Source: Oscillibacter sp.
GTDB taxonomy: Bacteria > Bacillota > Clostridia > Oscillospirales > Oscillospiraceae
DNA: 64,000 nt
Direction of reading: 5' to 3'
NCBI GenBank assembly: GCA_017526785.1
Contig: JAFXQV010000021.1
Span: forward strand, 1-64,000
Below the pieces are notes generated by a model that was not told the origin of the DNA, ran no database searches, and saw only the letters and a list, made by a program, of their open reading frames with translations. The position numbers and the translations under genes were made by a program. Shown here piece by piece: positions 1 through 64,000 of the stretch. Every line of letters begins with the position of its first letter. Position 1 is the stretch's first letter.

Positions 1-15
1 CGTTACCTTCTTCAT
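1..15 (-). CDS. 5' end of an unidentified gene leaving the window
   Basis: A reverse-strand ATG at 13-15 is preceded by a strong ribosome binding site (GGGAGG, 24-29 on the reverse strand). Only five codons (MKKVT) lie in the window, so no function can be given. The gene is divergent from the hicAB pair. Confidence 0.5.
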
Positions 16-238
16 GTGAAAAACCTCCCTCTTTTGCGTCCCTGTGCGAAAAAATAATGGTTTGAGCCATCATTATTATCGCACAAACCGCCGCAAATGG
101 GGAGGTTTTTCTGTTCCCTTTTTTCTCTCGTCAGGGCTGTGGAAAAAGTTTCGCGCCACTCTTTCCCGTTATCGGGACAGGGTGGCGCGTCGCGTCGGGC
201 GCGGCAAGCGCACAGGTCGAAAAATGTTCATTATCTCC

Positions 239-267
239 TTGGCAAATATGATTATATGTGTTATAGT
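239..267 (+). promoter_or_regulatory. Promoter of hicAB
   Basis: TTGGCA (239-244), 17 bp spacer, TATAGT (262-267), ending 25 bp before the hicA start. Both hexamers are one mismatch from consensus. It supports starting hicA at 293 rather than at the upstream in-frame ATG at 44. Confidence 0.65.
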
Positions 268-292
268 CTTTGCTGTCAGGAGGGAACCGCAA

Positions 293-490
293 ATGAAAGG
301 CTATTCGTCAAGGGAGGTCATCCGGCTATTGGAAGCGAACGGGTGGTATCTGGAACGGGTAACGGGAAGCCATTACCACTTCAAACACCCCGTCAAAAAA
401 GGTATCGTCACCGTCAAACATCCCGACAAGGACATCCCCATCAAGACGCTCCGAAGTATCGAACGGCAGTCGGGGCTTACTTTTCCGTAA
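293..490 (+). CDS. hicA: HicA-type mRNA interferase toxin
   Basis: Predicted toxin of a type II HicAB module; HicA proteins are small double-stranded-RNA-binding-fold RNases that cleave mRNA. The 65-residue product has the family hallmarks: an N-terminal 'SSREVIRLLEANGW' helix and the core 'GSHYHFKHP', whose first histidine is the catalytic residue of the family. The start at 293 is chosen because AGGAGG sits at 278-283 and a promoter ends at 267; the open frame extends upstream to 44 but that part is basic and low-complexity and lies upstream of the promoter. hicB follows after 26 bp. Confidence 0.88.
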   Translation: MKGYSSREVIRLLEANGWYLERVTGSHYHFKHPVKKGIVTVKHPDKDIPIKTLRSIERQSGLTFP

Positions 491-516
491 GCCCGCGCAG
501 ACAGGAGGCAACATTT

Positions 517-945
517 ATGAATCAAAAGAAGCCCGACAGATACGTGTATCCCGCCGTGTTCACCTACTACGGAGAGGGAAAGGAAATCGCGGTCGAATTC
601 CCGGATTTAGATTGTGCCACCAGCGGCGAAAACGACGCGGACGCGCTCTTGTCCGCCCGTGAACTGCTCGGCGGGCGTCTTGCTCTGCTGGAGGAGGACG
701 GCGAGGAAATCCCCGCGCCTTCTCCGCTCTCGGAAATCCGGGTAGAGGAAAACGAACGTTCCGCACTGGTCGACGTGTATATGCCGTCCATTCGTATGGC
801 AAATGTCAACCGCTCCGTGAATCGCACGGTGACGCTTCCCGCGTGGCTGAACGCCGCCGCGCTGGAACGGAATATGAACTTTTCGCAGATTTTACAGGAC
901 GCGTTGAAAGAGCGGCTCAACGTCAGCCAGCCGGGACAGGCGTAA
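517..945 (+). CDS. hicB: HicB-type antitoxin
   Basis: Predicted antitoxin partner of HicA. Residues 10-75 look like the HicB partial RNase-H-like domain ('YPAVFTYYGEGKEIAVEFPDL'-type start, acidic loop), and the C-terminus (about 105-135, 'VTLPAWLNAAALERNMNFSQ' onward) is a ribbon-helix-helix-like DNA-binding segment that would give autoregulation. 142 residues, typical for the long HicB class. Ribosome binding site AGGAGG at 503-508. Such RHH-bearing HicB proteins usually repress their own promoter; no operator was recognised here. Confidence 0.85.
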   Translation: MNQKKPDRYVYPAVFTYYGEGKEIAVEFPDLDCATSGENDADALLSARELLGGRLALLEEDGEEIPAPSPLSEIRVEENERSALVDVYMPSIRMANVNRSVNRTVTLPAWLNAAALERNMNFSQILQDALKERLNVSQPGQA

Positions 946-950
946 AGAAT

Positions 951-973
951 CCGGCGCGAACTGTCCGCGCCGG
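951..973. terminator. Hairpin between converging hicB and gpsA
   Basis: Perfect 8-bp stem (951-958 with 966-973) and 7-nt loop. On the reverse strand it is followed by ATTCTTT, a weak U-tract, so it most likely ends the gpsA transcript and may also stop hicB readthrough. Confidence 0.5.
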
Positions 974-977
974 GATA

Positions 978-1982
978 TCACAGCCAAGTCGCGCCCAAAA
1001 GTTCGTCCTTGCGGGCGCGTCCCATGAGTTCCCCCGTGACGCCGTGGATGTCGCGCCCCCGATAGAGTACCTCCCACGCACAGCGGCATATGGGCATATC
1101 AATTTCTTCGCGCTCCGCCAACTGGTGTACGCTTTCGGCGGCGTAGTAGCCCTCGACGACAGCGCCGATAGCCGCTAACGCCTCCTTGACGGGCGTTCCC
1201 CGCCCGATGAGGATTCCGGCGCGGCGGTTGCGCGAGTGCATGGAAGTACAGGTTACAATCAAGTCGCCCATGCCGGCCAGTCCGCTGAACGTGCGGCGGC
1301 TTCCGCCCAACTGTTCGCCCAGCCGCGCGAGTTCGGCCATTGCGCGGGTCATTAACAGGGCTTTGGTGTTGTCCTGATAGCCGAGGCCGTCGCACATGCC
1401 GCAAGTCAGCGCGATGACGTTCTTGAGCGCGGCGGAGAGTTCGACGCCCACAATGTCGTAACTGGTGTAGACGCGAAAATAGGCGTTCATGAAAGCGTCC
1501 TGCACGGCGCGCGCCACGTCGCCCGACGGCGACGCCGCCACACAGCCCGTCGGCAGACGTAACCCGACTTCTTCGGCGTGCGTGGGTCCCGAAAGCGCCG
1601 CAATTCCGCATACGCCCCCGGTCGACTCCCAGAGCAATTCGCTCATACGCTTGCAAGTGCGCGGCTCGATACCCTTCGACACGGAAACCAAAATTGTGGA
1701 GTGCCGCAGATACGGCGCGATTTTGGTTCCGGTCTCCCGGACGGCGAACGACGGCGCGGCGCTTACGACCAGTTCCGCGCCGTCGAGACAGTCTAAGTCT
1801 CCCGTGACTTGCAACGCGTCGGGGAGTTTGACACCGGGAAGCAGGGGATTTTCCCGGCTTTGCGCCATTTGCGCCGCCTTGGCGGGGTTGTGCGACCACA
1901 GAAACGTTTCGTGGCCGTTGTCACAGAGGACTTGTGAGAGCGCCGTACCCCAGCCGCCACTCCCAACGACTACCGCTTTCAC
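978..1982 (-). CDS. gpsA: NAD(P)-dependent glycerol-3-phosphate dehydrogenase
   Basis: Cytoplasmic enzyme reducing dihydroxyacetone phosphate to sn-glycerol 3-phosphate for phospholipid synthesis. The 334-residue product starts with the Rossmann fingerprint 'VVGSGGWGTAL' (family GxGxWGTA), has 'KGIE' and 'LSGPTHAEEV', and the C-terminal 'GLAGMGDLIVTC' of the GpsA catalytic domain. Length is normal. It starts with GTG in a 4-nt overlap (GTGA) with the stop of plsY, so translation is probably coupled. PlsY uses the product of this enzyme, which explains the pairing. Confidence 0.95.
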   Translation of the reverse strand: MKAVVVGSGGWGTALSQVLCDNGHETFLWSHNPAKAAQMAQSRENPLLPGVKLPDALQVTGDLDCLDGAELVVSAAPSFAVRETGTKIAPYLRHSTILVSVSKGIEPRTCKRMSELLWESTGGVCGIAALSGPTHAEEVGLRLPTGCVAASPSGDVARAVQDAFMNAYFRVYTSYDIVGVELSAALKNVIALTCGMCDGLGYQDNTKALLMTRAMAELARLGEQLGGSRRTFSGLAGMGDLIVTCTSMHSRNRRAGILIGRGTPVKEALAAIGAVVEGYYAAESVHQLAEREEIDMPICRCAWEVLYRGRDIHGVTGELMGRARKDELLGATWL

Positions 1983-2677
1983 GCCGCGTTCCCCCTGTCC
2001 GTTTTTTCATCCTGCGCCGGTTCGGAGGGCTTGCGGGCGCTTTTCCGGTGGAAAGAGAACTTGTTTTCGTTGCCGTGGAGGAGGCGTCCGACGTTGGCGC
2101 GGTGCTGCCAGACGACCAGCCCGCCGATGACGAAAGCCAGTGCCACGGCAAGCGGAAAATGCGGATAGCAGTACCACGAGATAAACGGGAAACTGCCGCC
2201 CGCCCAGAGCGAACCCAGCGAGACGTAGCGCGTCAGCAGAACCAGCAACAGGAAGCCGCCCCACACGACGACCGCCACGCGCCAGTCAATCATAATGGCG
2301 AGCGTCCCGCCGGAGAGAATGCCCTTGCCGCCCCTGAATCGGAACATGCACGGGAACATATGCCCCAGCAGGCAGAACAGCCCCGCCCAGTATTCGGCGA
2401 CGACCGTCTCACCAATCAGGAGCGTGACGGCCTTGACGGCCACAACCATTTTGAGTACGTCGCAGAGAATGACGACGAGCGTCAGGACGCCTCCGAACGT
2501 ACGGTAGAAGTTGGTCAGCCCGGCGTTACCGCTTCCGTGGTCGCGCACATCGTCGCGGAGAACGTACTTCGAGACGACCACAGCGCCGTTGAAACAGCCG
2601 CACAAATACGCCAGTACCGCAGTCGGGAGCAGAAAGACCGCGAAATACAGCAACCAATCAAGCAAACTGACAGGCAT
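1979..2677 (-). CDS. plsY: Acyl-phosphate:glycerol-3-phosphate acyltransferase PlsY
   Basis: Membrane enzyme transferring an acyl group from acyl phosphate to glycerol 3-phosphate, the first step of phosphatidic acid synthesis in Firmicutes. Several hydrophobic segments are present (about 5-25, 70-90, 140-165, 175-200). Family motifs are recognisable but drifted: 'GSGNAGLTN' (usually GSGNPGATN) and 'RGGKG'. 232 residues, slightly longer than many PlsY proteins because of a basic C-terminal tail. Lies 4 bp after der and overlaps gpsA. Confidence 0.93.
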   Translation of the reverse strand: MPVSLLDWLLYFAVFLLPTAVLAYLCGCFNGAVVVSKYVLRDDVRDHGSGNAGLTNFYRTFGGVLTLVVILCDVLKMVVAVKAVTLLIGETVVAEYWAGLFCLLGHMFPCMFRFRGGKGILSGGTLAIMIDWRVAVVVWGGFLLLVLLTRYVSLGSLWAGGSFPFISWYCYPHFPLAVALAFVIGGLVVWQHRANVGRLLHGNENKFSFHRKSARKPSEPAQDEKTDRGNAA

Positions 2678-2681
2678 GTGA

Positions 2682-4010
2682 TTATACCTCCTTGTCCCGT
2701 TTCTGCCGAACCGTCAAAACAAGCGGCGTCCCGTCCAGTCCGAACGTGTTGCGGATACAGTTTTCGAGATAGCGCCGATAGGAGAAGTGAAAGAGTTTCG
2801 TATCGTTGCAGAATGCCACAAAACGCGGCGGGTATACGCCAACCTGCGTCATGTAGTAGATTTTGAGGCGGCGTCCCTTGTCGGTGGGGGGCTGGACACG
2901 CGTCTGGGCGTCGGCCAGCACACTGTTGAGCGCGCCAGTCGTGACACGCGTCCCCGACTGCCGCCAGACTTCCCGAATGGCCGGAAACAGTTTCGGCACG
3001 CGCTGTCCGGTTTTCGCCGACAGAAACACTATCGGCGCGTAAGGCATATAGGCCAACTCGTTGCGGATGTCCCTTGTCATGCGCTCCATGGTCTTGTCGT
3101 CCTTGTCCACGATGTCCCACTTGTTCACGACAATGACGCTTGCCTTCCCGGCGTCGTGAGCCAGCCCGGCTACCTTGGTGTCCTGTTCGGTGACGCCCTC
3201 CGCCGCGTCGATGAGTATCAGGCAAACGTCGGCGCGTTCGACCGCCATGGTGGCGCGGAGAACGCTGTAGCGCTCCACGGATTCCTCAATTTTCGACTTC
3301 CGGCGTATGCCCGCCGTGTCGATGAAAATATAGTGGTCGCCGTCCTCGCTGGTAAACGGCGTGTCGATTGCGTCGCGGGTTGTCCCGGCCACGTCCGACA
3401 CAATCACGCGTTCCTCGCCCAGAATCCGGTTGACAAGCGACGATTTCCCGGCGTTGGGCTTGCCGATAACCGCCACGCGTATGGCGTCGGGCGCGGCGTC
3501 GTCGGCGGCCTCCGGCGGGAAGTGCGACAGACACGCGTCGAGTAAATCCCCGGTGCCGTGTCCGTGGACGGCGGAAACGGGTATCGGCTCGCCGAGACCC
3601 AAATTGTAGAACTCGTACACGTCGGGATTGACGGTGCCTGTTGTGTCGACCTTGTTGACGGCCAGCACGACAGGCTTGCCGGACTTGCGCAACATCTCCG
3701 CCACATCTTCGTCCGAGGCCGTCATGCCCGTGCGGATATCGGTCAAAAAGACAATGACCGTCGCGTTATCAATGGCAATCCGCGCCTGTTCGCGCATAAA
3801 TGACAAAATTTCGTTATCGGTGTTCGGCTCAATGCCGCCAGTGTCAACGACCGTGAAAGCGCGTCCGTTCCAGTCGCTCTCTCCGTAAATGCGGTCACGC
3901 GTGACCCCGGGCGTGTCCTCCACAATCGACAGCCGCTGTCCAATCAGGCGGTTAAAGAGCAGGGACTTTCCCACGTTCGGACGCCCCACAATGGCTATCA
4001 TCGGTTTCAC
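2682..4010 (-). CDS. der: Ribosome-associated GTPase Der (EngA)
   Basis: Double-GTPase required for 50S subunit maturation. Two G domains are visible: the first with G1 'GRPNVGKS', 'DTGG' and 'NKVD'; the second with 'GKPNAGKSS', 'DTAG' and 'NKWD'; then a KH-like C-terminal domain ending in basic residues. I place the start at a GTG (VKPMIAIVGRP) at 4010 because AGGAGA lies 8 nt upstream; the open frame continues further upstream to 4190 but overlaps rpmF and is not Der-like. 442 residues, normal for Firmicutes. Confidence 0.95.
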   Translation of the reverse strand: MKPMIAIVGRPNVGKSLLFNRLIGQRLSIVEDTPGVTRDRIYGESDWNGRAFTVVDTGGIEPNTDNEILSFMREQARIAIDNATVIVFLTDIRTGMTASDEDVAEMLRKSGKPVVLAVNKVDTTGTVNPDVYEFYNLGLGEPIPVSAVHGHGTGDLLDACLSHFPPEAADDAAPDAIRVAVIGKPNAGKSSLVNRILGEERVIVSDVAGTTRDAIDTPFTSEDGDHYIFIDTAGIRRKSKIEESVERYSVLRATMAVERADVCLILIDAAEGVTEQDTKVAGLAHDAGKASVIVVNKWDIVDKDDKTMERMTRDIRNELAYMPYAPIVFLSAKTGQRVPKLFPAIREVWRQSGTRVTTGALNSVLADAQTRVQPPTDKGRRLKIYYMTQVGVYPPRFVAFCNDTKLFHFSYRRYLENCIRNTFGLDGTPLVLTVRQKRDKEV

Positions 4011-4037
4011 GGAATCTCTCCTTTCTCGCGTGTTCGG

Positions 4038-4069
4038 AGAAAAAAACAGAGGGAAGACGCGCTTCCCTT
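4038..4069 (-). terminator. Hairpin with U-tract between rpmF and der
   Basis: On the reverse strand a 6-7 bp stem (4062-4067 with 4051-4056) is followed by a run of eight U's (4040-4047). It resembles an intrinsic terminator inside the operon, and could lower expression of der-plsY-gpsA relative to rpmF. No separate promoter was seen in the short gap before der. Confidence 0.6.
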
Positions 4070-4087
4070 CCGTATCCGCAGATTCGT

Positions 4088-4279
4088 TCACTTCGCCGCG
4101 GTCTGGGCGGTCTTGACTTCGCGTCCGTTGTACGAGCCGCATTCCGGACACATCCGGTGGGGCAGACGCATCGCGCCGCATTTCGGACACTTAATCAACA
4201 TCGGAGACGCCAGTTTCCAAGTCGCGCTGCGGCGTTTGTCGCGGCGGGATTTGGATACTTTTCCTTTCGGGACAGCCAT
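4088..4279 (-). CDS. rpmF: 50S ribosomal protein L32
   Basis: Structural protein of the large ribosomal subunit. The 63-residue product starts '[18 protein letters not shown]' and contains the zinc-ribbon pattern CPKC...CPEC (residues about 31-48), so this is the zinc-binding (C+) form. AAGGAGG precedes the start. It sits directly after yceD, the arrangement seen in most bacteria. Confidence 0.97.
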
Positions 4280-4321
4280 GTTTCTTCCTCCTTCTCTATG
4301 ATGATTTCTTTTTCTTACGGT

Positions 4322-4864
4322 TCATCGGGGGCGTAACGCCGCCCAGCGGGGGTCGGGTTCCGGCTGACAGCCGCAAGCCCCCTCGTTCAGATTCGCCCCG
4401 CAACGCGGACAGAGGCCTTTACAGTCCTCGGAACACAATATTTTCGTGTCCATGTCCAGCACGAACGCCGCCCGGGCGAGTTCGCCCACGTCCGCCTGTC
4501 CGTCCTGCAAGAGTACAAGTTCCTCGTCGCCGTCCTCGTTTTGCAACGACTCCGCCAGCGTACAGCGGAACGCCGTCCGCTTCGGGAGCGGGAAGCGTTT
4601 CCCGCAACGGTCACAGGTGGCGTCCAGCGTGGTTTCGGCGGAGAGTTCCAGCGACAGCACGCCGGCGCGGTTCCGCACCGTCCCGGCCACGTCCACCGGA
4701 CGCGTTACCGGGCGGCGTCCGCCAAAGTCCAAGTCGGACAAGTCCAGCGGGAAGCGGAACGAAATCGACCGCCCCGGCGTGTACAGAATCGGCCTGACAT
4801 CCAGTGTCCCCGCGTTAGGGCAACATTGCATATTATACGTGATATCCGCGCCCTTGTCAAACAT
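4322..4864 (-). CDS. yceD: YceD/DUF177 family protein
   Basis: Conserved partner of rpmF; in other bacteria and plastids the family is linked to 23S rRNA and ribosome accumulation. The core runs from 'LDVRPILYTPGRS' through 'LDLSDLDFGGRRP', followed by CDRCGK and a C-terminal CSEDCKGLCPRCG motif resembling the metal-binding tail of DUF177. The start is uncertain. ATG 4864 has a good AAGGTGA site, but a perfect consensus promoter lies at 4832-4860, inside that reading frame. Transcripts from it could only use a later start, such as a CTG at 4804 that would begin exactly at the conserved core. Confidence 0.85.
   Translation of the reverse strand: MFDKGADITYNMQCCPNAGTLDVRPILYTPGRSISFRFPLDLSDLDFGGRRPVTRPVDVAGTVRNRAGVLSLELSAETTLDATCDRCGKRFPLPKRTAFRCTLAESLQNEDGDEELVLLQDGQADVGELARAAFVLDMDTKILCSEDCKGLCPRCGANLNEGACGCQPEPDPRWAALRPR
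4832..4860 (-). promoter_or_regulatory. Perfect consensus promoter for yceD-rpmF-der-plsY-gpsA
   Basis: On the reverse strand TTGACA (4855-4860) and TATAAT (4832-4837) are separated by 17 bp, matching consensus at all twelve positions. The predicted transcription start is near 4826. It falls within the reading frame of yceD if that gene starts at 4864. Confidence 0.8.
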
Positions 4865-4905
4865 TTTTTTCACCTTTTTTCTGAACATGGTGCCTTCGGG
4901 TTCGG

Positions 4906-5508
4906 TCAGATAAAGGAATCCATACATTCCACCAGTTTTGAGAGAAATTTGCGGCAGTCGTCGACATCCTCAACGGTGATTTGTCTTAACTCCTGCATTG
5001 CGGGGTCTATGTCGGATTCGTGCGCAACGCAATTCCGGCGATGTACAATCAATGCAAGTCGGTTTCGCACATCATCCGGTGTGGCGTTCATCTGGTCGGA
5101 AACGCGCTTCCAGAAGTTCTTGACCTGAATCAACCCCATGACGTATTCTACGCTTTTCGGGGACTGGAAAGAGTCCTCTGCCAGACGCTTGCGCAGAGCC
5201 GTCTCGAACAATGCCCTTTGTTCGTTTGCGTCCGCTTCGCGGAGAATTGCTTGAAACCCGTTTGCTTTCATGCGCAGTCCGTCCGGCACCAGTTCGGCGG
5301 GGTTGGTGGAGAAAAACATTTCCGTCAATTTTCTGTGGGTAATCTGGTGCAGATAATTGTCAAACGCGCTGACCATCAGCACAAATTCCGACCTTAGTAT
5401 GTGTTCCGCGTTTTCAAATCTTCCAAGTGGACTGATGAAACGATAGATATTCGTCAGCACTTTTAAGGAGTTGATTTGAGCGTCAAACGCTTCTTTTTCA
5501 CCGCTCAT
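4906..5508 (-). CDS. HEPN-domain protein (RiboL-PSP/MAE_28990-like), putative RNase
   Basis: An all-alpha protein of 200 residues. Near residue 160 it has 'HRRNCVAHESD', which fits the HEPN Rx4-6H ribonuclease motif (R-N-C-V-A-H). HEPN proteins are commonly metal-independent RNases in toxin-antitoxin and antiviral systems. Its start overlaps the 3' end of the ParA-like gene by 11 nt in another frame, so the two are translated as a unit. Catalytic activity is inferred from the motif only; a non-catalytic HEPN role cannot be excluded. Less GC-rich than flanking ribosomal genes by eye, which may indicate transfer. Confidence 0.7.
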   Translation of the reverse strand: MSGEKEAFDAQINSLKVLTNIYRFISPLGRFENAEHILRSEFVLMVSAFDNYLHQITHRKLTEMFFSTNPAELVPDGLRMKANGFQAILREADANEQRALFETALRKRLAEDSFQSPKSVEYVMGLIQVKNFWKRVSDQMNATPDDVRNRLALIVHRRNCVAHESDIDPAMQELRQITVEDVDDCRKFLSKLVECMDSFI

Positions 5509-6547
5509 CCGCCGTCAACCTCAATACGCGTTCGGACAGGGCGCGGTAAAGCGTCCCGAATTCCCCTTGTCGCTCCGGATTTTCCGGCTCCTCGCTTTTC
5601 TCTTTCCGCACCTCAAAAACCGGGCGTGACTGCTTGAAAGACAGTTCAGCCAGTTTTTTGAAGTCCGGCACCATCGCAAGACAATAGGAATCGTACGGGC
5701 GGAAGCAAGGAAGTTCACTTTTCATGACCTCTGCGGCGCGGTCGTACCTCTCTTTCGGGAGGGTCATGGATTCCTTTTCAAGAGCCGGAAGCAGATTTGT
5801 CCCGATTTCCTCGGAAATTTCCCGCAAGGCGTCCCGGAAGCGTTTCAGGGGGCGTCCGTCTTTCTGGCGGAGTTTGAAATGATTCACCGTGTAGCCCAGA
5901 AATGTGGGGCTTGAAAGCGGAAGCGGGTAAACGGCCTCGCGGAAAGCCACCCGCGCCTTTTTCGCCCATCGTTCCCACGCGGGAAGCGTCTTTGTCAAAG
6001 ATTGGAGCGCCATCAGCGAAAACGGGTCGGCGTTCATGGGTATCATGAAATAGTCGCAACAGATGAAAATATTCTGATTCACGGCGCTGAAACTGGGGTG
6101 CATGTCAAAAAGGACATAGTCAATGTTGAGTTTTTCCGCCGTTTTGCTCACCAAGCGGTCAAGCGCCCCGGGCAGATTCTCCATAGAGCCGAACGAACTT
6201 GACAAGTGCATGGCGGCGCTTAGCGGAAGCTCGTCCTCCGTGAAGTCAAGGTGTCCGGGCAGAAGAAACAGATTGTCCCGAATTTTAGGACAGTTGACAG
6301 GTTGAATCGGCGTTATCTTCGATTGAAACGCCGGAGAGAGACCATCGTGAATGTTGTCCCTTGACCGGGAAGCGCAATATTTTTGATAGTTCTTCTCCCC
6401 CAGCGCGTACCGTGTGAGGTTGCATTGGAAATCCGCATCCACCAACAAAACCTGTTTGCCCGTCCCGGCAATGGCACACCCCAAATGATAGCAAGTCGTG
6501 GTTTTGGAAACGCCGCCCTTTTGGTTGAAGATTGCGATTTTTTTCAT
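5498..6547 (-). CDS. ParA/Soj-like ATPase paired with a HEPN protein
   Basis: A 349-residue SIMIBI-class ATPase. The N-terminus 'FNQKGGVSKTTT' is the deviant Walker A (KGGxxKT), with 'LLVDADFQCNLT' (Walker A', normally DxDPQ) and 'YVLFDMHPS' (Walker B) further on. The final 150 residues are not typical chromosomal Soj and no parB follows, so a segregation role is unlikely. GGGGAGG precedes the start, 24 bp after ireB. The overlap with the HEPN gene suggests a two-component effector/regulator pair. The partner function is inference. Confidence 0.75.
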   Translation of the reverse strand: MKKIAIFNQKGGVSKTTTCYHLGCAIAGTGKQVLLVDADFQCNLTRYALGEKNYQKYCASRSRDNIHDGLSPAFQSKITPIQPVNCPKIRDNLFLLPGHLDFTEDELPLSAAMHLSSSFGSMENLPGALDRLVSKTAEKLNIDYVLFDMHPSFSAVNQNIFICCDYFMIPMNADPFSLMALQSLTKTLPAWERWAKKARVAFREAVYPLPLSSPTFLGYTVNHFKLRQKDGRPLKRFRDALREISEEIGTNLLPALEKESMTLPKERYDRAAEVMKSELPCFRPYDSYCLAMVPDFKKLAELSFKQSRPVFEVRKEKSEEPENPERQGEFGTLYRALSERVLRLTADER

Positions 6548-6571
6548 GTCGGCCTCCCCTTGGATGGCTTC

Positions 6572-6829
6572 TTACTTTCCCGGCGCGTTTTCGAGATAAG
6601 AGCGCAAGAGGGTTTGTAACAGCTCGTCCCGGTCGATTTTGCGGATGAGCGTCCGGGCGTTGCTGTGGTTGGTGATGTAGGTCGGGTCCTCGGAGAGGAT
6701 GTAGCCCACAATCTGGTTGACGGGGTTGTATCCCTTCTCCTCCAGAGCCTGATAGACTATGGCGAGGATGCGGTGAATCTCCGCGTCCTTCTCCTTCACA
6801 ATGCTGAACTTTCTGGTAAACTCGTCCAT
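6572..6829 (-). CDS. ireB: IreB family regulatory phosphoprotein (UPF0297)
   Basis: 85-residue cytoplasmic protein matching the IreB/UPF0297 family along its length ('[20 protein letters not shown]', 'YITNHSNAR', '[10 protein letters not shown]'). In Enterococcus IreB is phosphorylated by the PASTA kinase IreK and controls cephalosporin resistance. A threonine at position 5 fits the N-terminal phosphosite region. In most Firmicutes ireB is followed by the ruvX (yqgF) gene; here the ParA-HEPN pair follows instead. Confidence 0.93.
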
Positions 6830-6883
6830 TCCGACACCGCCTTTCCCACTCCGCCCCGGCTTGGAGCAGATACTATCTTTTAT

Positions 6884-6912
6884 ATTATACCCGTTTTTCC
6901 CCGGCGTGTAAA
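6884..6912 (-). promoter_or_regulatory. Promoter of ireB
   Basis: Reverse-strand TTTACA (6907-6912), 17 bp spacer, TATAAT (6884-6889), about 50 bp upstream of ireB. One mismatch in total. No terminator lies between ireB and the ParA and HEPN genes, so it probably drives all three. Confidence 0.75.
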
Positions 6913-6997
6913 GCGTTTCTTGTCGAATGTAACAAAAGTTTTACAACCTGTCCCGCGCCGCCTCCCGGAAGCGGAAAAGCGGCGCATACAGGATTTG

Positions 6998-9985
6998 TCA
7001 GCGGAGGACGGCGTTGAGGCTCTCGCGCAGGGCGTCTAAAATCTTCGTGACGGCCTCTTCGACTTCGGCGGCGGTCAAACTCCGCTCGTCGGAGCGGAAC
7101 GTCAGATTGAAGGCGACACTCTTCTTGTCGGCGGGAATGCCGGGGCCGGTGTAGATGTCGAACAGAGACACGGCTTTGAGCAGTTCCGTGCCGGATTGAC
7201 GGATAACGTCGCGGAGTTCGGCGACGGGCAGAGCCTTGTCACAGACCAGCGCCAAGTCACGCGGCACGGACGGGAAGCGCGGCAGGGGCTGATACACGGG
7301 TTCCGCCCCGGCGCAGTCCAGAAGCGCGTCAAGCGAAAGTTCCGCCGTGTAAAGTTCGCCGTCAATGCCGTACGTCTCCGCGACTTTGGGGTGAATCTGC
7401 CCCAGCACGCCCAGATACCGGTTCCCGGCGTACACGTCCGCGCAACGCCCCGGATGATAGGACGGATTCTCACTTTGCGCCGTGTAGCTGACTTCGGGAA
7501 CGCGTAAGCCGTTCAGAATGGCTTCGACCGCGCCTTTGAGCGCGAAAAAGTCCATGTCCGCGCCGTACGCGCCGAGGCAAAGCGTTTTCGGCTCGTCGGC
7601 GAGGCCGTCCCCGCGCGGGAAGTACGTCCGGCCTAACTCGTACAGCTTCACGGACTTGTTGCGGTAGTTCCAGTTGCGGGTCAGAATTTCCAGCATGGAC
7701 GGCAGAATCGTCGTGCGCATAATAGAGCGGTCTTCGCCCAGCGGGTTCAGGATTTTGAGGGACTTTCTAAGCGGGGAATCGTCCGGGAGACGGATTTTGT
7801 CGTAGGCCGCGGGGCTGATGAAAGAATAGGTGATGATTTCGCTGTAGCCGCAGGAACGGCACAGCGCGCCTAACAGGCGTTCCGCTTTCTGCTCCCGCGT
7901 GAAGCCGCGCCGGGCGTTGAGACCGGATGAGAGCGTGTCGGGGATTTCGTTGTAGCCGTGGAAGCGGGCGACTTCCTCCGCCAAGTCCGAATAATGCTCT
8001 ACATCGCCGCGCCAAGACGGCACATGCACATTGTTTCCGTCCAGCTTGAATTCAAGCGAAGTCAGAATGCCGCGCATTTCGTCGCTTGAAATCTCCGTGC
8101 CAAGCAGGCGATTGATTTTTTGGGGTTCGAGCGTCAGCGTGACCGGGGGGCGGTCAGCGGCAATCACGTCAAGTAGGCCTTCGACGACCTCCCCCGCGCC
8201 CAACTGTTCGACAAGTTCGCAAGCGCGTTGCACGGCGCGGAACGTGTTCATGGGGTCAAGGCCTTTTTCGTACCGCGACGAGGCCTCCGTGCGCATGTTG
8301 AGCGCGACGGCCGTACGGCGCACCGACGCCCCGTTAAAGTTCGCCGACTCGAACAGTACCATAGCCGTGTCGCCGATAATCTCGCTGTTCGCGCCGCCCA
8401 TGACGCCCGCCACGCAGACGGGCTTTTCCGCGTCGCAAATGCAGAGCATGTCCGGCGTCAGGGCGCGGGTCGTGCCGTCCAGCGTCCGGATTGTCTCGCC
8501 CTCCCGCGCCGTGCGGACGACGATTTTCCCGCCGTCCACACAAGCGAAGTCGAAAGCGTGCATGGGCTGGCCGTATTCCAGCATGACATAGTTGGTGATA
8601 TCGACAATGTTATTGATAGGCCGTACGCCCGAATTGCGCAGGCGTTCCCGCATCCACTCCGGCGACGGACGGATTTTCACGTTTTTGACCAAGCGCGCCG
8701 TGTAGCGCGGACACAAACTGCCGTCCTCAATCTCAATGTCGAGCAGTTCGGCGATATTCCCGCCGCTGCCTTTAATTTCGGGCTTGTGGTGAATCAGCGG
8801 CTTGTGGAACGTCGCCGCCGCCTCACGGGCAAGTCCGATTACGCTTAGACAGTCCGGGCGGTTCGGCGTGATTTCAAACTCTACCACATGGTCGTCCGCG
8901 CCAATCAAGGTTGCGATATCCGCGCCGGGGTTGTGTTCGCCCGATAAAATCCAGATTCCGTCCGGGATACAGTGCGGAAACTCTTTCTGTTGCGCGTGCA
9001 AGTCCGACAACGTACAAATTTCGTGCCGTTCGGTGTCCCACGCCACAAAGTCCCCGACGTGCAGATTGTGCAGGCGGCTTTCGTCCATTTCCATTTCCGC
9101 GCCGCCGACATTCAGCGTGGTACGCCAGCAACCGTAAGCGTACTTTTCCAGCGCGGAGACCTTCGCCACAATCACAGGACCGTAAATCTTCATGCCGGGA
9201 ACAAGCTCGGTGCGGAAGTCATCAGGAGAAAACTCATCAGGAGAACAGAGAATTTCCGACGAATGATGACCAATACGGTCGTATTGCCACATACGCGGCA
9301 AATGATAGGCAACCATATCTCCCACATGAAGATTTGAAAAAGCGGTTCCTATAGTAATCGTTGTGTGTCCCCAGTCCAGAGGAATGCCGGGATTCAGCTT
9401 TATGGCGTAACGGAACGGGTTTTCCGATGTGTCAGGAAGCGTTGAAATTTCCAGTATCTCCCCAACGGCAATTTCTTCGGAGAGTTTTTGTCCGGGTTTT
9501 ATGCCAACCGGAATTGACCGCTTCGCCGGGTCAAGGGGGTGGTAGTCGTCCAGAATCGCGGCCGGATTGATAACCGCTTCGGGGTAGTCATGCTCGACGG
9601 TCAAGCCCAATTCTTTCAGGGAGCAGTACATTCCATCAGACATGACGCCGCGCAGTTCGCCGCGCTCAATCGTTTTCCCGCCGGGGAGCAGTGCCTTGTG
9701 AAGCGCCACCGGCACAAAGTCGCCCTTGTGGACGTTCCACGCGCCCGTTACAATCTGCACGGGCTTCGCCTGTCCAACGTCCGTCTGGCACACCCACATA
9801 TGGTCGGAATCGGGGTGGCGTTCCATGGACAGCACACGCCCCACCACCACGTTTTTCAGGGATTCGTTGAGAATCTCCGTGGCCTCGACCTTGGAGCCGG
9901 ACAATGTCATAGCGTCCGAAAACTCGCGGTCGCCCACGTCCGACAAGTCCACGAACTCACGCAGCCACTTTCTTGAGAGTTTCAA
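6998..9985 (-). CDS. pheT: Phenylalanyl-tRNA synthetase beta subunit with a ~200-residue insertion
   Basis: Beta subunit of the heterotetrameric enzyme charging tRNA-Phe; contains the editing site. Domains in order: N-terminal EMAPII/OB tRNA-binding domain (about 40-130, 'VGRVLSMERHPDSD', 'CSLKELGL'), an insertion (about 133-335), then B5/B3-B4 and the catalytic-like core ('VEFEITPNRPDCLSVIGLAR' at 368 onward, 'GLDPMNT'), and the C-terminal ferredoxin-fold anticodon-binding domain ('FPSVPRDLALV'). At 995 residues it is about 190 longer than the usual 790-810. The start is TTG with GGAGGTGG upstream, 14 bp after pheS. The reading frame is intact throughout. Confidence 0.95.
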   Translation of the reverse strand: MKLSRKWLREFVDLSDVGDREFSDAMTLSGSKVEATEILNESLKNVVVGRVLSMERHPDSDHMWVCQTDVGQAKPVQIVTGAWNVHKGDFVPVALHKALLPGGKTIERGELRGVMSDGMYCSLKELGLTVEHDYPEAVINPAAILDDYHPLDPAKRSIPVGIKPGQKLSEEIAVGEILEISTLPDTSENPFRYAIKLNPGIPLDWGHTTITIGTAFSNLHVGDMVAYHLPRMWQYDRIGHHSSEILCSPDEFSPDDFRTELVPGMKIYGPVIVAKVSALEKYAYGCWRTTLNVGGAEMEMDESRLHNLHVGDFVAWDTERHEICTLSDLHAQQKEFPHCIPDGIWILSGEHNPGADIATLIGADDHVVEFEITPNRPDCLSVIGLAREAAATFHKPLIHHKPEIKGSGGNIAELLDIEIEDGSLCPRYTARLVKNVKIRPSPEWMRERLRNSGVRPINNIVDITNYVMLEYGQPMHAFDFACVDGGKIVVRTAREGETIRTLDGTTRALTPDMLCICDAEKPVCVAGVMGGANSEIIGDTAMVLFESANFNGASVRRTAVALNMRTEASSRYEKGLDPMNTFRAVQRACELVEQLGAGEVVEGLLDVIAADRPPVTLTLEPQKINRLLGTEISSDEMRGILTSLEFKLDGNNVHVPSWRGDVEHYSDLAEEVARFHGYNEIPDTLSSGLNARRGFTREQKAERLLGALCRSCGYSEIITYSFISPAAYDKIRLPDDSPLRKSLKILNPLGEDRSIMRTTILPSMLEILTRNWNYRNKSVKLYELGRTYFPRGDGLADEPKTLCLGAYGADMDFFALKGAVEAILNGLRVPEVSYTAQSENPSYHPGRCADVYAGNRYLGVLGQIHPKVAETYGIDGELYTAELSLDALLDCAGAEPVYQPLPRFPSVPRDLALVCDKALPVAELRDVIRQSGTELLKAVSLFDIYTGPGIPADKKSVAFNLTFRSDERSLTAAEVEEAVTKILDALRESLNAVLR
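8981..9589 (-). other. Insertion in PheT resembling two extra OB folds
   Basis: Residues about 133-335 of PheT have no counterpart in the standard protein. Within it, residues 173-228 ('IAVGEILEISTLPDT'...'NLHVGDMVAYHL') and 265-318 ('IYGPVIVAKV'...'NLHVGDFVAWDT') mimic the order of the native tRNA-binding fold at 45-95 ('VVVGRVLSMERHPDS'...'NVHKGDFVPVAL'). I read this as two degenerate copies of the OB fold. The coding DNA here is visibly less GC-rich around 9180-9500 than the rest of pheT. Confidence 0.6.
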
Positions 9986-9999
9986 AATTGCCCACCTCC

Positions 10000-11025
10000 T
10001 CAGAACTGTTCCAGAAACCGGATATCGTTCTCGAAAATCAGCCGCAAGTCGCTGATTTTGTAGCGCGCCATCGCCATGCGTTCCAGCCCGAACCCGAACG
10101 CGTACCCGGAGTACACGTCGGGGTCAATGCCGCACCCGGACAGGACTTTCGGGTGTACCATGCCCGCGCCTAACGCCTCAATCCAGCCCTCGCCCTTGCA
10201 CGTCGGACAGCCTTTCCCGCCGCACTTGTGGCACTGCACGTCCACTTCGCAACTCGGTTCCGTGAACGGGAAGTGGTGCGGGCGGAAGCGCGTCTTTGTG
10301 CCGGAGCCGTAAATTTCTTGAAGCACGGCGTTCAACGTGCCTTTTAAGTCCGCCATGGTCACGCCCTTGTCCACGACAAGCCCCTCAATCTGGTGGAACA
10401 TCGGGGAGTGTGTCGCGTCCACTTCGTCCTTGCGGTACACGCGTCCGGGCGAAATCATGCGGATTGGCACCCCGTATTTCTCCATAGCCCGGATTTGCAT
10501 GGGGGAAGTCTGCGTACGCAACAGGGTTTTGGAGTCCTTGTCCAGATAGAACGTGTCCGACCACTCCCGCGCCGGGTGGTCGTCGGGCGTGTTCAGCTTC
10601 GTGAAGTTGTACTCCGACAACTCGACTTCGGGGCCGTCCATGACCTCGAAACCCATGTTGATGAAGATTTCCTTGAACTCGTCCAGCGCGATATACATCG
10701 GGTGCTGGTGTCCGGTCTCGACGGGCTTGCCCGGAATCGTCACGTCGACCGTCTCCAGCGACAAACGCGCCTCTAAGGCCTTTTCGGAAAGCGCGGCGGC
10801 CTGTTCCTCTAAGGCCGTCTCCAGCGCCGCCCGGACTTCGTTTGCCATTTTGCCCATGGCCGGACGCTGTTCCGCCGTCAGCCTGCCCATTTGCTTCAAA
10901 ATGGCGGTCAGTTCGCCCTTCTTGCCAAGGTACTTGACCCGCAACGCCTCCAAATCCGGCGCGGCAGCACTGCTCCGTATGGCCTCCGTGGCGGCTTGCA
11001 GAATCGCTTCCAGTTGTTCCTTCAT
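10000..11025 (-). CDS. pheS: Phenylalanyl-tRNA synthetase alpha subunit
   Basis: Catalytic subunit of PheRS, class II synthetase. The 341-residue product has the N-terminal coiled coil (1-85), motif 2 region ('TSPMQIRAME', 'GRVYRKDEVDATHSPMFHQI'), 'GLVVDKG' and motif 3 'YAFGFGLERMAM'. A CxxC...CxxC-like stretch ('CHKCGGKGCPTC', about 255-270) is as in many PheS proteins. AAGGAG precedes the ATG. No T-box leader is present; the gene follows a small ORF after 25 bp. Confidence 0.96.
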   Translation of the reverse strand: MKEQLEAILQAATEAIRSSAAAPDLEALRVKYLGKKGELTAILKQMGRLTAEQRPAMGKMANEVRAALETALEEQAAALSEKALEARLSLETVDVTIPGKPVETGHQHPMYIALDEFKEIFINMGFEVMDGPEVELSEYNFTKLNTPDDHPAREWSDTFYLDKDSKTLLRTQTSPMQIRAMEKYGVPIRMISPGRVYRKDEVDATHSPMFHQIEGLVVDKGVTMADLKGTLNAVLQEIYGSGTKTRFRPHHFPFTEPSCEVDVQCHKCGGKGCPTCKGEGWIEALGAGMVHPKVLSGCGIDPDVYSGYAFGFGLERMAMARYKISDLRLIFENDIRFLEQF

Positions 11026-11050
11026 ATCGTCACTCTCCTTGAAAAAACGT

Positions 11051-11230
11051 TTAGGCTTGCGCCATTTTGCGGAAAAGTTCTTTCAACAGTCCGTCGTCCC
11101 GCTGATTCAGAAATTCCAGCAAACGCGCCTTGCTTTCGTTATCGTTGAAATGGAAAAGAAAATCGTCGCCGTATCTGCGGCGGACTTCTTTGCAAAGCTC
11201 GATTTCATTCATTTGGGAGTAATCTTTCAT
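11051..11230 (-). CDS. Small hypothetical protein (59 aa) upstream of pheS
   Basis: Short open frame from ATG 11230 to TAA 11051, co-directional with pheS. The product is charged and helical in appearance (starts MKDYSQMNEIELCKEVRRRY, ends ELFRKMAQA). An AGGCGGTG-like site precedes the start. I do not recognise the family. Its place between the deacetylase and pheS, with short gaps on both sides (22 and 25 bp), supports it as a real gene. Confidence 0.5.
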   Translation of the reverse strand: MKDYSQMNEIELCKEVRRRYGDDFLFHFNDNESKARLLEFLNQRDDGLLKELFRKMAQA

Positions 11231-11252
11231 CCTACACCGCCTTTTAACAGCG

Positions 11253-12086
11253 TCAGAACAGATTATAGACGGGTTCCCACATGGTGACAGTCCAGCGGGG
11301 CATGCGCTTTGTGCCGTTGTACAGGTCGGCGGTGTCGGACCATGTCAGCAGGGACACCGGAAAGAGTTCGTCAATGAGTGCGTCGGCGGCGGGTTCGCGG
11401 ACGCCGAATGGGTACGCGAAACAGGTCGGGGCAACGCCTAATTCTTCTGTAAGGCGGTCGTAACTCTTCTGGATGTCGTCCAGAACGCGTGACTGGAAAT
11501 CGGCGTCGGATTCGCCGTCGAGGCGCTGAATGCCGTTGGGTTCGCCGGGCTTGTAGGAGCCGTTCACGTCGAGATTGTGGAGCTTGTAGGTGTGGGAGCC
11601 GATTTCGACCAGCCCGGAGGCGTTCATCTCGCGGTACATGTCCCACGAACAGAACTCGGTCGCCAGCAGATCCGGCATGCAGACAATGGGGCAAATGACG
11701 GCCTTGAAGCCGTATTCTTGCAGAATCGGGAACAGGAGATGATAGTTACTCGCGTAGCCGTCGTCGAAGGTAATCAGAATGGGCTTTTCGGGCATGGAAT
11801 CGGGGTCGAGGAGTTCGCGGGGGAGGACGGGCGTGTAGCCCTGCTTGCGGATGTAGTCGAAGTCCTGACGGAGTTTGGAGGGCGTGACGGTCATATCGTT
11901 GCAGTCGGAGCCGTCGGGGAGCATGTGGTGATACATCAGAATCGGCATGGGCTGGCGGTAGGGGTCGAGTTTGAACTTCCAGACGACCTTATCGCCGTAG
12001 AACACGCCGAACAGCAGGCACAGCGCGAACAGCGCGAACAGTCCGAAGCCGAATAAGGGGCGCGGGGACATGGATTTCCGTGTCAT
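11253..12086 (-). CDS. Polysaccharide deacetylase (NodB/CE4 family), membrane-anchored
   Basis: Predicted extracytoplasmic carbohydrate deacetylase. Residues about 11-30 form a signal-anchor helix, followed by 'PILMYHHMLPDG', the metal-site motif 'ITFDDGYASN' (TFDDG, motif 1), 'GSHTYKLHNL' (motif 2, H-x4-H) and 'FAYPFG' (motif 3 RxPY/F-like). 277 residues. Start chosen at ATG 12086 because it gives a normal signal anchor; an in-frame start at 12188 lies upstream of the promoter at 12135-12163. Substrate (peptidoglycan or another glycan) cannot be told from sequence. Confidence 0.88.
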   Translation of the reverse strand: MTRKSMSPRPLFGFGLFALFALCLLFGVFYGDKVVWKFKLDPYRQPMPILMYHHMLPDGSDCNDMTVTPSKLRQDFDYIRKQGYTPVLPRELLDPDSMPEKPILITFDDGYASNYHLLFPILQEYGFKAVICPIVCMPDLLATEFCSWDMYREMNASGLVEIGSHTYKLHNLDVNGSYKPGEPNGIQRLDGESDADFQSRVLDDIQKSYDRLTEELGVAPTCFAYPFGVREPAADALIDELFPVSLLTWSDTADLYNGTKRMPRWTVTMWEPVYNLF

Positions 12087-12134
12087 GGGACATACTTCTT
12101 TCTTAACATGGGATGTTTCCGGGCATACCGACAC

Positions 12135-12163
12135 ATGATAGCACAAGAAAACCGAATTGTAAA
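12135..12163 (-). promoter_or_regulatory. Promoter of the deacetylase-pheST transcript
   Basis: Reverse-strand TTTACA (12158-12163), 17 bp spacer, TATCAT (12135-12140), about 50 bp before the start at 12086. It is divergent from the rplU promoter 33 bp away. Confidence 0.65.
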
Positions 12164-12195
12164 CGGTATTTTTGCAAAAAAAGCACAAAAAAGCG

Positions 12196-12224
12196 TTGAC
12201 AATTCGGGCGCGGACTGGTATACT
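12196..12224 (+). promoter_or_regulatory. Promoter of rplU-prp-rpmA
   Basis: TTGACA (12196-12201), 17 bp spacer, TATACT (12219-12224). One mismatch from consensus; the untranslated leader is about 75 nt. Confidence 0.8.
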
Positions 12225-12229
12225 TTGAA

Positions 12230-12300
12230 AACCGCTTTGAACGGGTCACAAGCGCGTCCCGGACGCCGCCCGCGAGAGCGAGACCGTCATAAAGGAGAGA
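12230..12300 (+). ncRNA. Probable L21 leader (autoregulatory 5' UTR)
   Basis: The leader of rplU can fold into two small hairpins: GCGTC-CCG-GACGC, and CGC closing a GAGA (GNRA-type) tetraloop, with flanking GGTC/GACC that could pair around both. Firmicutes carry a structured L21 leader at this position. I did not align it to the published model, so the assignment rests on position and foldability. Confidence 0.45.
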
Positions 12301-12308
12301 GCCAGTAA

Positions 12309-12620
12309 ATGAACGCGATTATTGTCACCGGAGGGAAACAGTACAAGGTCGCCGAGGGCGATGTTATCTACATTGAGAAGCTCGAACAGGAAGCGGGCGA
12401 CACCGTGACCTTTGACCGGGTACTCGCCATTCTGGACGGCGAAAACCCCCGCTTCGGTACGCCCGTCGTGGAGGGCGCGTCCGTCGAGGGCAAGATTGTC
12501 AAGAACGGCAAGGGAAAGAAAATCCGCGTGTTCAAGTACAATCCCAAGAAGGGCTACCGCCGCCGTCAGGGACACCGCCAGCCCTATACCAAAGTCGAAA
12601 TCGGCAAAATCAGCGTCTGA
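12309..12620 (+). CDS. rplU: 50S ribosomal protein L21
   Basis: Large-subunit protein, 103 residues. '[20 protein letters not shown]' at the N-terminus and '[20 protein letters not shown]' followed by [10 protein letters not shown] are diagnostic. First gene of the rplU-prp-rpmA operon; AAGGAGAG precedes the start. Confidence 0.98.
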
Positions 12621-12621
12621 C

Positions 12622-12957
12622 ATGACGACTGTCAGATTCCGTACCGACCGGGACAGGATTACCGGATTCACCTGTCAAGGCCACAGCGGACACGCCGAGG
12701 CCGGACGGGATATCGTATGCGCCGCCGTGACGAGCGCCATACGGTATCTGGAAGCCACGGTCAACGACGTGTTAGGTCTCGCGGCGTCGGTACGGGTTCG
12801 GGAGGCGGAAACGCCGTCGATTGCGTTCCGTCTGCCTGGCGGGCTTTCCCCGGAACTGGAGGAGACCACACAGGCCTTGATGGCGGGGCTGATGGTCTAC
12901 CTTTCGCAGTTGCACAGCGAGTACCCGGATTCCGTGGAAGTCTACGAGGAAGCGTGA
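12622..12957 (+). CDS. prp: Ribosomal-processing cysteine protease Prp
   Basis: Cysteine protease that removes the N-terminal extension of L27 in Firmicutes and relatives. The 111-residue product has the conserved '[20 protein letters not shown]', where the histidine and the cysteine are the catalytic pair. It starts 1 bp after rplU's stop and lies between rplU and rpmA, the conserved arrangement. The downstream L27 carries a matching cleavable N-terminus, so enzyme and substrate are encoded side by side. Confidence 0.95.
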
Positions 12958-12986
12958 CGAATTACGATAAGAAGGGGGACTTCACC

Positions 12987-13268
12987 ATGATTCAGATTGG
13001 TTTGCAATTTTTCGCCCACAAAAAGGGCGGCGGCTCCACGAAAAACGGCCGCGACTCCAAAGCCAAGCGTCTGGGCGCAAAGCGCGCGGACGGCCAGTTT
13101 GTCAAAGCCGGCAATATTCTCGTACGCCAGCGCGGCACCCGGATTCATCCCGGCCTGAACGTCGGCATTGGCAGTGACGACACGCTCTACGCCCGTGTTG
13201 ACGGAAAGCTCCGTTTCGAGCGTCTGGGACGCGACCGGAAGCAGGCCTCTGTCTACGTCGCCGAATAA
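12987..13268 (+). CDS. rpmA: 50S ribosomal protein L27 with cleavable N-terminus
   Basis: 93-residue large-subunit protein whose mature N-terminus reaches the peptidyl transferase centre. The product begins [24 protein letters not shown]; the nine residues before AHK match the Firmicutes extension removed by Prp. '[15 protein letters not shown]' is the conserved core. AAGGGGG precedes the start. A terminator follows. Confidence 0.97.
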
Positions 13269-13278
13269 CACGCCAACA

Positions 13279-13316
13279 GCCCCCGCGAGACAGGTTATCC
13301 CTGTTCGCGGGGGTTT
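13279..13316. terminator. Terminator between converging rpmA and argF
   Basis: Long stem (CCCCCGCGA...ACAGG with CCTGT...CGCGGGGG, 13280-13313) with one mismatch and a 5-nt loop, followed by TTT on the plus strand. It separates rpmA from the 3' end of the arginine operon. Confidence 0.8.
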
Positions 13317-13322
13317 GACATG

Positions 13323-14303
13323 TCACGTCATCATCTCGTACATCACGGCTTTAATGGTGTGCATGCGGTTTTCGGCCTCGTCGAACACGATAGAGCGCGG
13401 CGACTCAAAAACTTCGTCGGTCACTTCCATGGCGTCGCGGTGGAAGCGTTCGCCCATTTCGCGCCCGATATCGGTTTTGCGGTCGTGGTACGACGGCAGG
13501 CAGTGCATGAAGCGGCACTGTTCCCCGGCTCTGTCCATGAGCTCCATTGTCACCTGATACGGCGCTAAGGCGTCGATACGTTCCTGCCAGACTTCGACGG
13601 GTTCCCCCATCGACACCCAAACGTCCGTGTAGAGGACATCCGCGCCCCGTACCGCGTCGGCGGGGTTCTCCGAGAACTCTAAAACGGCTCCCGTCTCCTT
13701 CGCGATTGCCTGACAGGTCTTGACCAGTTCCGCGCCCGGCCAGTAGGCTTTCGGCGAACACGCCACAAAGTGCAGTCCCATTTTGGCACAGCCCACCATG
13801 AGACTGTTCCCCATGTTGAAGCGGGCGTCCCCTAAATAGACCAGTTTCGCGCCGGACAGCTTCCCGAAGTGTTCCCGAATGGTCATGAAGTCGGCCAGAA
13901 CCTGCGTCGGGTGGAACTCGTCCGTAAGGCCGTTGAACACCGGAACCCCGGCGTAGCGCGCGAGTTCGTCCACGATACACTGTCCGTAGCCGCGGTATTC
14001 GATGCCGTCATACATGCGTCCGAGGACACGCGCCGTGTCGGCGATACTCTCCTTGACGCCCATCTGGCTCCCCGTGGAAATGTAACTGCTCCCCATGCCG
14101 AGGTCACGCGCCGCCACTTCAAACGCGCAACGCGTCCGCGTGGACGTTTTCTCGAAAATCAGCGCGACGTTATTTCCCTCTAAATAGCGGTGGGGAATAC
14201 CGGCTTTCTTTTTGGCCTTGAGGTCGACGGCGGTGTCCAAGAACTGTTGAATTTCCGCCGGGCTAAAGTCCAGTAACTTCAAAAAGTGCTTGTGATTTTC
14301 CAT
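13323..14303 (-). CDS. argF: Ornithine carbamoyltransferase
   Basis: Cytoplasmic enzyme forming citrulline from ornithine and carbamoyl phosphate. 326 residues with the carbamoyl-phosphate-binding 'STRTR' (about 54-58), 'HPTQVLADF' and the ornithine-site 'MHCLPS'. Last gene of the arginine operon, 43 bp after the TIR gene; CGGAGG precedes the start. The catabolic form is unlikely since no arcA or arcC is present and all neighbours are biosynthetic. Confidence 0.96.
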
Positions 14304-14346
14304 GGGATTCCTCCGTTTTTACTCCCAGTTTCAGGGGGGAAAATCG

Positions 14347-16686
14347 CTATTTGACGATAAAGCTAATAAAAGAGCGGTCGTCATAAGAACAGTTCCCCTC
14401 GCTGATGCCTTTCGTTCCGCGAAGCTGGTACATACATTCCCGGTCTTTTTCCAGATTCTTTTGCAGATACGCTTCCGTCTCTTCCAAAGAATCGAACAGA
14501 ACCGGGTAGCCGTCGCTTGCCAGCACCACATGGTCACCCTTCTGGACAAGCTCAATGTCTACGTGTTGCGGATAGATTGTGCCGCCGTCTAAAACGTCAT
14601 AGCTGAACGACCACTCTTTATTGGCCAGAATGGACTGCTTTTTCAAGAACGGAAGAATTTCCTGCCGCCCAAGGCTGGAATCATAGGCCGCGCCCGTATC
14701 CATGCAGGTCTGCCGCTGAACTTCCAGGCAAAACGCCCGCAGACCGCCCAGCAAAATGTCGACGTTTTTATTATTGTCATAGTTGATTTGGTTAATGCGG
14801 AATTTGCAGTCCCCGAACCCCCAGATTTCCCGGCGATAGACGCTGAAAATAACCACGCTGGCCTGCAAGCGTTCTTCCGGCGGGAGGTTTTCCCATCCCG
14901 TGGCGTAACAATCCCGGATTTTGGCGTTCAGGTATTCTATCGCGTCAGCGGCTTTCATGTCGTAGGGCATGGAGATGATAGCGTCCTTCAGAAGCTGGGC
15001 AACATATACGTCTCCCGGCTTGCCGTCCCACAACATTTCACCCTTTGGAGTGGCACCGTCTATCACTGCGATATAATAGGGTGTTTTCACAATCGCGTCT
15101 CCGCAAACGGAGCCGCTCCCATCCTTTGCCACCACTTTCTCGGATTCCTCGAACGGCTTGCCCGTGTGACGGTTCAAAATGATGATTCCGATAGTTTCCA
15201 GATAAGCGGCGGTGGCGGCAATCGCTTGTGGAAGGAAACGCTCGCGGTTGCTAAGGATAAAGCGCCCGCAGTCATCCGCCGAGACGATATACTTCCCGGC
15301 TACCTCAATGGCGTCGTCTTTGCCCCGCAAGTTCCGGACATTCTCCTCTAAAGAAAGTCCCTGCCTGAGTGCGACCGAAGTGGAGATTCCGATTTCCAGA
15401 TTGAAATTGTTCACGAACAAATCATAGAAACGAATGCTCTCCGGCCGAATCAGGGGATACCGCACGCCCAGTTCTTCTCTTAAACCGCGTTCGACTGCCT
15501 TGGTCATCCGCACGTCTTTTTCATCGTCGTCATAGTCGCTGACGGAAATGCCCTCTATCACAGAAACGGCGTACTTCACCTCTCCGTATGTTTCCGCCGC
15601 GTTCGTGGAGCGGGCAGTCAGCAGCAGCGAAATGTTGCCGTGTCTGTCGTAGTCCAACAGCAGAAGATTGATTGCGATAGAGGTGAGGAATATCTTATAG
15701 GGGCCAATATCCGTGTAACGGATTTGCGAGAGAAACGCGTCGCCCTGTTCGCGGATTAAGGCCTTGCAGACTTCTTTCATCACGCGGTGGGTATAATAAT
15801 CGGTGACGAACAAATCTATCCACAGTTCCGGCGTCTCGCTGGTATCCTCCGTCCGCCCGAAGGGACGGATTTTCTCGACGCCATACTTCTCGTTATTGAA
15901 GTAACAGCCGTTGGTCTGCTCAAGGAAGTTCTGAAGGACAGCTTTCTTGGCGCTTTCAATGCGCTCCGGCAAATCCGAAATCGGAATCTGCTGGACAAAG
16001 TCACGCGGAGACATTCCGAAGCAGGTTTCTTCCGGCTTGAAATGCTGATTTGCCCATTTTTTCTGCGCGTCTGTCAAGCCCTCGCGGGGCGGCGTGAGAA
16101 AGAAGGAATTGCCGGAAAGGTGGATTTGCAATGTATGGCCGTCCGTATAATAGGGGTCCCCACAAGCAATTCGGCGAATGTCCAAATCGCTGTAGGATAA
16201 CGGGGCAAATTCTCGTTCCGGCGGTATAGGGGAGGGGGGTATATGAGACCATATCCAATCCGCGATATTGTGGAGGCTTTCGTTATCCAGATGATAGGCG
16301 GACATAATCTGAATATCGGAAAGCATGAGGGCGTATTCACTGGAGAGCTTCCGGCGGTCAATTTGAACCGGCAGAATGGACTTTCCCAATTTGATGGAAT
16401 ACTTGAGTTCCTTCTTGACCCACCGGGAAAGCATGGAGTTTCCGGAAAGCAACAGAACTACAACTTTACAGCTTTCCAAATTTTCCCCGCTGGCTTCCGT
16501 ATCCGCCGGTTCCTCCTGTCCGTCGGCACCCGAAAGTGCGTTGCTGATGTTATGCGCGAAATTGCTGCCGCCTTCCAGTGTATACGGCGCGTACCATACG
16601 TTAAGCTGCTGGGAGGACAAAAACTGATACAAGCGCTCCGCATAATCTGCGTCTTTATGTGAATAGCTGATAAAAACGTCCGGCAT
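14347..16686 (-). CDS. TIR + Nudix-like + PP2C-like multidomain protein
   Basis: A 779-residue cytoplasmic protein with three recognisable parts. Residues 1-150 are a TIR domain: 'DVFISYSHKDADYAERLYQ' and 'SRWVKKELKYSI', where E93 fits the NADase glutamate. Residues about 330-480 resemble a Nudix fold with a degenerate Nudix box ('ERGLREELGV' at 399-408, first E of REUxEE replaced by G). Residues about 525-779 look like a PP2C/PPM phosphatase: 'AVIDGA' (D543), 'GFGDCKFRI' (D626), 'VLASDGYPVLF' (D725), 'YDDRS' (D769-D770). It sits between argD and argF with 23 and 43 bp gaps and its own AAGGAGG, so it is co-transcribed with arginine genes. I know of no characterised protein with this architecture; an immune or stress-signalling role is inference. 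Confidence 0.8.
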   Translation of the reverse strand: MPDVFISYSHKDADYAERLYQFLSSQQLNVWYAPYTLEGGSNFAHNISNALSGADGQEEPADTEASGENLESCKVVVLLLSGNSMLSRWVKKELKYSIKLGKSILPVQIDRRKLSSEYALMLSDIQIMSAYHLDNESLHNIADWIWSHIPPSPIPPEREFAPLSYSDLDIRRIACGDPYYTDGHTLQIHLSGNSFFLTPPREGLTDAQKKWANQHFKPEETCFGMSPRDFVQQIPISDLPERIESAKKAVLQNFLEQTNGCYFNNEKYGVEKIRPFGRTEDTSETPELWIDLFVTDYYTHRVMKEVCKALIREQGDAFLSQIRYTDIGPYKIFLTSIAINLLLLDYDRHGNISLLLTARSTNAAETYGEVKYAVSVIEGISVSDYDDDEKDVRMTKAVERGLREELGVRYPLIRPESIRFYDLFVNNFNLEIGISTSVALRQGLSLEENVRNLRGKDDAIEVAGKYIVSADDCGRFILSNRERFLPQAIAATAAYLETIGIIILNRHTGKPFEESEKVVAKDGSGSVCGDAIVKTPYYIAVIDGATPKGEMLWDGKPGDVYVAQLLKDAIISMPYDMKAADAIEYLNAKIRDCYATGWENLPPEERLQASVVIFSVYRREIWGFGDCKFRINQINYDNNKNVDILLGGLRAFCLEVQRQTCMDTGAAYDSSLGRQEILPFLKKQSILANKEWSFSYDVLDGGTIYPQHVDIELVQKGDHVVLASDGYPVLFDSLEETEAYLQKNLEKDRECMYQLRGTKGISEGNCSYDDRSFISFIVK

Positions 16687-16709
16687 ACTTCCGCCTCCTT
16701 GGTATAATT

Positions 16710-17888
16710 TTAAACGAGCGCTTGCTTCATAATAGCGAGGCCTTTGTCCATTTCGTCTTTCGTGACGACCAGCGGCGGCAACAGACGCATGCCCACGCCC
16801 GCCGTCAGTACCAGTAAGCCGTTGTCAATCAGACGGCCGGCAATGTCGCGGTTGCTGTAGCCGTCGTTGACGGCAATGCCAATCATTAAGCCCAAGCCGC
16901 GCGTCTTGCCGAAACAGGGCAATTGCAACGCCTCAATGGATTCCCGGAGATACTGCCCCTTTTTCGTGACTTCTTCAAGGAACGTGTCGCTTAGCGTCTC
17001 CTGCACGACGAGCGCGGCGGCGGCGCATACGGGATTCGCCCCGAAAGTCGTTGCATGCGTGCCGGGGCCGAGTACGTCGCGGCACTTTTCGTTAGCCAGA
17101 ATGCCGCTCATGGGCAGTCCGCCCGCGATACCTTTCGCGAACGTCAGCGCGTCGGGCTGTACGCCGTACTGCTGGAACGCGAACAGCGTACCCGTACGCC
17201 CGACGCCCGTTTGCACTTCGTCGACCAGCAGAAGCCAGTCACGCTCCGCGCAGAGTTTCGACAGCGCCGCGACGTATGCTTTGTCGAGCGGCAAGACGCC
17301 GCCCTCTCCCTGCACCAGTTCCACGAGAACGGCGCACACGTCCTCCCCGGCGGCGGCGTTGAGCGATTCCATGTCGTTGGCGTCGGCGTAGCGGAAACCC
17401 TCCGTGAACGGGAAAAAGTAGTTGTGAAAGACTTCCTGCCCGGTGGCCTTTAGCGTGGTAATGGTGCGCCCGTGGAACGAATTTTTGAGGCTGATAATCG
17501 TGGCGCGTCCCTGCCCGTAGCGGTCAAAACTGTATTTCCGCGCCAGCTTGATTAGACCCTCGTTGGCCTCGCCGCCGCCGTTGGCGAAAAACGCCGCGCT
17601 CATCCCAGTGCGCTTGCAGAGGATTTCCGCAAGCCGCGCCGCCGGTTCCGTGTAGAACAGGTTCGAGACGTGGCCTAATTTTCTGGCCTGCGCGGCGATT
17701 GCCTCCGCCCACGGCTGACAGCCGTACCCCAAATCACAGACGCCGATTCCGCTTGTGAAGTCGATATACTCCCGTCCTTCGGGGTCATAGAGCCGCGCCC
17801 CCTCCCCGCGGTCAATCACGACCGGGAAACGCCCGTACGTCGGCATAATGTACTGTTGGGTCAAAGCCCGGATTTCGTCGGATGTCAC
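16710..17888 (-). CDS. argD: Acetylornithine aminotransferase
   Basis: PLP enzyme converting N-acetylglutamate semialdehyde to N-acetylornithine. 392 residues, class III aminotransferase: 'FTSGIGVCDLGY', 'FANGGGEANEGLIKLARKYS', 'DEVQTGVGRTG', and 'FAKGIAGGLPM', whose lysine binds PLP. Member of the arg operon, after the alpha/beta hydrolase gene. Confidence 0.96.
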   Translation of the reverse strand: MTSDEIRALTQQYIMPTYGRFPVVIDRGEGARLYDPEGREYIDFTSGIGVCDLGYGCQPWAEAIAAQARKLGHVSNLFYTEPAARLAEILCKRTGMSAAFFANGGGEANEGLIKLARKYSFDRYGQGRATIISLKNSFHGRTITTLKATGQEVFHNYFFPFTEGFRYADANDMESLNAAAGEDVCAVLVELVQGEGGVLPLDKAYVAALSKLCAERDWLLLVDEVQTGVGRTGTLFAFQQYGVQPDALTFAKGIAGGLPMSGILANEKCRDVLGPGTHATTFGANPVCAAAALVVQETLSDTFLEEVTKKGQYLRESIEALQLPCFGKTRGLGLMIGIAVNDGYSNRDIAGRLIDNGLLVLTAGVGMRLLPPLVVTKDEMDKGLAIMKQALV

Positions 17889-17901
17889 GCGCTGTCCCTC
17901 C

Positions 17902-18855
17902 TTATTCGATGTCGATTTGCTGGCCTTGATACAGAGTATTACGGAGCAGTTCGGGGTCGTTGCCCGTGAAAGCCCCTGCCGCCTCGGTATCTCCTTTGAG
18001 TTGCCACATAAACCACGCGGTTACATACCCGTCCGCGCTGTAGAGCATTTCGCCGTGTTCCGCTCCGGTACGCCGCGCCATTGCCTTTTTCCCCGGAATC
18101 TTGCGGTACATTTCCGCCATTTTCTCAAACGGCAGGACAATTTGTGTTTCAAAATCTCCCTCCGTCCCGGCGAACATCAACAGCGGAACGGAGATTTTGT
18201 CCAGTTCGTAATTCCAGCCCAAGGCGCGGGCGGTTTCCTCGTGCGTGGGCGACAGAGCCACCGCCGTTTTGTACAAAGAACGGGATTCGCATACACTGAC
18301 GGCACTGAGAACGCCCGCGCCGCCCTGCGAGTGTCCGGAAATCCCGATATTGTCCGTGTCCAGCTTTCCAAAGAAACCGCTGTCCGGGTCGGCGTTCTGC
18401 TCCAACAGGTATTGCAAGGTCAAGTCCGCGCTTGCGCCCGTTCCCGTGGAGGGGTCTTCGTTGCCCGCGACGACGAACCCCCAAGAGGCCAGATGACGAA
18501 ACAGCGCCCTGTATTTTGAGGCCGGAATCCCCGTGCCGTTGAGAAAGACTACAACGGGGTATTTGCTGTCAGCGCCCCACATTTCCGCCGGGTAATAGAC
18601 CTCGAACTTTTTCAGGGGTTCCGGCGCGGAGATTTTTTTGTGCTTCACTTTCAGGCTTCCGGTTTTGAGATACCGCGCCTCTACTCCGCCGCCTGTTTTT
18701 ACCGTTTCCGTGTACTTGCGCGGCACGGCCGGCCTTATGGATAGCAACAGCAGAAGCGCGGCTATCAGCGCAAGGACTGCCACGACAACCAGCGCGGCGA
18801 TTTTGAACGCTTTCCCCGTTATGCGCCCCGCCTGTTTCACCAAAGAGGAAATCAT
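17902..18855 (-). CDS. Membrane-anchored alpha/beta hydrolase
   Basis: 317 residues with one N-terminal transmembrane helix (about 16-43) and an exported catalytic domain. The nucleophile elbow is 'GISGHSQGGAGVL' (GHSQG), preceded by 'YPVVVFLNGTG' (oxyanion loop region) and followed by 'AGTEGDFE' and 'TGAEHGEML' regions that could supply acid and histidine. It resembles chlorophyllase/dienelactone-hydrolase-type families. Embedded between argB and argD with short gaps, although no link to arginine synthesis is evident. Substrate unknown. Confidence 0.8.
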   Translation of the reverse strand: MISSLVKQAGRITGKAFKIAALVVVAVLALIAALLLLLSIRPAVPRKYTETVKTGGGVEARYLKTGSLKVKHKKISAPEPLKKFEVYYPAEMWGADSKYPVVVFLNGTGIPASKYRALFRHLASWGFVVAGNEDPSTGTGASADLTLQYLLEQNADPDSGFFGKLDTDNIGISGHSQGGAGVLSAVSVCESRSLYKTAVALSPTHEETARALGWNYELDKISVPLLMFAGTEGDFETQIVLPFEKMAEMYRKIPGKKAMARRTGAEHGEMLYSADGYVTAWFMWQLKGDTEAAGAFTGNDPELLRNTLYQGQQIDIE

Positions 18856-18873
18856 TGCAACATCGTCGCCCCT

Positions 18874-19794
18874 TTAATCATCGTAGTGATATTCGGGCGG
18901 CTCTGCGCGGCGGAGCATGTCGCCGAGCGTGGACGTTTCGTCGCGGCGCAACATGGTTCCGATTCCCTCGTCACTGAGAAGCTCAATTAAAATCGAGTGC
19001 GGAATGCGGCCGTCGATAATCTGCACGCGGTCGACGCCGCCGGAAATCGCCGCCGCGCAACACTGGATTTTCGGAATCATGCCGCCGGAGATAATGCCGC
19101 TCTGCATAAGCGCCGGGATTTCCCGCAACTGCACGACGCGAATCAGCGTGTCTTCGTCTTTGGGGTCGCGGAGCAGTCCGCGAACGTCCGTCAACAGGAT
19201 GAGTTTTTCGGCGCGCAAGGCCTCGGCTAATTTGGCGGCGGCGGTGTCGGCGTTGATATTGTAGGCGGTGTCGGCGTCCACGCCCTGCGCGACCGTGGAC
19301 ACGACCGGAATATAGTGGTTCTCCAGCGCGCTTTCAACGGGTTTCGGGTCAACGCCCGTGATACGCCCCACAAGGCCGTATTTCTCGTCGAGCTGTACGG
19401 CCTGAAACAGCGCGCCGTCCATGCCGCAAAGCCCGACAGCCCTGCCGCCCAAGCGGTTAATCTGCGCCACCAAGTCCTTGTTGACCTTGCCGCACAACAC
19501 GGACTGCACAATGTCCATCGTCTCGCGGTCGGTGTAGCGGAGGCCGTCCACGAAACGCGACTGGTGGCCGATTTTCTTTAACATGTCGTTGATTTCGGGG
19601 CCGCCGCCGTGAACCATCACGACGCGGATTCCCACTAAATTCAGCAGGATAATGTCGCTCATGACGGCTTTCCGGAGTTCGTCGGAAACCATGGCGTTTC
19701 CGCCGTACTTGACGACAATCGTTTTCCCGGTGAACTGCTGGATATAGGGCAGGGCTTCCACCAGTGTCCGAGCCTGTACTTCATGGGACGCCAT
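18874..19794 (-). CDS. argB: Acetylglutamate kinase
   Basis: Phosphorylates N-acetylglutamate, second step of arginine synthesis. Amino-acid-kinase fold: 'TIVVKYGGNAM', 'VMVHGGGPEIN', 'GLCGMDG', 'NINADTAAAKLA', and 'LLTDVRGLL'. 306 residues. I start at ATG 19794 because AAGGAG lies 8 nt upstream; a GTG 9 bp further up is also in frame. In this family the arginine-feedback form has an N-terminal helix, and residues 1-20 here could form one. Confidence 0.95.
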   Translation of the reverse strand: MASHEVQARTLVEALPYIQQFTGKTIVVKYGGNAMVSDELRKAVMSDIILLNLVGIRVVMVHGGGPEINDMLKKIGHQSRFVDGLRYTDRETMDIVQSVLCGKVNKDLVAQINRLGGRAVGLCGMDGALFQAVQLDEKYGLVGRITGVDPKPVESALENHYIPVVSTVAQGVDADTAYNINADTAAAKLAEALRAEKLILLTDVRGLLRDPKDEDTLIRVVQLREIPALMQSGIISGGMIPKIQCCAAAISGGVDRVQIIDGRIPHSILIELLSDEGIGTMLRRDETSTLGDMLRRAEPPEYHYDD

Positions 19795-19820
19795 ACGCGC
19801 CACTCCTTCTTTACGGGGTA

Positions 19821-21044
19821 TCAGGTACGGTAGTCCCCGTTGATTTTGATATAGTCATAGGTGATGTCACAGCCCCAGCAGGTACACGCGGCGTCGCCCT
19901 CGCCCATGGCAATGCGGATTTCGATGTCATGCTCTGTGAGAATTTGCTTGGCCTTGTCCTCGTCGAAATCGAGACCGCGCCCGTTGGCGCACACGTCGAT
20001 TTCCCCCGCCGCGCTTGCGAAGGTTACGTTGACCTTGTCGGGGTCGAAGTTCTCCCCGGAGTAGCCCATAGCGCACAGCACGCGCCCCCAGTTGGCGTCC
20101 GCGCCGAAAATCGCGGCTTTCAGGAGCGTGGACGAAATCACGGACTTTGCCACGGTCTCCGCGCTCTTGACGCTTCCCGCGCCGCTAACGGTGCAGGTAA
20201 TTAAGTGTTTCGCGCCCTCGCCGTCGGAGGCCATTTCCCGCGCCAGCCGGACGCACAACGCCTGTAACGCTTCCAGAAACGCGTCATAGTCCGCGCCCTT
20301 GTCGGTAATTTCGGCGTTGCCCGCAAGGCCGTTGGCAAGCACCATGCAACTGTCATTTGTCGACGTGTCGCCGTCCACGCTGATACGGTTGAAGCTGACT
20401 TCCGCCGTTTCGAGCAGCGCGGCGCGAATCATGTCAGGGGATACGGCACAGTCCGTCGTAAGGAAGCACAGCATTGTCCCCATGTTGGGGTGAATCATGC
20501 CGCTTCCCTTGGCGATTCCGCCCAGCCGGACGGTTTTCCCGCCGATAACGGTTTCCACGGCCGCCTCTTTCTTGGCGGTGTCCGTGGTCATGATGGCGTG
20601 GGCGGCCGCGTCGCTGGCCTCCGGGGACGATTCCAGCGCGTCATAGAGTTTTTGCACGCCGCCCTCGATTGCCTCAATGTTCAGCGTCTGCCCGATGACG
20701 CCCGTTGACGACACCAGCACGTCTTCCGGCGCACAGCCGATAACATCCGCCGCCGCCGCGCACATCCGTTCGGCGTACGCTTCGCCGTGGGGGGCGCAGG
20801 CGTTGGCGTTGCCGCTGTTGGCGATAACCGCCCGCGCCACGCCGTTTTTAAGGTGTGCAATGTCGACGTGAACCGGGGCGGCCTTGACGACGTTCCGCGT
20901 GAACACGCCCGCCGCCGCGCAGGGCGTCTCCGAGACAATCAAGGCCACGTCCTTTTTCCAATCGGCGTGGGTCTTGACGCCGACATGGATTCCAGCCGCC
21001 CGGAATCCCTTTGCGGCACATATGCCGCCTTCTATAAACTTCAT
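19821..21044 (-). CDS. argJ: Bifunctional glutamate N-acetyltransferase/amino-acid acetyltransferase
   Basis: ArgJ recycles the acetyl group from acetylornithine to glutamate and can also acetylate glutamate from acetyl-CoA. 407 residues; self-cleavage occurs before the threonine in 'MGTMLCFLTTDC' (family ATMLGF/C), giving alpha and beta chains. 'DGDTSTNDS' is conserved. No argA lies in the window, consistent with the cyclic pathway. Its start overlaps the tfoX-like gene by 4 nt. Confidence 0.95.
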   Translation of the reverse strand: MKFIEGGICAAKGFRAAGIHVGVKTHADWKKDVALIVSETPCAAAGVFTRNVVKAAPVHVDIAHLKNGVARAVIANSGNANACAPHGEAYAERMCAAAADVIGCAPEDVLVSSTGVIGQTLNIEAIEGGVQKLYDALESSPEASDAAAHAIMTTDTAKKEAAVETVIGGKTVRLGGIAKGSGMIHPNMGTMLCFLTTDCAVSPDMIRAALLETAEVSFNRISVDGDTSTNDSCMVLANGLAGNAEITDKGADYDAFLEALQALCVRLAREMASDGEGAKHLITCTVSGAGSVKSAETVAKSVISSTLLKAAIFGADANWGRVLCAMGYSGENFDPDKVNVTFASAAGEIDVCANGRGLDFDEDKAKQILTEHDIEIRIAMGEGDAACTCWGCDITYDYIKINGDYRT

Positions 21045-21370
21045 AGGTTGTTTCCTCCTGATTTCCGTTTCGGTTCCGGCAGTTCCGGGTACATCGCCTC
21101 TACCAGTCCCGCGAGATAGGATTTGTCGTCCACGTCGTCGACAAGCAACATGTCTTTCGCGCCGGGGTAGGGCGCTTCATAGGCGGCGTTCCGCAGATAC
21201 CCGACGGCGGCTTGCACGGGCTTGACAAGAAAGCGGTTGTCGTAGACTCCGCCGAACAGTCTGCCGTGACAGTAGAGCAAATATTCCCCCATCATGGGGC
21301 GGAACGTAATCCCGTCGCAGTCCGACAACTGGTCAAGGATAAAGCGTAAATATTCCCGTCCGGACGCCAT
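21041..21370 (-). CDS. TfoX N-terminal-domain protein
   Basis: 109 residues covering a single TfoX_N domain ('SDCDGITFRPMMGEYLLYCHGRL', 'FGGVYDNRFLVKP', 'AKDMLLVDDVDD'). The family is named after the competence regulator TfoX, but single-domain versions in Firmicutes have no defined role. Overlaps argJ by 4 nt and lies 12 bp after argC, so it is part of the arg operon. Confidence 0.85.
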   Translation of the reverse strand: MASGREYLRFILDQLSDCDGITFRPMMGEYLLYCHGRLFGGVYDNRFLVKPVQAAVGYLRNAAYEAPYPGAKDMLLVDDVDDKSYLAGLVEAMYPELPEPKRKSGGNNL

Positions 21371-21382
21371 AGTATAACACCC

Positions 21383-22317
21383 TCAATCGAGATTCAGCCC
21401 CGCCGTTTCGGGGAATCCCAACATCAGATTCATGTTTTGCACCGCCGCGCCGCTGGCACCCTTGCCGAGATTGTCGAACAGCGCCGTAACCGTGACGCGT
21501 TCCGCGTTGCCGCATACAACGATTGACAGCGTGTCACTTCCGGCGCGAGCCGCGCCGTACAAAAGGCCGGGCGCGTCCTCCGGCACCGACACGACCCCGC
21601 GCCCCGTCGCATAATGGGACTTGTAAATATCCCGGATTTGTTGTAAAGTAGAGACACCGCGAAGTTGCGACATATGCAGGGGTACCGTCGTCGCCATGCC
21701 CTTGTAGTAGTCGTCGACGACGGGGCAGAACACCGGGGCGGCGTCCAGACCGGAAATGACGCGCATTTCGGGCAGGTGCTTATGGGACTGCGGGAGACCG
21801 TACACGCCGGGGCTTGACAGTAACGCTTCTCTGTCGGGGGCTTCATACTGCGCAATCATTTTCTTTCCGCCGCCGGAGTAGCCGGTCAGCGAGAAGCAGG
21901 AAAGCAGTGTGTCTTTCGGCAGGACGCCCGCCGCAATCAGCGGGTAAACGACGCTGATAAAGCCCGTGGCGTGACAGCCGGGATTTGCCACGCGCTGACT
22001 GTGCGAAATCGCGTCCCTGTGTGCGTCGGACAGTTCCGGGAAGCCGTACGCCCAACCGGGGGCGGTACGGTGTGCCGTGGACGCGTCAATGATTTTGGTG
22101 TCCGGGTTCTGCGCGAGTGTCACGGCCTCGACGGCGGCCGCGTCCGGCAGACACAGAAACACTAAGTCCGCCGCGTTCATCAGTTTCTGACGCTCCCGCG
22201 CGTCCTTCCGCTTTTCCTCCGCAATCAGCAACAGTTCGATGTCGTCACGCGCCGACAGGCGGCCGTAGATTTGAAGTCCGGTAGTCCCCTCTTTGCCGTC
22301 AATGTAGACTTTCGGTT

Positions 22318-22321
<4 letters not shown>
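21383..22321 (-). CDS. argC: N-acetyl-gamma-glutamyl-phosphate reductase (short type)
   Basis: Reduces N-acetylglutamyl phosphate to the semialdehyde. 312 residues, the shorter type-2 ArgC, with 'KVYIDGKEGTTGLQIYGRL' (nucleotide site), 'DASTAHR' and 'VANPGCHATGFI', whose cysteine is the catalytic nucleophile, and 'GYSGGGKKMI'. Start codon overlaps the argH stop by 4 nt (ATGA). Confidence 0.95.
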
Positions 22322-23715
<1,394 letters not shown>

Positions 23716-23730
23716 AAGGCAAACCCTCCA

Positions 23731-23760
23731 TAAAAGCGTGACGGGGGAACGCTCCCCCGT
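23731..23760 (-). terminator. Hairpin between argG and argH
   Basis: Perfect 8-bp stem (23741-23748 with 23753-23760) and 4-nt loop, followed on the reverse strand by CACGCTTTTA. It resembles a leaky intrinsic terminator within the arginine operon and could reduce expression of everything after argG. Confidence 0.5.
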
Positions 23761-23771
23761 CGTCTGTGGCG

Positions 23772-24995
23772 TCACAGCAGACCCTTTTCCCGCAGAGCCT
23801 GCACTTTCGTGGGCAGTCCCCACAGATTGATGAATCCGGCGGCGTCTTTCTGGTCATAGTCCGACTCGTCGAAGGTCGCCAGATTTTCGGAGTAGAGCGA
23901 ACAGGGAGAGGTCGTCCCGGCGGGAATGATGTTGCCCTTGTAGAGCTTGAGGCGTACGGAACCCGTGACATTCTCGTTGGCCTTGTCGGCGAAAGCGGAA
24001 ATGGCCTCCCGCAGAGGCGTGAACCACTTGCCGTTGTAGATGAGGTCGGCGAAGTCAATGGCGAGCTTCTGCTTTGCGTGGAGCGTGTCCTTGTCGACGG
24101 TGAGCATTTCGAGTTGTTCGTGGGCGAAATACAGGATAGTGCCGCCGGGGGTCTCGTACACGCCGCGGTCTTTCATGCCGACGAGGCGGTTTTCCACGAT
24201 GTCGATGATTCCGACGCCGTTCGCGCCGCCGATTTCGTTCAGTCCGGCGATAATCTTGGAAGCCTTCATGCGTTCGCCGTTGAGCGCGACGGGGACGCCC
24301 TTTTCAAAGTCAATCGTGACGTAGGCGGGCGTATCGGGAGCCTGTTTCGGGGAGACGCCCATTTCCAGAAAGCCGGGCTTGTCGTAATCCGGCTCGTTGG
24401 CGGGGTCTTCCAAGTCAAGGCCTTCGTGGCTGAGGTGCCAGAGGTTCTTGTCTTTGGAGTAGTTGGTCTCGCGGGAGATTTTCAGGGGGACGTTGTGCGC
24501 CTCGGCGTAGTCGATTTCCTCGTCACGGGAACGAATCGACCACTCCCGCCACGGCGCGATGACCGTCATATCGGGGGCGAAGCGCTTCACGGCGAGTTCA
24601 AAACGGACTTGGTCGTTTCCCTTGCCAGTACAGCCATGACAAACCGCGTCGGCGTGTTCCTCCAACGCGACCTGCGCCAGCTTGCGCCCCAGAATCGGGC
24701 GGGCGAACGCCGTACCCAAAAGGTACGTCTCGTATTTGGCGTCCATCTTCAGGGCGGGGATGATGACTTCGTCCACCATCTCGTCCACGAGGTCGGCGAC
24801 AATCAGCTTGGACGCGCCGGTTTTGAGAGCCTTTTCCTCCAAGCCGTCGAGTTCCCCGGCCTGCCCCACGTCGCCGGAGACCGCGATAATTTCCGGGTTA
24901 TTATAATTTTCCTTCAACCACGGAATAATAATGGAAGTGTCCAGCCCCCCGGAGTAGGCCAGCACAATTTTCTTGATATCCTCTTTTGGTTTCAT
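23772..24995 (-). CDS. argG: Argininosuccinate synthase
   Basis: ATP-dependent ligation of citrulline and aspartate. 407 residues from MKPKEDIKK; '[17 protein letters not shown]' is the PP-loop, with '[14 protein letters not shown]' and '[15 protein letters not shown]'. Start at 24995 is chosen because an upstream promoter ends near 25033; the frame is open further up but is unlike ArgG. First gene of the operon. Confidence 0.96.
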
Positions 24996-25032
24996 CAGGT
25001 ACGCGCCCCCATCCTTTTTCACGGTAGGTTGC

Positions 25033-25061
25033 ATTATACAATCTTCCACCGGGTTATGCAA
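25033..25061 (-). promoter_or_regulatory. Promoter of the arginine operon
   Basis: Reverse-strand TTGCAT (25056-25061), 17 bp spacer, TATAAT (25033-25038), about 38 bp before argG. The hexamer TGCATA (either strand) occurs at 25055-25060, 25069-25074 and 25104-25109; these repeats overlap or lie just upstream of the -35 and could be part of an ArgR operator, which I could not confirm. Confidence 0.6.
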
Positions 25062-25235
25062 GCGACGATATGCACAACTTTTCCCGGCACTGTCTGTCAT
25101 ATTTGCATATTCCCGACGTAAAAGAGACGCTTTTTCCGTGGAAATGACCGATATTTCCCCACCGTGAACGGGCGGCGGGTCTATTTCCCGCCCGCGAAAC
25201 ATAGGATACACCATCACTGTCAGGAGGTGGACGAG

Positions 25236-25856
25236 ATGACAAATCAAAGCCGGAATCAAGTGGTTTTAGAGGGTTGGGTCAGAGAACCTCCGGTTCCGTC
25301 CCACGAAAATCATGGAATCCGGTTTTACCGTTTCCCGCTGGACGTGCCGCGCCTGTCCGGACAGCACGACCTCTTACCGATTCTGATTCCGGAAGAGAGC
25401 CTCCCCGTGACCGACACGCAACAGCCGATACGGGTACAGGGTCAGCTCCGCTCTTTCAACAACCGCACCGGAACCGGAAGCCGCCTGATATTGGCCGTCT
25501 ACAGCCGGAATCTACAGCCGGGTCTCGGGGTGGCCTGCAACCAAATATTCCTGTCGGGTACGCTCTGCAAGCCGCCCATACTGCGCCGGACGCCGCTGGG
25601 GCGGAGTATCTGTGACATCATGCTGGCGGTTCCGCGCCGCTACGGGCGGTCGGACTATCTCCCCGTGATTGCGTGGGGACAACTGGCCGTGCAGACCGGG
25701 GAATTGCGCACCGGGGACGCGCTGGAATTAGAGGGGCGCGTGCAGAGCCGGATTTACCACAAGGCCACGGAAGACGGCACGGAAGAAAGAACCGCGTACG
25801 AAGTTTCCATGATGCACCGCCTGCCGCAAGCGTTGCCGTCATCCCCCACTCCGTGA
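25236..25856 (+). CDS. Single-stranded-DNA-binding-like protein with two OB folds
   Basis: 206 residues in two similar halves: residues 6-100 ('[13 protein letters not shown]' start) and 105-200 ('[20 protein letters not shown]', 'DYLPVIAWG', '[13 protein letters not shown]'). Both follow the SSB strand pattern, so this is a duplicated SSB/PriB-type OB protein of the kind common in Clostridia alongside the main SSB. It lacks the acidic SSB tip. Strong GGAGGTGG site. Role in replication or repair is inferred. Confidence 0.75.
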
Positions 25857-25878
25857 CGGGGACAAGGGCAAGCGCACA

Positions 25879-26949
25879 TCAGCGGGAGTGACGCCGGAGA
25901 CAGTCCAAAAGTCTGCCGGATTCCAGCGCCGCCACGGCGCTGACGCCCTCGAAATCGGCGTAGGGACGATACACGGCCTCCAATTTGTCATGGGCGGCCT
26001 TGGCCTCCCGGAGTGCCGCTTCGGCCTCCCGCCGGAGTACGGACACCATGCGCGTTTCGAGCCGGAACGCGCCCTTGTCGGGAACCGTCGTGAGGGCGTC
26101 CACGCGGACGCGCCGGAACGGCGTCCCGCCGTATTCCATGCCCGGGCGCGTGCTGACAAAGCCCAGTCCCAGCCCCGGTATCAGCAGGTGTTCGATTTGC
26201 TCCGGGTTCTCCGGCGACATGCAGCAGATTGTGTCCCAGTTCCGGGACGCCGCCTGAGAGCGGAGTGTTTCCAGCATGGGCGCGGCGAAGCCGAACGCGT
26301 CGCGGAGTTCGTAGACGCGCGGGCAGAGAGTGTCCACACTGTCAAAGCGCCAGACGTACCCCTGACAGGTCAGCGAACCCAAGAAACGGCGAACAGTACG
26401 GCCTTTCTGCCTGCCGACACGGCGCAGTTCCCGGAGCGCGATACCACGGAAACGGCGCTCGGCGCGTTCCCGGTCGAACGCCACCGACGACGCGGCGTCC
26501 AGTTCGACCGCCCGCGCCGCCTTCATGGCGCGGTACGCCCGGGCATACGCCGCTTTGTACTCCGCCGTATACGCCTTCACGGCGTCGGCGCACGCTTTCG
26601 CGGCGATGAGGTCGTAGTAGCGCCCCAAGTCGAGATAGCGGTCAACCGCCGCCGGGAAACGCGGTTCGAGCACATGCGGCGCGGTGCCGTCTGCCGCCGC
26701 GCAGCGCAGTTCCGGGAATACCACGCCGTCCAGCGAATCCGGGTCGCCGGAACAGTGCAGGTATTCGACCGCGGTTCCGGCGTCCTCCATTGTCCGGCCG
26801 AGTTCCCGCATGAGCGTGCTTTTCCCGATTCCGGGGCCGCCCTTCAAAATCACAAAGTCGAAAGTCTCGTCAAGGTTCACGATTTCCGAAAACAGGTTCC
26901 GGAAGCCGTCGCCGCTGTTCGCGCCCGCGAAAAAGTGCGTTGCCGCCAT
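25879..26949 (-). CDS. P-loop ATPase, PRK06851-like
   Basis: 356 residues. Walker A 'LKGGPGIGKSTLMREL' at about 36-50 and 'VEYLHCSGDPDSLDGVV' close after it. The middle is a long arginine/alanine-rich helical region (about 120-200), followed by a second, partly P-loop-like half ('GSLTCQGYVWRFDSVDTLC'), as in the PRK06851 family of Clostridia and Bacilli, whose function is not established. Convergent with the SSB-like gene, with only 22 bp between the stops and no clear terminator. Confidence 0.65.
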   Translation of the reverse strand: MAATHFFAGANSGDGFRNLFSEIVNLDETFDFVILKGGPGIGKSTLMRELGRTMEDAGTAVEYLHCSGDPDSLDGVVFPELRCAAADGTAPHVLEPRFPAAVDRYLDLGRYYDLIAAKACADAVKAYTAEYKAAYARAYRAMKAARAVELDAASSVAFDRERAERRFRGIALRELRRVGRQKGRTVRRFLGSLTCQGYVWRFDSVDTLCPRVYELRDAFGFAAPMLETLRSQAASRNWDTICCMSPENPEQIEHLLIPGLGLGFVSTRPGMEYGGTPFRRVRVDALTTVPDKGAFRLETRMVSVLRREAEAALREAKAAHDKLEAVYRPYADFEGVSAVAALESGRLLDCLRRHSR

Positions 26950-27100
26950 AAAAACTACCTCCCGCCGTGAAAACGCCCGCGAAAGCGGCGTTTTCTTTAT
27001 TTCACTCCCAGACTATGCGCCGTTCCCCACCCGTGACAGCGGAATTTCGTAATATCCTGAAATTCCCACAATAGCATATAAACATCCCACAATAATCCGC

Positions 27101-27128
27101 TTGAAAACGCCCCGGAATCGTGTATAAT
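27101..27128 (+). promoter_or_regulatory. Promoter of the AraC-alpha-galactosidase operon
   Basis: TTGAAA (27101-27106), 16 bp spacer, TATAAT (27123-27128), about 55 bp before the regulator's start. The rest of the 235-bp gap shows no other clear element. Confidence 0.65.
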
Positions 27129-27184
27129 GATACGTTGCGAAATATAACGCGCTTTCCGCGTTCCGGAAGAAGGGAACGGTTGTC

Positions 27185-28096
27185 ATGAACCGCGACAATG
27201 AAGAGATTACCTATTATCAGGCCAAGCATGTTACCTGTCTGAGTTATCGGCAAAAGAACACATTGGAACTTTACCCAACCTTCTGCGGCGTGGAACAGTG
27301 CAAGCCCGGTTTTTCCGTGGGGCCGCGTGTGCGGGAAAACTATCATTTGCACGTCATTCTGTCCGGTCAGGGTACGTTGCGCGTGGGAGAGCGTACGTAT
27401 CACCTGCACGGCAGACAGGCCTTTTTGCTCAAACCGTCGGAGACCGTGCTGTATCAGGCCGACGCGCAAGACCCGTGGCATTATTGCTGGGTGTCCTTTA
27501 ACGGCGCGTCCGCCAAAGACTGCATGGACGCCGCCGGGTTCCCCGACGGCGTCAACGCCCGTGACTGCTACATGGACACCAACGAGTTTCTCATGCTGAC
27601 GTGGAAACTGTTGGAGTGCAGGGAGAACACGCTTCGGAACGAGCTTCGCCGCCTGAGCCTCACCACGGAGTTTATCGCGCTGATGATTGAGGCCGGAGAC
27701 CGCGTGACCCCGCCCCGACGCCACGACGATTCCTCGGACATCTACGTCGACCACGCGCTGGACGTGATACGCTGTCAGTACGCCACGGTCAAAATACGCG
27801 ACATCGCCCGGCACATCGGCATTAACCGCAGTTATCTGACGAACATTTTCAAGAAGCGGACAGGCCTTTCCCCGCAGGCGTACCTTTTGCGGTACCGCCT
27901 GAATATCGCGTGCCGACTGCTCTTGACGACCAATTACCCCATACAGGAAGTGGCACGGCAAATCGGATACGAGAACCCCATGACCTTTTCCAAGATGTTC
28001 AAGAGCGCCTACGGCGTCAGCCCGAAAGTCTACCGCGCGGAGGGTGCGCCTTCGCCAAGCGAACCCATTACCGAAACAGGCAGGGAGGAAACATAA
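27185..28096 (+). CDS. AraC family transcriptional regulator
   Basis: 303 residues: an N-terminal cupin sensor (about 20-120, 'PRVRENYHLHVILSGQGTLR', 'AFLLKPSE') and a C-terminal pair of helix-turn-helix motifs (about 205-295, 'VKIRDIARHIGINRSYLTNI', 'YPIQEVARQIGYENPMTFSK'). The typical AraC/XylS layout of a sugar-responsive activator. It is the first gene of an operon with the GH36 alpha-galactosidase, whose start follows directly, so a galactoside is the likely inducer. Confidence 0.92.
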   Translation: MNRDNEEITYYQAKHVTCLSYRQKNTLELYPTFCGVEQCKPGFSVGPRVRENYHLHVILSGQGTLRVGERTYHLHGRQAFLLKPSETVLYQADAQDPWHYCWVSFNGASAKDCMDAAGFPDGVNARDCYMDTNEFLMLTWKLLECRENTLRNELRRLSLTTEFIALMIEAGDRVTPPRRHDDSSDIYVDHALDVIRCQYATVKIRDIARHIGINRSYLTNIFKKRTGLSPQAYLLRYRLNIACRLLLTTNYPIQEVARQIGYENPMTFSKMFKSAYGVSPKVYRAEGAPSPSEPITETGREET

Positions 28097-30295
28097 ATGA
28101 GCATTCTTTACAGTCCCGAAAACCGTCTGCTGACGCTCCACACGCGCCACAGCACATATCAAATGTGCGTGGACGAGTACGGCTTCCTCCGCCACCTCTA
28201 CTACGGGGAACGCGCCGACGGTGCCGACTTCCGTTATCTGTTACGCGACTACGACCGGGGCTTCTCCGGCAACCCGGCCGAGTTCCGCAACAACCGCGGC
28301 GTGTCGCTGGACACCACCCCGCAGGAGTACACCGGATTCAACGCCGGAGATTACCGCGTCCCGGCGCTGTGCGCAGTTCACGCCGACGGCAGTTACGCCG
28401 CCGACTTGCGCTACGCCGGACACGAAACCCGCCCCGGCGCGTATTCCCTCCCCGGCCTCCCCGCCGCGTTCGACCGTTCCCCGGACGATTCCGCGACACT
28501 CGTCGTCACGCTCCGCGACACCGCCTCCGCGTTGCAAGTACGCCTTTACTATGGCGTGTTCGAGGAACGCGACATTATCACCCGCGCCGCCGAAATCGTC
28601 AACGGCGGAGACAGCGTGATTTATCTGGAAAAAGCCGCGTCCGCCTGTATCGACTTCCTCTCTGGGAACTGGGAACTGCTCCACTTCCACGGACGCCACT
28701 GCATGGAACGTCAGCCGCAGCGCGTGCCGCTCTCCAACAACGTGCAAAGCGTCGAGTCGCGGCGCGGCATGAGCAGTCACCACCACAACCCGTTTACGAT
28801 TCTCTGTGCGCCCGAAACCCGCGAGTATTCCGGCGAGTGCTACGGCTTCATGCTGTTGTGGTCGGGCAACCACAAGACGGAGTTTGAAAAGGACTACCTC
28901 AACAGCGTGCGCGTGGTCACGGGCATTCACGACAGCCAATTCCGCTGGAATCTCGGCGCGGGGGAACACTTTTTCACGCCGCAAGTCTTATTCTCCTACA
29001 GCGCGTCCGGCTTCTCGACCCTCAGCCACCACTACCACGACATGATACGCTGGCACATCTGCCGCAGTCAGTATGTACACAAACGCCGCCCGGTACTCAT
29101 CAACAACTGGGAGGCCACGTTCATGAATTTCACCACGGAACGGCTCCTCGACATCGCCCGGCAGGCGGCCGAACTCGGCGTGGAACTGTTCGTGATGGAT
29201 GACGGCTGGTTTGGGCGGCGCGACAATGAAGACGACGGCCTCGGCGACTGGTTCGTGAACGAAAACAAGCTCCCCGGCGGCCTGAACCCGCTGATTCAGG
29301 GTATCAAGGACTTGGGAATGAGTTTCGGGCTTTGGATTGAGCCGGAAATGGTCAATGAGGCCTCCGATTTGTACAAGGCTCACCCGGAATGGGCGCTGAC
29401 GGTGCCGAACCGTCCCCCGATGTACGGGCGGAACCAACTGGTTCTGGACATGTCCCGCAAAGACGTGCGCGACTATCTCTACAACTGTTTCGCGGAACTG
29501 CTCCGAAACTACGACATTTCTTATATCAAGTGGGACATGAACCGCTGTCTGGCGGATGTCTACTCCCACGAACTCCCGGCCGAACAGCAGGGGGAAATGA
29601 CATACCGCTATGTGCTGGGCGTGTACGACCTCGCCGAACGCCTGACACAAAATTTCCCCCACGTACTCTTTGAGGGCTGCGCGGGCGGCGGCGGACGCTT
29701 CGACGCTGGTATGCTCTACTACGTGCCGCAAATCTGGTGTTCCGACGACACGGACGCCATTGAGCGCCTCGACATTCAGCACGGCACGTCTTTCGGCTAT
29801 CCGCCGTTTACGATGGGTTCCCACGTCTCGGCCTGTCCGAACCAGCAGACCGGGCGGACGACCAGTCTGTACACGCGGGGCGTCGTGGCCATGCCGGGGA
29901 CGTTCGGCTATGAGCTGGACTTGAACCGCCTTTCGTCGTCCGAAAAGGACGAAGTGCGCCTGCAAATGGCCTACTACAAGAAAGTCCAGTCCCTGATTCA
30001 GAACGGCGTCTACTACCGCCTGAACGAACTGGAAGAGCAGGAACGTTACAGCGCGTGGGAGTTCGCCGCGCCGGACGGCTCGGAAATACTGGTCAATCTG
30101 GTTGTCAAGCGCGTTCAGGCCAACGCCCCGCTAATTCGACTGCGCTTCAAGGGGCTGTCCCCGGAGGCCACGTACGCGCTCGAAGACACGGAATCCCGCT
30201 ATTCGGGCGCGGCGCTGATGACGGGCGGCTACACGTTCCCGATGTTCTGGGGCGACTATCCCGCGTTGCAGTTGCACTTCACCCGCGTGGACTGA
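28097..30295 (+). CDS. Alpha-galactosidase, GH36
   Basis: Hydrolyses terminal alpha-1,6-galactose from raffinose-type sugars. 732 residues, no signal peptide, so cytoplasmic. The catalytic nucleophile is in 'YIKWDMNR' (D480) and the acid/base in 'WCSDDTDAIERLDIQ' (D550), 70 residues apart as in characterised GH36 enzymes. 'DDGWFGRRDNEDDGLGDW' and 'GLWIEPEMVNE' are also family motifs. GGGAGGAA precedes the start. No transporter lies in the operon. Confidence 0.95.
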   Translation: MSILYSPENRLLTLHTRHSTYQMCVDEYGFLRHLYYGERADGADFRYLLRDYDRGFSGNPAEFRNNRGVSLDTTPQEYTGFNAGDYRVPALCAVHADGSYAADLRYAGHETRPGAYSLPGLPAAFDRSPDDSATLVVTLRDTASALQVRLYYGVFEERDIITRAAEIVNGGDSVIYLEKAASACIDFLSGNWELLHFHGRHCMERQPQRVPLSNNVQSVESRRGMSSHHHNPFTILCAPETREYSGECYGFMLLWSGNHKTEFEKDYLNSVRVVTGIHDSQFRWNLGAGEHFFTPQVLFSYSASGFSTLSHHYHDMIRWHICRSQYVHKRRPVLINNWEATFMNFTTERLLDIARQAAELGVELFVMDDGWFGRRDNEDDGLGDWFVNENKLPGGLNPLIQGIKDLGMSFGLWIEPEMVNEASDLYKAHPEWALTVPNRPPMYGRNQLVLDMSRKDVRDYLYNCFAELLRNYDISYIKWDMNRCLADVYSHELPAEQQGEMTYRYVLGVYDLAERLTQNFPHVLFEGCAGGGGRFDAGMLYYVPQIWCSDDTDAIERLDIQHGTSFGYPPFTMGSHVSACPNQQTGRTTSLYTRGVVAMPGTFGYELDLNRLSSSEKDEVRLQMAYYKKVQSLIQNGVYYRLNELEEQERYSAWEFAAPDGSEILVNLVVKRVQANAPLIRLRFKGLSPEATYALEDTESRYSGAALMTGGYTFPMFWGDYPALQLHFTRVD

Positions 30296-30298
30296 ATC

Positions 30299-30988
30299 AT
30301 GGAAGCGCTCAAGCACTGGTATCAGTCGGAGCGGCGGAAACTGCGTACGCTCTCCCGCCGCGCCAAAGCCGAATATATCTGGCAGTATTACAAACTCTGG
30401 ATTATCGGTATTGTCTCTCTGTTGTCGCTGATAGTCTACGTCACGGTTCACCGCCTGACGGTTCCGGCCGATAACTGGCTTTATATCACCTTCGCCAACA
30501 CCTATGCGGAGGCCGGGAACGGTTCGGAACTCTGGCGCGGGTTTGTGGACGCCTCCGGGTACGATGTCCGGGAAAAAAACGTGTATTTCAACAACAGTTG
30601 TTATTTTGACCCGTCCGACACGGGCTATAACGCCTACTACACGTATTTTGTCGCGTACGTGGAGGCCGGGACGCTCGACGCGATTGCCATGGAACGCGAC
30701 GACCTCGCGTTACTCGGCACGCGTGGGCGCTTACTCGACCTGTCCGGCACGGAGTTCGCGACACGCTACGCCGACCGTCTCGTGTACGCCGTCCCGGCCA
30801 ATCCGGACTACGGCACGGAGCCGCTTCCAATCGGCGTCGACCTGAGCGACACCCGCCTTGTCGCGGACTTCCACATTTACGAAAGCAGTTGCGCGCTGGG
30901 GCTTTCGGCGAACTGCCCGCACCCGGACGCCGTGGCGCGGTTTCTGGACTATGTGCTTTCCGACGGCGCGGAGGTGAACGTATCGTGA
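30299..30988 (+). CDS. Single-pass membrane protein of unknown function
   Basis: 229 residues: a basic cytoplasmic head (1-30), one transmembrane helix (about 32-53, 'LWIIGIVSLLSLIVYVTV'), and an exported domain of about 175 residues. The exported part superficially resembles a substrate-binding lobe ('LDAIAMERDDLALLGTRGRL', 'TRYADRLVYAVPAN'), but I recognise no family. Located 3 bp after the alpha-galactosidase and overlapping the YesL-like gene, a combination that suggests sugar-related membrane function. Confidence 0.6.
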   Translation: MEALKHWYQSERRKLRTLSRRAKAEYIWQYYKLWIIGIVSLLSLIVYVTVHRLTVPADNWLYITFANTYAEAGNGSELWRGFVDASGYDVREKNVYFNNSCYFDPSDTGYNAYYTYFVAYVEAGTLDAIAMERDDLALLGTRGRLLDLSGTEFATRYADRLVYAVPANPDYGTEPLPIGVDLSDTRLVADFHIYESSCALGLSANCPHPDAVARFLDYVLSDGAEVNVS

Positions 30989-31698
30989 ATCTGTTGCGCG
31001 GCTTCCTCGACAATGACAGCGCCTTCGGACAGCTTATGACGCGTTGCTGGATTATCATTGCCTGTAATGTGCTGTTCGTCCTGCTGACGCTCCCGGTCGT
31101 GACGATTGCCCCGGCGTGGGTCGCCATGGACTACGTATTTTTACGGACTTTGCGCGGCGAACCCGACCTGAACCCGCTCCGCGTGTTCTGGCGCGGACTG
31201 CGCATGAATTTCAAACAGGCGTCGCTCTGCGGGCTTGTAATTCTATCGCTGTTAGGCTTCCTCGGGCTGGAAATCTACTGGTGCGGACAGTTCGGCGGAA
31301 TTTTCCAGATATTCCGCCTCGGACTGGTCATGATGGCTTCGGCGGTCGTCATTCTGACGCTGTACCTGTTTCCGGTCATGGCGGCGTTTCGCGGGACGCT
31401 CCCCGAACTGCTCCGGCACAGCCTCTATTTCGCGTTCCACAGGCCGCTGAATCTGCTGGTCATTGTCTTTTTCCACGTCTTTCCGCTGTTGCTGACCTAC
31501 AGTGATTTACAGAATCTGCCGCTGTACGCGTTTCTCTGGTGCTTCGCGGGCTTCGGGGCGGTGGAAATGCTGACGGCGTCTCTGCTCTCGCGGGAGTTTG
31601 CGCCGTACCTGTCCGCCGTGGACGCGGACGGAGAACAAAGCCCCGTCGAAAAGCCGGACGCCGAAATCTTGGAGGACATGCGGAAACTGGATATGTAA
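30985..31698 (+). CDS. YesL/DUF624 family membrane protein
   Basis: 237 residues with five or six hydrophobic helices and the family's 'LVMMASAVVILTLYLFPVMA' central segment. YesL proteins are found next to carbohydrate ABC transporters and glycoside hydrolases in Firmicutes; their role is unknown. GTG start at 30985 overlaps the previous stop by 4 nt, with GGAGGTGA upstream. Last gene of the operon, followed by a terminator. Confidence 0.8.
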   Translation: MNLLRGFLDNDSAFGQLMTRCWIIIACNVLFVLLTLPVVTIAPAWVAMDYVFLRTLRGEPDLNPLRVFWRGLRMNFKQASLCGLVILSLLGFLGLEIYWCGQFGGIFQIFRLGLVMMASAVVILTLYLFPVMAAFRGTLPELLRHSLYFAFHRPLNLLVIVFFHVFPLLLTYSDLQNLPLYAFLWCFAGFGAVEMLTASLLSREFAPYLSAVDADGEQSPVEKPDAEILEDMRKLDM

Positions 31699-31700
31699 CA

Positions 31701-31731
31701 AAAAGGCCGTCCGGCGTCCGGACGGCCTTTC
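31701..31731. terminator. Bidirectional terminator
   Basis: Perfect stem AAAGGCCGTCCGG / CCGGACGGCCTTT with a 3-nt loop (CGT), flanked by A's on the left and T's on the right. It separates the alpha-galactosidase operon from the converging EAL-fusion gene, whose stop is at 31734. Confidence 0.88.
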
Positions 31732-31733
31732 GC

Positions 31734-33824
31734 TTATTTGTCGAGAAAGACGGCGGGGGAGTAGAGATAGCCTTGATAGTAGTCACAGCCGATACTGTGC
31801 AGAATTTCGCGCTGTTCCTCTGTTTCCACGAACTCCGCCAGCACGGTCAGATTCAGGGACGCCGCAAGACCCGTTATGGACGAGATGATTTCCCGGTAGT
31901 TCTGATGGGTCGCCAGTCCCCGTACCAAAGAGCCGTCCAGTTTGATAATGTCAAACATGCTGTCTTTGAGGTAGTGGAGGGACGTTTGCCCCATGGAAAA
32001 GTCGTCAATGGCCAGAAGCAGTCCCATGTCACGCATGGACAGGAGCGCGGCGCGGGTGTTCTCGTTAAAGGAAATGGCGGCCTGTTCCGTGACTTCCAGA
32101 CAGAGATTCTTCCCGCGAAACGGCGTCTTTGCGTTCTGCTGACGCATGAACTGTAAAAAGCGCGGCGTCACGACCGTGGTACCCGTGATGTTAAAGGAGA
32201 TTTTCACGCCGTCGCCGAAGCGTTCCAGCACGGCGGGGCGTTCCGACAGCACCCGCAGAACCATAGTCTCCTCCAGCGTGGCCAGAAATCCGCCCTCCTC
32301 CGCGAGCTTCACCACCACGGGCGGATACAGAATGCCGTGGACGGGGTGCCGCCAGCGGAGCAGGACTTCCACGCCCGTGCAGTGTCCGTCGTAGTGGTAC
32401 TGGGGCTGGTAGGCCAGCGTGAGGCCGTCTTCCAGCCAGTGGCGCAGGTCGGCGCACAGATTCTTGGCGAAGTCGCCGTAGACGTTGTGCAGGTCTGTCA
32501 GACGAACTCCCGTCAGGGACTGCTCGTTTGTCTTGAAATAGTCCACAAAGGCGTCGTAATTCCGCCGGGTGCTTTCCTCCGACTGCCTGTCCAGAACGCG
32601 GACGAAGGGCAGGTAAATCAGCGTCCCCGCCGCCACGTTGCACAGTTGCAGGAGTGAGCCGCGCAGGGAACCCGTCGCCCGGAAGCCGCCCAGCAGTATG
32701 GGCGTCGTCCACGCCACTTCGCCGGAAATCATCGGCACCAGTCCGGAGGACACCGCCACGTAGGCGATAGAGTAGCATGTCAGCGGCACGGCCAGAAACG
32801 GTATTAACATCGTGGGGTTGAAGATGATGGGCAGGCCAAACACCATGAGCTCGTTAATGTTAAAGAGCATGGGGAAAGCGGCCGCCAGCCCGAGGCCGCG
32901 CCGCGCCCGGTTGCGGGAAAACAGCAGAATGGCAATCAGCAGGCAGATTGTCGCGCCACAGCCGCCCATGAGTACGAAGCAGTCGAAAAACTCCTTGGTC
33001 AGAACGGTATGCGGGACGCCGCCGGACGCTATCGCGGCCTGATTTTCGGCCAGTCCCGGCGCGAAATAGGTCTGCATGGCACCCTCCAGCGTGTCGCTTC
33101 CGTGGATGCCGAAGAACCACAGCAACGAGGAGAGCAGGACAAAGAACAGTCCCTGAAAGAATCCGGTCTGAATCTGCGCGAAAAGCGCGTTGAAGCCCCG
33201 CGCAATCAGCGCCCGGAAGGAGTCCACTTGGAACAGCCGCATAACAAGCCCGTTGACCAGCGCGAAGCAGAGTACGGTTATGGCAATGGGCGGCAGCGTG
33301 GACAGCATGCGCGTAAACTCCCGGTCGACCCCGGCCGAAAAGATGTAGCGCCGATGACTGCGGAAAAAGCGGTGGAGCGCCAGATACAGCGCCGACGCCC
33401 CAAGGCCTGTCAGAATCGCCAGAAACATGGATTTCGGCCCCATGCTGTCCGTGCCGAATCCGGGCAGGTACGCCCCCGCCATGATGAAGAACGCCAGCAT
33501 GGACGCGGCCTCCGCGCCGCCGTTGACCGCTAACGGGTCGGCTTTCAGCTTCATGTAGGCGCGGCTGATGAAGAACGCCATGTAAAGGGCAAGCGTGCCG
33601 AATGTCGCGCCGTAAATGGAATCGAACAGTTGCAGGACAAAGCCGCCCGCGAAGGTCGCCACGGCGTTTTGGTACGCTTCCAGCGGCAAAGTTTTTCCAA
33701 TCAGGGCAAACGCGCCGATAATGAGAATGGGAATCATGCTGACCAGCCCGCCGCGCACGGAGCGAACCGCCGTCAATTGTTCCGTCTGCCGGACAATGTC
33801 CATGATTGCCAAGGGCTTTTTCAT
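31734..33824 (-). CDS. PTS EIIC-like transporter domain fused to an EAL domain
   Basis: 696 residues. Residues 1-430 are a polytopic PTS EIIC of the lactose/cellobiose type ('GLVSMIPILIIGAFALI', 'FNINELMVFGLPIIFNP'), without EIIA or EIIB. Residues 450-690 are an EAL domain for c-di-GMP hydrolysis. Its key residues are kept: E486 in 'EVLLRW', N in 'SFNITGT', 'EVTEQ', D607-D608 in 'AIDDFSMGQ', K in 'IIKLDGS', E in 'AEFVETEEQ' and 'QGYLYSP'. A membrane sensor that links a sugar or other ligand to c-di-GMP turnover is the likely role. Start at 33824 after GGAGGG. Confidence 0.88.
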   Translation of the reverse strand: MKKPLAIMDIVRQTEQLTAVRSVRGGLVSMIPILIIGAFALIGKTLPLEAYQNAVATFAGGFVLQLFDSIYGATFGTLALYMAFFISRAYMKLKADPLAVNGGAEAASMLAFFIMAGAYLPGFGTDSMGPKSMFLAILTGLGASALYLALHRFFRSHRRYIFSAGVDREFTRMLSTLPPIAITVLCFALVNGLVMRLFQVDSFRALIARGFNALFAQIQTGFFQGLFFVLLSSLLWFFGIHGSDTLEGAMQTYFAPGLAENQAAIASGGVPHTVLTKEFFDCFVLMGGCGATICLLIAILLFSRNRARRGLGLAAAFPMLFNINELMVFGLPIIFNPTMLIPFLAVPLTCYSIAYVAVSSGLVPMISGEVAWTTPILLGGFRATGSLRGSLLQLCNVAAGTLIYLPFVRVLDRQSEESTRRNYDAFVDYFKTNEQSLTGVRLTDLHNVYGDFAKNLCADLRHWLEDGLTLAYQPQYHYDGHCTGVEVLLRWRHPVHGILYPPVVVKLAEEGGFLATLEETMVLRVLSERPAVLERFGDGVKISFNITGTTVVTPRFLQFMRQQNAKTPFRGKNLCLEVTEQAAISFNENTRAALLSMRDMGLLLAIDDFSMGQTSLHYLKDSMFDIIKLDGSLVRGLATHQNYREIISSITGLAASLNLTVLAEFVETEEQREILHSIGCDYYQGYLYSPAVFLDK

Positions 33825-33860
33825 AGTAACGCTTCCCTCCCGTCGTTTGCGTTTGACGCA

Positions 33861-33889
33861 ATTATAACGGGTACCCGGCATAAAATCAA
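33861..33889 (-). promoter_or_regulatory. Promoter of the EIIC-EAL gene
   Basis: Reverse-strand TTGATT (33884-33889), 17 bp spacer containing the palindrome GGGTACCC, TATAAT (33861-33866). About 37 bp before the start at 33824. Confidence 0.7.
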
Positions 33890-33906
33890 TAATAGTTTGG
33901 CAAGTT

Positions 33907-35598
33907 TCAGGCGTCCATTTCCAGAATGACGAACTGCCAAGGACGCACGGAGAGCGTGCCGTGTTCCATGACGCATTCCCGCAGGTTGTTTAACAGAACC
34001 TGTTTCACGGTTCCGGGCAGGGGGATTTTCTGTGCCGTGTCCTGACAGTTCCCGACGACCAGAAGCGTTTGCGCGTCGCTCCGCCGGAAATAGGCCATGA
34101 CGTTTGCGAGTTCGGGCAGGTACGGCGTCGTCTGGCCGTAGACGACGGCTTCCCGGAAGGCGGGATTTTTCCGTAAGGCGATTAAGGCGCGGTAGAAGTT
34201 CCAGACGGAATCGGGGTCGCCGCGCTGTGCGTCCAGATTGATTTCCCGGTAGTTCGGGTTGACGCGCAGCCACGGCGTCCCGGCACTGAATCCGGCGTTG
34301 GCGGACGCGTCCCACTGGAACGGCGTCCGGGCGTTGTCGCGGGAAAAGCGGTTGACGCTCTCCATGGCCTCGTCCGGGGAAAGCCCGGCGTCCAGCGCCA
34401 CCCGGTACTGGTCACGGGCGGAAATGTCGTCCACTTCCTCAATACTTGCGCAATGTGTGTTTTCCATGCCGATTTCCTGCCCCTGATACAGGAACGGCAG
34501 GCCGCGAAGCATGAAATTCACGCCGCCCAGCAGTTTTTTCGCCGCCACGCCGTACGCCCCCGCGCAGGTTCCCTCCGGCAGGTACCGCGACACCCCCCGC
34601 GGCTCGTCGTGGTTCTCGATGATGTTGCACAAAAATCCGGTGTCCCGCGTCTTGCGCTGGCTCTCGAAACACGCCGCCTTGTACTGTTCCGGCGTGACGT
34701 GCTTCTGTGCGTACCAGCCCTCCGAGCCTTGGTTCAGGACGGTTTCCCCGAAGTCGAACATTGTCGAAAAACAGCCCTTGTCCCCGATAAAGAGCGGCAG
34801 TTCCTCCGGCTTCTCGTTGAACACCTCCCCGACGGTGAAAGCGTCGTACTTGCGGAATGTCTCATCGGCCATTTCGTTGAGGAAGTCAAGGACGCCCCGC
34901 GCCTCGAAAAGCATGTTGTCCACGCTGGAAAGCCCGTCCTCGCGGTCGGCGGGGTAGTCCCGGAACGGCAACGCCTTCTTGATATTGATAATGGCGTCAA
35001 TGCGGAACCCCGCAAGGCCTTTGTCGAGCCACCAGTTAATCATGCTGTAGATTTCCCGGCGGACTTCCGGGTTTTCCCAGTTCAAGTCCGGCTGCTTCCG
35101 GTGGAACAGGTGCAGGTAGATATAGTCGTCATGTCCGGGGAGTTCCGACCAGACCGAGCCGCCGAAGTACGAGCGCCAGTTACACGGCATGGGTTCGCCG
35201 CGCTGATGTTTCCGGATGTAGAAGAACCGCCCGTACTTGCCCTCCGGGTTCCGGCAGGCCTCCCGGAACCATTTATGTTCGTCGGAACAGTGGTTGACGA
35301 CCAAATCCATGACAATGGCGATGTCGCGCCGCTTGGCCTCGCGGAGCAGTTCGTCCATGTCGTCCATAGTCCCGAAGCGCGGGTCAATGCGGTAATAGTC
35401 GGAGATGTCGTAGCCTTGGTCGGCCAGCGGGGAGGCGTACACCGGGGAGAGCCACACCAAGCCCACGCCCAGCTCTTGCAGGTAGTCCAACTTGCTGATA
35501 ATGCCGCGCAAGTCCCCGATACCGTCGCCGTTGGTGTCAAGGAAACTCTTGGGGTAAATCTGATAGGCCGTCAGGCCGTGCCACCACTTGCGTTCCAT
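33907..35598 (-). CDS. GH13 alpha-glucosidase (oligo-1,6-glucosidase type)
   Basis: Cytoplasmic glucosidase acting on isomalto- or other alpha-glucosides. 563 residues; '(D)TNGDGIGDLRGI' calcium-site and 'DLVVNHCSD' (region I), 'GFRIDAIINI' with the nucleophile Asp, 'TVGEVFN' with the acid/base Glu, and 'IENHDEPR' with the transition-state Asp. The 'YQIYPKSFLDTNGDG' start is typical of family 31 GH13. Start at 35598 with GGAGG upstream. It follows no transporter gene in this window. Confidence 0.95.
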   Translation of the reverse strand: MERKWWHGLTAYQIYPKSFLDTNGDGIGDLRGIISKLDYLQELGVGLVWLSPVYASPLADQGYDISDYYRIDPRFGTMDDMDELLREAKRRDIAIVMDLVVNHCSDEHKWFREACRNPEGKYGRFFYIRKHQRGEPMPCNWRSYFGGSVWSELPGHDDYIYLHLFHRKQPDLNWENPEVRREIYSMINWWLDKGLAGFRIDAIINIKKALPFRDYPADREDGLSSVDNMLFEARGVLDFLNEMADETFRKYDAFTVGEVFNEKPEELPLFIGDKGCFSTMFDFGETVLNQGSEGWYAQKHVTPEQYKAACFESQRKTRDTGFLCNIIENHDEPRGVSRYLPEGTCAGAYGVAAKKLLGGVNFMLRGLPFLYQGQEIGMENTHCASIEEVDDISARDQYRVALDAGLSPDEAMESVNRFSRDNARTPFQWDASANAGFSAGTPWLRVNPNYREINLDAQRGDPDSVWNFYRALIALRKNPAFREAVVYGQTTPYLPELANVMAYFRRSDAQTLLVVGNCQDTAQKIPLPGTVKQVLLNNLRECVMEHGTLSVRPWQFVILEMDA

Positions 35599-35639
35599 GT
35601 CCGCCCTCCTGTGTGACTGCAAAAGCAGATTGTGCGTCT

Positions 35640-35676
35640 ATGATATCCATGATATCATATGTTATATAAAAGTCAA
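35640..35676 (-). promoter_or_regulatory. Promoter and repeated operator-like site of the glucosidase gene
   Basis: Reverse-strand TTGACT (35671-35676), 16 bp spacer, TATCAT (35649-35654). The -10 region lies in a tandem pair of ATGATATC (35640-35647 and 35649-35656), and the second copy extends to the palindrome ATGATATCAT. The overlap with the promoter suggests a repressor site; the regulator is not identifiable. Confidence 0.5.
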
Positions 35677-35708
35677 CTGATTTTTCGCTCAGAAGGGGGA
35701 ACGACTAA

Positions 35709-35939
35709 ATGAAATGCTTCTATTGCAAGGGAGACATGGAAGAAAGCACGACTTCCCACGCCGTCACGCTGGAAGATTGCGTGGTTATCGTGAAAGATGT
35801 ACCCTGTACGCGGTGCAGGCAGTGCGGGGAAGCCTATTTCAGTGACAAAATCGCCGACGAACTGGACAGAATTGTCGACAGTTTCCGCAAGAGCAAAACA
35901 GAAATCGCCGTCGTGCATTACGCGTCGGCGCGGACATGA
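35709..35939 (+). CDS. YgiT/MqsA-type zinc-finger protein
   Basis: 76 residues with two CxxC pairs (CFYC at 3-6, CRQC at 37-40), the zinc-binding domain of YgiT/MqsA antitoxins. The C-terminal helix-turn-helix of full MqsA is missing, and there is no mqsR toxin neighbour, so this is a short orphan version, which is common in Clostridia. AAGGGGG site upstream; divergent from the glucosidase gene. Confidence 0.8.
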   Translation: MKCFYCKGDMEESTTSHAVTLEDCVVIVKDVPCTRCRQCGEAYFSDKIADELDRIVDSFRKSKTEIAVVHYASART

Positions 35940-35979
35940 AAGGCGGAACCGGGGACGCGCCCCGGTTCTGTGCCGCTTT
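35938..35979. terminator. Terminator between the zinc-finger gene and the ACT gene
   Basis: Stem AACCGGGG / CCCCGGTT (35947-35966) with a 5-nt loop; outer GGCGG/CCGC pairs extend it, followed by TTTA on the plus strand. Serves the converging gene ends at 35939 and 35978. Confidence 0.7.
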
Positions 35980-36409
35980 ACAGGTCTAATAATTCGTCTT
36001 GTTCGACTTGCCGGATACCCTGCGCGGCGAGCGCGGCGGCGGCTTTGGCGTTGTCCGCCACGCGGAATATCGTGTAGGCGTCCCTGCCCTTCCTGCCGCC
36101 GAAAAAGGCGTACAGATACTCCACATTCACGTCCGCCGCCGCCAGCACGCGGAGAACTTTGTCAAGTCCGCCGGGGGTGTCGGAAAGCGCGACGCCCAGA
36201 ACCTGCGTCACGTTGTGGACGAAACCGGCGTCACGCAACACGGTTGTGGTCTTGTACACGTCGTTGACGATGATTCGCGCTATGCCGAAATCGCTGGTCT
36301 CCGCGAGGGAGAACGCCCGCATATCAATTCCGTTTTCGGCCAGAACGGCGGTCATGGCCTGCAACGCGCCCGGGCGGTTCTCCACAAAAACTGAAATCTG
36401 CTGTATCAC
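35978..36409 (-). CDS. Tandem ACT-domain protein
   Basis: 143 residues with two ACT-type halves ('ISVFVENRPGALQAMTAVLA' at 4-23; 'ALSDTPGGLDKVLRVLAAAD' at 73-92). Proteins of this kind follow phenylacetate-CoA ligase genes in many anaerobes and are thought to sense an amino acid. Here it is 15 bp after paaK, which fits a regulatory role in aromatic amino acid breakdown. No catalytic domain. Confidence 0.85.
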   Translation of the reverse strand: MIQQISVFVENRPGALQAMTAVLAENGIDMRAFSLAETSDFGIARIIVNDVYKTTTVLRDAGFVHNVTQVLGVALSDTPGGLDKVLRVLAAADVNVEYLYAFFGGRKGRDAYTIFRVADNAKAAAALAAQGIRQVEQDELLDL

Positions 36410-36424
36410 GGGAAGCGCCTCCTC

Positions 36425-37726
36425 TCAAATCTTGCGGTTGTCGATGACGCGCACGGCCTTGCCTTCGCTTCTGACAATGGATTTCGGCGCGACAAGCGTC
36501 ACTTTCGCGGTCAGCCCGAGCATGGAGCGCAGACCGTCCACGAGTTCCTTTTGGCGGCGGCTGATTTCGCCGAGGTTGTCCGTGAACATCTCCGGGGTCA
36601 TTTCCACGCGCACGTCGAGCGTATCCGTGTTGTTGACGCGGCCGACGATAATCTGATAGTTCGCGGGATAGCCCAAGTTCAGAAGCACGGTCTCAATCTG
36701 CGACGGGAACACGTTCACGCCGCGGATAATCAGCATGTCGTCGGTACGGCCGCGCGGCTTCGTCATTTTGACGTGGGTACGCCCGCACGGACACTTTTCC
36801 CGCGAGAGCACACAAATGTCACGCGTACGGTAGCGAATCAGCGGGAACGCCTTTTTGGTAATGGACGTGAACACAAGTTCGCCCTGCGTGCCGTCGGGCA
36901 GGACTTCTCCGGTGTCGGGGTCGATGACTTCGGCTATGAAGTGGTCTTCGTTGATGTGCATGCCCGACTGTGCCGAACACTCGAACGCCACACCCGGCCC
37001 CGAAAGTTCCGTCAGGCCGTAGATGTCATAGGCCTTGATTCCGAGCGTGTCCTGAATGCTCTGCCGCATTTCCTCCGACCACGCCTCCGCGCCGAAAATG
37101 CCCGCTTTCAGGGGGATTTGTTCGGGCGTGAGACCCATTTCTTTCATGCTTTCGCCGAGGTAGGCCGCGTAGGACGGCGTACAGCACAAAATTGTCGCGT
37201 TCAGGTCGCGGATGAACATAATTTGGCGTTCGGTGTTGCCCGACGAGGTGGGGACGGTCAGACAGCCGACTTTGTGGGAACCGCCGTTCAGGCCGGGGCC
37301 GCCCGTGAACAGGCCGTAGCCGTAGGACACTTGGCACACATCTTCATCCGTGCCGCCCGCCGCCGTAATCGCCCGGGCGCAACAGGTTTCCCAGAGGTCG
37401 ATATCCGCCTGCGTATAGAACGCCACGACGCGCTTTCCGGTCGTGCCGGAGGTGGACTGAATGCGCACGCAGTCTTTGAGGGGAACCCCGACAAGTCCGT
37501 AGGGGTAGGCCTTGCGCAAGTCGTCCTTGCTCAAAAAGGGGAGTTTGTGTAAGTCGTCGGCACTGCGGATATCGTCGGGAGTTACTCCGGCCGCCTGCAT
37601 TTTCTCCCGGTAGTAGGGGACGTTGTCCCAGACATGCCGCACCTGCGCGACGAGGCGCTCATCCTGCCAGGCCTTGATTTGTTCCCGCGAGGCGGTTTCA
37701 ATCTCCGGCTGATAATAACGCTCCAT
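36425..37726 (-). CDS. paaK: Phenylacetate-CoA ligase family protein
   Basis: 433 residues, AMP-forming CoA ligase: 'QSTSGTTGKRVVAFYT' (P-loop), 'YDIYGLTELSGPGVAFEC', 'YRTRDICVL', 'MLIIRGVNVFPSQIE' (C-terminal hinge). With IorAB upstream, the substrate is likely an arylacetate such as phenylacetate or indoleacetate formed from aromatic amino acids. Separated from iorB by an 83-bp gap with a hairpin. Confidence 0.92.
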   Translation of the reverse strand: MERYYQPEIETASREQIKAWQDERLVAQVRHVWDNVPYYREKMQAAGVTPDDIRSADDLHKLPFLSKDDLRKAYPYGLVGVPLKDCVRIQSTSGTTGKRVVAFYTQADIDLWETCCARAITAAGGTDEDVCQVSYGYGLFTGGPGLNGGSHKVGCLTVPTSSGNTERQIMFIRDLNATILCCTPSYAAYLGESMKEMGLTPEQIPLKAGIFGAEAWSEEMRQSIQDTLGIKAYDIYGLTELSGPGVAFECSAQSGMHINEDHFIAEVIDPDTGEVLPDGTQGELVFTSITKKAFPLIRYRTRDICVLSREKCPCGRTHVKMTKPRGRTDDMLIIRGVNVFPSQIETVLLNLGYPANYQIIVGRVNNTDTLDVRVEMTPEMFTDNLGEISRRQKELVDGLRSMLGLTAKVTLVAPKSIVRSEGKAVRVIDNRKI

Positions 37727-37809
37727 TGGTTGTCAGTCCTTTCAGGCCGCGCCGTTGTCCGGCGCGGTTCTTTAACGGTGTGGTACTTTACACCACGAAA
37801 GCGGCTTTG

Positions 37810-38382
37810 TCAAGCGTTTTTTCCGAGCGCGAACGCCTTGCGGTTGAGTTCCAGAAACTTCGCCGGAACCATTGCCTCTAACGACGCTTCCCAAGCCGAT
37901 TCCGGCAAGTCAAAGTAGTGCGACAGCCGCCCCATCAGGACAATATTGACCGCCTTACTGCTTCCGGCCTCCTCCGCCAGCGCCAGACAGTCCAGCGCGT
38001 CGACGTTCGCCCCGGCCGCCCGCATTTTCTCCACGAGGCTTTCCGGGTACGCCGCCGCGCCCGTGATAACGGGCATGGGGTCAATTTGTTGTGTCGACGT
38101 GACAATCTGCCCGTCGGGCTTCAGGTACGGCAGCCAACGCGCCGCCTCCAAGAGTTCAAAGGACACGATGAAGTCCGCTTCCCCCCTGTCAATGACGGGC
38201 GAGTGTACGCGGTCGCCGTAACGAACGTACGTAACAACGCTTCCGCCGCGCTGTGACATGCCGTGGACTTCCGACACTTTCACGTCATAGCCCTGTCCTA
38301 ACAGCAGATGTCCGAGAAGTTTGCTTGCAAGAAGGCTTCCCTGCCCGCCGACGCCGACAATCATAATGTTTTTCGTTTCCAC
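37810..38382 (-). CDS. iorB: Indolepyruvate ferredoxin oxidoreductase, beta subunit
   Basis: 190-residue gamma-type domain of the 2-oxoacid oxidoreductase family ('VGVGGQGSLLASKLLGHLL', 'SEVHGMSQRGGSVVTYVRYG'). With IorA it oxidatively decarboxylates aryl pyruvates to aryl-acetyl-CoA, reducing ferredoxin. Start set at GTG 38382 because AAAGGAGG lies 8 nt upstream; it begins 3 bp from the stop of iorA, so translation is coupled. Confidence 0.94.
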   Translation of the reverse strand: METKNIMIVGVGGQGSLLASKLLGHLLLGQGYDVKVSEVHGMSQRGGSVVTYVRYGDRVHSPVIDRGEADFIVSFELLEAARWLPYLKPDGQIVTSTQQIDPMPVITGAAAYPESLVEKMRAAGANVDALDCLALAEEAGSSKAVNIVLMGRLSHYFDLPESAWEASLEAMVPAKFLELNRKAFALGKNA

Positions 38383-38384
38383 GG

Positions 38385-40130
38385 TCAGTCCTCCTTTCCG
38401 GCACTCTCGAACGCGCCGAACTTGCACAGTTGCGAACAGACGCCGCAACCCACGCACAAAGTCGCGTCCACACGCGCCTTCCCGCCCTTGACGGAAATCG
38501 CCGGACAGCCGATTTTCATACACGACTTGCAACCGACGCATTTTTCCGGGTTGACTTTCAGCGGCGCTTTGTGCTTGACGTACTTCAACAGCGCGCACGG
38601 ACGCCGCGAGATAATCACGGACGGCTCGTCGGCGGCCAACTCCTCTTTCACGGCCTGTTCGGTCGCGGGGAGGTCGTAGGGGTCTGTGACGCGTACGCGG
38701 CGGAATCCCATGGCGCGGCAGAGGCTCTCCAAGTCGATTTTCCCGGCGGGGTCGCCCTTGATATTGTATCCGGTCGTGGGGTTCTGCTGGTGTCCGGTCA
38801 TGCCCGTGATGGAGTTGTCAAGGATAATCACCGTACTGTTGGACTGGTTGTAGGCGATATTGGCAAGCCCGGTCATGCCGGAGTGCATAAATGTCGAATC
38901 CCCGATGACGGCGACGGTTTTGTGTTCGCTGTCCGCGCCCAAGGCCTTGTTAAAGCCGTGAATGGCGCTGACGGACGCGCCCATGCAGAGGGTCATTTCC
39001 ATGGCCGACAGCGGCGCGACGGCTCCCAGCGTGTAACAGCCGATGTCGCCGAGTACGGTACATTTCAGCTTGCTGAGCGTGTAGAACAGTCCCCTGTGCG
39101 GACAGCCCGCGCACATCACGGGCGGGCGCGGCGGAATGGCGTCCTGTAACGCTTGTCCACTGTGCGCGGACAGGCCTAATTTTTCCGCCACGAGATTTTG
39201 TGAATACTCGCCCAGAGGCGGGAATTTCTCCTTGCCGACGCATGCAAGCCCGATTTCCCGGCAGTAGGTCTCCAAAAAGCCGTCCAGTTCCTCGACGATT
39301 ACCAGTGAATCGACAGATTCCGCGAAAGCGCGGATTTTCTTTTCGGGCAGAGGCCAGACCATGCCGAGTTTCAGAACCGGGTAGCGGTCGCCGCACACTT
39401 CCTTTACGTACTGGTAACAGGTCGACGACGTGAGAATGCCGACGGTAGTTTCCAGTCCCGGCTCCACGCGGTTCAGGTCGGATGTCTCCGCGAACTCCGC
39501 CAGCCTCCGCATACGTTCCTCGACGACCGGGTGACGCCGGATAGCGTTCCCGGGCATCATGACGTATTTGCCGATGTCCTTTTGGTACGGCCTCGCGGGG
39601 GGTTCGACGCGCTCCCCGGTCTCGACGACAGACTGTGAATGTGCGATACGGGTACACATCTTCAACAGCACCGGGCAGTCGAACGCCTCGGAGATTTCGT
39701 AGGCCTTCATAGCGAACTCGCGCCCTTCGGCAGAGTCGGACGGCTCCAACATAGGCAGTTTCGCCGAACGGGCGTAATGACGCGAATCCTGTTCATTTTG
39801 CGACGAGTGCATACCGGGGTCGTCGGCGACGGCAATCACCATGCCCGCGTTGACGCCCGTGTAGGACACCGTGAAAAGCGGGTCGGCCGCCACGTTCAAG
39901 CCCACATGTTTCATGCCGCAGAAACTGCGCTTTCCCGCAAGGCTTGCCCCGAAAGCCGTTTCCATGGCTACTTTCTCGTTTGGTGCCCACTCGCAGTAAA
40001 TTTCGTCGTACTTCGCGGCTTCTTCGGTGATTTCCGTACTGGGCGTGCCGGGGTAGCTCGACACCACCGCGCAGCCCGCCTCGTACAGTCCGCGGGCAAC
40101 CGCCGCGTTGCCCAACATCAGTCGTTTCAT
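38385..40130 (-). CDS. iorA: Indolepyruvate ferredoxin oxidoreductase, alpha subunit
   Basis: 581 residues. Pyrimidine-binding domain first, then the TPP-binding domain ('GDIGCYTLG', 'GDSTFMHSG', 'NSTVIILDNSITGMTGHQQN'), then two ferredoxin-like [4Fe-4S] motifs at the C-terminus ('CVGCKSCMKIGCPAI', 'CVGCGVCSQLCKFGAF'). The second cluster set shows standard CxxCxxC spacing. Catalyses decarboxylation of indolepyruvate and related aryl pyruvates from transamination of Trp, Phe and Tyr. Confidence 0.96.
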   Translation of the reverse strand: MKRLMLGNAAVARGLYEAGCAVVSSYPGTPSTEITEEAAKYDEIYCEWAPNEKVAMETAFGASLAGKRSFCGMKHVGLNVAADPLFTVSYTGVNAGMVIAVADDPGMHSSQNEQDSRHYARSAKLPMLEPSDSAEGREFAMKAYEISEAFDCPVLLKMCTRIAHSQSVVETGERVEPPARPYQKDIGKYVMMPGNAIRRHPVVEERMRRLAEFAETSDLNRVEPGLETTVGILTSSTCYQYVKEVCGDRYPVLKLGMVWPLPEKKIRAFAESVDSLVIVEELDGFLETYCREIGLACVGKEKFPPLGEYSQNLVAEKLGLSAHSGQALQDAIPPRPPVMCAGCPHRGLFYTLSKLKCTVLGDIGCYTLGAVAPLSAMEMTLCMGASVSAIHGFNKALGADSEHKTVAVIGDSTFMHSGMTGLANIAYNQSNSTVIILDNSITGMTGHQQNPTTGYNIKGDPAGKIDLESLCRAMGFRRVRVTDPYDLPATEQAVKEELAADEPSVIISRRPCALLKYVKHKAPLKVNPEKCVGCKSCMKIGCPAISVKGGKARVDATLCVGCGVCSQLCKFGAFESAGKED

Positions 40131-40152
40131 GCTCTTTCCCTCACAATTTCCG

Positions 40153-40476
40153 TTAAGATGTCTCGTGTTCCGGCGGATTCCGGAAGCGTTCGCGGAAAAT
40201 CACGTCCCGCATGACGCCGCCCGCGCCGCCGTCCAGCATGGAACGCCGCACACGGCTAATCGTGGCACTGCTCGCCCCGGTGTTCGACAGGATTTCCGAG
40301 TACACCCCGCCCCGCGCAAGCTGTACCGCCACCTCAAAGCGCTGCTCCATGCTCCGCAGTTCGATTGGGGTACACAAGTCCTGAAAGAACCGGGTACATT
40401 CGTCAAGGTCTCTCAACTTCAGGATGGTTTCATAAAGCGCCGTATTCGTTTTTTTATCCTTGCGACTTCCGCCCAT
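40153..40476 (-). CDS. YerC/YecD-type TrpR-related DNA-binding protein
   Basis: 107 residues with the TrpR-like helix-turn-helix ('GVYSEILSNTGASSATISRV', RRSM) after 'LCTPIELRSMEQRFEVA'. The family is a putative repressor of unknown target in Firmicutes. Start at 40476 leaves a basic 10-residue tail (MGGSRKDKKT); frames further upstream overlap rsmA and are not family-like. It lies 22 bp before iorA and so could regulate aromatic metabolism. Confidence 0.9.
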   Translation of the reverse strand: MGGSRKDKKTNTALYETILKLRDLDECTRFFQDLCTPIELRSMEQRFEVAVQLARGGVYSEILSNTGASSATISRVRRSMLDGGAGGVMRDVIFRERFRNPPEHETS

Positions 40477-40586
40477 ACGCGTCCGCCCCTTTCCGTGTCG
40501 CGTTCCCCCGTATTGTAGCACAACGGCGCGGGAAGGTAAACTGTTTTTTTGCCGGTTCCGCCGCGCACGACAGAACCGACAAGCGT

Positions 40587-41435
40587 TTACATCAACAGGC
40601 GCGACAATTCCGCGAAATCCTGTAGCGTCAGCCGTTCTCCCCGGACGGTTTCGGACAGCCCGCAAGCCCGCACCGCTTCCCGGATGGAATCTTTAGACAG
40701 TTCCGGCAGTGCGGCGGCCAGACTGTTGACAATCGTTTTCCGGCGCAACAGGAACGCCCCGCGCACGACACGGAAAAAGTATGCCTCGTCGGCCGCGTCC
40801 ACGGCGGGAGTTGTCCGGCGCACACAGCGCAGGACGGCGGAATCCACTTTCGGGCGCGGCAGGAACTTGTCACGCGGGACGCCGAAAAGCAGTTCCGGCA
40901 CCATGTGATAGCGCAGGAACAGCGAGAACGCGCCGCCGTCGCCGGAACCCTCCGGCGCGGCGAGACGTTCCGCCACTTCCTTTTGTAGCAGTACCGTCAC
41001 GGACTGGAAGCAGGGCGTCAGGATGAGCTTTTCGAGCATGGGGGACGTGATGTTATAGGGCAGGTTCGCGCAGACAATGGGCGTCAGACCCTGAAACTTT
41101 TCCGCCGCGAGCGCGGAGAGGTCTAATTTCAGTGCGTCGCCCGGCACAATCTCCACGTTGTCGAGGCCGGACATAGTCTCCGACAGAATCGGCAACAAAG
41201 CGCGGTCGAGTTCCACGGACACCACTTTCCCGGCGCGCCGCGACAGTTCCGCCGTCAGCGAGCCGACGCCCGCGCCGATTTCCAGTACGCCGCGGGACTT
41301 GTCCGCGCCGGACGCGTCCGCGATTTCGGCGGGGATTTCGGGGTCAATCAGGAAGTTTTGCCCCATGGACTTGGAGAACCGGAAACCGTGGCGTTCCAGC
41401 AGGGGACGCAATTCCCGTTCGTCGCACAGATTCAT
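40587..41435 (-). CDS. rsmA: 16S rRNA dimethyladenosine transferase
   Basis: RsmA/KsgA dimethylates two adjacent adenosines in helix 45 of 16S rRNA. 282 residues; 'SKSMGQNFLIDPEI', SAM site 'VLEIGAGVGSLTAEL', 'VSVELDRAL', and the catalytic 'CANLPYNITSPML'. The ATG overlaps the uraA stop (TGATG). rnmV, its usual neighbour in Firmicutes, is instead at 56071. Confidence 0.96.
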   Translation of the reverse strand: MNLCDERELRPLLERHGFRFSKSMGQNFLIDPEIPAEIADASGADKSRGVLEIGAGVGSLTAELSRRAGKVVSVELDRALLPILSETMSGLDNVEIVPGDALKLDLSALAAEKFQGLTPIVCANLPYNITSPMLEKLILTPCFQSVTVLLQKEVAERLAAPEGSGDGGAFSLFLRYHMVPELLFGVPRDKFLPRPKVDSAVLRCVRRTTPAVDAADEAYFFRVVRGAFLLRRKTIVNSLAAALPELSKDSIREAVRACGLSETVRGERLTLQDFAELSRLLM

Positions 41436-42835
41436 CAGTATTTCCCCAAGGACGCGGTATCGTCGGCGGGACTGCTTCCGTACTGGAAATCGTTCCCCGG
41501 CAGTAAGGCGTTCAGCGCGATTCCCGCGAGCGCCGCAATGGAAAGGCTTGTCAGCGTCAGCGACGCCCCGCCGATTTGGAACGTCAGCCCGTCCGTGAAG
41601 CCCAGCCCGGATACCAGAATCACGGCCGCGATAATCAGGTTACGCGAGTTCGTGAAGTCCACGCGGTTTTCCACGATGTTCCGTACGCCGATAGCCGATA
41701 TCATGCCGTACAAGATAAAGCTGATTCCGCCGACAATCGCCGCCGGGAGCGAGTTCACGAGCGCCGCGAACGCCGGGGAAAACGACAGTATCACGGCGTA
41801 CACAGCCGCCAGCCGGATTACCCGCGGGTCGTACACTTTCGAGAGGACGAGGACGCCCGTATTTTCGCCGTAGGTGGTATTCGAGGGACCCCCGAAGAAG
41901 CCCGCCAACGATGTGGCGATACCGTCGCCTATGAGGGTGCGGTGCAGGCCGGGGTCTGTGATGAAGTTCTCCCCGACGGTCGCCGAAATAGCGGACATGT
42001 CGCCGATATGTTCCATCATGGACGCAATAGCGATAGGAGCCATGACCAGTACCGCCGACAGGTCGAATTTCGCCATACTCCCGGACAGGTTCGTTAAAAA
42101 CGGTTGCAGCCCGACAGGCTTTGCCGCCAGCACGCCGGAGAAGTCTATCAGCGGCACGACCTCCCCGGACGCGCTGACCGCCGTCGCCCCGAACAGGTTT
42201 GCGACAACCGCCACGGCGTACGCGCCCACGACGCCCAGCAGAATCGGCACGATTTTTATCATACCCTTTCCCCAGATGTTCGCCGCGATGATAATGCCCA
42301 TGGCCACGAGCGCCAGCCACCAGCAGGTTTTGGCGTTGTTGACGGCCGACGGCGCGAGGTTCAGCCCAATCAGAATGATGATAGGCCCCGTGACCACGGG
42401 CGGCAAGTAGTGCATGACGGTCATAATGCCCACGGCCTTGACGACCGCCGCCAGCAGGACATAGAGCAGTCCGGCGACGACCAAGCCGCCGCAGGCGTAC
42501 TGGAGTTTCTCGGACGCGGCCATATCCGCGTAAATGCCGCTGTTCATGTTGGCCATGGTGAAGAAGCCGCCCAGAAACGCGAACGACGAGCCTAAAAACG
42601 CCGGAACTTTCATTTTCGTGCAGACGTGGAAAAAGAGCGTGCCGACGCCCGCGAAAAACAGGGTGGTTTGAATCGACAGGGGCAGTCCGTAGCCCTGCAC
42701 CAGAATCGGGACAAGCACCGTGGCTCCGAACATGGCGAAGAGGTGTTGCAAGCCCAGTAACAGCATACGGGGCAGTCCGAGCGTACGGGCGTCGGTGACG
42801 GCGGCCTGTCCGATTACGGTCTTTTTTTCGTTCAT
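41435..42835 (-). CDS. uraA: Uracil/xanthine permease (NCS2 family)
   Basis: 466-residue membrane transporter with about 12-14 hydrophobic segments. Family features: 'LGLQHLFAMFGATVLVPI', 'PPVVTGPIIILIGLNLAPSA', and 'GGPSNTTYGENTGVL' (uracil-permease signature with the substrate-site Glu). It is closest in pattern to UraA/PyrP uracil:proton symporters. The start at 42835 has GGAG upstream. The frame is open further to an ATG at 42949 with a very strong ribosome binding site, discussed under the leader feature. Confidence 0.92.
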   Translation of the reverse strand: MNEKKTVIGQAAVTDARTLGLPRMLLLGLQHLFAMFGATVLVPILVQGYGLPLSIQTTLFFAGVGTLFFHVCTKMKVPAFLGSSFAFLGGFFTMANMNSGIYADMAASEKLQYACGGLVVAGLLYVLLAAVVKAVGIMTVMHYLPPVVTGPIIILIGLNLAPSAVNNAKTCWWLALVAMGIIIAANIWGKGMIKIVPILLGVVGAYAVAVVANLFGATAVSASGEVVPLIDFSGVLAAKPVGLQPFLTNLSGSMAKFDLSAVLVMAPIAIASMMEHIGDMSAISATVGENFITDPGLHRTLIGDGIATSLAGFFGGPSNTTYGENTGVLVLSKVYDPRVIRLAAVYAVILSFSPAFAALVNSLPAAIVGGISFILYGMISAIGVRNIVENRVDFTNSRNLIIAAVILVSGLGFTDGLTFQIGGASLTLTSLSIAALAGIALNALLPGNDFQYGSSPADDTASLGKY

Positions 42836-42949
42836 GAAGCGCTCCTTTCCTTGTCTCCCGCCTTGCGGGCATAAAAACACCGGCAATGAAAGCCGGTCAA
42901 TACAGGAAACCATGAGAAAATGTCCGATTTTCGCACTTGCACACGTCAT
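42836..42949 (-). promoter_or_regulatory. uraA leader: in-frame upstream start plus terminator hairpin
   Basis: An ATG at 42949 with AGGGAGGTG just upstream opens a 38-codon frame (MTCASAKIGHFLMVSC...) that runs in phase into uraA. A hairpin (42879-42884 with 42892-42897) followed by GTTTTTAT on the reverse strand lies inside it. Also, CATGAG near the strong site can pair with CTCATG about 40 nt later. This fits either translation-coupled attenuation or an N-terminal extension of UraA. Confidence 0.5.
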
Positions 42950-42976
42950 TGTCGCACCTCCCTCATGATTTTACTT

Positions 42977-43005
42977 ATTATACAGGAAATCGGCACTCTT
43001 GGCAA
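42977..43005 (-). promoter_or_regulatory. Promoter of uraA
   Basis: Reverse-strand TTGCCA (43000-43005), 17 bp spacer, TATAAT (42977-42982). The transcript would begin near 42970, giving a leader of about 135 nt before the 42835 start. Confidence 0.75.
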
Positions 43006-43090
43006 GCGCCTTTTTGGATGAACGCCACGAAAATTCTATCCAAAGATTGTAAAAAATGACCGTTGCGCGGCGCTTGGAATATTTTCCGCT

Positions 43091-43114
43091 ACTCCCCCGG
43101 ATATCCGGGGGAGT
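43091..43114 (-). terminator. Hairpin after fruA
   Basis: Perfect 10-bp palindrome arms (ACTCCCCCGG / CCGGGGGAGT) with a 4-nt loop, 16 bp after the fruA stop. The following reverse-strand sequence is A-rich rather than U-rich, so its strength as an intrinsic terminator is doubtful. Confidence 0.5.
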
Positions 43115-43130
43115 TCGCGTGATAGATACG

Positions 43131-45056
43131 TTACCTGTCTTTCTTCAACGCCGTGAGAATCAACGCGCCGACGACGGAGCCAATCAGCAGAGCCACGATA
43201 TACATAAACGGGTTGCCCACGGTCGGGAACACGAAGATTCCGCCGTGCGGAGCCATCAGCGTACAGCCGAACAGCATGGACAGCGCGCCCGACACCGCAG
43301 AGCCAGCGATACACGACGGAATCACGCGCCCGGGGTCAGCCGCCGCGTACGGAATCGCGCCTTCCGATATGAAGCACAGTCCCATAATGTAGTTTACAAA
43401 GCCGTTGTTGCGTTCCTCTTCCGTCCACTTCTTGGGGAAGAACGTGGTCGAAATGGCAATGGCAATCGGGGGAACCATGCCGCCGACCATGACCGCCGCC
43501 ATAATGTCGTAGTTGCCGTTGGAGAGCGCGGCAATGCCGAAGGCGTACGAGGCCTTGTTGAACGGGCCGCCCATGTCGATACTCATCATGCCGCCGACGA
43601 CCGCGCCGAGCAGGAGTTTGGAGGAGCCGCCCATAGAGTTGAGCAGTCCCGACAGGCCGGAGTTCAGCGCGCCCATAATCGGGTTGACCGCGCACATAAT
43701 CACGCCGACAATGAAGATACCGCCTAACGGGTAAATCAACATGGGGCGAATACCGTCAAGCGCTTGTGGGAGTTTCTCCGTGGCCTTTTTGAGCCAGCTT
43801 ACCACGAAGCCCGACACAAAGCCCGCCAGTAACGCCGCCAAGAAGCCACCCGACACCGCCGGAGCGCCGTTAAAGATACTCGTGAACGACACGCCGCTGA
43901 CGGCCAGCGCGCCGCCCGTGAAGCCCACCGCCAGTCCGGGACGGTCCGCCATCGACATGGCAATGAAGCCCGCGAGAACCGGGAGCATGAATCCGAACGC
44001 TTCCCCGCCAACGGTCTTGAAGAACGCCGCAAGGGGCGTATTGGAGCCGAAATTGGACGGGTCAATGCTGTAATCGTCGAGCAGGAACGCGAGCGCAATC
44101 ATAATGCCGCCGCCCACCACGAACGGCAACATATGCGAAACGCCGTTCATGAGGTGCTTGTAGAACGCACTGCCGACAGAGTCCCCGGCGCTGGCCGCCG
44201 CCGCCGACGACGCGCCCTCCGCGGAATGGTAAATCGGGGCTTTGCCGTCAAGAATCGTCTGAATTAATTCTTTCGGCTTGTGGATACCGTCGGCGACGCG
44301 CGTAATGACGACGGGCTTTCCGTCGAACCGCGCCATTTCCACGTTTTTGTCCGCCGCGATGATGATACCGTCACAGCGGGCGATTTCGTCCGCCGTGAGA
44401 ACGTTTTTCGCGCCGCCGGAGCCGTTCGTCTCGACTTTTGTTGGCACGCCCATTTCGGTTCCGGCCTTTTCCAGATTTGTCGCCGCCATGTACGTGTGGG
44501 CGATACCCGTGGGACACGCCGTGACCGCCAGAATGCGGAACCCGCCGACAGCCGAGCCACGCGCCGCCGCCTCTTGGTCGGTGAAACTCTCGCTTCCGAA
44601 ATGTTCCTTTTCGGCGTCGTCCAGCATTTTCAGGAACTCTTCCTCGGTTTTCGCGGAACGCAGTTGCGCCACGAAATCCTCTTCCGCTAACAGGTTCATC
44701 AGCCGCGCCAGCATGTCCACATGTAAACTGCCGTTCATCGGCGCGGCAATCATGAAGAACAGGTCACTCTTTTCGTCGTCGTCGGCGTTGTACTGAATCC
44801 GCTCCGCCGTACGCGCAACCGCCAGACTGGGCGCGGTGACAACGTTCGTTTTCGCGTGCGGTACCACAATGCCGTTGCCCACGTAGGTGGAAAACTCCTC
44901 CTCACGGGCGAAAATGGCCTGTGTGTACGCGTCCTTGTCGGTAATGTTGCCGTGCGTGAATTGCAAGTCTACTAACTTGTCAATCACTTCGGCCTTGCTG
45001 GACGCCTTGACATTTAACGCCGTGGCGCTCCTGCTGAACAGTTCTATCAGCCGCAT
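43131..45056 (-). CDS. fruA: Fructose-specific PTS enzyme IIABC
   Basis: 641-residue membrane permease that phosphorylates fructose to fructose 1-phosphate on entry. EIIA (1-150, active His in 'GIVVPHAKT'), EIIB (about 173-270, active Cys in 'AVTACPTGIAHTYMAA'), EIIC (about 295-640, several helices, 'GGGIMIALAFLLD', 'GALNSGLSGLLNSMG'). Gene order in fruK-fruA is as usual, but the DeoR-type fruR is not adjacent. Confidence 0.95.
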   Translation of the reverse strand: MRLIELFSRSATALNVKASSKAEVIDKLVDLQFTHGNITDKDAYTQAIFAREEEFSTYVGNGIVVPHAKTNVVTAPSLAVARTAERIQYNADDDEKSDLFFMIAAPMNGSLHVDMLARLMNLLAEEDFVAQLRSAKTEEEFLKMLDDAEKEHFGSESFTDQEAAARGSAVGGFRILAVTACPTGIAHTYMAATNLEKAGTEMGVPTKVETNGSGGAKNVLTADEIARCDGIIIAADKNVEMARFDGKPVVITRVADGIHKPKELIQTILDGKAPIYHSAEGASSAAAASAGDSVGSAFYKHLMNGVSHMLPFVVGGGIMIALAFLLDDYSIDPSNFGSNTPLAAFFKTVGGEAFGFMLPVLAGFIAMSMADRPGLAVGFTGGALAVSGVSFTSIFNGAPAVSGGFLAALLAGFVSGFVVSWLKKATEKLPQALDGIRPMLIYPLGGIFIVGVIMCAVNPIMGALNSGLSGLLNSMGGSSKLLLGAVVGGMMSIDMGGPFNKASYAFGIAALSNGNYDIMAAVMVGGMVPPIAIAISTTFFPKKWTEEERNNGFVNYIMGLCFISEGAIPYAAADPGRVIPSCIAGSAVSGALSMLFGCTLMAPHGGIFVFPTVGNPFMYIVALLIGSVVGALILTALKKDR

Positions 45057-45124
45057 AACGTCTCTCCTTCCGTTTGCCGTGTTCGGTTTCTATGGAAACG
45101 GGCGACGCCCGTATTTCCCGCGCC

Positions 45125-46027
45125 TTAGAGTGTGGCGAGCAGTTCGTCAATTTTCTGACGCTCCGCCAGTCCGATAGAGAACGCCGTCGCGCTTCCGGCG
45201 GCGGTGCCGAGTTTTAACGCGTACTCGTAATCACCCGTTTTCAGGTAGCCCGCCAAGAAGCCCGCTACCATGGAATCGCCCGCGCCCACACTGTTCATGA
45301 CCTTTCCCTTCGGGCAGCCGATTCTGTGACTATGGCCTTTCTCGTCAAGCAGCAGCGCGCCGTCCCCCGCCATGGACACCAGAATATTGCGCCCGCCGCG
45401 CTCCTGCAACTTCGCGGCGCACTCGATGATTTCGGCGTCCGTTTTGAGAACCCGCCCGAAAATTTCGCCCAGCTCGTGGTTGTTCGGCTTAATCAGGAAC
45501 GGGTGATATTTCAGGACGTTGACCAGTAAATCTTTCGTGGCGTCCACGGCAACGCGGAGATGTTTCGATTCCAGACGCGCCATGATTTTTTCGTAGGTGT
45601 CGCCGGGCAGACACGCCGGAATCGAACCCGACAGCACAAGCGTGTCGTCCGCGCCGATGTTGTCGAGTTGCGCGTAGAGTTTCGCCATGTCGGCGTCCGT
45701 GATGACGGGGCCGATACCGTTAATTTCGGTCTCCTCTGCGGCCTTGATTTTGACATTGACACGCGTCTGACCGTCCGCCAGATGGATGAAGTCTGTTTTC
45801 AGCCCCACGGCGTGGAGGCCTTTTTCGAGACCGTCCCCCATGAAGCCCGCGACAAAGCCTAACGCCACGGTGTCAAAGTCCAGTGTGCGGAGTACGTTCG
45901 AGACGTTGATACCCTTGCCGCCGCACTGGTAGTCCTCGAACCGGTTGCGGTTAATCGCGCCGGGCGTCAGCGCGTCCAGATGGATGACGTAATCAATCGC
46001 CGGGTTGAAAGTTACGGTGTAAATCAT
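45125..46027 (-). CDS. fruK: 1-phosphofructokinase
   Basis: PfkB-family kinase making fructose 1,6-bisphosphate from the FruA product. 300 residues from MIYTVTFNPAID; 'GGKGINVSNVLRTL' (first PfkB signature region) and 'SVGAGDSMVAGFLAG' (second signature with the catalytic Asp). AGGGGG precedes the start. The open frame continues upstream to 46207 but overlaps the TPR gene and is not PfkB-like. Confidence 0.95.
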   Translation of the reverse strand: MIYTVTFNPAIDYVIHLDALTPGAINRNRFEDYQCGGKGINVSNVLRTLDFDTVALGFVAGFMGDGLEKGLHAVGLKTDFIHLADGQTRVNVKIKAAEETEINGIGPVITDADMAKLYAQLDNIGADDTLVLSGSIPACLPGDTYEKIMARLESKHLRVAVDATKDLLVNVLKYHPFLIKPNNHELGEIFGRVLKTDAEIIECAAKLQERGGRNILVSMAGDGALLLDEKGHSHRIGCPKGKVMNSVGAGDSMVAGFLAGYLKTGDYEYALKLGTAAGSATAFSIGLAERQKIDELLATL

Positions 46028-46062
46028 AAGGCGTTCCCCCTCGTGATATGCTTTACCGCGCC

Positions 46063-46091
46063 ATGATACCACGTACGGCGGCAATTTACAA
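46063..46091 (-). promoter_or_regulatory. Promoter of fruK-fruA
   Basis: Reverse-strand TTGTAA (46086-46091), 17 bp spacer, TATCAT (46063-46068), 36 bp before fruK. It means fruK-fruA need not depend on the upstream TPR gene's transcript. Confidence 0.6.
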
Positions 46092-46118
46092 CCGGGAAAT
46101 TCCGCTTTTTGCGTACTG

Positions 46119-47462
46119 TCACGCCTCGCTGGATAAGGCGTCAAGCCATTCCTGTATCGATTTAGTTCGCGGATGTTCTGTCCCCAAAACTTGTAAGTGG
46201 ATAGCAAGCACCTTTTCCAACCATTTCAGCGCTTCCCTGAAATCACCTTGTTCAAAATAAAGCGCTCCAATATTATGTGCCGTGTCGGGGTGGTCTACAC
46301 CAAGAACACGTTCACAGATACCCAATGCCTCTTGATACCATTTCAACGCGCTGGCATAGTCCCCTTGCGCTTTATATACCTGACCAATGTTGTGATAGGT
46401 TACCGCCGTGTAGGGATGGTCTGTGCCAAGCACAGTTTCATAAATACGCAACGCCTTTTGATACCATTCCAACGCGCTGGCATGGTCTCCTTGTATGTGA
46501 TATACTAACCCAATATTATTGTAGGTGGTCGCGGTGTAGGGATGGTCTGCGCCAAGGACAGTTTCATAAATACGTAGCGCTTTTTGATACCATTCCAACG
46601 CACTGACATAGTTCCCTTGATTCTTGTATACGCCCGCGATATTGCTATAGGTTGTCGCAGTGTCGGGGTGGTCTGTGCCAAGTACAGTTTCGCGGATACG
46701 CAATGCTTTTTGCAACCATTCCGACGCGCTGGCATAGTCTCCTAAATCATCGTATACAAAACCAATGCCATTATAAGTTTCCGCCGTGTCGGGATTGTTC
46801 GTGCCAAGTATCTGCTCCCGAATTTCACACTGTTTTTGAAGCAGTGTCAACGCGTCGGCATAACGCGCCTTATCGTAAAATTCCTGTGCCTGATTTCCCA
46901 GCGATATCGCCAGCGCCAACAGTTCTTCTCCCGGTAAAGAAAAGTCCACCGTCACATTGACGCCTATGCTTTGTTCTTCCGGACGCGCTACCGTTTCCGG
47001 CTCCGGGGCGGCTTCCTCGTCCTTAAAGCGAAAGAACAACTTGATATAGTCGTAAAAGTCATAGGCGCGCCGATTTAACAGCGCGTCCGCCTCCGGCGTG
47101 AGACAGAAAATCAGTGTCCGGTTCCGCTTCGAGAGCGCGTTCCGGCTGAAATTCAAGCGCCGCACCGCGTTGATGTCCCACTTATCCACGTCCCACAAGG
47201 CAAGGTGGAAATTCAGAAAAATATACGCTTTCCGTTCCGGCTCACTGTCCATGAGTTCGGAAATTTTCACCAGTTCGCGGCTCTCCCGCGAGAAGTCGTA
47301 CACGCGCACCGCGCCCCCGGCGTACTGCTTCACGACCGCCGCCTGTGTCCGGGGCGAGGCGACCAGCGCGTAAAAGCCGCTCCGCCCGTCGCGCAGAACG
47401 CGCCCCAGCGAGTACAGCGCGGCGTCGTTTACGTCTCCCGCATTCGCGCTCCCTTTTCCCAT
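46119..47462 (-). CDS. TPR-repeat protein partnered with an AAA ATPase
   Basis: 447 residues. The N-terminal 150 residues contain 'RRLNFSRNALSKRNRTLIFC' and 'NRRAYDFYDYIKLFFRF', a pattern I associate with STAND-type TPR proteins (LNxxRxxL...F.L....L....A.DF). Residues 185-433 are six 42-residue TPR units of the kinesin-light-chain type ('YQKALRIYETVLGTDHPYT'). The gene starts 34 nt before the stop of the upstream ATPase, in another frame, so expression is coupled. A sensor or scaffold role for the pair is inferred. The repeat DNA is almost identical between units and AT-richer than the neighbours. Confidence 0.75.
   Translation of the reverse strand: MGKGSANAGDVNDAALYSLGRVLRDGRSGFYALVASPRTQAAVVKQYAGGAVRVYDFSRESRELVKISELMDSEPERKAYIFLNFHLALWDVDKWDINAVRRLNFSRNALSKRNRTLIFCLTPEADALLNRRAYDFYDYIKLFFRFKDEEAAPEPETVARPEEQSIGVNVTVDFSLPGEELLALAISLGNQAQEFYDKARYADALTLLQKQCEIREQILGTNNPDTAETYNGIGFVYDDLGDYASASEWLQKALRIRETVLGTDHPDTATTYSNIAGVYKNQGNYVSALEWYQKALRIYETVLGADHPYTATTYNNIGLVYHIQGDHASALEWYQKALRIYETVLGTDHPYTAVTYHNIGQVYKAQGDYASALKWYQEALGICERVLGVDHPDTAHNIGALYFEQGDFREALKWLEKVLAIHLQVLGTEHPRTKSIQEWLDALSSEA
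46164..46910 (-). repeat. 126-bp tandem repeat array encoding TPR units
   Basis: Six in-frame copies in the TPR gene. Units 2-5 are nearly identical at DNA level (e.g. 'TACCATTCCAACGC'-type blocks recur every 126 bp on the plus strand). The last unit is three codons shorter, lacking a 'xTY' segment. Recent repeat expansion is likely, and copy number may vary between strains. Confidence 0.85.
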
Positions 47463-48868
47463 GCCGCGCCGCCTTCCTTCCGTCTGACATAGTGCAGTTC
47501 TTCCAGATAGTCCGCCACAAGCGGGTGGACGTTAAACCAGCGTTCCCCGTTGTATTCCAGCACCGCCCGCGCCTGAAGCATATCCAGCAACGTTTTACTT
47601 CTCTCGATTTCCCGGCGCTTCCCGGCGCAGATTTCCGCCAAAAACTTGTGTTCGTCGCCCTCAATCCGGCGCGTCAAGTCGCCTTGCACTTCCTTTAACG
47701 CCTGTTCGGCGTCCTCCGGCGTGATGGTCTGATTCGGGTCGCCCGTCCGGTACCCGCGATACGACGCCAGCTCCGCCGCGTCCCGGATGGCCTTGAACAA
47801 GTCCCGCAGAGAGCCGCCCGTCTTGGAAATCATCCGTTCCAGCGCGTCCGGGTGAATCAGACCTTCCGCGACGCGTCTGCTTACGATGTCCCGCAGACGC
47901 TGTACGCCTTCCGGGTACGGCTGTCCGTCGAGCGTTTCGAGTTTCAGCATGGGGAACACCTCGAAGCGCTGAAACGAGTGTTCAAACGCCGCGAAACCCT
48001 TGTCATAGTAAAGGGCAATCGGGAACGTGTAAATCACGGGAAAGGAAACGTTTGTGAGTTTGTCGGCGTGGCTGAAAAAGAGGTTCCGCGCCTCCTCTAA
48101 GTCCTCCAAGTGGTCAAGCCCCTCGAAAATCAAGACGGGTTGTTTTCCGCCTCCGACTTTTTTGGTAATGGCGTCCGAAAGCCGCCAGAGGACGTTACGC
48201 CATTGCGCGTAATTGTGTTTAATGCGCGTTTCCGACTTTTCGCGTACCGTGTCATTGTATTTCAGGTCGCTGTTGAGCTTTGCGAACAGATTGGTAACGG
48301 CTTGCAAAAGCGGCGGCGCGCCGATTTCCACGCCCGCGCCGACAGATACTGTTTCCTCTTTGACCCTTTCGGTCTCGAACACAACGGGCGTCCAGAAACT
48401 TTGAATCAGTTTCAGCGTGTCCGGCGCAATGGACACGTCTACTTTCAGCGCCGTCTGGTACAGCGCTTCCCCCATGAGAATCAGCAAATCCGAAAAGCGC
48501 GGATTATTTTCGAGCGGCAGGCGTTCGTCACACTGAATCATGACGACCTGTCGCCCCTCTGTTTCCAGACGCAGTTTCATTTTATTGAGTTCGGTACTTT
48601 TGCCGCAGCCGCGGTGGCCAAGCAGAAGCATGGCACCGCGTTCTCGGGGTATGCGGCAGGCCTTTTCAAGATTGAAAATGGGTGACTTGTTCGGGTTTCC
48701 GGTTCGGGCGTCCATGGTCTCAATATAGAAGTCGCGCATTTCTTCCGGCGTGACAAGCGGCATACCGTCGAACGCGTCCGCGATTTCCTCAATATTCTGC
48801 GCCTTTTTGAGTTTCCGGGGCGGTATCAGGCTCTCGAAATCCTCCGTGTAGATGTCAAAGTCACTCAT
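47429..48868 (-). CDS. AAA-type P-loop ATPase (STAND-like), partner of the TPR protein
   Basis: 479 residues. Walker A 'LLLGHRGCGKSTELNKMKL' at about 82-100, 'QVVMIQCDE' after it, Walker B 'PVLIFEGLDHLEDLEEA' at about 245-260, and sensor-like 'VIYTFPIAL'. The C-terminus ('LLDMLQARAVLEYNGERWFN', 'VHPLVADYL') resembles a winged-helix domain as in AAA/STAND ATPases. Overlaps the TPR gene by 34 nt; 31 bp after the Nudix gene. It looks like one half of a split STAND NTPase; function is inferred only. Confidence 0.75.
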   Translation of the reverse strand: MSDFDIYTEDFESLIPPRKLKKAQNIEEIADAFDGMPLVTPEEMRDFYIETMDARTGNPNKSPIFNLEKACRIPRERGAMLLLGHRGCGKSTELNKMKLRLETEGRQVVMIQCDERLPLENNPRFSDLLILMGEALYQTALKVDVSIAPDTLKLIQSFWTPVVFETERVKEETVSVGAGVEIGAPPLLQAVTNLFAKLNSDLKYNDTVREKSETRIKHNYAQWRNVLWRLSDAITKKVGGGKQPVLIFEGLDHLEDLEEARNLFFSHADKLTNVSFPVIYTFPIALYYDKGFAAFEHSFQRFEVFPMLKLETLDGQPYPEGVQRLRDIVSRRVAEGLIHPDALERMISKTGGSLRDLFKAIRDAAELASYRGYRTGDPNQTITPEDAEQALKEVQGDLTRRIEGDEHKFLAEICAGKRREIERSKTLLDMLQARAVLEYNGERWFNVHPLVADYLEELHYVRRKEGGAAWEKGARMRET

Positions 48869-48899
48869 GATAAAAATACCTCCCGCGAGTTTTACCGAA

Positions 48900-49511
48900 T
48901 TAGTCGCCGTTCACAAGATACGCGGTGATACGCGCCGTCATGCCCCAGATAACGTGTCCGCGCCAGTGCCAGACCGGAACCTGTACGCGTCCCGCCGCCC
49001 ACGGGTAGTCACGCGGAATCCCCACGGCCTCATAGGGGAAATTGTCCGGCGGACGCGGAATCAGGTCGTAGGCGTACAGTTCGGGGGCGGTCTCCCGGAA
49101 AAACGACAGCGGTACCGTGAACGTCTCCGACACCTCCGCCGGGGACGCTTTCAGATATTGTAACCCGTCCGCGCTGACGTATCCCAAGACCGGGTACAGC
49201 AGAAATCCGCGCTGGTTGCACAAAAAATCCAAGTCCCCCAGCGGCGTGACGCAGGCGCGGGGAATGGACAACTCCTCTTCGGTCTCGCGCAACGCGCAGA
49301 CAAGGGGCGTCTCGCCGGGTTCGATACGCCCGCCGGGAAAGCAGACTTCCCCGGCCTGACGAATCCCCGTGGCGCGGACTTCATAGAGCAGTTCCAGACC
49401 GTCCGCGCCGTCCAGAAGCGGACAGAGTACGGCGTAGGCGCGTGTCGCGCCCAGCAGTCCGGGCGTACGCCCCCGAAAGCGACGCCGGAAGGCCTCCACG
49501 CGTTCCGTCAT
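48900..49511 (-). CDS. Nudix hydrolase, CoA-pyrophosphatase type
   Basis: 203 residues with a complete Nudix box: 'GGRIEPGETPLVCALRETEE' followed by ELSI (about 60-84). The preceding 'RQAGEVCFPGG' and the length are those of the YeaB/NudL CoA-pyrophosphatase group. Start at 49511 overlaps azlD by 4 nt. The upstream extension to 49592 is in the wrong frame of azlD and not supported. Confidence 0.88.
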   Translation of the reverse strand: MTERVEAFRRRFRGRTPGLLGATRAYAVLCPLLDGADGLELLYEVRATGIRQAGEVCFPGGRIEPGETPLVCALRETEEELSIPRACVTPLGDLDFLCNQRGFLLYPVLGYVSADGLQYLKASPAEVSETFTVPLSFFRETAPELYAYDLIPRPPDNFPYEAVGIPRDYPWAAGRVQVPVWHWRGHVIWGMTARITAYLVNGD

Positions 49512-49822
49512 GCCGACACCAGAAACCATTCCAGCAGGAACACGACCGCACAACAGGACACCGCCACGGGAAACAGTCCCGCGCCCATCCACGCCAGCAA
49601 AATGCCCAGTCCGAGCGCCGCGCCGCCCGCTATCGGGGTACGCGTCGCCTCGATGATAGCGGGAAACGTCATGACCGACAGCGTGACATAGGGGACATAG
49701 TAAAGGAAAGAGCGCAGAAAGCGGTTACGAATTTGCTTTCTAAGGAGCGTCAGCGGGAGAACACGTATGGCGTAGCAGACCGCCGCCATGACCGCCAGAT
49801 AGAGCCAGATTTGATGTGTCAT
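49508..49822 (-). CDS. azlD: AzlD family branched-chain amino acid exporter subunit
   Basis: 104 residues with four hydrophobic helices ('YLAVMAAVCYAIRVLPLTLL' at the N-terminus, 'YYVPYVTLSVMTFPAII'). AzlD works with AzlC to export branched-chain amino acids. Start at 49822 with GGTG-type overlap to azlC (4 nt). Confidence 0.92.
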   Translation of the reverse strand: MTHQIWLYLAVMAAVCYAIRVLPLTLLRKQIRNRFLRSFLYYVPYVTLSVMTFPAIIEATRTPIAGGAALGLGILLAWMGAGLFPVAVSCCAVVFLLEWFLVSA

Positions 49823-50556
49823 GTCTCCACCTCTTTCTGTGTGTCGCCGGGGATTGGGAACAGCGCCGCCGCAAGCCCGGACAGTACAAGCGTCAGTAAA
49901 ATGGTACGCGTGCCGCCGGAGAGCATGGGCAGGAGGCGCGACGCCGCGAACGACGCGCCGAAACTCAACAGCGCGAACAGTCCTACAATTTTGTCCTGTT
50001 TTGCGGGCGGCACGACAACGGCGATGAACATGCCGAACAGTGCCACGCTCAACGCGCTGACGACGCGTCCGGGCAACAGGTTTCCGGCAATGACGCCGAC
50101 GGCGGTTCCGGCCGCCCAGCACGGAATGGCCACAAGGTACGACCCGTAACTGTACCACGGGTCAAGGGGCTTGGGCTGTGCGACGGCGATTCCGAAAAGC
50201 TCGTCCGTGATAGAGTAGCCGACCAAAAGACGGTGGCGCAAGGGCGTTGTCGGGGACATGCGCTGGCTTAACGCGAAACTCATCAGCAGGTAACGGGCGT
50301 TGGCGATAAGCGTCACGAGTGCCATTTCCAGATAGGAGGCGTTCGCGGCGATAACGGTAAGGGCGGCGTACTCCCCGGCGGAGGCCATGCCGAAGAAACT
50401 TAAAAAGAATCCCTGCACGGCGGTTAATCCGGCGTTCCGGGCGGCGATTCCCAGCGAGAACGCCACCGCGAAATAGCCTAAGCCAATCGGCACGCCGTCC
50501 CGCGCCCCGTTCGCAAGCGCGATTCTGTGTTTGTCTAACACGCGCAAATTGACCAC
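49819..50556 (-). CDS. azlC: AzlC family amino acid exporter
   Basis: About 245 residues, polytopic; 'LPIGLGYFAVAFSLG'-type N-terminus ('VPIGLGYFAVAFSLGIAAR') and 'SITDELFGIAVA' are diagnostic. The longest start is GTG at 50556, but a TTG nine bases downstream (50547) has AGGAA at better spacing. 6 bp after lepA. Confidence 0.92.
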   Translation of the reverse strand: MVNLRVLDKHRIALANGARDGVPIGLGYFAVAFSLGIAARNAGLTAVQGFFLSFFGMASAGEYAALTVIAANASYLEMALVTLIANARYLLMSFALSQRMSPTTPLRHRLLVGYSITDELFGIAVAQPKPLDPWYSYGSYLVAIPCWAAGTAVGVIAGNLLPGRVVSALSVALFGMFIAVVVPPAKQDKIVGLFALLSFGASFAASRLLPMLSGGTRTILLTLVLSGLAAALFPIPGDTQKEVET

Positions 50557-50562
50557 TTCCTG

Positions 50563-52368
50563 TCACTCATCGAGTTTGAGTACGGCAAGAAAGGCCTCTG
50601 TCGGAATCTGTACGCTTCCGAGACTGCGCATTTTCTTCTTGCCCTCTTTCTGTTTTTCGAGCAGTTTCTTTTTCCGGGAGATGTCGCCGCCGTAGCACTT
50701 GGCAAGCACGTCTTTCCGCATAGCCTTGACCGTCTCCCGCGCGATAATGCGCCCGCCGATAGCCGCCTGTATCGGCACCTCGAACAACTGCCGCGGGATG
50801 TTCTCTTTCAGCTTTTCGCAGAGTTTCCGCGCCCGTGCGTACGCCTTATCCTTGTGCGCGATGAAGCTCAGCGCGTCGACCTGTTCGCCGTTGACAAGCA
50901 GATTGACCTTGACAAGTTCGCTTAGGCGGTACGATGAAAGCTCATAGTCAAGGGAAGCGTAGCCCCGCGTACTGGCTTTGAGGGTGTCGAAGAAGTCATA
51001 GATAATCTCATTGAGGGGCATTTCGTAGTGTAACTCGACAAGGCGCGTGTCAAGGTACTGCATATCTTTGAACTGTCCGCGCCTGTCCTGACACATGGGC
51101 ATAATTGCCCCCACGTAGTCATTGGGCGAAATAATAGACACTTTTACATAGGGTTCCTCGGCCTGTTGGATGGACGCCGGGTCGGGGTAATTGTGCGGGT
51201 TGTCCACGCGGACAGTCGTACCGTCAGTTTTCGTGACCTCGTAAATGACGGATGGAAGCGTAGTCACAAGGTCTAAGTCAAATTCGCGTTCGATACGTTC
51301 CTGTATGACCTCCATATGGAGCATGCCCAGAAAGCCGCAACGGAAACCGAATCCCAGTGCCGCCGACGATTCCGGCTCAAAAGACAGGGAAGCGTCGTTG
51401 AGACGGAGTTTTTCGAGCGCGTCGCGCAGGTCGGGATAGCGGGAACCGTCCTCTGTGTAAATGCCGCAGTAGACCATAGGCTGTACGGGGCGGTATCCGG
51501 GCAGGGGTTCGGCGGCAGGGCGTTCGGCGTCCGTGACGGTATCGCCCACGCGGGTGTCGGCGACGTTCTTAATAGACGCCGTGAAGTAGCCCACGTCCCC
51601 GGCTTCGAGTACGTCGCAGGGTTCCAAGCCCAGCGGCAACAGGTGTCCGCACTCCACGACCTGATAGGACGCCCCGGTAGCCATGAGCCGGACGTTCCCG
51701 CCCTTTTTCAGACGCCCTTCCATGAGGCGCATATAGACAATGACGCCCCGGTAACTGTCGTATTGACTGTCGAATACGAGTGCCTTTAGCGGCGCGTCGG
51801 GGTCTCCGGACGGTGCCGGGACGTTCGCTATGATATCTTCCAGCACGGCGTCAATATTGACGCCCATTTTCGCGGAAATCTCCGGGGCGTCCAGCGCCGG
51901 AAGCCCGATAATGTCCTCCACTTCCTGTTTGGCGCGTTGGGGGTCGGCGGCGGGCAGGTCGATTTTGTTGAACACGGGCAGGATTTCAAGGTCATGCTCC
52001 ATGGCAAGGTATGTGTTGGCGAGTGTCTGCGCCTCCACGCCCTGCGTCGCGTCCACGACAAGCACCGCGCCCTCACACGCCGCCAGAGAGCGCGACACTT
52101 CATAGTGAAAGTCGACATGTCCGGGGGTGTCGATGAGATTCAGCGTGTACGTCTGGCCGTCCTTGGCGGGATAGAGCAGGCGCACGGCGCGGGCTTTGAT
52201 GGTAATACCGCGTTCCCGTTCCAAGTCCATGTTGTCGAGCAGTTGATTTTCCATTTGACGCGCTTCGACAGCGCCGCACTTTTCGAGTAAGCGGTCGGCG
52301 AGCGTGGACTTTCCGTGGTCGATGTGCGCGATAATCGAAAAGTTGCGAATGCGGGATTGTGTATCCAT
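50563..52368 (-). CDS. lepA: Elongation factor 4 (LepA)
   Basis: Translational GTPase that acts on stalled or back-translocated ribosomes. 601 residues: G1 '[15 protein letters not shown]', G2 region 'RERGITI', G3 'DTPGHVDF', G4 'NKIDLP', and the LepA-specific C-terminal domain ('[20 protein letters not shown]'-like '[20 protein letters not shown]'). AGGAGG precedes the start at 52368. Confidence 0.97.
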
Positions 52369-52427
52369 AGCGCCTCCTTTTTGCGCTTCCTAAGTATTTT
52401 TCTCAAAACGGCGGATTTCACGCTTTT

Positions 52428-52456
52428 AGTATACCGCTTTCATGCGGAAAATGCAA
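52428..52456 (-). promoter_or_regulatory. Promoter of lepA
   Basis: Reverse-strand TTGCAT (52451-52456), 17 bp spacer, TATACT (52428-52433), 60 bp before lepA. The genes downstream (azlC to the TPR gene) are close enough to share this transcript. Confidence 0.6.
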
Positions 52457-52523
52457 GCGCCGCAAGGAATTTTTTGAAATTGCGCGGTGCCGGAGATTCT
52501 TTCTCTGCGCGACTAATTTTGTG

Positions 52524-52552
52524 TTGACACGAATGCCGATACCGTGTACAAT
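52524..52552 (+). promoter_or_regulatory. Promoter of comEC-holA-rnmV-glnS
   Basis: TTGACA (52524-52529), 17 bp spacer, TACAAT (52547-52552). One mismatch from consensus, about 90 bp before comEC, divergent from the lepA promoter. Confidence 0.75.
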
Positions 52553-52640
52553 GGAAACGATTTTGAAAGGCGATTCCGCGCCGTTTCCGACACTTTCCGG
52601 TAATTTTTGACAGGTGATACCACTTTTCAGCGGGGGACAT

Positions 52641-54896
52641 ATGAGGATTTTGGCGTTATTCTGCGGGGCGTTCTCCGCCGGAATCTTTCTGGCACAGTAT
52701 TTGATTCCGCAACGGCTTTTGCTGTCCTGCGCTGTGGCGGGATTTCTGCTGGCCTGCACGCGCTTCCTGCTCCCCGGCGACACCGGGAAACGCGTACTGC
52801 TTATCGGGGTCGGGCTTTCGCTGGCGTTCGGCTACGACTGGCTCTATCTCCGGCAGACGGTCGACTCCCTCTCCGGCCTCTACGGCACACAACAGGCCGT
52901 GTCCGTGACGCTTTGCGACTACGCCGAGCCGACGGCATGGGGCGCGAGGGTGTCCGTGAAGATGGACGGCGTCCCCGGACAGGCGGTCTATTACGGAAAA
53001 AGTAACCTGCTGGAACTCCGTCCGGGTACGACGCTTCGGGACACGGTACGCTTTGAGGACGCCCGGCACATCCGGGAAAACGACATCACCGCGTTTACGT
53101 CAAGAGGCGTGTTTGCGCTGGCGTACGGGCGCGGCGTCGGCGTCGCGGCGGACGGCGCGGACACGCGCTCCATGCGCTGGTGGCCTGTCCGTACGGGGCA
53201 GGCCATGCGCGAACAAATACGGACACTGTTCCCCGGCGATGTCGCGCCGTTTCTGTGCGGCCTGCTGACGGGCGACCGGACGGGGCTTGCCGTGTCGCCC
53301 GCCGTGGACATTTCGGAAACCGGGCTGTCCCATGTGCTGGCGGTGTCGGGCATGCACTGCGGATTCCTGATAGCCCTGCTGGGCTTCCTATTGCGGAACC
53401 GCTCCCGCGTGGCGGCCGCCGCCGTCGAAATCCTGACGCTTGTTTTCTACGCCCTGCTGACGGGCGCGAAACCTTCCGTCATACGCGCCTGCATTATGCT
53501 GTCCCTGCTGCTGATAGCGCCGCTCGTCCGGCGCGAACGCGATTCGCCCACGGCGCTGTGTGCGGCGCTCTTCCTGATTCTCCTGCAAAACCCGTTTGCG
53601 GCGGCGTCCGTCAGCCTGCAATTGTCCTTTGCCTGCGTGGCGGGTCTGCTGTCGCTGACGCCGAAACTCTACAACGCCTTACGCGGCGGCGCGTCGCAAC
53701 GCGTCCGAAACTTCGTGGCGGCCTCGCTGGCGGCGTCCGCAGGCGTGATTGCGTTTACCGCGCCGTTGTGCGCCGTCTACTTCGGCGCGCTGGCGCTCAT
53801 TATGCCGTTGAGTAATCTGCTGTGCCTGTGGGCGGTCGGCGCGGCGTTCGTGTCCGGGATGTCCGTCACGGCGCTGGCGTTCGTCTGCACGCCCCTCGCG
53901 GCGGCGCTGGCGTGGATTCCCGCTTTGCTCGTTCGCTATATCTTGTTCTGCGCCCACATCCTCGCGAAAGTGCCGCTTCACGCGGTCTACTTCGCGAACC
54001 CGTTTCTGAAATACTGGCTTGTCCATGTCTATCTGCTGTTCGCGCTCGCCCGGATTTTGAAGCGTTCCGGCGTCCGGTTGTATCTGTTGTCGGCGCTCCT
54101 CTCGTGCGCGACACTCGTTGTCACGCTCCGGCTTGGACAGTCCCTGTACCACAGCAACATGGACGCCCTCGCGCTGGACGTGGGACAGGGGCAAAGCATC
54201 GTCTTAGCGTCTCGCGGACGCTTCGCGCTCGTCGACTGCGGAAGCTCCAACCGCTGGAAAGACCCCGGCACCGTCGCCGGACAAATGCTCCTCAGCATGG
54301 GATGTCACCGCCTCGACGCGCTCATACTGACGCACTTCGACAGCGACCATGTAAACGGCGTCGAAACGCTGTTAGCGCGGCTGGGCGTGAAAGCGTTATA
54401 TGTCCCGGGCGCGCCGCCCGACGATATCGCGGCACTCGCGGAACGTTACCGGATACCCGTGCATATCGTGCGGGAACGCGCGGCGGCGGGGTTCGGCGTC
54501 GGGCAACTGGTACTTTTCCCGCCCGTGGGTGCCGCCGGAAGCAATGACCTTGGCCTGTCCATACTGGCGTCCGCCGGGGACACGGATTTACTTATCACTG
54601 GCGACATGGGGCAGGACGCCGAACGGCTTTTGTTGCGCCGCTACACGATACCCGATTTAGAAGCGTACATCGTGGGACACCACGGTTCCAAATATTCCAC
54701 GTCGGACGAGTTGCTTTCGGCGCTGACGCCGGAGACGGCCTGCGTCAGCGTGGGCAGTAACAGTTACGGACACCCCGCGCCCGAAACCCTGCAACGGCTT
54801 TCGGAACACCGCTGCGCCGTCTACCGGACAGACCTTGACGGCACAATCCACCTGCACATGAATCCAAGTTCAAGACAATCCCGCCCGTCGCCATAG
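52641..54896 (+). CDS. comEC: DNA internalization competence protein ComEC/Rec2
   Basis: 751-residue membrane protein forming the DNA-uptake channel. N-terminal DUF4131 domain (1-170), competence domain with several helices (about 215-480, 'LSHVLAVSGMHCGFLIALLG', 'PSVIRACIM'), and C-terminal metallo-beta-lactamase-like domain (from about 510, 'LDVGQGQSIVL', 'LTHFDSDHVNGVETLL', 'VGHHGSKYST'). Start at ATG 52641 with CGGGGG upstream; an earlier in-frame start at 52614 is weaker. No other com genes are in view. Confidence 0.93.
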   Translation: MRILALFCGAFSAGIFLAQYLIPQRLLLSCAVAGFLLACTRFLLPGDTGKRVLLIGVGLSLAFGYDWLYLRQTVDSLSGLYGTQQAVSVTLCDYAEPTAWGARVSVKMDGVPGQAVYYGKSNLLELRPGTTLRDTVRFEDARHIRENDITAFTSRGVFALAYGRGVGVAADGADTRSMRWWPVRTGQAMREQIRTLFPGDVAPFLCGLLTGDRTGLAVSPAVDISETGLSHVLAVSGMHCGFLIALLGFLLRNRSRVAAAAVEILTLVFYALLTGAKPSVIRACIMLSLLLIAPLVRRERDSPTALCAALFLILLQNPFAAASVSLQLSFACVAGLLSLTPKLYNALRGGASQRVRNFVAASLAASAGVIAFTAPLCAVYFGALALIMPLSNLLCLWAVGAAFVSGMSVTALAFVCTPLAAALAWIPALLVRYILFCAHILAKVPLHAVYFANPFLKYWLVHVYLLFALARILKRSGVRLYLLSALLSCATLVVTLRLGQSLYHSNMDALALDVGQGQSIVLASRGRFALVDCGSSNRWKDPGTVAGQMLLSMGCHRLDALILTHFDSDHVNGVETLLARLGVKALYVPGAPPDDIAALAERYRIPVHIVRERAAAGFGVGQLVLFPPVGAAGSNDLGLSILASAGDTDLLITGDMGQDAERLLLRRYTIPDLEAYIVGHHGSKYSTSDELLSALTPETACVSVGSNSYGHPAPETLQRLSEHRCAVYRTDLDGTIHLHMNPSSRQSRPSP

Positions 54897-54907
54897 TAGG
54901 AGGACTT

Positions 54908-56059
54908 ATGCCGCCGAAAACGTCACGAAAACCGAAAACCGACAAAAAAGCGGATACCATGCGGAATTTCCTTGCGGCGCTGGCGTCGGGAGACCCCAAC
55001 GCCGTCGGGCGCGTGTACGTTTTCCACGGGGAAGAGACGTGGCTTCGCGATTTCCGCCTTGCCGAACTGCGCAAACTACTGGTGCCGGAGGCGTTTTCGG
55101 CGTTCAACTACCACCGCCTTGACGGCGCGGGGCTGGACGTGCGTGAACTCGCCGAGACTGCCGAGGCCATGCCCATGATGTCCGACCGGACAATGATTGT
55201 CGTCACGGACTACGACATGTCGCGCCTGCCGGACGCGCAACGCGCCGCGCTGTGCGCGTTTTTGGGCGACGTGCCGGAATGGTGTTGCGTCGTGTTCCAC
55301 TACGATACTGTCCCCTACCGCCTGACGCGGCAGAAAGACGCCGAATCCGATACCGATTCCGACGCCGACACCAAGAAAACCGCTACAAGCGCCGTACGCG
55401 ACTTGAAAAAGGCGCTCGACACCTACGCGCAAGTGTTGGACTTCGTGCCGCTGGGGCAGGCGGAGCTTCTGGACTGGATAGCCGGGCAGTTTCGACAGCG
55501 CGGAAAGTCCATCGACCGCCGGACGGCGGAGTACCTTGTTTTCACCTGCGGGAACCTCATGGACGGGCTTCTACAGGAAATCGGCAAAATTTCGGACTAC
55601 GTCAGCGGCGCGAACGTCACCCGGCGCGACATTGACGACATCGCCGACCCGGTTTTGTCCCGGCAGGCCTTCGACCTTTCCAACGCCGTCTCGGCGGGCA
55701 ACTATGACGCCGCCGCCGCCGTCCTCGGCGACTTAATCAAAATGCAGACCGTCCCCTACATGATTTCCGGGGCGCTGGGCAAGGAGTTGCGACGCCTTTA
55801 CACTGCCCGCCTCGCCCTCGACTACGGCAGGGGGCAGGACTGGCTTATGGATATCTGGAATATGAAATCGGGCTACCCGGCGAAATTAGCGCTTGCGGCG
55901 GCGCGTCGGACAACGACCGCGTGGTGTGCGTGGGCTGTCCGGGAGTGCGAGACACTCGACCGCCGCATGAAGTCCGAACGCGGCATTGACCCCGTGGAGG
56001 AACTCAAATTTTTATTAGTCCGCCTCAGCATGGAGCCGGACAAAATCCGATACCGTTAG
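54908..56059 (+). CDS. holA: DNA polymerase III delta subunit
   Basis: Clamp-loader subunit. 383 residues; 'GRVYVFHGEETWLRDFRLAE' N-terminus (the delta-family Walker-like fold), 'VDASIVTDYDMS'-type 'IVVTDYDMSRLP', and 'DLIKMQTVPYMISGALGKEL' in the C-terminal collar domain. AGGAGG precedes the ATG. Follows comEC after 11 bp, the arrangement of many Firmicutes. Confidence 0.93.
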   Translation: MPPKTSRKPKTDKKADTMRNFLAALASGDPNAVGRVYVFHGEETWLRDFRLAELRKLLVPEAFSAFNYHRLDGAGLDVRELAETAEAMPMMSDRTMIVVTDYDMSRLPDAQRAALCAFLGDVPEWCCVVFHYDTVPYRLTRQKDAESDTDSDADTKKTATSAVRDLKKALDTYAQVLDFVPLGQAELLDWIAGQFRQRGKSIDRRTAEYLVFTCGNLMDGLLQEIGKISDYVSGANVTRRDIDDIADPVLSRQAFDLSNAVSAGNYDAAAAVLGDLIKMQTVPYMISGALGKELRRLYTARLALDYGRGQDWLMDIWNMKSGYPAKLALAAARRTTTAWCAWAVRECETLDRRMKSERGIDPVEELKFLLVRLSMEPDKIRYR

Positions 56060-56070
56060 GGAGTGGGAGT

Positions 56071-56745
56071 ATGCGCCGCGTGGCGGAAGTCATCGTCGTG
56101 GAGGGCAGGTACGACAAAAACACGCTGTCGCAGGTGGTGGACGCGTCCATCGTGACATTGGAGGGCTTCGCGGCGTTCCACGACCGGGAAAAGCTCGCGT
56201 TTCTCCGGCGGTTGGCCGAAAAGCGGGGCTTGATTGTACTGACGGACAGCGACGGCGCGGGGTTCGTACTGCGGAACTTTCTCAAGGGCGCGTTGCCGCC
56301 CGGGCGGGTCAAGCACGCCTACATCCCGGATATCTCCGGCAAGGAGTGCCGCAAACACGCCCCCGGCAAAGAACACAAATTAGGCGTCGAGGGCATGCGG
56401 CCGGAAATACTGCTGGACGCCCTCCGCCGCGCCGGAGCCACATTTTTAGACGATTCCCCGGGGAGTGCGCCGGACGGGGAACCCATCACCATGGCGGACT
56501 TTGTGGAGTGCGGGCTGAGCGGTTCGCCCGACAGCGCCGCACGGCGGCGGGCGTTACTGAAACGGCTTGCGCTTCCGGAGAAACTCGGCGCGCACGCGCT
56601 TTTGGAGGCCTTAAACCTGCTCTACGGCCGGGAGCGGTTCTATGAAATGGTAGCGCATGCACACAGCGGGACAACGGGAGACCGCGTGAAGGAAAACGCG
56701 GGGCTGTCCCCTGTCGCGGCGAAGTTCAGGAGGGAGTACACATGA
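56071..56745 (+). CDS. rnmV: Ribonuclease M5
   Basis: 224-residue TOPRIM enzyme that matures 5S rRNA. 'IVVEGRYDKNTL' supplies the catalytic Glu, 'IVLTDSDGAGF' the DxD pair, and 'HKLGVEGMRPEIL' is an M5 motif. Normal or slightly long. In many Firmicutes it is next to rsmA; here it is with holA and glnS. Confidence 0.92.
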   Translation: MRRVAEVIVVEGRYDKNTLSQVVDASIVTLEGFAAFHDREKLAFLRRLAEKRGLIVLTDSDGAGFVLRNFLKGALPPGRVKHAYIPDISGKECRKHAPGKEHKLGVEGMRPEILLDALRRAGATFLDDSPGSAPDGEPITMADFVECGLSGSPDSAARRRALLKRLALPEKLGAHALLEALNLLYGRERFYEMVAHAHSGTTGDRVKENAGLSPVAAKFRREYT

Positions 56746-56993
56746 GGAAATTCTTTTTCGATTCGGCGGCGCTGGGGGAGAACACGGTACAGTATTCCCT
56801 TGTGTCGGGGACGCCCGGAGCCGACAAAGGGGAGTATGGTATCTTGGTGGAATCCGGCGGCGAACAGGCGTTAATTCCGGCGCTGTCCGTGTCACGGTTC
56901 CGGGTGTCGGAACTGCTGGGCATGATGTGCCGGGGCGTGGTGACGCCCGTCACGGCGGGGGATGTCGCCGAGGACTGGCTGGCCGCCATATAA
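56742..56993 (+). CDS. Small conserved protein, DUF6514-like
   Basis: 83 residues, no membrane segment or motif of known function ('GADKGEYGILVESGGEQALIPALSV' pattern). Resembles the short DUF6514 proteins of Clostridia, tentatively. Overlaps rnmV by 4 nt with AGGAGG upstream. Confidence 0.6.
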   Translation: MRKFFFDSAALGENTVQYSLVSGTPGADKGEYGILVESGGEQALIPALSVSRFRVSELLGMMCRGVVTPVTAGDVAEDWLAAI

Positions 56994-57014
56994 CATCGAC
57001 AGGAGGCGTATACA

Positions 57015-58712
57015 ATGGCTGACGAGATAAAAAATGTCGCCGGGGAGCCGGAGACAAGCCGGAACTTTATCCACGCGTTCATTGAGGAGGATATCGCGCC
57101 GGGCGGGCGCTTCGGCGGGATGACCGTCCACACGCGTTTTCCGCCCGAGCCTAACGGTTACCTGCACATCGGCCACTGCAAGGCACTGGTAATCAACTTC
57201 AGCACGGCGGAGAAGTTCGGCGGCCTCTGCAATCTGCGCATGGACGACACCAACCCCACCAAGGAAGATGTCGAGTTTGTGGACGCCATTCAGGAGGACA
57301 TTCACTGGCTGGGCTTCGACTGGGGCGACCGCTTCTTTTACGGTTCCGACTACTTCGAGGAGGATTACCGGCAGGCCGAAATTCTGATAAAGAAAGGTCT
57401 TGCCTACGTCTGCGAACTGACCCCGGAACAGTTCAAAGAGTATCGCGGGAGCGTGGGCGTACCCGCCAGAAGCCCGTGGAGAGACCGCCCCATAGAGGAA
57501 AGTCTGGACTTGTTCCGGCGCATGCGCGCCGGGGAGTTCCCCGACGGCGCTATGACACTGCGCGCCAAAATTGACCTTGCCAGCGGCAATTTCAATATGC
57601 GTGACCCGGTTTTCTACCGTATCCGCCACATCGACCACCACAGGCAGGGGGACAAATGGTGCATTTACCCCATGTATGATTTCGCGCACCCGATTCAGGA
57701 CGCCTTGGAGGGCATTACACACAGTCTCTGCTCGTTGGAGTACGAGAACCACAGGCCGCTGTATGACTGGGTTATCGAAAACTGCGACCTGCCGTCGAAA
57801 CCGCGTCAAATTGAGTTTGCGCGGCTGGGCATTGACCACACCGTGTTGAGCAAGCGCAAACTCCGGGCGTTAGTCGAGGGCGGACAGGTGTCCGGCTGGG
57901 ACGACCCCCGCATGCCCACGCTCTGCGGACTGCGCCGGAGAGGCTACACGCCCCGCGCTATCCGGAATTTCTGTGAGCGCGTCGGCGTCGCCAAGGTGCC
58001 AAGCACGGTCGAATACGGCTTTCTGGAACACTGTCTGCGCGAGGACTTGAACTTGACGGCGGAGCGCGTCATGGCGGTGCTTCACCCCGTGAAACTGATT
58101 ATCACGAACTACCCGGAGGGACGGCGCGAGAGCGTGACCGTGGAAAACAATCCGACAGACCCGGCGGCGGGTACGCGGGAAGTGACATTTTCGCGGGAAC
58201 TCTGGATTGAGGCCGACGACTTCCTTGAAAAGCCCGTGCCGAAATACAAGCGTCTCAGCCCGGGCGGGCTGGAATGCCGCCTGAAAGGCGCGTACTTGGT
58301 ACGCTGTACGGGCTGCGAACACGACGCCGACGGGAATTTGACGGCGGTACTGTGCGAGTACGACCCCGAAAGCCGCGGGGGCGACCCCGCCGACGGGCGT
58401 AAAATTAAAGGCGCTACCATTCACTGGGTCGACGCCGGAACCGCGCTCGACGCCGAAGTCAGGCTGTATGACAATCTCTTCTCGGACGCGTCGCCCGACG
58501 ACGCCGGGAAAGACTTCATGGAGTGCCTGAATCCCGCTTCACTCGAAACGCTGACGGGTTGCAAGGTGGAATCGACACTGCAAGACGCCGTCGCCCCGGC
58601 GAATTTCCAGTTTATGCGGCTGGGCTACTTCTGCCTCGATAACCGGGATTCCCGCCCCGGACACCTCGTCTTTAACCGGAGTGTGTCCCTGAAAGACAGC
58701 TACAAGCGATAA
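57015..58712 (+). CDS. glnS: Glutaminyl-tRNA synthetase
   Basis: Class I synthetase for tRNA-Gln. 565 residues; 'PPEPNGYLHIGHCKALVIN' carries HIGH, and 'HTVLSKRKL' is the KMSKS-equivalent (SKRKL is usual in GlnRS). The C-terminal domain with two beta-barrels is intact ('YFCLDNRDSRPGHLVFNR'). The presence of GlnRS in a Clostridium-type genome suggests acquisition from bacteria outside the group, since many Firmicutes use the GatCAB route; this is general knowledge, not shown here. RBS AGGAGG. Confidence 0.95.
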   Translation: MADEIKNVAGEPETSRNFIHAFIEEDIAPGGRFGGMTVHTRFPPEPNGYLHIGHCKALVINFSTAEKFGGLCNLRMDDTNPTKEDVEFVDAIQEDIHWLGFDWGDRFFYGSDYFEEDYRQAEILIKKGLAYVCELTPEQFKEYRGSVGVPARSPWRDRPIEESLDLFRRMRAGEFPDGAMTLRAKIDLASGNFNMRDPVFYRIRHIDHHRQGDKWCIYPMYDFAHPIQDALEGITHSLCSLEYENHRPLYDWVIENCDLPSKPRQIEFARLGIDHTVLSKRKLRALVEGGQVSGWDDPRMPTLCGLRRRGYTPRAIRNFCERVGVAKVPSTVEYGFLEHCLREDLNLTAERVMAVLHPVKLIITNYPEGRRESVTVENNPTDPAAGTREVTFSRELWIEADDFLEKPVPKYKRLSPGGLECRLKGAYLVRCTGCEHDADGNLTAVLCEYDPESRGGDPADGRKIKGATIHWVDAGTALDAEVRLYDNLFSDASPDDAGKDFMECLNPASLETLTGCKVESTLQDAVAPANFQFMRLGYFCLDNRDSRPGHLVFNRSVSLKDSYKR

Positions 58713-58714
58713 CA

Positions 58715-58752
58715 AAACGCCCCGTACGCCGCGCCGCGTACGGGGAATTTTC
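58715..58752 (+). terminator. Terminator after glnS
   Basis: Ten-bp perfect stem (58720-58729 with 58736-58745), 6-nt loop, followed by AATTTTC. Closes the comEC-glnS operon. Confidence 0.8.
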
Positions 58753-58798
58753 ATAAACGGCCTGTCCGGGGCATAGAATGCCGGAGAGGTGATTGCCG

Positions 58799-59383
58799 TT
58801 GGACAGAAAATTTCACGCCGGGCGGGCGGTACTGTGCCTGTCGCTCTGCTTCCTCGCCGGAGCCGCCGCCGGACAGGCTCTGGCCTTCGGCCTCCCCGAC
58901 GCCGCCGCCCCCGAACTGCGCCGCTCCCTCGCCGACTACTACCGCAACCGCGACGCGTCACAAATTACCGCGCCGTTGGCGCTCTCCACGCTCGTGACGT
59001 GGTTCCGCGTCCCCGCACTCGTGTTTCTGTGGGGCTTTACGTCGCTGGGCGTGCCGCTGGTATATCTGACCGCGGCGGGGTTCGGGTTCCTGCTCTCGTA
59101 CTCGGTGGGATGTTTCGCGGCGTCGCTGGGCTGGGAGGGCGTCGCGTTGAGCGCGGCGGCACTCGGAATCCGCGCCGCGATAACCATGCCGTGTTTCATT
59201 CTGCTGTCGCTCTCGTCCATGCGCCGCGCCGGGTGGCTCGCCGGACGCCGGGAACGGCGTCCCGACCGCCGGGCGGGCGTGGCGCTCTGTACGCTGATTC
59301 TGTCGGCGGGCGCGGCGCTCGACCTGTACGCCACGCCGCGACTGTTGCGCTTCGCCCTCGACTGGTTCGCGGGGGCGGCATAA
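58799..59383 (+). CDS. SpoIIM-like membrane protein
   Basis: 194 residues with about five transmembrane helices ('LCLSLCFLAGAAAGQALAFG', 'LVTWFRVPALVFLWGFTSLG', 'VPLVYLTAAGFGFLLSYSVG', and two more). This resembles the stage II sporulation protein M family, a component of the peptidoglycan-degrading engulfment complex, but there is no spoIID/P neighbour. Start TTG at 58799 chosen for spacing to GAGGTG; a TTG at 58793 is equally in frame. Confidence 0.7.
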   Translation: MDRKFHAGRAVLCLSLCFLAGAAAGQALAFGLPDAAAPELRRSLADYYRNRDASQITAPLALSTLVTWFRVPALVFLWGFTSLGVPLVYLTAAGFGFLLSYSVGCFAASLGWEGVALSAAALGIRAAITMPCFILLSLSSMRRAGWLAGRRERRPDRRAGVALCTLILSAGAALDLYATPRLLRFALDWFAGAA

Positions 59384-59405
59384 CGCCGGACAGGCTCTCA
59401 TCTGC

Positions 59406-59434
59406 TTGACAGAATAATCACTTTTAAGTATAAT
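59406..59434 (+). promoter_or_regulatory. Perfect consensus promoter of the XRE regulator
   Basis: TTGACA (59406-59411), 17 bp spacer, TATAAT (59429-59434), all twelve consensus positions matched. Just downstream is a GGTACC palindrome that may be an autoregulatory operator. Confidence 0.85.
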
Positions 59435-59474
59435 CTTGTTAGGTACCCGATACATTTAGAAAGGGGTCTTGACA

Positions 59475-59765
59475 ATGAATAACAGCGCGATTGACGAAAC
59501 CACATGGGAAGAACTGCGTAAGCAACTGTACACCCCGGAGGAAATCGCCGCCAGTAATCTGCGGGTGGCGCTTATCGGCGAACTGATTCAGGCCAGACGG
59601 GAGCGGGGTATCAGCCAAAAGAAGCTGGAAGAACTCAGCGGCGTCAAACAGCCGATTATTGCCCGTATGGAGAAGGGGAGTACCAGTCCGCAACTCGACA
59701 CGGTGCTGAAAGTCCTTGCCCCGCTCGGAAAGACACTCGCCGTCGTCCCGCTGGAATCCAATTGA
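59475..59765 (+). CDS. XRE-family helix-turn-helix protein (HigA-like antitoxin type)
   Basis: 96 residues with a Cro/C1-type HTH at about 35-90 ('LIQARRERGISQKKLEELSG', 'KQPIIARMEKGSTSPQLDTV'). The layout matches antitoxin-type XRE proteins with a short N-terminal arm, but no RelE-like toxin lies upstream. Start at 59475 with AAGGGG upstream. The gene directly after it (59 aa) is the only candidate partner. Confidence 0.82.
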   Translation: MNNSAIDETTWEELRKQLYTPEEIAASNLRVALIGELIQARRERGISQKKLEELSGVKQPIIARMEKGSTSPQLDTVLKVLAPLGKTLAVVPLESN

Positions 59766-59766
59766 C

Positions 59767-59946
59767 ATGCTCAAACGGGTAACAATTGAACACTGGGAAC
59801 CGCTGACGCCGGAACAGTGCGCCGAAATTGACCGGGCGTCGAAAATGCCCATCACCTACGACGAGGACGCGCCAGACCTGACGCCGGAGACTTTCGCCGC
59901 GTTTCAGGAAGCCGCCAGACGCAGAGACGCCGCGCAAGCTATGTAA
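59767..59946 (+). CDS. Small protein (59 aa) following the XRE gene
   Basis: 59 residues, acidic ('ITYDEDAPDLTPETFAAF'), starting 1 bp after the XRE stop. No known family recognised. The tight spacing suggests one transcript and a regulatory partner; no toxin motif is visible. Followed by a strong terminator. Confidence 0.6.
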   Translation: MLKRVTIEHWEPLTPEQCAEIDRASKMPITYDEDAPDLTPETFAAFQEAARRRDAAQAM

Positions 59947-59960
59947 CCGTCGAACCGCAC

Positions 59961-59990
59961 AAAAAAGAGGACTTTTACGCCCTCTTTTTT
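59961..59990 (+). terminator. Terminator after the XRE pair
   Basis: AAAAAAGAGG / CCTCTTTTTT stem with a 10-nt loop, bidirectional by symmetry. Confidence 0.82.
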
Positions 59991-60044
59991 GGAATATTCA
60001 CAGTTTGTTTTCAAATTGTTTACAGTTTGTAACGGAAAAAGGAC

Positions 60045-60073
60045 TTGCAATCTGTCGGGAAAAGGTTTATACT
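60045..60073 (+). promoter_or_regulatory. Promoter of the prepilin gene
   Basis: TTGCAA (60045-60050), 17 bp spacer, TATACT (60068-60073). The leader that follows is about 115 nt long and GC-rich, with a GCCGG...CCGGC hairpin around 60145-60165 of unknown role. Confidence 0.65.
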
Positions 60074-60193
60074 GCCAAATGATAGGACGGATACACAGTC
60101 GGCCGACGATTCCGAATGCCTGCCGCGTGTGTGTCCATGAACACCGCCGGGCAATGTCCGGCAAACGGATAACTTTCCAAGGAGGGGTACTTA

Positions 60194-60628
60194 ATGAAGA
60201 AACAGAATCAAAAGGGCTTCACGCTGGCGGAACTGCTGATTGTCGTAGCCATTATCGCCGTGTTGGTCGCTATCGCTATCCCCGTGTTCACCAAGCGTCT
60301 GGAAGCGTCCCGCGAGACCACCGATATTGCCAACCTGCGTTCCGCCTACGCCACCGCGACAGTCGCTGTCATGTCCGGTAAGAAAGATATTACGGCCACA
60401 ACGATGTACTTTAATCCCAATACTTCTACCGGACTTTCCAAGAGTGAAGCTGATGCAACTAAAATCGGTAAGGGTACAGTTTATCCGGGCGGTGCTGATA
60501 CTGCTACTCTTCCCAGTATAATTACCTATACAAGCACGACAGCCGCGGCGGGAAAATCTATCGTCATTTCGTTTGATGGTACAAGTCAATCTGCTGGCAA
60601 GGTCAATAGCATTAAATTTACTACCTGA
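60194..60628 (+). CDS. Type IV prepilin-like protein
   Basis: 144 residues. The N-terminus carries a type III signal: basic leader ending in G|F with 'KGFTLAELLIVVAIIAVLVA', where F becomes the mature N-terminus and E5 is present. The rest is a Ser/Thr-rich pseudopilin-like domain (about 45-144) whose coding DNA is less GC-rich than the flanks. No pilin assembly genes (pilB, pilC, pilD) are in the window, so it must use an apparatus encoded elsewhere. Confidence 0.85.
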   Translation: MKKQNQKGFTLAELLIVVAIIAVLVAIAIPVFTKRLEASRETTDIANLRSAYATATVAVMSGKKDITATTMYFNPNTSTGLSKSEADATKIGKGTVYPGGADTATLPSIITYTSTTAAAGKSIVISFDGTSQSAGKVNSIKFTT

Positions 60629-60693
60629 TTCTAAGCGGTAGCGCGTTCGGCTGTGTATGCCGTATGTGAAAAAGAACCTGTCAGTAAATTTGG

Positions 60694-60730
60694 AGCGCTT
60701 CATCTCTATTAGAGGTGAAGCGCTAATTTT
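60694..60730 (+). terminator. Terminator after the prepilin gene
   Basis: A 13-bp stem with one G-U pair (60694-60724) and a 5-nt loop, followed by AATTTT. It separates the prepilin gene from the sulfatase gene. Confidence 0.8.
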
Positions 60731-60747
60731 GGAGGATGTTTACAATT

Positions 60748-63069
60748 ATGAAAGAAAAAATTAGAAAAACTTTATATATGTTGTTTCTGTTGATACCTAT
60801 GCTTTTTATTTTATTATTTTTTGGGTATCTGCAACCTCGTTTTGACGTTGTGCTGTATACGGATAACATTGAAGGCGAGGGGCTTGGCACTTCTTATATA
60901 TGTCCCCCGGAGGGCTTTTCCATCGCCTATCGTGCTGACTTTTATTTTGGCAGTCAGCTAAAACAGGTCACAATTCCGGGCTATCATTACGACGTGGAAG
61001 AAATTGAACTCTATCTCTCAGACGTTTCCAGAGCGGATTTCAAGAGTTTTGACGTGTTCGCGTTCGGCGTTCAAACAGGGCATTGCGAGTTCAAGGACAT
61101 TATCCCGGACGGTGAGTATGAAACTATGTCGGTGGGACTCTCCGATGACGGGGAAGGCGTCACAATTATTTTTGACAATCCCACGGCAAGCAATGGGATT
61201 TCAATTCTATTCGATTTTCTGCCCATCTGGTTTTGGGTGGCCTATTGGGCGGTGTTCCTGCTGATTTCGCTATTGGTTTCTTGCGGCGCGTCGTTCCTGC
61301 TGGAACGCTTCCCGGTTGTCAGACTGCCCCTTTTCAGCGCTTCCGGCATTATGGCGGTCATGATTATGGGGTGCTGGTTCTGCGGAAGTCTGGCTTACGT
61401 GGATTATCTGGACTTCCTGCTAAACTGGATGATTCTGTTCTCAATCGCCCTGCTTCTGAACGCGTTCACATTGCCGTTTCTCGGTACGGTTCTGACAATG
61501 GCGGTGACAATTTTCTGGTATGCCGCTAACAATTTTGTGATAATGTTTCGGAACAAGCCGATTATGCCCGCTGACCTGAAAGCGCTTGGAACCGTGAAAG
61601 AGGTCATCGGCGGCTATACGCTGACGCCAACTCCCAAAATGGCAATTGGGATTCTCGTAACTGTCCTGTATATGTGTGGGGTCGTCTATGCTTGGAAGCA
61701 GTCCCGGAAAACAGACGTGTCCCGGAAAAAGCAATGGATTCGCCGGGGCGCAAGCGCCGGAATTGGGGCGTTGCTCCTGTTTGTCAGTATCCATAACCCG
61801 GAGTTTCGGGCGCTAAACTCGTTTCAGTGGGACAACATGCTTCTAAAGTGCTTTCATGAAGAGGGCATGGTAGTCAGTTTCATAAAAAGCGCGATGAGCG
61901 CGACAGTCAGTGTGCCGGACGGCTACAGCCCGGAAATTGTGCGTTCCTATCTGGAAGCGTACGAGCAGGAGGACGCCGAACCCGTGCCGGACGCGCCGCG
62001 CCCCGTCAATATTATCATGGTCATGAATGAGGCCTTTTCTGACTTGCGTACCGTGGGACTGAACGAAAACCTTGACGTTATGCCGTTTATCGACAGTCTG
62101 CGGGAGAATACCGTGCAAGGAAACCTGTATGTGTCGGTGTACGGCGGCGGAACGTGCAACACGGAATTTGAGGCGCTGACGGGCAACTCTTTAGCGTTCT
62201 TTAACGCCGGGGCGTACCCGTACACGGAGAATGTCACAAAGCCCCTGTTTTCCTTGGCTTCGTACTTCCGGGACAGCGGCTACAAAACGGACGCTTTCCA
62301 CGCCAACAACCCGAAAAACTGGAACCGGAATATTGTCTATCCAAATCTCGGCTTTGAGACGTTCCACAGTATCGGGGACTATCTCACTTTGACGGAGAAT
62401 CCGAACCTGCACGAACACCCGGCGGACATTTCCGACTATCTGAATATGGAACGTGTTAGCGAATCCTATCGGGGGCAGAACCGCTTTCTGTTCAATGTCA
62501 CTATGCAGAACCATTCTCCGTATAACCGCTGGGAGGACGTACAGGAGGCGGAAAGCGTCACGGAATACGGCGCGGAACTCTATTTTGATACCAAAGTATA
62601 CCTGTCTCTTGTCAAGGCTTCCGATGACGCCGTGCAACAGCTTGTGGAGACGTACCGGGACAGTGACGAGCCGACGATGATTATCTTTTTCGGCGACCAT
62701 CAGCCGTCCCTTCCCTACGGGGCTTTAGTGGAAATGGCTTTCAAACAGCAGTTGGACGCATATCAGACAAAGTTTTTCGTATGGACAAACTACGAGACGG
62801 CGGCGGAATCGGACGTGCAAATCAGCGCGAATTATCTGCCGTGGCTGATTCTGGAACGCGGGAATTTCCCGTTGCCGCCCTATGTGCGGATGTTGAAAGA
62901 AGTTCATGAAAAGTACCCCGTGATTTCGTCACAGGGTGTCGTGGACGCGGACGGCGCGGTGTATGGGAGCGTCGCCGAACTCGCCGACGACCCGCTGATT
63001 CAGAAGTATCAGTATGTGCAGTACGCGAACCTGTTCGACGAGCTGGACGCGGCGTGGTTCACGCCCTGA
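60748..63069 (+). CDS. LtaS-like sulfatase-domain phosphoglycerol transferase
   Basis: 773 residues. Several N-terminal helices (about 8-30, and 150-350), then an extracellular sulfatase-fold domain (about 420-700). Metal and catalytic residues are visible: E428 in 'VMNEAFSD', T469 in 'YGGGTCNTEFEAL' (the nucleophile of LtaS), and D650-H651 in 'FFGDHQPS'. LtaS enzymes polymerise glycerol phosphate onto membrane glycolipids; related enzymes modify other polymers, so the substrate is unsure. Start at 60748 with GGAGGA upstream. Confidence 0.88.
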   Translation: MKEKIRKTLYMLFLLIPMLFILLFFGYLQPRFDVVLYTDNIEGEGLGTSYICPPEGFSIAYRADFYFGSQLKQVTIPGYHYDVEEIELYLSDVSRADFKSFDVFAFGVQTGHCEFKDIIPDGEYETMSVGLSDDGEGVTIIFDNPTASNGISILFDFLPIWFWVAYWAVFLLISLLVSCGASFLLERFPVVRLPLFSASGIMAVMIMGCWFCGSLAYVDYLDFLLNWMILFSIALLLNAFTLPFLGTVLTMAVTIFWYAANNFVIMFRNKPIMPADLKALGTVKEVIGGYTLTPTPKMAIGILVTVLYMCGVVYAWKQSRKTDVSRKKQWIRRGASAGIGALLLFVSIHNPEFRALNSFQWDNMLLKCFHEEGMVVSFIKSAMSATVSVPDGYSPEIVRSYLEAYEQEDAEPVPDAPRPVNIIMVMNEAFSDLRTVGLNENLDVMPFIDSLRENTVQGNLYVSVYGGGTCNTEFEALTGNSLAFFNAGAYPYTENVTKPLFSLASYFRDSGYKTDAFHANNPKNWNRNIVYPNLGFETFHSIGDYLTLTENPNLHEHPADISDYLNMERVSESYRGQNRFLFNVTMQNHSPYNRWEDVQEAESVTEYGAELYFDTKVYLSLVKASDDAVQQLVETYRDSDEPTMIIFFGDHQPSLPYGALVEMAFKQQLDAYQTKFFVWTNYETAAESDVQISANYLPWLILERGNFPLPPYVRMLKEVHEKYPVISSQGVVDADGAVYGSVAELADDPLIQKYQYVQYANLFDELDAAWFTP

Positions 63070-63090
63070 AATCAAATGGAGGGAGATATT

Positions 63091-64000
63091 ATGAAATCAC
63101 GCTGGAAAATGCCCCGCTTTTCGTCCCCGGGCGAGTTTTTTAACTGGCTTCCGCAGTCATGGGTAGACGCCCCGGCGCTGTTCGCGCTGGCGGCGTTCTG
63201 CCTGTTTCCGGTGCCTGTCGCGGTTCACGCCCTGTTCGCCAAGTCCTTTGACCTCATGGTGATTGACAGCATGGAAATACTGGACTACTTTGTGTTTCCG
63301 TGTACGGCTTTCATTACCGTGCTTGTCTATGTCTTTACGCTGGGGAAGCTGTGGCGCGCGAAACTCTCCCCGATGGAAGAGTTCAAAAAACATACGGTCT
63401 TTGTACTGTTTCTCTTTCTTGTGGTGTGGATGAGTGTGGGCTTCGTCGCCGTACACGGCAGGACGCTGGAAGCGTCGTACGGGTTCGCGTTAAACCACGA
63501 GTCGATTTACCTGCAGATGGAATACTTTTTAGGCTTCTTCGCGCTGGGCGTGGCGATGGGGAATCCGCGCTGGAAGCTCTGGTTTCTGCGCGGCGTGACG
63601 GCGGTGAGTGTGTTTCTGGTGCCTTGCGCCTTTTACTTCTGGCACCACATCACGGCGACCCCTGTCTATTATGACTGGCGGCCTTCCGTGGCCTGTATCT
63701 GGACGAATATCAACTATTACGGCTACGTCCTGACGGTATGCGTCAGCCTGTCGGCGGCGCTGTTCGCGGGGGCGGAGTCGTGGCGCTGGCGCGTGTTCTA
63801 CGGCGTCGCGCTGGCGGCCAACTCCGTTGCGCTGTGCTACAATGACACCTTGGGCGCGTGGATTGGGGCGTTTTGCGGGTGCGCGTTCGTGGTGGCGGTG
63901 TACTGGCTCCGGGACGGGAAGTGCAACCGCTGGGCGCTTGTCGCGCTGGGACTGTTCGCGCTGTCCATGCTGGCGGCGGGCGTGGTCAATGGCAAATTGG
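63091..64000 (+). CDS. O-antigen-ligase-like membrane protein (cut by window edge)
   Basis: The frame starts at 63091 (GGAGGG upstream) and is open to the end of the window, 303 codons so far. It is strongly hydrophobic with at least eight predicted helices ('LFALAAFCLFPVPVAVHAL', 'HTVFVLFLFLVVWMSVGFVA', 'VALCYNDTLGAWIGAFCG'). The pattern is that of Wzy/O-antigen ligase-type polytopic transferases, but the catalytic loop has not been reached. Lies 21 bp after the LtaS-like gene, suggesting a surface-polymer locus. Confidence 0.55.
   Translation, partial: MKSRWKMPRFSSPGEFFNWLPQSWVDAPALFALAAFCLFPVPVAVHALFAKSFDLMVIDSMEILDYFVFPCTAFITVLVYVFTLGKLWRAKLSPMEEFKKHTVFVLFLFLVVWMSVGFVAVHGRTLEASYGFALNHESIYLQMEYFLGFFALGVAMGNPRWKLWFLRGVTAVSVFLVPCAFYFWHHITATPVYYDWRPSVACIWTNINYYGYVLTVCVSLSAALFAGAESWRWRVFYGVALAANSVALCYNDTLGAWIGAFCGCAFVVAVYWLRDGKCNRWALVALGLFALSMLAAGVVNGKL

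Follow-up and report, generated by a model that had tools for sequence, protein, structure and literature searches.

What does a protein that joins a TIR domain, a Nudix-like region, and a PPM/PP2C-type phosphatase domain in one chain do for its host, and does its position among arginine genes bear on that role? The question is raised by a gene of an Oscillibacter sp. within a 64,000-nucleotide stretch of contig JAFXQV010000021.1 (assembly GCA_017526785.1), hereafter the window. A literature search covering few subscription journals found no paper describing a system of TIR-Nudix-PP2C architecture, in agreement with the initial annotation of the gene. Nudix, TIR, and PP2C domains are each present in described conflict systems, as outlined in PMC9503650, PMC7159879, and PMC10419184.

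Gene structure and distribution of relatives

The TIR-Nudix-like-PPM gene occupies positions 14347..16686 of the minus strand and codes for 779 aa. Its open reading frame starts with ATG and has AGGAGG 7 nt upstream (16694..16699, minus strand), the likely ribosome-binding site. The flanking genes lie on the same strand, argD 23 nt upstream (16710..17888) and argF 43 nt downstream (13323..14303), both named by recognition of their translations, and from this spacing the gene is likely cotranscribed with the arg genes. A pattern scan detected no promoter-like site on the gene's strand between argD and the TIR-Nudix-like-PPM gene, the region as a whole giving 4 sites against 2.3 expected, and an Rfam scan of positions 12000-20000 returned no match.

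A species-genome collection scanned with a four-row PPM alignment yielded 461 relatives. The analysis continued with the best 80, which were ranked by similarity to the PPM domain of the window and therefore give no estimate of frequency. Among the best 80 of 461 were seven full-length TIR-middle-PPM proteins (L010-L015 and L017; 780-847 aa) in records titled Clostridia, Clostridiales, Lachnospiraceae, or Ruminococcus, two of which (L012 and L013) look like near-copies. Since these seven proteins from Clostridia assemblies are full-length and 41-47% identical to the window protein, the 779-aa frame is, by comparison, a real gene, and the collinearity of the homologs exceeds what chance would give.

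The gene is rare among bacteria. Of 300 family genomes, its own alone had a full-length match to the whole protein, and four others matched in the TIR domain only. A profile of the middle region matched two of 394 genomes of the order (its own and apparently that of L014), one of 391 of the class (its own), and nine of 398 of the phylum (its own and eight distant matches, four of these at E 1e-4 to 1e-3), the family, order, class, and phylum samples overlapping in part. Carriage by phages or plasmids was considered and set aside: viral contigs held no confirmed relative, and tblastn gave matches to the PPM domain only, in three plasmid records (E 2e-18 to 2e-28) and one phage-labelled contig.

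The argD-argF junction as an insertion site

Among the 61 genomes of the genus, 59 had an ArgF locus, the window's own included. The best 20 of the 59 ArgF loci were compared, one being the window itself and another (L163) ending before argD. In all 18 checkable congeners argD was adjacent to argF, with 19-281 nt between the aligned ends and no match to the TIR protein between the two genes; in the closest of them (L155, ArgF 97% identical) the distance was 21 nt. On the evidence of these loci and the open reading frame list, argD and argF are the borders of the insertion. The GC content of the inserted gene is 0.516 compared to 0.568-0.619 for eight neighboring genes. The initial annotation had asked for a search for the three-domain architecture and its genomic contexts, which placed the seven full-length relatives beside other, unrelated genes (by eye). 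A tie to the arginine state of the cell, which the annotation had considered, was not borne out: argD and argF adjoin without the gene in all 18 checkable congeners and the relatives have other neighbors, which speaks against arginine coupling via the operon. The arg operon most plausibly served the gene as a landing site. Empty sites, low GC, and differing neighbors speak for horizontal acquisition of the gene, a reading to which, jointly with the TIR-effector model set out below, we give somewhat less than an even chance.

Further unusual reading frames were observed in the window. A second non-arginine gene, an alpha/beta-hydrolase-like ORF (by eye; 17902-18855, minus strand), separates argB from argD in this gene run, so that the arg operon may take cargo more than once. 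A PheT-like ORF (6998-9985, minus strand) codes for 995 aa and, judged by eye against the usual size, seems to be longer by about 200 residues within the N-terminal tRNA-binding part.

The TIR domain and a candidate effector role

The TIR domain spans residues 1-145 (16252..16686, minus strand) and was matched by Pfam TIR_2 (PF13676; E 2e-16, 61 bits, cut-off 28) and ThsB_TIR (PF08937; E 2.4e-08, 34.7 bits, cut-off 21.2) as well as by PADLOC TIR models. A variable acidic insert at residues ~51-68 separates the two matched halves of TIR_2 in the alignment. Glu93 (codon 16408..16410, minus strand), singled out as conserved from the single sequence, is indeed invariant together with Trp89 in 8/8 full-length members, the window included; we take it to be the catalytic-type Glu of TIR NADases. 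Compared with the PDB, the TIR profile retrieved TIR-STING, bacterial TIR, and SARM1 chains at weak E-values (best 0.00031).

Our preferred reading, a tentative one, is that the gene alone provides a TIR effector of the kind used in bacterial immunity, gated by a Nudix-like/PPM core. The TIR domain would be the effector and, as its fold and Glu93 suggest, would cleave NAD+ once switched on. That it is carried as a single gene, occurs patchily, and has a TIR domain of catalytic type suggests that this effector is self-contained. Counting against the model, the TIR domain has the lowest mean pairwise identity of the fusions (0.43 versus 0.51-0.55 elsewhere), and no defense genes were recognized by eye near the seven full-length relatives.

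The genome of the window also holds further TIR_2 matches, including G000:C31:36294-37087, G000:C1:40798-41731, and G000:C1:84689-85666. At three places in this genome two TIR matches lie near each other, one match being under the cut-off.

A Nudix-related middle region without the Nudix box

The middle region consists of an N-terminal half (residues 160-331; 15694..16209, minus strand), which has a TDYYTHRV motif and is common to the stand-alone proteins L174-L177, and a Nudix-like part (residues 332-508; 15163..15693, minus strand) defined by profile comparisons. A similarity of the TDYYTHRV motif to CED-9 (E 0.89) was taken as chance. Searched alone, the middle region gave no match in Pfam, NCBIfam, or PADLOC, and its profile retrieved no Nudix chain from the PDB. 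A profile of residues 320-508 (8 rows) matched 30 Nudix references from related genomes at E 4.2e-05 (probability 70%), the score of 34.7 comparing with no more than 20.3 when the columns were shuffled 200 times and with 11.8 on reversal.

The middle profile also retrieved stand-alone proteins of 352-423 aa, which were treated as set dA (L178-L181) and set dB (L174-L177). Set dA matched both the middle region (E 1.2e-13) and Nudix (E 1.2e-06); L179 exceeded the Pfam NUDIX cut-off (23.3 versus 21.1 bits), L178 fell below it (18.8 versus 21.1), and L180 and L181 had no Pfam NUDIX match. Set dB matched the middle region at E 2.8e-24, chiefly in its N-terminal half, and profile comparisons gave no match between set dB and Nudix or between the two sets; L174 and L175, the dB members scanned, had no match in Pfam. 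Through these distant stand-alone relatives the middle region is, at the level of profile comparison, Nudix-related.

The box itself has decayed further than first described. The initial annotation had noted a Nudix-box-like segment lacking one key Glu, and the kinship stands, but in the helix-like segment R400-G-L-x-E404-E405-L-G not only does Gly401 occupy the second-Glu position of the REUxEE box, the GX5E part is also out of register. RExxEE occurs in none of 19 family rows (leaving out the near-copy L013), 11 of which have RGxxEE, compared to R[E/Q]xxEE in 30/30 Nudix references and the full box GX5EX7REUxEExGU in 27/30; in L174-L177 even the RGxxEE helix is absent. These counts weigh on the make/erase/respond unit originally envisaged, in which an ADP-ribose-type signal would be produced by the TIR domain and degraded by the Nudix domain, with the PPM domain responding by dephosphorylating proteins. 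The three domains needed are all present, and since E378, E404, and E405 are invariant in 8/8 fusions an altered or unusual metal site could remain, but the complete absence of RExxEE from the family rows, set against R[E/Q]xxEE in every reference, and the loss of even the RGxxEE helix in L174-L177 make hydrolysis of a TIR product by the middle region unlikely. The unit was thus not borne out, and we regard it as improbable.

With the Nudix box lost, sensing is likelier than erasing. Under the TIR-effector model, the Nudix-like domain would most likely bind a nucleotide-type ligand and act as the gate. The NUDT9-H domain of TRPM2 is an ADP-ribose-sensing Nudix domain. NrtR likewise has an ADP-ribose-sensing Nudix domain, the fold being used as a ligand sensor according to the account in PMC9503650. 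The role proposed here resembles these cases in its use of the Nudix fold as a sensor and differs in that the Nudix-like domain is coupled to TIR and PPM domains instead of DNA binding or a channel. The stand-alone Nudix-like relatives that were searched had no PPM or TIR gene within 11-13 kb (3.3 kb for L174), which counts against the TIR-effector model.

The PPM/PP2C-type phosphatase domain

The C-terminal domain (residues 516-779; 14350..15141, minus strand) was assigned to the PPM/PP2C type by tblastn, profile comparisons, and Asp motifs. Its profile matched 28 PP2C references at E 1.7e-07 over 227 columns, scoring 57.2 compared to a maximum of 24.4 in 60 shuffles; in the PDB it retrieved only two mycobacterial PstP-type chains, both weakly (E 1.1 and 1.5). 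The window protein alone had no Nudix or PP2C match in Pfam, PF13672 failing to match its own PPM domain, and the same model reached E <=0.1 in 24 of 58 members of the PPM family (best 1.7e-07). The three domains originally described were accordingly all recovered, TIR by Pfam and the Nudix-related middle and PPM by profiles and relatives.

The Asp motifs that had been read from the single sequence were confirmed by Asp530, Asp543, Asp626, Asp725, and Asp769/Asp770, invariant in 8/8 fusions; seven of the eight were fetched with SDG/DD patterns, outside which Asp530, Asp543, and Asp626 lie. Across the PPM family, D530 was kept in 56/58 and D543 and D626 in 58/58, as were D725 and D769/770, a count that is biased since the SDG and DD motifs were part of the patterns by which most of the relatives were retrieved. 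Judged from these motifs, the domain looks catalytically intact.

The same conservation could be taken to mean that the PPM domain is itself the effector, being activated by infection and stripping phosphate from essential proteins or nucleotides, with the TIR and Nudix-like domains as the sensing and signaling half. With a mean pairwise identity of 0.55 the PPM domain is the most conserved one in the fusion, and its Asp motifs are retained, but the close stand-alone relatives L016, L018, and L019 stand alone beside housekeeping-type genes, so that the domain does not look toxic, and known effector activity belongs to the TIR domain. We consider this reading very improbable.

No second member of the PPM family was found in the window's genome. 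Elsewhere, stand-alone PPM genes are mostly beside housekeeping-type genes (by eye), the neighbors clustering within related genomes; the PPM family is therefore not defense-specific, a point against the TIR-effector model. In Bacteroides (L037, L041, L048, L051, and L056) members of the family are fused in one ORF to a glycerophosphodiester phosphodiesterase (GDPD)-like domain (by recognition). A phosphatase that regulates ordinary physiology or a stress response would fit such surroundings, with the PPM domain as output, the Nudix-like domain as a nucleotide sensor, and the TIR domain serving assembly or signaling and not immunity: a trmB-like gene (named by recognition) adjoins stand-alone PPM relatives at 6 loci, GDPD-like fusions occur at 5, and no defense genes were recognized by eye near the full-length relatives. 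Set against this are the patchy occurrence, with only its own genome positive among 300 of the family, the absence of the gene from the site in 18/18 checkable congeners, and the invariance of the catalytic-type Glu93, and we hold it to be rather unlikely.

Pairing of the PPM family with other partners

The PPM gene of Acetoanaerobium (L006) shares its border, by overlap, with the end of a gene that codes for two apparent membrane segments (2TM, by eye) and a Nudix-like domain. One further PPM locus, L031, has a 2TM-Nudix-like gene recognized by the family HMM (E 2.4e-78), again overlapping and in reversed order compared to L006. The 2TM-Nudix-like family matched set dA at E 3.3e-09; a direct comparison with the middle region gave no match (E ~0.02), which counts against the TIR-effector model and leaves the link between the two dependent on set dA, and set dB had no profile match to the 2TM family. 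The PPM tree groups the seven fused rows with the stand-alone L016 (97/89) and places L006 and L031 apart, and 21% of the bootstrap trees show the 2TM pairing arising once. Also counting against the model, the 2TM-Nudix-like genes of L152 and L153 had no PPM gene in the stretches fetched. The 2TM-Nudix-like profile had no match in the 398 phylum genomes, an empty answer that is uninformative since the sample lacks a positive genome. As the 2TM-Nudix-like family, in place of TIR, pairs with the same PPM family at two other loci, the comparison suggests a shared sensor/phosphatase core with exchangeable effectors.

Other arrangements were observed around these families. At L070 a TIR gene overlaps the PPM gene, which likewise fits exchangeable effectors. 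On a Eubacterium eligens plasmid (L153, 3989-6235) the ORFs of the 2TM-Nudix-like family are split; after them come an ORF of 391 aa, which by eye looks HATPase-like, and a STAS-like gene (DUF4325), an order that recalls partner-switching systems. In Chloroflexota and Hymenobacter (L066, L071, and L082) a protein of ~250 aa with an apparent membrane segment is encoded directly before the PPM gene or overlapping it; those of L066 and L071 had no Pfam or PADLOC match, and the protein may be another PPM partner.

Comparison with known defense systems

The window protein resembles Thoeris ThsB and other TIR NADases/cyclases in its TIR fold (Pfam and PADLOC models) and conserved Glu, and differs from these defense proteins in being one chain with Nudix-like and PPM parts. 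No ThsA was recognized beside the TIR gene, the neighbors being argD and argF in the window and unrelated genes at the seven relatives (by eye), and the closest NCBIfam Thoeris model scored 21.5 bits against a cut-off of 220.

CBASS Cap16 is outlined as a 2TM-NUDIX effector (PMC10419184). On that outline, the likeness lies in a Nudix-type domain joined to an effector part, which in the relatives at L006 and L031 also takes the form of two apparent membrane segments with a Nudix-like domain, while the window protein has TIR and PPM domains instead. The defense NUDIX models of PADLOC matched neither the middle region nor L006, L031, or L152, and no CD-NTase was present among the neighbors read, those of the window being arg genes.

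In the kinase-kinase-phosphatase (KKP) system, as summarized in PMC11341870, a PP2C (PF13672) phosphatase keeps the toxic component in check, and a phage protein can bind and disarm this phosphatase. The same off-switch role is proposed here for the PPM domain, and this precedent of a PF13672 phosphatase restraining a toxin makes it reasonable, the difference from KKP as summarized there being a TIR domain instead of kinases and a single chain. The two Ser/Thr kinase genes of such a system are absent next to the window gene, which adjoins argD and argF.

A proposed phosphatase-gated switch

Taken as a whole, the TIR-Nudix-like-PPM protein is probably a self-contained defense-type switch. In the TIR-effector model the PPM domain would set the gate, most likely as an off-switch relieved by infection, and would act by removing phosphate from the ligand or from the protein itself. 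The gene order at L006 and L031 may mean that the Nudix-like/PPM core is separable from its effector. A bolder and, in our judgment, doubtful extension is that a portable core of degenerate-Nudix sensor and PPM control is plugged into different killing parts and so constitutes an immune switch of a new, modular kind. The killing part would be a TIR domain that cleaves NAD+ and shares the chain in the present case, and an effector with two membrane segments, encoded by a separate gene, at the other loci; cell shutdown would depend on the phosphatase's state and involve no separate signal synthase.

If the model is true, phosphatase-gated TIR immunity would be a new control of NAD+-depleting defense that dispenses with a partner gene, and a Nudix domain would have been reused as a sensor after its catalysis was lost. 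The analysis also opens two families that lack names to testing, one Nudix-like with RGxxEELG and one of PPM type with SDGYP...DDR, the latter with 461 encoding stretches in the genome collection.
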